A model generated the notes under the pieces. It had not been told where the DNA came from. It did no database searches and saw nothing but the letters and a program-made list of their open reading frames with translations. Below are positions 1-18,904 of a stretch of DNA of 18,904 bases, piece after piece (position 1 is the stretch's first letter; the number at the start of each line of letters is the position of its first letter). Source of the stretch: Phycisphaerales bacterium UBA4658 (GTDB lineage: Bacteria; Planctomycetota; Phycisphaerae; Phycisphaerales; UBA1924); the NCBI GenBank assembly GCA_002405485.1, contig DHLW01000143.1, positions 5,091 to 23,994 of the forward strand. Direction: 5' to 3'. Position numbers and translations under genes: made by a program.

Positions 1-2
1 TC

Positions 3-317
3 TCCCCCTCGGGCCCGATGTGGGGTCCGGAGATGACCCGCCCGTCCGGCCGGCCGCTGGAGATCGAGCTCGCAGCCCTCGCCGATGCGGGCCTCAGCGA
101 GCGGGAGATCATGGACGCCCCGCGCCGCGTGCGCGAGCTGCTGACCGGCAAGCGCAGGCCTCTGCGCGTTCCGCTCACCATGCCCGATGTGGAGTCAGGG
201 GCCGATGAACACGGGGAGTACATCAAGTGCGTCTTCGAACTGCCGCGCGGCGCCTTCGCGACCAGCGCGATGCAGGAGATCATGAAGTCCGACGTCGCCG
301 AGGAGGACGAGTGCTGA
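3..317 (+). CDS. truD: tRNA pseudouridine synthase D, C-terminal fragment (5' end outside window)
   Basis: The reading frame is open from the left window edge (first full codon at position 3), so only the last ~104 residues are present. The fragment begins SPSGPMWGPEM, matching the G-P-(L/M)-W/F-G segment of TruD. It ends with LRVPLTMPDVE and FELPRGAFATSAMQEIMK, the family's C-terminal strand and the F-x-L-P-(K/R)-G-x-(Y/F)-A-T motif. TruD converts uridine 13 of the D arm of some tRNAs to pseudouridine. The catalytic Asp lies in the missing N-terminal part. The stop codon overlaps the GTG start of the next gene, suggesting translational coupling. The assignment rests on the C-terminal motifs only. 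Confidence 0.8.
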   Translation, partial: SPSGPMWGPEMTRPSGRPLEIELAALADAGLSEREIMDAPRRVRELLTGKRRPLRVPLTMPDVESGADEHGEYIKCVFELPRGAFATSAMQEIMKSDVAEEDEC

Positions 318-865
318 GCCGCGCGACCACCGACGCGGATCCTGCGTTCGCGTTCCGGGCTCGGCGGACACTGCTCCTCTCGGTTCATCCGGACCATGCC
401 GAGTCGATCATCCTTGGTCGGAAGCGGTTCGAGCTCCGGCGCGTTCGGCCAACGATCGGACCCCTTGACACCCTCTGGGTCTACAGCACCATGCCCCAGG
501 CGGCCCTCCTGGGCGGAGGCCTGGTCGCCAGAGTGCATCACGAGCGGATCGGCGTGCTGTGGCGGCGTGTCCGTCTCTCCTGCGGCGTCTCCAGAACCGC
601 GTTCCGGCAGTACTTCGCCGGGCTCGAGAGCGGCTATGCCATCGAGATCGACGCGCCGGTGGCGCTTCGTCAGCCGATCGCGCTCACGGAGCTGCGACGA
701 CGGGTGCCCGGATTCACCCCGCCACGGTCGTACTGGTATCTGGATCGCGCTCGCAGCCGCGACGCTCACCTTCTCCGGCTCCTCGAACCCGTCGCGCGTA
801 CCCTCGCTCGCGATGAGCCCCCCCACCATCGTCATCCCAGCGCCGGTTCAACTCGTCGTGTTTGA
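311..865 (+). CDS. ASCH/PUA-like domain protein
   Basis: 184 residues from a GTG start that overlaps the truD stop by 7 nt; no ATG gives a better fit. The N-terminal half reads LLLSVHPDHAESIILGRKRFELRR, then a DTLWVYSTMP strand and ALLGGGLVARV. This is the layout of ASCH-type PUA-like domains: S-I-x-P-x-x-A-x-x-I-x-x-G-x-K-x-x-E-x-R, a strand ending in an S/T-x-P turn, then a G-rich strand. The second half has the companion pattern F-x-x-Y-F-x-G...A-Y/I-E-I...P-I-x-L...P-x-S-Y-x-Y-L. ASCH folds are predicted to bind RNA or modified bases; the target here is unknown. Overlap with truD, an RNA-modifying enzyme, fits an RNA role but does not prove it. The last ~20 residues (Pro/His/Arg-rich) overlap the next gene and may not be conserved. 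Confidence 0.7.
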   Translation: MLSRATTDADPAFAFRARRTLLLSVHPDHAESIILGRKRFELRRVRPTIGPLDTLWVYSTMPQAALLGGGLVARVHHERIGVLWRRVRLSCGVSRTAFRQYFAGLESGYAIEIDAPVALRQPIALTELRRRVPGFTPPRSYWYLDRARSRDAHLLRLLEPVARTLARDEPPHHRHPSAGSTRRV

Positions 866-1496
866 CCTGGGCGGCGTGGTCGTGCGAATCTGCCGATCGA
901 TCAAGGAAGCCGGCAACCGAGTCGGGATCGACGTCGCCGACGAGGACGTCACCCCCGAACACCGAGCCCAGCGGCGGGCGATCCACCGAGAGTACGAGCT
1001 CGGGCGGCTGACCTGCGATGAGTTCTTCGAGGCCATCAGCCGAACCACGCTGGGCAGATACTCGCCCGAGCAGTTCCGGGCCATGCACGAGCACTGGATC
1101 ATCGGCGAGTACGCCGGGGTCGCGGAACTGATCGACGATCTGCACGCCGCCGGATTGCACACCGGAATTCTCAGCAACACCAACGCCAGCCACTGGGCGA
1201 TCATGCACAATCAGCGAGCGGGCCATCCGGTGCGGTTCGTCGCCCCGCGGATGCCCCGGCACCCGCACGCATCGCACCTGCTTGGGCTCGCCAAGCCCGA
1301 CGGCCACATCTATCGCGCCCTGGCCGACCGAACCGGATTCCCGCCGGCGAGCATCGTGTTCTTCGACGATCTGGCGGAGAACGTGGCCTCGGCGAAAGCC
1401 GAAGGCTGGCACGCGCACCAGATCGATCACACGGGTGAGCCCGCCGAGCAGATGCGGCGGGTGCTCAACGAAGAGTTCGGCATCGCCATGAGCTGA
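813..1496 (+). CDS. HAD-superfamily phosphatase (HAD-IA, YihX-like)
   Basis: 227 residues from the ATG at 813. This start puts motif I near the N terminus (VVFDLGGVVV, nucleophile Asp18), as usual for the family. Motif II is GILSNTNASH (Ser121), motif III LAKPDGHIY (Lys161) and motif IV FFDDLAEN (Asp185/Asp186). The second Asp of the classical DxD motif is replaced by Gly (D-L-G), a common variant in the YihX/epoxide-hydrolase-like branch of HAD-IA. An alpha-helical cap of about 90 residues lies between motifs I and II. The substrate cannot be read from sequence; sugar phosphates are typical for this branch. The gene overlaps the ASCH gene by 53 nt in another frame and has no clear Shine-Dalgarno, so a slightly different start is possible. 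Confidence 0.85.
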   Translation: MSPPTIVIPAPVQLVVFDLGGVVVRICRSIKEAGNRVGIDVADEDVTPEHRAQRRAIHREYELGRLTCDEFFEAISRTTLGRYSPEQFRAMHEHWIIGEYAGVAELIDDLHAAGLHTGILSNTNASHWAIMHNQRAGHPVRFVAPRMPRHPHASHLLGLAKPDGHIYRALADRTGFPPASIVFFDDLAENVASAKAEGWHAHQIDHTGEPAEQMRRVLNEEFGIAMS

Positions 1497-1691
1497 GCCC
1501 GCTGTCCGCCGACACGACACGCCGTGGCCCGATCCAGCCACCGCCCGCCAGCCGGCCCCCCATCGCGCAAGCCGGAGCGACCGCCGCGGGGCCGACCCGG
1601 CACCCTGATGCCCGAGGAGCCCGATGCCCCCGGAGCGCGATGCCGTGCGGAGCCTGGTGTTTCAGGAGCTTGATGTATCGATGCCGAACTC

Positions 1692-2306
1692 TCAGTACTT
1701 CCGCAGAACGGATCGCACGATGCCCTGGATCTTGCAGTCCTTGACGAAGATGGGCTGGAAGTCCGGATTGGCGGGCTGGAGGCGGATGCGGTCGGCCTCG
1801 CGATAGAAGGTCTTGAGGGTGGTCTCGCCGTTGGGGAGCAGGGCGACGACGCGGTCGCCGTTGCCAGCGGTGTCGGTGCGCTCGACGAGGATGTAGTCGC
1901 CGTCGAGGATGCCCTCGTCCTTCATGCTCTCGCCCTGAACGCGGAGCGCGAACATCGCGCCATGCCGACCGGGCCTCGGGCCGACGACGTCCAGAAGGTC
2001 GAGCTCATCGTGGTCCTGGACCTTCTCGATGGGATAGCCGGCGGCGATCTTCCCGACCAGCGGGAAGCGGAGGGGGCGCCCCTCGTCGGGGACGACCACC
2101 CCGTCAGCGATCGACAAAGAGCGCGCCTTGTTGGGATCGCGGGTGAGCGCGCCCTTCTTGATAAGCGCCTCGACGTGCTCGAACACGGTGACCTTGCTGA
2201 CGCCGATCTGATCGGCGAGCTCCTGCATCGTCGGCGAATAGCCATGGCGAACGCGGCAGTCGCGGATCAGCTGCAGGATCTTCAGTTGCTTGGGGGTGAG
2301 GTTCAT
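1692..2306 (-). CDS. lexA: LexA repressor, SOS regulator
   Basis: 204 residues. Residues 1-65 form the winged helix-turn-helix (MNLTPKQLKILQLIRD; SPTMQELADQIGVSKVTVFEHVEALIKKG). The C-terminal S24 peptidase domain has the Ala89-Gly90 self-cleavage site (KIAAGYPIE), catalytic Ser127 (QGESMKDEGILDGD) and catalytic Lys165 (ETTLKTFYRE). When RecA filaments form, LexA cuts itself and releases SOS genes. The recognition helix VSKVTVFEHV differs from the E. coli one, so the operator is probably different. The start at 2306 is chosen over the ATG at 2315 because GAGG lies 9 nt before it and directly abuts the upstream ATG. No proteobacterial or Gram-positive LexA box was recognised upstream by eye. 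Confidence 0.96.
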   Translation of the reverse strand: MNLTPKQLKILQLIRDCRVRHGYSPTMQELADQIGVSKVTVFEHVEALIKKGALTRDPNKARSLSIADGVVVPDEGRPLRFPLVGKIAAGYPIEKVQDHDELDLLDVVGPRPGRHGAMFALRVQGESMKDEGILDGDYILVERTDTAGNGDRVVALLPNGETTLKTFYREADRIRLQPANPDFQPIFVKDCKIQGIVRSVLRKY

Positions 2307-3018
2307 GGGGAGCATCCTCGAGCCGGACGAACGGGGTAAACGCGGGGGCCCGCCCGGGCGTCTCACGATGAGCCGCGGGCAGAGTCGACGGGGACGAACG
2401 ACGCGCAGGGACAGAGAGCGGCGAATCGGTTCGCGGGGATGCATCCCCCGCGAGCGATCGTGGCGCGAACGCCTGCGGCGCGAGCACGCCGCCGCCCGGA
2501 CGAACCACGATCTGGCCTCTTGGCGCCATCGCCGATGCCAGCGTGGTGCAGCACGACAGGGCCTCCGCGAGCACGTCTGACTGCCGGGTCAGAGCGCGAT
2601 CGACGGCCAGCAGCGTGCCGGCTCGGAGCGCCAGCGCCGACATCTGGACCTGGTCCGATGCCGTGCCGGACGCACCAACCCCGTGTTCGTTCCCAGGCGT
2701 CGACGCTGAAGCCGCGAGCGGGGCCCGGCGACGATGGAGGGAGAACCCTCCACTCGACGAATCCGACCCTGCCTGATCCTCGCCGTCGCCGCCCCGTTCC
2801 AGCACATCGACCCGCCGCAGGCGGCCGCCAGCCTCCGAACGAAGCTCAGTCACAAAGTCACCACCGGGCCCGAGCCGGACCAGGGGCGACCCCGCGACCG
2901 CGGTCGCCGGCAACCCGGACCCATTGGGTCCGGCAACGCCGGAGCCCGCAGATGGCGACGGTGTCGCCGTGCCAAGGGCGGAGGTCAGAGAAGCGATTGC
3001 GGCAGAGAGCAGTGCCAT
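2104..3018 (-). CDS. Doubtful hypothetical ORF overlapping lexA
   Basis: An open frame of 304 codons starts MALLSAAIASLTSALG and runs through a Gly/Ser/Pro-rich segment. A more protein-like stretch follows (residues ~125-185, including ALALRAGTLLAVDRAL and QIVVRPGGGVLAPQAF). The last ~200 nt run inside lexA in another frame and read as a typical shadow (Pro/His/Arg-rich). Third codon positions are only moderately GC-rich. Either a real gene occupies the upstream part and its true stop is obscured, or this is an open frame in GC-rich DNA. It lies downstream of the promoter at 3349-3377. No family was recognised. Confidence 0.3.
   Translation of the reverse strand: MALLSAAIASLTSALGTATPSPSAGSGVAGPNGSGLPATAVAGSPLVRLGPGGDFVTELRSEAGGRLRRVDVLERGGDGEDQAGSDSSSGGFSLHRRRAPLAASASTPGNEHGVGASGTASDQVQMSALALRAGTLLAVDRALTRQSDVLAEALSCCTTLASAMAPRGQIVVRPGGGVLAPQAFAPRSLAGDASPRTDSPLSVPARRSSPSTLPAAHRETPGRAPAFTPFVRLEDAPHEPHPQATEDPAADPRLPRSPWLFADDAGARRSDRRQQGHRVRARRGAYQEGRAHPRSQQGALFVDR
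2306..2322 (-). promoter_or_regulatory. Ribosome binding site deciding the lexA start
   Basis: Read on the minus strand, GAGG is followed by ATGCTCCCC and then the start ATG at 2306. The spacing favours 2306. The in-frame ATG at 2315 touches the GAGG and would have no spacer. The surface-operon start at 11142 has a nearly identical arrangement (GAGG, TTGTTCCCC, ATG). Confidence 0.5.
2360..2372 (-). promoter_or_regulatory. Leader element shared by lexA and the riboswitch operon (copy 1)
   Basis: On the minus strand this reads CTCATCGTGAGAC, identical to 11206-11218 upstream of the surface operon. Both copies lie on the coding strand about 54-64 nt before the start codon, and both are followed by a short GC palindrome (here GCCCGGGC). 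CTCA/TGAG is itself an inverted repeat around CGT or CGA. A 13-nt match is not rare by chance in this much GC-rich DNA, so only the shared position gives it weight. Confidence 0.25.
2432..2452. repeat. Perfect inverted repeat upstream of lexA
   Basis: CGCGGGG and CCCCGCG arms enclose a 7-nt centre (ATGCATC). The core GGGGATGCATCCCC is a perfect 14-bp palindrome. It lies about 130 bp before the lexA start. It could be an operator, an RNA hairpin, or a chance feature inside the doubtful ORF that spans it. No T tract follows on either strand. Confidence 0.4.
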
Positions 3019-3050
3019 GGCGGAAACTCCCGCGATGCCGGAGGTGCCGA

Positions 3051-3230
3051 TCAGCCCGAGTCAGCCAGACGTGCTCTGGCCAAGAAAAGGACTGAGCATG
3101 CACCCCGAACGCCATCCATGTTCGTGCCGTTGAGCGCGAGGCTCGCCTTGTCATCCGCAACCCGCATGAGCACGCCTGTGAAGCGAACCGGCTGATTGCG
3201 TCTGAGCACGAAGCGGTGTAGGGATTCCAC
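3051..3230 (-). CDS. Possible small ORF of 59 residues
   Basis: From a GTG at 3230 the minus strand encodes a 59-residue frame containing FTGVLMRVADDKASLALNG, followed by TNMDGV. The middle reads like alternating beta strands, and third positions there are mostly G or C. No Shine-Dalgarno and no family were recognised. It lies just downstream of the hairpin-rich leader, so it is the first candidate to be translated from the 3349-3377 promoter. It may be spurious. Confidence 0.2.
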   Translation of the reverse strand: MESLHRFVLRRNQPVRFTGVLMRVADDKASLALNGTNMDGVRGACSVLFLARARLADSG

Positions 3231-3245
3231 CCGTTGGGGAACTTG

Positions 3246-3331
3246 ACCTGTCGATCCGCGACAGGTTGGGCTGAACGCCAGCCCACGGGGTTGATCGACC
3301 TCGGGGCGTCGATCGGTACACTTTGCCCCGA
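3246..3331 (-). other. Hairpin-rich leader, candidate structured RNA
   Basis: Just downstream of the promoter at 3349-3377 the minus-strand RNA would form, in order: UCGGGGC/GCCCCGA (3301-3307 with 3325-3331, 17-nt loop), UGGGCUG/CAGCCCA (3267-3285, 5-nt loop) and ACCUGUCG/CGACAGGU (3246-3266, 5-nt loop). All three stems are perfect. A fourth perfect stem, GAUCGAC/GUCGAUC (3293-3299 with 3308-3314), overlaps one arm of the first, so those two exclude each other as in switching leaders. No known riboswitch, 6S, SRP or RNase P signature was recognised. Confidence 0.4.
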
Positions 3332-3348
3332 AGAGGATCGTTTGGGAA

Positions 3349-3377
3349 AAGATAGCCGATCATCGGCCAAGCAACAA
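3349..3377 (-). promoter_or_regulatory. Strong sigma70-type promoter with palindromic spacer
   Basis: Minus strand: TTGTTG (3372-3377), 17 nt, TATCTT (3349-3354). An A-rich stretch upstream (3386-3400) could act as an UP element. The spacer contains the 13-nt palindrome GCCGATGATCGGC (3355-3367), well placed for a repressor. Transcription would start near 3342 and run into the hairpin-rich leader, then towards the doubtful ORF and perhaps lexA, which has no clear promoter of its own. Between 3378 and 3528 only this upstream sequence and the dprA 3' region were seen. Confidence 0.55.
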
Positions 3378-3528
3378 GCGTGTTGGTGAGATTTTTGGTA
3401 TTTTTGTCCGTTCGTATGCCAAACATCCTGGATCTTCGAGCCCGACATTCCCCTTCTTGATCGCCCAGACGCGCACGAACTGCGCTCAGAGTCGCCGCGG
3501 AACACGCTGTCGGCTCATGGCGGTTGTC

Positions 3529-4770
3529 TCAGGCGAGCCGAGATTCGGAGTCGCGGCGCTCGATTGCCGACCCTCTGCGGACGATGCGGCGCTTGAGTTC
3601 CAGAACCGTGATGTCGGTCCGCAGCTTGGCGATATCCATGCCCAGACGCTGGCCGAGGTCGTCGATGGTCCGAGGAGCGTCCAGGGCCTCCACAATCGCG
3701 CGCTGTGCCGGCGTCAATCCAGCATCACGCGGGCCGTCGCCGGGCGGATGAGCACGGGCCGGCGCGCTCTCCCGTGACGGCGCGACCTCGCCTTGGGCTA
3801 CGGAGTCCACCGAGTCGGGCATCGTCGGGGCGTATCGAACCTGGTGCGACCCGGCAAAGAGATGTCGGGCCGGGGTTTCCAACGCGTGCAGGATGTCGTC
3901 GGGATGGGTGACGAGCTGGGCTCCCCCGGACTTGAGCAGCTCAAGGGACCCCTCGGCATGTGCAGAATCGACCCGTGCCGGAAGGGCAAAGGCCTCTCGC
4001 CCGTGTTCCTCGACTGCGGTCCGGACGGTGATCAAGGCCCCGGATTTCTTGCCGGCCTCGACCACCAGAACGCCCAGGGACAGCCCCGAGATGATGCGAT
4101 TGCGTGCCGGGAAGTTCTCAGCGTTCGGCGGGGTGCGCAGGGGAAGCTCGGAGATCACGCATCCGTGGCCAGCGGAGATCCGGTCGAAGAGGTCGCGGTT
4201 CTCCGGGGGGTAGCACTCAGCCAGACCACACCCGAGGACGGCGACGGTCCGGCCCTTGGCTCGCAGCGCGCCGCGATGGGCCGCGGTGTCCACGCCGCGT
4301 GCCCCGCCCGAGACGATGGTGAGTCCGGCCTGCGCCAGGTGGAGGCCGAACCGCTCGGCCTGCTCGATGGCGTAATGCGAGCAGGAGCGCGAGCCGACGA
4401 TCGCGATGGGATATCGATCGGCGGCGGCGTGCTGCAGCTCACCACGGACGTACAGGAGCACTGGGGCGTTCGGGATGGAGGCCAGCAGTGGCGGGAACGC
4501 CGGGGAGCCCAGGCCCAGAAGGTCCACACCGAGGGTGTGGGCAAGAGCGAGCTCGTCGTCCGCGAGCCGTTCGGAGAGTGCCATGCTCTGGGCGATCTGC
4601 CGCGCTCGATCGTCGCCGACGCCGCGGATCCGCGTGAGCGCGCCCGGCGTGGCGGAGAGGACCGCCGCCGGCGACCCGAAGGTCTCCAGAGCGCGGCGGA
4701 TGAGCACGGGCCCGAACCCGGAGGTCAGTGTGAGTCGGAGCAGATCGCGCACCGCGGAAACATCGCCCAT
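3529..4770 (-). CDS. dprA: DNA-processing protein A, transformation-linked ssDNA/RecA loader
   Basis: 413 residues. An N-terminal helix-hairpin-helix-like region (residues ~15-60, LTRIRGVGDDRARQIA) is followed by the Rossmann-like core, with IAIVGSRSCSHY (~122-133), SGGARGVDTAAH (154-165), GCGL..CYPPEN and FPARNRIISGLS (220-231). A C-terminal DprA winged helix covers residues ~352-400. DprA binds incoming single-stranded DNA and loads RecA during natural transformation. The ATG at 4770 is preferred to an upstream TTG at 4797 because a promoter -10 box ends 6 nt before it. A low-complexity linker (~300-350) separates core and winged helix. The neighbouring lexA and DinB-fold genes are on the same strand but not in one obvious operon. 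Confidence 0.95.
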   Translation of the reverse strand: MGDVSAVRDLLRLTLTSGFGPVLIRRALETFGSPAAVLSATPGALTRIRGVGDDRARQIAQSMALSERLADDELALAHTLGVDLLGLGSPAFPPLLASIPNAPVLLYVRGELQHAAADRYPIAIVGSRSCSHYAIEQAERFGLHLAQAGLTIVSGGARGVDTAAHRGALRAKGRTVAVLGCGLAECYPPENRDLFDRISAGHGCVISELPLRTPPNAENFPARNRIISGLSLGVLVVEAGKKSGALITVRTAVEEHGREAFALPARVDSAHAEGSLELLKSGGAQLVTHPDDILHALETPARHLFAGSHQVRYAPTMPDSVDSVAQGEVAPSRESAPARAHPPGDGPRDAGLTPAQRAIVEALDAPRTIDDLGQRLGMDIAKLRTDITVLELKRRIVRRGSAIERRDSESRLA

Positions 4771-4776
4771 GCATCG

Positions 4777-4805
4777 AGAGTACCGAACGGTATCCAAAAA
4801 TGCAA
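4777..4805 (-). promoter_or_regulatory. Leaderless promoter of dprA
   Basis: Minus strand: TTGCAT (4800-4805), exactly 17 nt, TACTCT (4777-4782), then 6 nt to the ATG at 4770. Transcription would begin at or next to the A of ATG, giving a leaderless mRNA. This also explains the lack of a Shine-Dalgarno. Two G residues precede the -10 box, as in several other promoters of this window. Confidence 0.6.
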
Positions 4806-4892
4806 GGACAAAAGCGTCCCGAGTACCGGGACGCAGGCAGAGCCGCGACGGAGCGGGCGATGCAGCGGTGAGAGGGATCGGGGTGACGGAGC

Positions 4893-5390
4893 TCAGCCGG
4901 GGATGCGGATGCGAATCATGTAGTCGAGCTCAGGCCACTGTGCGCCGAGGCGTCGGAGGGCGTTGCAGGCCTGGGCCTGGTGATGCTTGGAGTGCATGAC
5001 GCCCTGCATGAGCATCTCGCCCAGCGGGGCCTTGAAGGGGTTGCCCTTGCTGTCGCGATAGGGTTGCATTCGCGCAAGATCAGCGTCAAAGACCCGGGCG
5101 AGATAGGCGTCGCGTTCGCGAGCGTTTGCCGCAAAGGCGACCTGCAGGGCGGCGACCGGAGTCGGGTCGCTCTCGCTGGGCCACTTTGTCTCGTGTTCGC
5201 CTCGCCATCGGCGGAGCCAGACATACTCGCCATTGAAGGTGTGGATGAGAATCCTGCGGAGCGTCCCGGGGCCGATGTCCAGGGGTCGATCAAGCTGCTC
5301 ATCAGAGAGCGGGAGCGCGGCCTCGAGCAGTCGGGAGTTGCTCCAGTCGGTGTATTCGAGAAGGGTTCGGATGGTGGCAAGATCGATCAT
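4893..5390 (-). CDS. DinB/YfiT-fold metal-dependent protein
   Basis: 165 residues, the normal length for the DinB-like four-helix-bundle family. It starts MIDLATIRTLLEYTDWSNSRLLEA, the usual first helix. The metal ligands are visible as His50 (RILIHTFNGEYVWLRRW) and His133/His137 (GVMHSKHHQAQACNALRRLG), the family's H...HxxxH pattern. Family members include thiol transferases using bacillithiol or mycothiol and many of unknown function. The name comes from B. subtilis DinB, a DNA-damage-inducible protein, and does not show SOS control here. The C terminus is YMIRIRIPG. It lies 122 bp upstream of dprA on the same strand, with the dprA promoter in between, so they are probably separate units. 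Confidence 0.85.
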   Translation of the reverse strand: MIDLATIRTLLEYTDWSNSRLLEAALPLSDEQLDRPLDIGPGTLRRILIHTFNGEYVWLRRWRGEHETKWPSESDPTPVAALQVAFAANARERDAYLARVFDADLARMQPYRDSKGNPFKAPLGEMLMQGVMHSKHHQAQACNALRRLGAQWPELDYMIRIRIPG

Positions 5391-5487
5391 TTCAGGGAGT
5401 CCGATGTGAAACTGGAGTATTTCCGAAGTGAGCGCATGAGGTGCAGGTTATCACCCCGCCGGCGACCGCACGGGTCATGGCATGGGG

Positions 5488-5493
5488 TATGCT
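5488..5493 (+). promoter_or_regulatory. Possible -10 box of the Cys-rich protein gene
   Basis: GGTATGCT carries a TATGCT box like that before the EamA gene (14090-14095). No convincing -35 box lies 16-18 nt upstream, so this is tentative. It would give a leader of about 35 nt before the GTG at 5537. Confidence 0.3.
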
Positions 5494-5536
5494 GTAGCGG
5501 GGTGGTCTCACACAGCTTGAAAGACGGAGCATTCAC

Positions 5537-6556
5537 GTGTCCATGGAACGAGTGTTGTGTTTGTCGGTGGCGTGCTGGGCACTTTCGGCGATGAGCGCAC
5601 TTGGGCAGGTGTGCAGCCCAGGAACCTTCAGCTCGACGGGATCGGCTCCGTGTGTGCCGTGCTCGCCCGGAACATTCAGCAGTGTCGCGGGCGCGACGGC
5701 GTGCCAGCCCTGCCCTCTTGGGACGTTCTCCAGTCTGCCCGGTCAGACTTCGTGCGTGGCGTGCCCTGCTGGGCAGTTCGCCAACGTGATCGGATCGACG
5801 TCGTGCCAGGCCTGCCCGGCGGGAACGTTTGGCGACACGACCGGGGCCATCTCGTGCACGCCGTGCCCCGCGGGGTCGTTCTCATCGACGACGGGCAACA
5901 CGAGCTGCCTGCCGTGCGCTGCGGGGTCGTTCTCCGCAACGACAGGCAACACAAGCTGCCAGCCGTGCGTGCCCGGAACATTCACCAGCCTGATCGGGTC
6001 GGCAGCGTGCCAGCCGTGCCCTGTAGGGACATTCAACAACGTCTCGGGGAGCGTCAGTTGCCAGGCGTGTCCGGTTGGACAGTTCAGCAACGTCGTGGGC
6101 GCACAGGCATGCATGCCCTGCCCCGAGGGCACGTTTGCATCGACAACCGGGAGCGGGACGTGCCAGGACTGTCCACCGGGAAGGACCTCGCTGCCGGGAT
6201 CGCCGGAGTGCGTGCTGTGTCCGCCGGGGTTTGCGTGTGCCGGCGCTGGTCGAGCGCCGGTGATCTGCTCGCCCGGGACATATGCCCCCGCGGGGTCGAG
6301 CGCGTGCATTCCGGCGCCGATCGGGACTTTCGTCGCGGCCGCGGGATCGGCGGCGCCGACGGCGTGTCCGGTGGGAACGTTCTCGCCGGTGGTTGGGGCG
6401 ACGGCGTGCGCGGCATGTCCGCCGAACACCAACTGCACGCCCACGAGTGCGACGCCGAACTGCCCCGCGTGCCCGGCGGACTTCAACAACTCCGGCATGC
6501 TTGAGATCAACGACGTGTTCACCTTCCTGAACGCGTGGTTTGCGGGCTGCCCGTGA
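5537..6556 (+). CDS. Secreted Cys-rich repeat protein with dockerin-like tail
   Basis: 339 residues. A signal peptide (to about residue 23, ...ALSAMSALGQ) precedes about sixteen tandem units of ~17 residues with the pattern P-x-G-T/S-F-x-x-x-x-G-x-x-x-C-x-x-C (residues ~25-310). They resemble the GCC2/GCC3 (ephrin-receptor-like) family. Each unit carries about two Cys, so a rod-like disulfide-bonded ectodomain is likely. The C terminus (residues ~312-339, CPADFNNSGMLEIND then VFTFLNAWFAGCP) is an EF-hand/dockerin-like tail of the GC type found in Phycisphaerae surface proteins. The GTG at 5537 has GGAG 7 nt upstream; the in-frame ATG at 5543 would have a 13-nt spacer. Function unknown; adhesion or a cell-surface structure is plausible. 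Confidence 0.88.
   Translation: MSMERVLCLSVACWALSAMSALGQVCSPGTFSSTGSAPCVPCSPGTFSSVAGATACQPCPLGTFSSLPGQTSCVACPAGQFANVIGSTSCQACPAGTFGDTTGAISCTPCPAGSFSSTTGNTSCLPCAAGSFSATTGNTSCQPCVPGTFTSLIGSAACQPCPVGTFNNVSGSVSCQACPVGQFSNVVGAQACMPCPEGTFASTTGSGTCQDCPPGRTSLPGSPECVLCPPGFACAGAGRAPVICSPGTYAPAGSSACIPAPIGTFVAAAGSAAPTACPVGTFSPVVGATACAACPPNTNCTPTSATPNCPACPADFNNSGMLEINDVFTFLNAWFAGCP
5610..6465 (+). repeat. 51-bp tandem coding repeats
   Basis: About sixteen direct units of roughly 51 bp encode the 17-residue Cys-rich motif. Units 2-11 are the most regular. Units 12-17 drift in length and lose Cys residues, for example the one reading PAPIGTFVAAAGSAAPTAC. Nucleotide identity is moderate, so the array is old or under diversifying drift rather than freshly expanded. 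Confidence 0.8.
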
Positions 6557-6754
6557 CGTTTCGGTGCAGGTCGTCGCAAGCCGAGTACGCCTCCGCTCAG
6601 CATCGCGCAGTCGATCCCTCGGTCTCGATGCCGGCCGAGGTCATGAACCGAGGCGCGATCAGAGTGGGCGCGGGCGCCAGCGTGGCGCGTGGCCGCGAAC
6701 GATCTCCCGCCGGGTGCGTGTCGCGGTGGCCATGACTGCTTCGAGAGAGCTCGC

Positions 6755-7552
6755 GTGGGGAAGATCCGCACGTTCATGCTGCCGGAACTGATCCAGCCGA
6801 GCGAGCTGCGCGGCGTGGCGGTGGTCATCGATCAGCTCCGCGCCTCGACCACGATGTGCGCCGCACTGTGCGCCGGGGCCAATGGCATTCGGACATTCGA
6901 GACCATCGATGGGGCACGCGAGCACGCACGGCACAACCAGAGTGAGGGGCCGTGGGTCTTTGGCGGGGAGCGAGGCGGAGTGGGGATACCGGGATTCGAC
7001 CTTGATAACTCGCCGCGGGCATACTCCGCGGACCGCGTAGCGGGGAGGAACATCCTGTTCACAACGACCAACGGCACGCGGGCGATTCGTGCGTGCGCAG
7101 AGAGCCGCCCTCGGGTGGATGTGCTGGTGGGCTGCCTCGGCAACGTGAGCGAGCTCGCGGGCGTCATCGGACCGCCCAAGGACGAGCCCGTTGCTCTGGT
7201 CTGCGCCGGCACGCACGGCCGGGTGAGCCAGGAAGACGTGCTCGCCGCGGGAGCGATTGCCGATCGACTCATGAGCGTCGGCTGGGCGGCTGGTGAGGAT
7301 GATGACTCGACCCGGATTGCGATCAAGGCGTGGCGCCAGGCGTCGGCCGGTCCGGGCGGAGTGGAAGGTGCGCTGCTGGAATCACTCGGCGGCCGAAACC
7401 TGCGTGCGCTCGGGCTGAGCGCGGACGTGGCGTACTGCGCCAGACTCGACGCCGTGCCGGCGGTGCCGCGGCTCGATGGAAGAGGCGTGTTCGTCTCGGC
7501 TTCGGGCGATCCGGACGCCGGTGCTCACCGCTCGGGCGGCGTGCGTGCGTGA
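6755..7552 (+). CDS. comB: 2-phosphosulfolactate phosphatase-like protein (ComB family)
   Basis: 265 residues from GTG 6755, which has a GAGAGAG tract 5 nt upstream; the ATG at 6776 is the alternative. Family motifs in order: VVIDQLRASTT (~24-33), FGGERGG (69-75), GFDLDNSPRAY (80-90), FTTTNGTRA (102-110), GCLGN (~126-130) and LVCAGTHGRVSQEDVLAAG (~148-166). The family enzyme hydrolyses (R)-2-phospho-3-sulfolactate to sulfolactate. In methanogens this is a step of coenzyme M synthesis. In bacteria the role is usually unassigned; sulfolactate metabolism is one option. No other coenzyme M or sulfonate gene is in the window. Family membership is secure; the substrate is inferred. Confidence 0.9.
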   Translation: MGKIRTFMLPELIQPSELRGVAVVIDQLRASTTMCAALCAGANGIRTFETIDGAREHARHNQSEGPWVFGGERGGVGIPGFDLDNSPRAYSADRVAGRNILFTTTNGTRAIRACAESRPRVDVLVGCLGNVSELAGVIGPPKDEPVALVCAGTHGRVSQEDVLAAGAIADRLMSVGWAAGEDDDSTRIAIKAWRQASAGPGGVEGALLESLGGRNLRALGLSADVAYCARLDAVPAVPRLDGRGVFVSASGDPDAGAHRSGGVRA

Positions 7553-7571
7553 GGGAACCCGAGCACCGGGC

Positions 7572-7850
7572 TCACGATGAGGGAGCCGGGGCGGCGGATG
7601 CGGCGATCGCCTCGGCGGCACGCTGCGCCAGGTGCTTTTGAATCTGGATCTTCATGATCGTGGTGTTCATCACGCGGAACCGGGTCTCGCCGGTCAGAAG
7701 CATGAGCTGAATGTACGGCTCACACATGCCGCACCCCGAGGCGCATCGGGTCCTGTCCCGGAGCTGCTCGAAGGACAACCGCTCGGCATCTGCTCGGCGC
7801 TTGAGCTCATCGAAGGAGAGGTTGTGGCAGACGCATCGCGTGACAGGCAT
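7572..7850 (-). CDS. BFD-like [2Fe-2S]-binding protein
   Basis: 92 residues. The start at 7850 is chosen because GAGG lies 5 nt upstream; a longer frame begins at 7916. MPVTRCVCHNLSFDELK gives the C-x-C pair (Cys6, Cys8), and RTRCASGCGMCEPYI the C-x2-C pair (Cys40, Cys43) plus an extra Cys36. This is the pattern of the bacterioferritin-associated ferredoxin/NirB-type [2Fe-2S] helix-turn-helix domain. E. coli Bfd passes electrons to bacterioferritin to release iron; no bacterioferritin is present here. After the domain, a ~35-residue tail ends in an Ala/Pro-rich stretch. Convergent with comB, with only 19 bp between the stops. Confidence 0.85.
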   Translation of the reverse strand: MPVTRCVCHNLSFDELKRRADAERLSFEQLRDRTRCASGCGMCEPYIQLMLLTGETRFRVMNTTIMKIQIQKHLAQRAAEAIAASAAPAPSS

Positions 7851-7892
7851 GATTGCCTCGGGTGGGCGGGCCACGGGCTCGCCCCACGGGTC

Positions 7893-7921
7893 ATTATGCA
7901 AGCATGCATCGGTCACAACAA
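7893..7921 (-). promoter_or_regulatory. Promoter of the BFD-like gene with inverted repeat
   Basis: Minus strand: TTGTTG (7916-7921), 17 nt, CATAAT (7893-7898). The inverted repeat ATGCA-N4-TGCAT (7896-7909) overlaps the -10 box and spacer, where an iron or redox regulator could bind. It is not a clear match to the Fur consensus. The start point would be near 7886, giving a ~36-nt leader that contains the GAGG site. Confidence 0.6.
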
Positions 7922-8054
7922 CCCCTCAACGCGCAGAATATCAACGGATGCACCGCTCCGATTCGGCAATCCAGGAGAGTCACGGTCTGGTCGAGGGCAA
8001 CACATGCGTGATTCGGCGTTCTGGGACGACTGGATGGCCGACTCGCGAAGAAAC

Positions 8055-8079
8055 CGCACATGCCGGGCATCATCGTGCG
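8055..8079 (-). terminator. Possible terminator hairpin at the end of the surface operon
   Basis: An imperfect hairpin straddles the last codons and stop of the pseudopilin-like gene: outer arms CGCAC/GTGCG, inner arms ATGCC/GGCAT, with a 4-nt bulge. On the minus strand it is followed by GGTTTCTTCG, a short T-rich run but not a classical poly-T. Weak evidence. Confidence 0.25.
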
Positions 8080-8987
8080 CCGAAGTCGCCGTTGTCATCA
8101 GTTTCACCGGACCAACCGATCCCGAGCTCTGAAGGGTTTGTGGGGAAGAACCCGCTGGACCACGTGAAGGTCATGCGGATGGGTGCGACATGGCCGTCGA
8201 GAAACCCAGCGGTCGCCGACCCCGGACGGGCGATGGCGCTCTGTATTCGAGCCGGCGCGGCGTGGCGAAAGTGGATGCTCGGGTCGGCTCGCTGCGATGG
8301 ATTGTCTGGCCAGTAGCGGGGTTCGAGAAAGGAATACTCGATGAGACCCATCGTGTCCGGAGTTCCGGCCGCGAATGCCGAATCGGCAAAGGCAAGGGTC
8401 TCGGCGGGGGTTGCGAAGCGGGAGCGCTGGGCGCCCAGCCGATCGGTGATCAGACGGTGGATGGGCCGACCGGAGGCGGGGTGCACGCCGGCCGGGGCGC
8501 GGTCGACCCCCAGGTAGGCGTTGTTGTAGCCATAGCCCCCCGCGGAGCGCTCGAAGCCCGCCGAGGCACGCCGAAGCCGCTCGGCGACTGGCGCGAAGGT
8601 GGGGCATGACCGCACGGAGCGGCTGGCCACGTCGGACTCGGAGGCGTCGAGATAGGGGCTGAGCGTTCCGCCCTGCGGCTCGAACGCCGCGCTCGCCGAG
8701 GCCCGAGCGCCGTGCCAGCGCGTGCGATTGGCGAGCATGTCGGGTGCGCCCGGCGGGAGCCGATCGCGATGGTCGGAGGCGTAGCTCTCGATCGCGAGCA
8801 GCAGTTGACGGACGTTGCTGGAGCAGACGCCCGCCCGTGCAGATTCGCGGGCCGATCCGAGCGATGGGAGCAGCAGGGCGACCAGCACGGCGAGGATCGC
8901 GATGCAGACCAGCAGCTCCACGAGCGTGAAGGCGGCGCGGTGCGCCCGTCCGGTCCGCGAGGATGCTCCAATGCGTGCGGCGCTCAT
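8070..8987 (-). CDS. Pseudopilin-like protein with prepilin cleavage motif
   Basis: 305 residues. A basic leader is followed by AAFTLVELLVCIAILAVL (from residue 18): a type IV prepilin/type II secretion pseudopilin signal with cleavage before Phe20, Glu at +5 of the mature protein, and a hydrophobic helix. Ala rather than Gly precedes the cut. Next comes the SxNVRQLLLAIESYASDH region typical of planctomycete pseudopilin-like proteins. Near the end are FRHAAP and GFLDGHVAPI, resembling the H-x9-DG terminal motif with a longer spacing. The ATG at 8987 overlaps the upstream stop (ATGA), so it is translationally coupled as the third gene of the riboswitch operon. Function unknown; in this context it may help assemble or anchor the surface proteins. 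Confidence 0.85.
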   Translation of the reverse strand: MSAARIGASSRTGRAHRAAFTLVELLVCIAILAVLVALLLPSLGSARESARAGVCSSNVRQLLLAIESYASDHRDRLPPGAPDMLANRTRWHGARASASAAFEPQGGTLSPYLDASESDVASRSVRSCPTFAPVAERLRRASAGFERSAGGYGYNNAYLGVDRAPAGVHPASGRPIHRLITDRLGAQRSRFATPAETLAFADSAFAAGTPDTMGLIEYSFLEPRYWPDNPSQRADPSIHFRHAAPARIQSAIARPGSATAGFLDGHVAPIRMTFTWSSGFFPTNPSELGIGWSGETDDNGDFGAR

Positions 8988-10087
8988 GGCGTGGAGAACC
9001 AATCGTTGAGAAACGCAAACACGTCCGCAATGTCGGTCGCCCCGGAAGCGTTGTAGTCGGCCCCGCCGTTCTCGCCGGCACCTGCAAACCACAGGTTCAG
9101 AAAGGCGAAGATGTCCGTCACATCCACCGTGCCACTGCGATCGACATCGGGGACGTAGTTCGGCGTGACGTCGGAGACGGCGGAGACCTCCGTGGAGACC
9201 TCGCCGAGGATCGGATGCACCGCGTCCACTCCCGTGGAGATGCGAACGAAGTCGATACGGTCGAGCCCGGCGGACACGCCGGTGAGCGGATCGACGGCCC
9301 AGGAGAGGGCGATGGACGAGCCGCCACCCGACCCGGGCGAAATGCCCGGAGTGAAGGGATCATCCGGAACCGTGTAGAAGCGGGCAGGATCGGCCAGCGG
9401 GTCGTCGACGACGTCGTCGGCGTCCAGATCGCCAAGCCTGACCGCCGGGGCCAGGTCTGCGTATCCCCAGATCGATTCCGCGGGGCCTGCGTTGATCTGG
9501 ACGGGGCTAGCCGAGAACGGCGGATTCGGGAGCGCAAAGCCGCTGGTCGTCCACGACCCGGAGCGGCCCGGCGGCACCCAGAGTGCGTTGAGCGACACGC
9601 TCTCCCACAGCCGCACCTGGCGGGCCAAGGGCCCTGCCAGGTGCGAACCGGGAATGAGGAACCACGGATCGTCGGCCTGACCGTTCCCGTTGTCGTCGCG
9701 GCTGACCTCGATGACACCGGGTTCGCAGTGCCTGCGGAGCGGATCGCTCGCGACGAAGAACGCATTGCCAAAGACGATGAAGTCCATGCCCCGGGGGTTG
9801 AACGGGTTGCGGTAGATGGGGCGGCTGAAGCCGAGCGTGATGGACCCGCCAAACGACCCGAGAGAGACGACCTTGGCGTTGTCGGGGGTGGCCAATCCCC
9901 CCGCGCCCGCGGGCGGACCAAGGGCGCTTGCCGGGTTGTTGAACAGCGCGTTCTGGACGAACTGACCCGGAGCCGCGTCGAACGCGACGACGCGGGTGGC
10001 AAACGGGTTTGCCGGATCGGCCATGGTCGAAGCGGCGGCGGCGAGCGTGCCGCTCGCACAGGCGAAGACGCGTGTACGCCGGCTCAT
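8984..10087 (-). CDS. Secreted surface protein with two EF-hand/dockerin-like motifs
   Basis: 367 residues. An N-terminal secretion signal (MSRRTRVFACASGTLAAAAS, cut near residue 23) is followed by a large domain: VVSLGSFGGSITLGF (~73-87), NPRGMDFIVFGNAFF (~96-110), EPGVIEVSRDDNGNGQADDPW (~120-141, with a calcium-loop-like D-D-N-G-N-G) and IPGS (~144). I recall the same string of motifs (GG.I..GF, DF.V.GNAF, EPG.V.V..D.NGNG..DD.WY.L.GS) in Bacteroidetes cell-surface proteins of cobalamin loci; this needs a search. The C terminus (~313-367) has two EF-hand/dockerin repeats, VDRSGTVDVTDIFAFLNLWF and YNASGATDIADVFAFLNDWF. The start and stop each overlap a neighbour by ATGA. Likely exported; ligand unknown, cobalamin suspected from the riboswitch. 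Confidence 0.85.
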   Translation of the reverse strand: MSRRTRVFACASGTLAAAASTMADPANPFATRVVAFDAAPGQFVQNALFNNPASALGPPAGAGGLATPDNAKVVSLGSFGGSITLGFSRPIYRNPFNPRGMDFIVFGNAFFVASDPLRRHCEPGVIEVSRDDNGNGQADDPWFLIPGSHLAGPLARQVRLWESVSLNALWVPPGRSGSWTTSGFALPNPPFSASPVQINAGPAESIWGYADLAPAVRLGDLDADDVVDDPLADPARFYTVPDDPFTPGISPGSGGGSSIALSWAVDPLTGVSAGLDRIDFVRISTGVDAVHPILGEVSTEVSAVSDVTPNYVPDVDRSGTVDVTDIFAFLNLWFAGAGENGGADYNASGATDIADVFAFLNDWFSTP

Positions 10088-11142
10088 CTTCGCCTCCGAG
10101 CGCTGAAGACGCCGAGGGCAACGAGCAGGCCGGCCGACGCCGGGGACGGAATGGCAAACCGAAGCACGGTGGCGGATCCGAACTGCTGGACGAGAATCTC
10201 GGACGCCTGTGGCGAGAAACTGGCGGAGTAGAACCCGGCGGGGTCGAGCCCCGGCAGGGACCGAGTCAGACCGCTGGCCGGATCGATGAGCCCCACGCCG
10301 CCGAAGCCCGCGACGATGAGATTCCCGAACCCATCGAAGTCGAGCGTCGCGGCGGTGTTGAGCCGACCGACCGTCTGTCCGGAGGTAAAGGGGACCGGCG
10401 CCGCGGCGGAGTTCAGAGCGGCAAGATCGAAACCGCGAATCTCGCCATCACGAGCGCCGGCGAGATCAAACCCGATGGCCGTGTACACGATGCCCGAACC
10501 GATGGCGACGCCGCCGGATCCGTCGCCGATCTGGTTGACCACTTCCGTCGACGAACCGGTGCTCACCGAGGCGCGGTAGAGCTTGGTGGGCTGTCCGAAG
10601 GAGGGGGAGCCGGAGACGTAGAGCGTGTCCTCGTCGATCCAATCGGCCTGGTAGTTGAACACGGTGACCGATGAGGTGACTGTTGGTGGCGAGAGACTCA
10701 CGCTGCCGAGCGGGATGATCGTCATGACGCCGCCCACGCCGTTGTCGCCGATGGCAAGCCGGGATCCGCTCGGGCTGAGGCGGGCGAATCCGGCGCCGAA
10801 GCTGGGAACGACTCCCGCGGGAAGCTGGCCGATCGGCGTGAACGCGGACCCGGCGGGGCTGTCCTGACGCAGAATCTGGCCGGTGGCGGAGACGCCGACG
10901 AGTCGCCCGTCGGGAAGGGCGTCATAGACGAAGCTGGCCGACGGAACGGTAAATGTGCCGACGCCGACGTACTCCGGAATGCCGCCCGGCGCGGCACCGG
11001 CGCTGAGCACCAGGGCGGCCACGGCGACCAGCGCGGACCCGCGCCCGCCCTGGCCGCGGCGGGCAGGAGCGGTGGGAGCGACGGGGCGGCTTGAGATGGC
11101 GTGAACGGACGAGCGGACAGGCGAGCGGGCGAACAAACGCAT
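10084..11142 (-). CDS. Beta-propeller-like secreted protein with PEP-CTERM-like anchor
   Basis: 352 residues. A long basic N-terminal region precedes a hydrophobic segment (SALVAVAALVLSAGAAPG, ~35-52), read as a signal sequence. The body has repeated strand-turn blocks (LPDGRLVGVSATGQI, LSPSGSRLAIGDNG, DEDTLYVSGSP, FDGFGNLIVAGFGG, SFSPQASEILVQQFG) as in beta-propeller/YncE-like proteins. It ends with IPSPASAGLLVALGVFSARRRR split as a Pro-Ser motif, a hydrophobic helix and four Arg, a PEP-CTERM-type signal handled by an exosortase. The start at 11142 has CGGAGG 10 nt upstream; a longer frame to 11199 lacks one. First gene after the cobalamin riboswitch and coupled by ATGA to the next. Surface display is likely; cobalamin binding is a hypothesis. 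Confidence 0.82.
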   Translation of the reverse strand: MRLFARSPVRSSVHAISSRPVAPTAPARRGQGGRGSALVAVAALVLSAGAAPGGIPEYVGVGTFTVPSASFVYDALPDGRLVGVSATGQILRQDSPAGSAFTPIGQLPAGVVPSFGAGFARLSPSGSRLAIGDNGVGGVMTIIPLGSVSLSPPTVTSSVTVFNYQADWIDEDTLYVSGSPSFGQPTKLYRASVSTGSSTEVVNQIGDGSGGVAIGSGIVYTAIGFDLAGARDGEIRGFDLAALNSAAAPVPFTSGQTVGRLNTAATLDFDGFGNLIVAGFGGVGLIDPASGLTRSLPGLDPAGFYSASFSPQASEILVQQFGSATVLRFAIPSPASAGLLVALGVFSARRRR

Positions 11143-11205
11143 GGGGAACAACCTCCGACAGGCCGCGGTGTCGCGCGCGGCGAAACACGAACCGCCCACG
11201 CGTGG

Positions 11206-11218
11206 GTCTCACGATGAG
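11206..11218 (-). promoter_or_regulatory. Leader element shared with lexA (copy 2)
   Basis: Minus strand CTCATCGTGAGAC, identical to 2360-2372. It is followed by the perfect palindrome CCCACGCGTGGG (11195-11206) and then the GGAGG site. It sits between the riboswitch aptamer and the start codon, so here it could be part of the expression platform. A chance match cannot be excluded. Confidence 0.25.
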
Positions 11219-11317
11219 AATGCCGGGGTGGATGCGGCGCGGGACGAGTGCGCGGCAGCGCACCGTGTGCCCGAGCAGGAATCCGCGCCGGCGCCCCAGA
11301 ATCGCGAGGGCGGCAGA

Positions 11318-11565
11318 CACACGCTCGAGGCAGGTCTTCCGGCTCAGGCCCCAGAGACGCCGCGGACTCGGCCTTCCCATTCGGACGACGGGTGTCGGCC
11401 GAACAGTGGCACGCATGGAGTCCACGGACAAGGGCCATTACGGCGGCGCGTCCGCGGTGGAATTGATCCGAGCCCGCCCATCGGCACAGCCAGATCGCAC
11501 CACACTTCCCTTTTCAATCGCCGCGCCAGGAGTTCTCATCGCTGGAGCGGTGATCACCAAGAGCG
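11318..11565 (-). ncRNA. Cobalamin (adenosylcobalamin) riboswitch
   Basis: The minus strand carries the conserved boxes in the correct order: AAAAGGGAAG (11505-11514), GTGGTGCGA (~11496-11504, with ATTCCACC at ~11455-11462 closing P4), GGACGCGCCGCCGTAATGG (11435-11453, compare E. coli btuB GACGCGCAGCGGTAAGG), GCCACTG (11404-11410, the B12 box), TGGGAAGGC (11371-11379) and AGCCGGAAGACCTGCC (11329-11344). P1 may pair GCUCUUGG with CCUCGAGC. An extra ~25-nt insertion lies in the P4 loop. B12 binding should lower expression of the three surface genes downstream. No poly-U terminator follows, so control is more likely at translation. Ends are approximate. Confidence 0.88.
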
Positions 11566-11570
11566 GGAGC

Positions 11571-11598
11571 AGCGTACCACGAACGATTCGGGTGTCAA
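11571..11598 (-). promoter_or_regulatory. Promoter of the riboswitch surface operon
   Basis: Minus strand: perfect TTGACA (11593-11598), 16 nt, TACGCT (11571-11576), preceded by GG like other -10 boxes here. The start point falls near 11564, exactly where the aptamer begins, and lies about 100 bp beyond the stop of the upstream C45 gene. The palindrome GGTGATCACC (11549-11558) is at the very start of the transcript. The 11143-11690 interval is thus promoter, riboswitch and leader; no gene was seen in it. Confidence 0.7.
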
Positions 11599-11690
11599 GG
11601 TGCGGTCAGAATGAACGGATTGGGCCTCATCGCCGCTGCGACCGGGCATGGGTCGTGCACGGGGCTCGGGCGGTCGAGCCCGAGTTGCGG

Positions 11691-12842
11691 TCAGTCCCAT
11701 CGGCATCGGATCTCGCGCCATGTGCCGTTGCTGGCCGCGGGGCAGGCGCCGGAGGCGAAGTGGATCACCCGGTGTGCCGGATCGGCCACGGCGGAGTAGA
11801 TGGTGCGGAGGTCGGCGGACATGGCGGTGTCGCGCATCTCGACCCACTCGTCGGCGAGGATCTCGGCGAGATCGTGCGGACACTCTTCTGGATGGGCGGA
11901 CTCGAGAATGTCCAGCACACGAGCGCAGCGCGTGACCGTGGACCCGTGGCGCCGGACCCGCGCGGGATCCGTGAGCGCGTCATGCGGGTGCTTGTGTCTG
12001 CAGTGGTTGGTCGCCACCAGAGCCGGGCGGCCGCCGATGGACCATGGATCCACTCTCTTGAAGCTCGAGCGAGAGCACTCGTAGATGGCGGCGTGCCCCG
12101 TGCGCGAGCACGCGGCAAAGAGGATCACCCCGCGATCTCGATCCGTGCGCTGGATGAAACGCTCCAGATCCTCGAGCGAAGCGCAGGTCTCCAACGCCTC
12201 ACGCATCCAGAAGAGCCAACTGATGCAGCTCACGCCCGCTCGCGGCTCATCCCGGGCGAGCAGGGTGTGCATGTGCATCCAGAGTCCCTCGGCGTTCATG
12301 CCGGTGTCGGCGTCGATGTCGCCCATGATGCCCACGCAGACGCAGGGAATGCGGTGCGGCACGGCGTGGAAGACGGCGGCGGTGCCGCGAGAGAGCGTCT
12401 GCACATACCAGTCACAGTTGCGCGCCGTCCAGGGACGACGGTCCTGCCAGACAACCAAGCCGGTGCACATCGGGCCGCGCTCCCCGATGAGCTGCGCCGG
12501 CGACTGCAACTCAGGAGGACCGATCGCCGCGTGATGGTCGCCGCCGGGTCTGGGTGCGGCGATGTCGGCGTACAGCCACTCCCGCACCGCAGCCTCGGTC
12601 ACCCCGGCGCCCGAGGCCATCGCGGCGATCTGGAGCTGATACCGCTCCGGCAACCGCGACGCCCACGCCGCCGCACTCAGAGTGAGATGCTCCGGATCGG
12701 TCCGATTGATCCGCAGGAACGGGTGCACATACGCGTGGCGTGCCGCGGGTGCAAGCAGCTCCCGGCACGCTCGGCCATAGGCATGCCCGGCGTCCTGGAT
12801 CGCTCCGGGTAAGCGCACTTCGTGGAAGGACGTGCAGAGCAT
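11691..12842 (-). CDS. C45-family Ntn hydrolase / acyltransferase-like protein
   Basis: 383 residues. The likely self-processing site is Met125-Cys126 in ERGPMCTGLVVWQD, followed by PWTARNCDWY (residues ~138-146). This is the C-(S/T)...(G/A)-R-N-x-D-W pattern of the C45 peptidase / isopenicillin N acyltransferase-like family. Such proteins cut before the Cys and then use it as nucleophile on an amide. GIMGDIDADTGMNAEGLWMHMHTLL and ALVATNHCRHK fit later motifs of the family. The substrate is unknown; bacterial members act on acylated amines or peptides. No signal peptide is seen. The start lies 9 nt after the stop of the upstream hypothetical gene, so they are co-transcribed. Confidence 0.82.
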   Translation of the reverse strand: MLCTSFHEVRLPGAIQDAGHAYGRACRELLAPAARHAYVHPFLRINRTDPEHLTLSAAAWASRLPERYQLQIAAMASGAGVTEAAVREWLYADIAAPRPGGDHHAAIGPPELQSPAQLIGERGPMCTGLVVWQDRRPWTARNCDWYVQTLSRGTAAVFHAVPHRIPCVCVGIMGDIDADTGMNAEGLWMHMHTLLARDEPRAGVSCISWLFWMREALETCASLEDLERFIQRTDRDRGVILFAACSRTGHAAIYECSRSSFKRVDPWSIGGRPALVATNHCRHKHPHDALTDPARVRRHGSTVTRCARVLDILESAHPEECPHDLAEILADEWVEMRDTAMSADLRTIYSAVADPAHRVIHFASGACPAASNGTWREIRCRWD

Positions 12843-12851
12843 CGTGAACGA

Positions 12852-13454
12852 TCACCCACCGGCGCGGCGCTGACGCTGCCGGTTCGTCGAGCCGGGCTTC
12901 ATCGATTCGGGCTCTGCCAGTTGGACATCTGAGGGTCCGTCGGGAGCATCGCCTTGCCGCTGATAGGTGCGGACGACCTGCTCCACAAAGCCCTCGCGCT
13001 GCCGAGGGGGATACACGACGTGCACCTGCCGCTCTTCGGCGCGATCGTCGGGCGGAATTGCCGGCAGGTCGATCGGATGCTCGCGGGCACCGCGGGGATC
13101 GATCGGTTCGGCAAGCGAGCTTGTGCCGGAATAGGCATCGACGATGGCCCGTTCCACGCGCGCCACCACCGCAGACCGCTCCTCCCCGGGCACGAGCAGC
13201 AGAGCCGAGAGCCAGCGCCGGGCCAGCTCGGGCGTGAGCGGACGAAGAAGCTCGACGAGCAGACGCACGTGATCGCTCGGCAGCAGCGTGCCGGGGGCCA
13301 CGCCTCCGGAGCGGAGCTTGACGAGCGCATCGGCGGCGTGGGCTCGCTCCGCGGCGAGATCCTCCGGCGTCGATCGCACCGGCCTGGAACCGGACCGCTT
13401 CGGCGAGCCGCCGGATGCCGATCGCGATCGCTTGCCGGAACGACGCTTAGCCAT
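12852..13454 (-). CDS. Hypothetical protein, basic N terminus
   Basis: 200 residues from the ATG at 13454, which overlaps the end of the HTH gene by 8 nt (ATGGCTAA). The first ~45 residues are rich in Lys, Arg and Ser (MAKRRSGKRSRSASGG). A predicted helical part follows (SDHVRLLVELLRPLTPELARRW, LSALLLVPGEERSAVVARVERAIVDAY, ~80-130), then a Pro/Asp/Glu-rich part and VYPPRQREGFVEQVVRTYQ. The tail is again basic (NRQRQRRAGG). No family was recognised. The basic ends suggest nucleic acid or membrane contact, but this is only a composition argument. Middle gene of the HTH-hypothetical-C45 operon. Confidence 0.65.
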   Translation of the reverse strand: MAKRRSGKRSRSASGGSPKRSGSRPVRSTPEDLAAERAHAADALVKLRSGGVAPGTLLPSDHVRLLVELLRPLTPELARRWLSALLLVPGEERSAVVARVERAIVDAYSGTSSLAEPIDPRGAREHPIDLPAIPPDDRAEERQVHVVYPPRQREGFVEQVVRTYQRQGDAPDGPSDVQLAEPESMKPGSTNRQRQRRAGG

Positions 13455-13959
13455 GGATGCTCTGCTCGGGCACGGCGGGCGCCACGGCCCGACCGATGCG
13501 AACGACATGATCATGCGAGGATCGCGCGTCCACGCTGGCCGGCGACGGTGACGATTGGGCGGGTCCGCCGGCCGACGCGCTCTGGGCCGTGCGCAGACCG
13601 TGTGCGTCCGCCCGCAGCAGCGTCTCCAGAGACTGCACGTACATCTCCAGTCGCTCCACGCGTTCGGTGAGCCGCTCGAGCGTGGTAGCCATGGCGTTGA
13701 GCAGTTCCGCCGCCGACGCCTCCTGCAGCGCGTGCTTGCGAATCTCCTGGCGACGCATCGGCCCGCGCCCGGTGAGCAGCCACTCGCCGTTGATCATGAA
13801 CCGGTCGCAGATCGCCGACAGAAACTCGACGCTCGGGGCCTGCCCGGTGACGTAACGGCGGATGGTCTCGGCGTTGGAGCCGGTCAGCTCTCCAAGCTGC
13901 CGGTACGACTGCCCGGCAACCACGGAGCGAAGGCGTTCGTGCAGCGGAGACAACTCCAT
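13447..13959 (-). CDS. CI-like helix-turn-helix regulator with coiled coil
   Basis: 170 residues from ATG 13959. Residues ~7-68 form an XRE/CI-like domain: LRSVVAGQSYRQLGELTGSN, AETIRRYVTGQAPSVEFLSA, then ICDRFMINGEWLLTGRGPM, the C-x-x-F-x-I/V-N-x-x-W-L-L-T-G-x-G-x-M ending familiar from phage-type repressors. Residues ~83-118 (AELLNAMATTLERLTERVERLEMYVQSLETLL) form a heptad coiled coil, probably for oligomerisation. The rest is Ala/Ser/Pro-rich and low complexity. No S24 peptidase domain is present. As first gene of a leaderless operon it may regulate itself and the C45 hydrolase. A longer open frame upstream is antisense to the EamA gene and was not used. Confidence 0.8.
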   Translation of the reverse strand: MELSPLHERLRSVVAGQSYRQLGELTGSNAETIRRYVTGQAPSVEFLSAICDRFMINGEWLLTGRGPMRRQEIRKHALQEASAAELLNAMATTLERLTERVERLEMYVQSLETLLRADAHGLRTAQSASAGGPAQSSPSPASVDARSSHDHVVRIGRAVAPAVPEQSIHG

Positions 13960-13966
13960 GGCCAAG

Positions 13967-13995
13967 AAGGTACCGGATGCGCTGGCAAGGAGCAA
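13967..13995 (-). promoter_or_regulatory. Leaderless promoter of the HTH operon
   Basis: Minus strand: TTGCTC (13990-13995), exactly 17 nt, TACCTT (13967-13972), then 7 nt to the ATG at 13959. The start point would be the A of ATG, giving a leaderless mRNA. GG precedes the -10 box, as in the dprA promoter. Confidence 0.6.
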
Positions 13996-14089
13996 GCCCG
14001 ATGCGGGGATCGACCTCCCGCGCGACCACCCGACCGGCCGTCCGAGGCGGAGCGGGGTCCGGCGGATACGGATCGGCCATGATGCCCGG

Positions 14090-14095
14090 TATGCT
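14090..14095 (+). promoter_or_regulatory. Possible leaderless -10 box of the EamA gene
   Basis: GGTATGCT places a TATGCT box 5 nt before the ATG at 14101. No good -35 box is seen 16-18 nt upstream. The layout matches the two better-supported leaderless promoters of dprA and the HTH gene. Confidence 0.35.
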
Positions 14096-14100
14096 CTGGC

Positions 14101-14640
14101 ATGGCTGCGATTCTCTGCGCGATTCTGGCGGGCCTTTGCTGGGGTGTGGGCGAGATCTTCACCAAGGGCGCGATCAACACCAAAGAGATCGGTCCCCTCG
14201 GCACCGCGCTGATTCGCGCCGCCGTCACCCTCCCGCTTGCGCTCGCCGGCTTTCTGGTCGCCCACCTTGTGCTCAAGACCGAGCCGCAGCTCTGGTGGAA
14301 GGCGGCCGACGCCGGGGGCATGAAGATGTCCACCTGGGCGAAGGTCATCCTCGGATCGGGTGTGCTTGCAGGGTTTGCCGGAGTCTTCTTCTTCTACATC
14401 GGGCTGTCCCTGCCCGGAGGCGACATCAGCAAGCTGCGTCCGATCGCCTTTGCGCTTGCGCCGGCGACGGCGGTGCTGCTGGGCTGGTGGCTGCTGGGCG
14501 AGGAGATGACCATCAAGAAGGGCGTCGCGGTCGTGCTCATCGTGATCGGGATCGTGATGCTCGCCGGGGGAAAGAAGAGCGCGGTTGATCACACATCGAG
14601 AAAGAACGCCGCCGCGTCAACCGGCGTCGCCGAGAGCTGA
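14101..14640 (+). CDS. EamA-type small membrane transporter (single domain)
   Basis: 179 residues with five hydrophobic helices: ~2-20 (AAILCAILAGLCWGVGEIF), ~35-58, ~79-101 (VILGSGVLAGFAGVFFFYIG), ~113-131 (FALAPATAVLLGWWLLGEE) and ~136-152. The N-terminal A-x-L-C-W-G-x-G-x-x-F-x-K motif and the C-terminal W-L-L-G-E-x-x-x-x-K-x-G-x-A-x-V-L-I-V-I-G are hallmarks of the EamA half of drug/metabolite transporters. Full members have two such halves (about 300 residues, 10 helices), so this one probably works as a dimer. Substrate unknown. Divergent from the HTH operon, with a 141-bp shared upstream region. Confidence 0.85.
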   Translation: MAAILCAILAGLCWGVGEIFTKGAINTKEIGPLGTALIRAAVTLPLALAGFLVAHLVLKTEPQLWWKAADAGGMKMSTWAKVILGSGVLAGFAGVFFFYIGLSLPGGDISKLRPIAFALAPATAVLLGWWLLGEEMTIKKGVAVVLIVIGIVMLAGGKKSAVDHTSRKNAAASTGVAES

Positions 14641-14646
14641 GCCGGC

Positions 14647-15243
14647 TCAATGGCCCCGCGGGCCCGCGCCCGCCCGATCCGCACCGGAGTCGGCCACGAA
14701 CGTCCCGCGTTCCCGATCCTTCCGCACTCCTGGGAACTCCAGCACCCGCCCGTGCGCGACGCAGTAGACCCCCGGCCCCAGCACTCCCACGGCGAACATC
14801 GCCTCCGTCAGGTTCTGCAGCGCGTCGGACCGCACCATCTCGAACGGTCGCATCGCGCCCGTGAGCACGATGGGCACGGCGATGCCCTGAAGGTGCGACA
14901 GGATGTACTGGCCCGTCACCGTCAGCGTGTCGGTGCCGTGCAGGATCACCACGCCCCGTGTGGGCGGCCTCGCCGCGCGGGACGCCGGATCGCCGTGGGC
15001 CGCGGGGGACGGCCGATCGGCTCCGCAGGCATCCAGAGCCTTGACGATCGACTCCCGGTCCTCGTCGGTCATGTGCAGCGAGTCTTTGCTGAGCAGCTCG
15101 ATGATCGAGACCGCAGTGTCCTCCAGTCGCAGCCGGGCGAGCATGCGCCGAACAACGCTCTTGCGGTTGCTGAGCTCGCCGGTCATCTCGTCATAGGTCT
15201 TCTCAATCGTGCCGCCGGTGGTGATGAGGGTGATCTGTCGCAT
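14647..15243 (-). CDS. Single-domain asparaginase-like protein
   Basis: 198 residues. Family motifs: TTGGTIEKTYDE (8-19, with catalytic Thr12), SKDSLHMTDED (52-62), VVILHGTDTLTVTG (98-111, with Thr104/Asp105) and VLTGAMRPFEMVRSDALQNLTEA (127-148). It matches only the N-terminal catalytic domain of type I/II L-asparaginases. The smaller C-terminal domain that supplies part of the active site is absent, as in short asparaginase-domain proteins seen in other bacteria. A Pro/Ala-rich insertion (~74-96) precedes the HGTDT strand. ATG 15243 is preferred to TTG 15267 because it places the first strand directly at the N terminus. Whether it hydrolyses asparagine is open. Convergent with the EamA gene, 6 bp apart. 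Confidence 0.82.
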   Translation of the reverse strand: MRQITLITTGGTIEKTYDEMTGELSNRKSVVRRMLARLRLEDTAVSIIELLSKDSLHMTDEDRESIVKALDACGADRPSPAAHGDPASRAARPPTRGVVILHGTDTLTVTGQYILSHLQGIAVPIVLTGAMRPFEMVRSDALQNLTEAMFAVGVLGPGVYCVAHGRVLEFPGVRKDRERGTFVADSGADRAGAGPRGH

Positions 15244-15485
15244 GGTGAAGGGGCGAATCTGCGGCAAAGGAGAGGGGCCAGGAGACTCCGCGAATGGTAC
15301 AGGGGTTCTCCTCGGGCGATGGAGAGCGATCGGACCAGACCCTCGACGCGAGTCCCTTCCCCCACGCCAAAGGCCCCGGCAGCGACGGAGTCCTTCGCGG
15401 GATCGCTTTTCACGACGCGGGCTCCTACCCTTGCGCTCGGCGCGTGCTTCGAGGCAGGTTGCCCAGAAGCGCGAACCGACATGTT

Positions 15486-15558
<73 letters not shown>

Positions 15559-15563
15559 TTCCT

Positions 15564-15588
15564 CGGCCCGCCGACCGTCGGCGGGCCG
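15564..15588 (+). terminator. Strong hairpin after tRNA-Lys
   Basis: A perfect 11-bp inverted repeat (CGGCCCGCCGA / TCGGCGGGCCG) with a 3-nt loop begins 5 nt after the tRNA. No long T run follows (CTTGGTGTT), so it may end transcription weakly or serve to protect the 3' end. It lies about 45 bp before the SNF2 gene. Confidence 0.55.
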
Positions 15589-15634
15589 CTTGGTGTTCCG
15601 GCGGCGGCCCGCCGGGGTGGGCGGAGGTGGGTGC

Positions 15635-18600
15635 GTGGTGAGCGTCGCAGCGGTTCAATCTCGGCTGTTGGTCCTGCATGCGCAGTGGTCGGACGGCTGC
15701 ATCCACCTCTGGGGCGAGCGTGTCCTTGGCACTTTCGAGCGTCCCGCATCCGCACAGGGCGGCCCGGGCGATGCACGGACCCCCGACCGTGCCGTGCCCT
15801 CAGCGCATCCCGGCGCGGCGACCGCGTCGGAGCTGCGTCAAGCGCTGGGGATGATCGCGCAGGCGACCGGCCCGAACGATGAGCCCGCCATTGAGGAGGG
15901 CTCTCTTGTCCTCCGCCTGCCCGCGGCCGAGGGCGTTCCGCTTCCGAGCCCGCACGTCGCGCACGCGATGGGCGGCGTTCGGAGCCGCACGCAAGAGGCA
16001 CATCACGACCTGGCCAGCGAAGAGACGGACCTCGGGGGCGTGGACTTCGAGGATCCGGAGGTGGACCGCCCTGCCGAGTCTGGCAGCGCCGACACGCCGG
16101 ACTCGGCCGCCGCGCCGATCGCGGACGCGCCACAACCGCAAATCACGCTGCTGGATGTGCGTGTGCCGACACTCAAGGTTCGTCCAAGAGACATCCCCCG
16201 CGTGCTGGACGCGCTGGAGGAATCGGCGGATCAGGAGACCGATGACGCGCTTGTCGCGGCGGAGTCGATGCACTTCTTCGCGGCGGCGGGCCGTTTCGTC
16301 CGACATCTGCTGTCTCAGCAGCGGTTCGTGCCCATGCTGCAGCAGGACGCGACCGGGACGCTCTCGGGTGTCTGGCAGCCGTGGCTCGCCGACGAGCACA
16401 CGGCGACACGCGTGCAGACGCTGCTGAAGGCGATGCCCCGGTCCTGCCGTGCCGCGGTGGACGTCTTCGAGCATGATCCGTGGGCCATTCTGGACGACTT
16501 TCTGCTGCGCGTGGGTGACGCGCTCTGCCGGCGCGTGCTCGCCAGAGAGCAGATGCGCGACGCCATCGACGGACGCGATCCCTCGGCGGATCCGCACGTC
16601 ACCTGGCTCTCCGGTCTGCTCGATGAGCGCGCCGAGATCGACGCCCGTCCCGGGCCGCGCAACGACCTGATCAAGGGCGCTCGGCGGTGGGTCGGCGGGC
16701 TGGAAGAGCGCGGCAGCGGAGCGGCATGGCGGCTGCTGCTGAAGCTGTCGGAACCGCTGGATCTTCGCGACCTTGGAGCTCCGGATCCGACCAGCGGGGC
16801 CCAGATCGACGCGGTGGACAAGGTTCGCTGGACGCTGTCACTGCACTTGCAGTCGGTGATGTCACCCGAGGTCGTCGTGGACGCCTCCGACATCTGGCTC
16901 CTCCCGCCGGGGGCAGCGAGCGGCGAGGGCCAGCGCATCGAGCAACCGCAGGAGCTGCTCCTCTCGGAGCGGGGGCGGGCCGCGCGCCTGTACAAGAAGC
17001 TCGAGAAGGTTCTCGAGCAGGCCGAGCCGACCGAGATCGATCTGTCAACCAGCGACGCGTACAAGTTCCTTCGGGAGGTGCGGCCCGTGCTCATGGAGCA
17101 GGGGTACAACGTCGCCGCGCCCGAGTGGTGGGACTCGCCGACGGTCCGGCTGGGCGCCAAGCTCATCGTGCAGAGCGAGGACGTCGATCTGTCGACGATC
17201 GGCGCGGTGGGCCTTGGCGCGCCCGGTGCGGCGGGAAGCAGCACGCCCAAGCTCGGGCTCTCGTCGCTCGTGAGCTATCGCTGGCAGATCGCCGTGGGCG
17301 AGACCAATCTGACGCTGGAGCAGTTCGAGCGGCTCGCCGCCCAGCACTCGCCGCTCATCCGCCTGAACGGTCGCTGGGTCGAGATCCGACCAGAGGACGT
17401 CAAGGCCGCGATCAAGTTCATCCGCGAGAACCAGGGTTCGGGTGAGACCGCTGGAAAGATGGAAGTCGGCCGAGCGCTTCGGCTTGCCTATGCCAGCGAC
17501 GTCAGAGACACCGGCATCCCGATCCTCGGGATGGAGGCGACGGGCTGGGTGGACGCGGTCTTCGGCGACGCCGCGGCCAACACCAAGATGCCCATGCTCG
17601 AATCCCCGCAGGGGTTCGTGGGCACGCTTCGGGCATATCAGCTCAAGGGGCTGTCCTGGCTGGCATTCCTGGACAAGCTCGGGCTCGGCGCGTGCCTTGC
17701 CGACGACATGGGCCTTGGCAAGACGGTGCAGCTCCTCGCATTGCTCGCGCACGAGCGATCGCTCGCGGTGCAGCACGCCCAGGCGCACGGCCTGGCCAGG
17801 CCCGCGCACTCGCCCACGCTTCTGATTGTCCCGATGTCGGTCGTCGCCAACTGGGTGCACGAGGCCAAGCGGTTCACACCCGACCTCCGCGTGCTGGTGC
17901 ACCACGGGCTCACACGGCAGATGGGCGAGTCGCTCCTGCAGACGGCCCTGGAGAACGACATCGTCGTGACGACCTATGCCCTTGCCCACCGCGACCGCGA
18001 GCCGCTGAGCAAGGTGCCCTGGGGCCGAGTCGTGCTCGATGAGGCCCAGAACATCAAGAATCCGACGGCCAAGCAGACGCGGGCGATCCACTCCATCCCC
18101 GCGCCGAGGCGCTTCGCCCTCACCGGCACGCCGCTGGAGAACCGACTCATCGAGCTGTGGTCGATCATGGACTTCCTGAATCCGGCCTATCTCGGGCCGG
18201 CAGGAGAGTTCCGATCCAGGTTCGCAGTGCCGATCGAGCGCTACCACGACAAGCTCCGCGGGCAGCAGCTCCGAGGGCTGGTGCAGCCGTTCATCCTCCG
18301 GCGACTCAAGAGCGATCCGACGGTCATCACCGATCTTCCCGACAAGGTCGAGAGCAAGGAATACTGCTATCTCACGCCCGAGCAGGCCACGCTCTACCAG
18401 ACCTGCGTCGCCGACATGCTCGGGGCCGCCGAGCGGGCCGAGGGCATCCAGCGCCGGGGCGTGGTGCTCGCGGGGCTCATCAAGCTCAAGCAGATCTGCA
18501 ACCACCCGGCCCACTTCCTCAAGGAGTTCGGGGAGAGCGCGTCGAACATCCCCACGATCGCTCCGGGCCGCTCCGGCAAGACCCAGCGCCTCGTCGAGAT

Positions 18601-18904
18601 GCTCCAGGAGGTCGTCGCCGCAGGTGACAAGGCCCTGGTCTTCACCCAGTTCCGACAGATGTCCCTGCTGCTGGCCTCGATGCTCCGCCAGACGCTGGAT
18701 CGCGAGGTGCTTCTCCTGCACGGCGGCACGTCGCCGGCGCAGCGTCAGAACATCATCGCCGAGTTCCAGGGCGATAAGAGCAAGATGAGCAAGGTCCGCC
18801 CTGGCAACGCCCCGGCTCCGCCCGTGCTCATCCTCTCGCTCAAGGCCGGCGGCGTCGGTCTGAACCTGACCGCCGCGAATCACGTGTTCCACTTCGACCG
18901 CTGG
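15635..18904 (+). CDS. SNF2-family helicase/ATPase, 3' end outside window
   Basis: Open from GTG 15635 to the window end (1090 codons, no stop). GGAGG lies 7 nt before this GTG; a second GTG follows at 15638. About 650 N-terminal residues include an acidic linker (~110-175) and a region like the SNF2-associated domain of bacterial SNF2 proteins. The ATPase core follows: LKGLSWL (~670), Walker A ADDMGLGKT (689-697), LLIVPMSVVANWVHEA (~730-745), DEAQNIKNP (from Asp802, the DEAQ form), FALTGTPLENRL (~828-839), LKQICNHP (~950), ALVFTQFRQM (motif IV), LLLHGGTSP (motif V region) and LSLKAGGVGLNLTAANHVFHFDRW, cut just where RWWNPA is expected. SNF2 ATPases translocate on duplex DNA and remodel protein-DNA complexes; some bacterial ones act with RNA polymerase. 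The role here is not evident. Confidence 0.93.
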   Translation, partial: MVSVAAVQSRLLVLHAQWSDGCIHLWGERVLGTFERPASAQGGPGDARTPDRAVPSAHPGAATASELRQALGMIAQATGPNDEPAIEEGSLVLRLPAAEGVPLPSPHVAHAMGGVRSRTQEAHHDLASEETDLGGVDFEDPEVDRPAESGSADTPDSAAAPIADAPQPQITLLDVRVPTLKVRPRDIPRVLDALEESADQETDDALVAAESMHFFAAAGRFVRHLLSQQRFVPMLQQDATGTLSGVWQPWLADEHTATRVQTLLKAMPRSCRAAVDVFEHDPWAILDDFLLRVGDALCRRVLAREQMRDAIDGRDPSADPHVTWLSGLLDERAEIDARPGPRNDLIKGARRWVGGLEERGSGAAWRLLLKLSEPLDLRDLGAPDPTSGAQIDAVDKVRWTLSLHLQSVMSPEVVVDASDIWLLPPGAASGEGQRIEQPQELLLSERGRAARLYKKLEKVLEQAEPTEIDLSTSDAYKFLREVRPVLMEQGYNVAAPEWWDSPTVRLGAKLIVQSEDVDLSTIGAVGLGAPGAAGSSTPKLGLSSLVSYRWQIAVGETNLTLEQFERLAAQHSPLIRLNGRWVEIRPEDVKAAIKFIRENQGSGETAGKMEVGRALRLAYASDVRDTGIPILGMEATGWVDAVFGDAAANTKMPMLESPQGFVGTLRAYQLKGLSWLAFLDKLGLGACLADDMGLGKTVQLLALLAHERSLAVQHAQAHGLARPAHSPTLLIVPMSVVANWVHEAKRFTPDLRVLVHHGLTRQMGESLLQTALENDIVVTTYALAHRDREPLSKVPWGRVVLDEAQNIKNPTAKQTRAIHSIPAPRRFALTGTPLENRLIELWSIMDFLNPAYLGPAGEFRSRFAVPIERYHDKLRGQQLRGLVQPFILRRLKSDPTVITDLPDKVESKEYCYLTPEQATLYQTCVADMLGAAERAEGIQRRGVVLAGLIKLKQICNHPAHFLKEFGESASNIPTIAPGRSGKTQRLVEMLQEVVAAGDKALVFTQFRQMSLLLASMLRQTLDREVLLLHGGTSPAQRQNIIAEFQGDKSKMSKVRPGNAPAPPVLILSLKAGGVGLNLTAANHVFHFDRW

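Follow-up and report, generated by a model that had tools for sequence, protein, structure and literature searches.

A cobalamin-riboswitch operon of Phycisphaerales with a BtuH-like protein and its own prepilin: a candidate corrinoid-capture unit

An operon of Phycisphaerales bacterium UBA4658 places a beta-propeller protein (gene A), a relative of the BtuH/H-domain B12-binding family (gene B) and a prepilin of its own (gene C) behind a cobalamin riboswitch, and very probably serves as a corrinoid-capture unit that is switched on at low intracellular B12. It lies in the window, the 18,904-nucleotide stretch of DNA analysed here. A candidate B12-capture operon had been proposed in a first-pass annotation; the RF00174 score, the recurrence of homologues beside RF00174 matches and the similarity of gene B to BtuH2 and BtuG1 all support that reading. 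The cobalamin riboswitch, the BtuH domain, DUF4465 and the prepilin are already known kinds of element. In the literature searched we met no widespread BtuH-type locus that has a prepilin specific to the operon and whose hosts mostly lack TonB receptors: nothing in the open-licence PMC literature joined a cobalamin riboswitch with Planctomycetes or with a prepilin, and among the papers listed no title or abstract opening pointed to a planctomycete BtuH, B12 riboswitch or B12-linked prepilin, which is not proof of absence.

Riboswitch and operon layout

The riboswitch is the firmest element of the locus. The RF00174 match spans the whole model (1-189 of 189, E 1.4e-14) and clears the gathering score, bearing out the riboswitch named in the annotation (Table 1). 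It is the only RF00174 match in the assembly (3.9 Mb, 203 contigs, 79% complete); across the class, 364 of 397 genomes have a match, mostly one each. Folding of positions 11340-11120, 3′ of the aptamer, was no better than that of shuffled sequence (z 0.26), and no expression platform was recognised there. Both hexamers of the annotated promoter are present, yet their role as a promoter is doubtful. TACGCT matches TATAAT at 3 of 6 bases, the pair is missing from the list of a consensus promoter scan, and TACGCT runs into the start of the aptamer match, so that a transcript from there would not include the full 5′ side of the closing stem. Immediately upstream of the riboswitch, the same strand encodes a C45 autoproteolytic acyltransferase/hydrolase (11691-12842, minus; NF040521, 112 vs 85 bits).

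Table 1 Features of the operon in the window
Feature	Position	Strand	Evidence
Promoter-like hexamers, doubtful	11571..11598	-	TTGACA 11598-11593 and TACGCT 11576-11571
Cobalamin riboswitch aptamer (RF00174)	11312..11576	-	cmscan, 66 bits vs gathering score 31.5
Gene A, beta-propeller protein, six-bladed-like, C-terminal helix and RRRR tail	10084..11142	-	structure prediction
Gene B, BtuH-like protein with C-terminal dockerin	8984..10087	-	8blw_B and 7biz_A matches; model pLDDT 92
BtuH-like domain of gene B, residues 25-310	9158..10015	-	
Dockerin-type domain of gene B, residues 316-364	8996..9142	-	NF041540
Gene C, prepilin (N-methyl motif and DUF1559), operon-specific subfamily	8070..8987	-	PF07963 and PF07596 over cut-off
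Possible fourth gene, BFD-like [2Fe-2S] protein	7572..7916	-	PF04324, 29.3 vs 26 bits

Genes A, B and C follow the riboswitch in that order on the minus strand. Gene A starts with an ATG preceded by GGAGG, and ATGA joins both A to B and B to C, just as annotated. The operon holds neither a BtuB nor an ABC transporter gene, again in agreement with the annotation; its further statement, that none of the three is a known B12 biosynthesis enzyme, overlooks the kinship of gene B to BtuH. A role in corrinoid reduction is conceivable for the BFD-like protein. Elsewhere in the window (5537-6556, plus), eight stretches of ephrin-receptor/TNFR-like cysteine-rich repeats (PF07699, E 1.6e-49) make up an animal-like repeat protein in a planctomycete, and its end gives a dockerin-type match below threshold (19.8 vs 29 bits).

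A BtuH-like protein linked to cobalamin riboswitches

Gene B is a relative of the BtuH/H-domain family by sequence, profile and predicted fold. It matches the PDB sequences 8blw_B (E 7.8e-22) and 7biz_A (E 7.6e-17), profile comparison gives 6.7e-36 and 9e-29, and the predicted fold of the domain is that of the family. The dockerin-like motifs annotated in gene B correspond to a C-terminal dockerin-type domain (NF041540, 30.2 vs cut-off 29 bits). The H-domain of BtuH2 and BtuG1 binds B12 in Bacteroides (PMC8941943), and B12 binding by gene B is accordingly a prediction from homology. Among its relatives, the contacts that BtuH2 makes with the nucleotide loop are nearly invariant. The equivalents of Gln333 and Asn399 are retained, and that of Phe401 is retained in 34 of 46. 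Contact with the ring is another matter, since the equivalent of Trp577 is Trp in 0 of 46 and the contact is lost, while for His476, Tyr510 and Trp511 the alignment offers no clear counterparts and no confident placement. Residues 95-132 also give a sub-threshold match to NF033170 (E 5.9e-6), so the LIC_13355 family lipoproteins may have a BtuH-like domain as well.

Homologues of gene B recur beside cobalamin riboswitches, whereas the matches to the dockerin alone do not. In 20 named loci, RF00174 lies upstream of B in 13 of 13 with a BtuH-like domain vs 0 of 7 that are dockerin-only; the linked records include ones labelled Hydrogenedentota, Bacteroides, Oscillospiraceae, Blastopirellula and Armatimonadetes. 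Within the class, clear B homologues (E < 1e-20) have RF00174 1.1-2.1 kb upstream, on the same strand, in 54 of the 56 genomes among the matches listed, and 57 of the 61 weaker homologues listed, which cover the first half of the domain, lie 67-2216 bp downstream of it. Matches to the dockerin region only are behind RF00174 in 0 of 25 listed. Altogether 111 of 117 B-type matches listed stand behind RF00174, a count to which the weak end may add more, which leaves out second segments of the G314, G359, G172, G107, G317, G252, G329 and G297 genes, and which is not independent of the named loci (L004 = G216, L006 = G171, L009 = G331). Six B matches have no riboswitch nearby. Upstream of the B genes of G367 and G313 the contig ends after 0.9 and 1.2 kb, in G382 the B gene begins at contig base 194, and the riboswitch of G039 sits on another contig; near the B genes of G177 and G302, RF00174 was not found.

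A protein search with gene B found 371 relatives, most of them without a name, which thereby gain a function to test. Among the best 120 of the 371, the ten with an organism name belong to Phycisphaerales, Phycisphaeraceae, Phycisphaerae and other Planctomycetes or Planctomycetota. The linkage extends past the class: L012, L017 and L021, whose records are labelled Oscillospiraceae, Blastopirellula marina and Armatimonadetes, each have a BtuH-like match behind RF00174. The BtuH family has been described in gut Bacteroidetes and three Firmicutes (PMC8941943), and these relatives carry it into planctomycetes and other phyla.

Propeller and prepilin partners

The partners of gene B are conserved to different degrees. 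In 31 related loci (L002-L012 and 20 hand-picked for a B relative, not a random sample), a C relative is present in 28 (27 by direct BLASTP), an A relative in 20, and a BFD-like ferredoxin relative downstream of C in 7. The Hydrogenedentota locus L010 consists of riboswitch, B and C only. Two loci carry a DUF4465 protein in the A slot behind the riboswitch (L005:6844-7980, plus; L063:6864-8000, minus), of which only that of L063 has PEP-CTERM over cut-off. DUF4465 is the family of the B12-binding BtuJ, and eight distant members are reported to bind B12 (PMC13398666). In L066:5961-8715 (minus) and L068:3542-7005 (plus), a propeller-type protein, with a PQQ_2 match in L066, stands between a weaker B and a prepilin C behind the riboswitch. 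These two loci have a divergent BtuH-like family, and profile comparison supports the L066 form as a B relative (probability 99%). In L067:4593-5150 (plus), a small PEP-CTERM protein that matched no other family precedes a BtuH-like gene behind the riboswitch.

The model of gene A shows a beta-propeller with a helix at its C-terminal end (pLDDT 89), in line with the beta-propeller-like protein first annotated. The PEP-CTERM label that accompanied it finds no support: domain-model libraries gave no match in gene A, nor at E <= 0.01 in its relatives of L007, L055 and L065, and the A-slot protein of L064 scores 20.2, under the 20.7 cut-off. Structure search with gene A returned generic propellers, the best being six-bladed designs. 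Identification of gene A as BtuG was rejected: comparison of the A2 profile with the propeller-H-domain protein of L011 by hhalign gave a probability of only 0.3%, the A2 profile reaches YncE at no better than E 0.0064, and the structure matches listed (best 50 in one search) contain no BtuG entry.

Gene C, annotated as pseudopilin-like, does carry an N-methylation motif (PF07963, 29.6 vs 21.2 bits; TIGR02532, 22.7 vs 16.3) and DUF1559 (PF07596, 31.5 vs 23.3 bits). It is an operon-specific prepilin rather than one of many. Every one of the 19 genomes of the window's family has a near-full-length counterpart adjoining B; per genome, the top match has E 4.6e-202 in the window's own and 1.8e-87 to 2.3e-57 in the 18 others, and the next-best match in any of them reaches 6.4e-22. 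Each of these genomes has 18 to 54 matches to gene C, and most of the lesser ones cover the N-terminal third only, though a few extend to residue 270.

Corrinoid capture and its known counterparts

The gene content of the family genomes suggests organisms that use B12 but do not themselves finish assembling cobamides: the activation domain of the B12-type methionine synthase MetH occurs in 18 of 19, and CobS, the sole corrinoid-biosynthesis gene scored, in 0 of 19. TonB plug and barrel domains occur in the same 2 of 19 genomes, in drafts of 92-98% completeness except for the window's own at 79%, which has no plug match. Outside the family, 26 of 37 operon-bearing genomes have a plug, so that these may have a BtuB far from the operon; of the 45 plug matches listed, not one is on the contig of any riboswitch match listed. 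A strong FecCD permease match is found in 16 of 19 family genomes, and an ABC ATPase-like gene lies next door in 8 of 17 FecCD loci fetched. These systems could not be assigned as BtuC: two permeases, an ATPase and a binding protein were scanned, and the models that they match, all under cut-off, are for iron and haem as well as for B12. PF01497 (Peripla_BP_2) has matches at E <= 0.001 in 17 of the 19, of which 13 exceed the cut-off, and at 12 of 20 secretin loci the common form lies divergently to a gene pair that is secretin/GspE-like (L089-L100, e.g. L092:4532-5491, minus). We set this protein aside as a BtuF candidate because no obvious signal peptide was seen by eye.

A capture cycle can be sketched from these parts. 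When B12 is lacking, the riboswitch RNA would permit expression of the operon. A and B would be exported and held outside the cytoplasm, B perhaps through its dockerin and A through its C-terminal helix, and B would grip the corrinoid by its nucleotide loop. C may become part of a pseudopilus, of the type II secretion or type IV pilus-like kind, by which the capture proteins are displayed, exported or retrieved. The corrinoid would then cross the inner membrane through a FecCD-type ABC permease and feed MetH. In most genomes of the family there appears to be no TonB receptor able to do the job of BtuB, and B12 is about twice the size passed by ordinary porins. Several observations count against corrinoid capture: the ring contacts described above are lost or without clear equivalents, gene A shows no sequence relation to a BtuG propeller, the operon has no transporter gene, the FecCD systems are not separable from iron or haem systems, TonB plugs are common in hosts outside the family, the RNA 3′ of the aptamer folds like shuffled sequence, and the window's own genome, at 79% completeness, yielded neither a MetH domain nor a strong FecCD match.

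That riboswitch and surface genes are neighbours by chance is hardly credible: dockerin and prepilin genes are numerous in these genomes, yet none of the dockerin-only matches listed is behind RF00174, and C stands beside B in all 19 family genomes. It is also improbable, if less so, that B keeps the BtuH fold but now binds a different ligand, be it a corrinoid precursor, a carbohydrate or some other tetrapyrrole, and that B12 controls the operon for an unrelated reason. The near-invariant nucleotide-loop contacts, the wide range over which riboswitch linkage holds and the presence of DUF4465, a B12-binding family, in the A slot of two loci all argue against it. Far harder to set aside is a narrower role for C, which could well, at a little under even chances, do no more than help to secrete or anchor A and B via a type II-like system while some unrelated porin or channel lets the corrinoid through the outer membrane. 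Secretins are present in each of the 19 family genomes, the neighbours at 20 secretin loci look by eye GspE-like in 20, GspF-like in 9 and GspG-like in 8, and the many C matches per genome suggest prepilins in general use. On the other side, no alternative channel is linked to the operon, and one pseudopilin per cargo is unusual among known type II systems.

Corrinoid capture by the operon may extend further, to a TonB-independent uptake of B12 in planctomycetes of this family that we regard as unlikely but worth stating. After capture outside the cell by the BtuH-like protein, the dedicated prepilin would build or tip a pseudopilus that draws the corrinoid through the secretin into the periplasm. 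If true, a vitamin would be taken up by a pilus-type route, in a way comparable to the uptake of DNA by competence pili. Such a direct role of C would be in keeping with Boedeker et al., who proposed that the planctomycete periplasm is fed by pili-like fibres and crateriform structures (PMC5394234; also PMC8303584). With its riboswitch, capture fold and dedicated prepilin, the operon makes outer-membrane crossing of B12 without BtuB testable with a single labelled small molecule, and the same test would address the uptake question of Boedeker et al.

The closest known systems are BtuH2 (BT1956) and the H-domain of BtuG1 (BT1490) of Bacteroides thetaiotaomicron (PDB 7biz, 8blw), which have sequence and predicted fold in common with gene B and, like the window operon, a riboswitch in front. 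Those two proteins of Bacteroides are lipoproteins that also contain PKD or propeller parts, whereas gene B has a dockerin tail and no canonical lipobox by eye, and the ring-contact aromatics of BtuH2 are not conserved in it. BtuH and BtuG1 loci mostly hold btuB, which the window operon lacks, having a prepilin gene instead; btuB shares an operon with >80% of btuH homologues in a gut panel and is thus common, not defining (PMC8941943). In BtuG1, propeller and H-domain are fused in one protein, whereas gene A encodes a propeller beside the H-type domain of gene B, and our guess, by analogy, is that A and B form a two-gene counterpart of BtuG1. The likeness of gene A to BtuG is limited, as no sequence relation was found and gene A looks six-bladed, whereas the BtuG propeller is seven-bladed. 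BtuJ1 and BtuJ2 (DUF4465, PF14717) resemble the A-slot proteins of L005 and L063, and the window has a beta-propeller in that slot instead. Gene C has the N-methylation motif and hydrophobic N-helix of type II secretion pseudopilins and DUF1559 prepilins, but unlike them it stands behind a B12 riboswitch and is specific to this operon.
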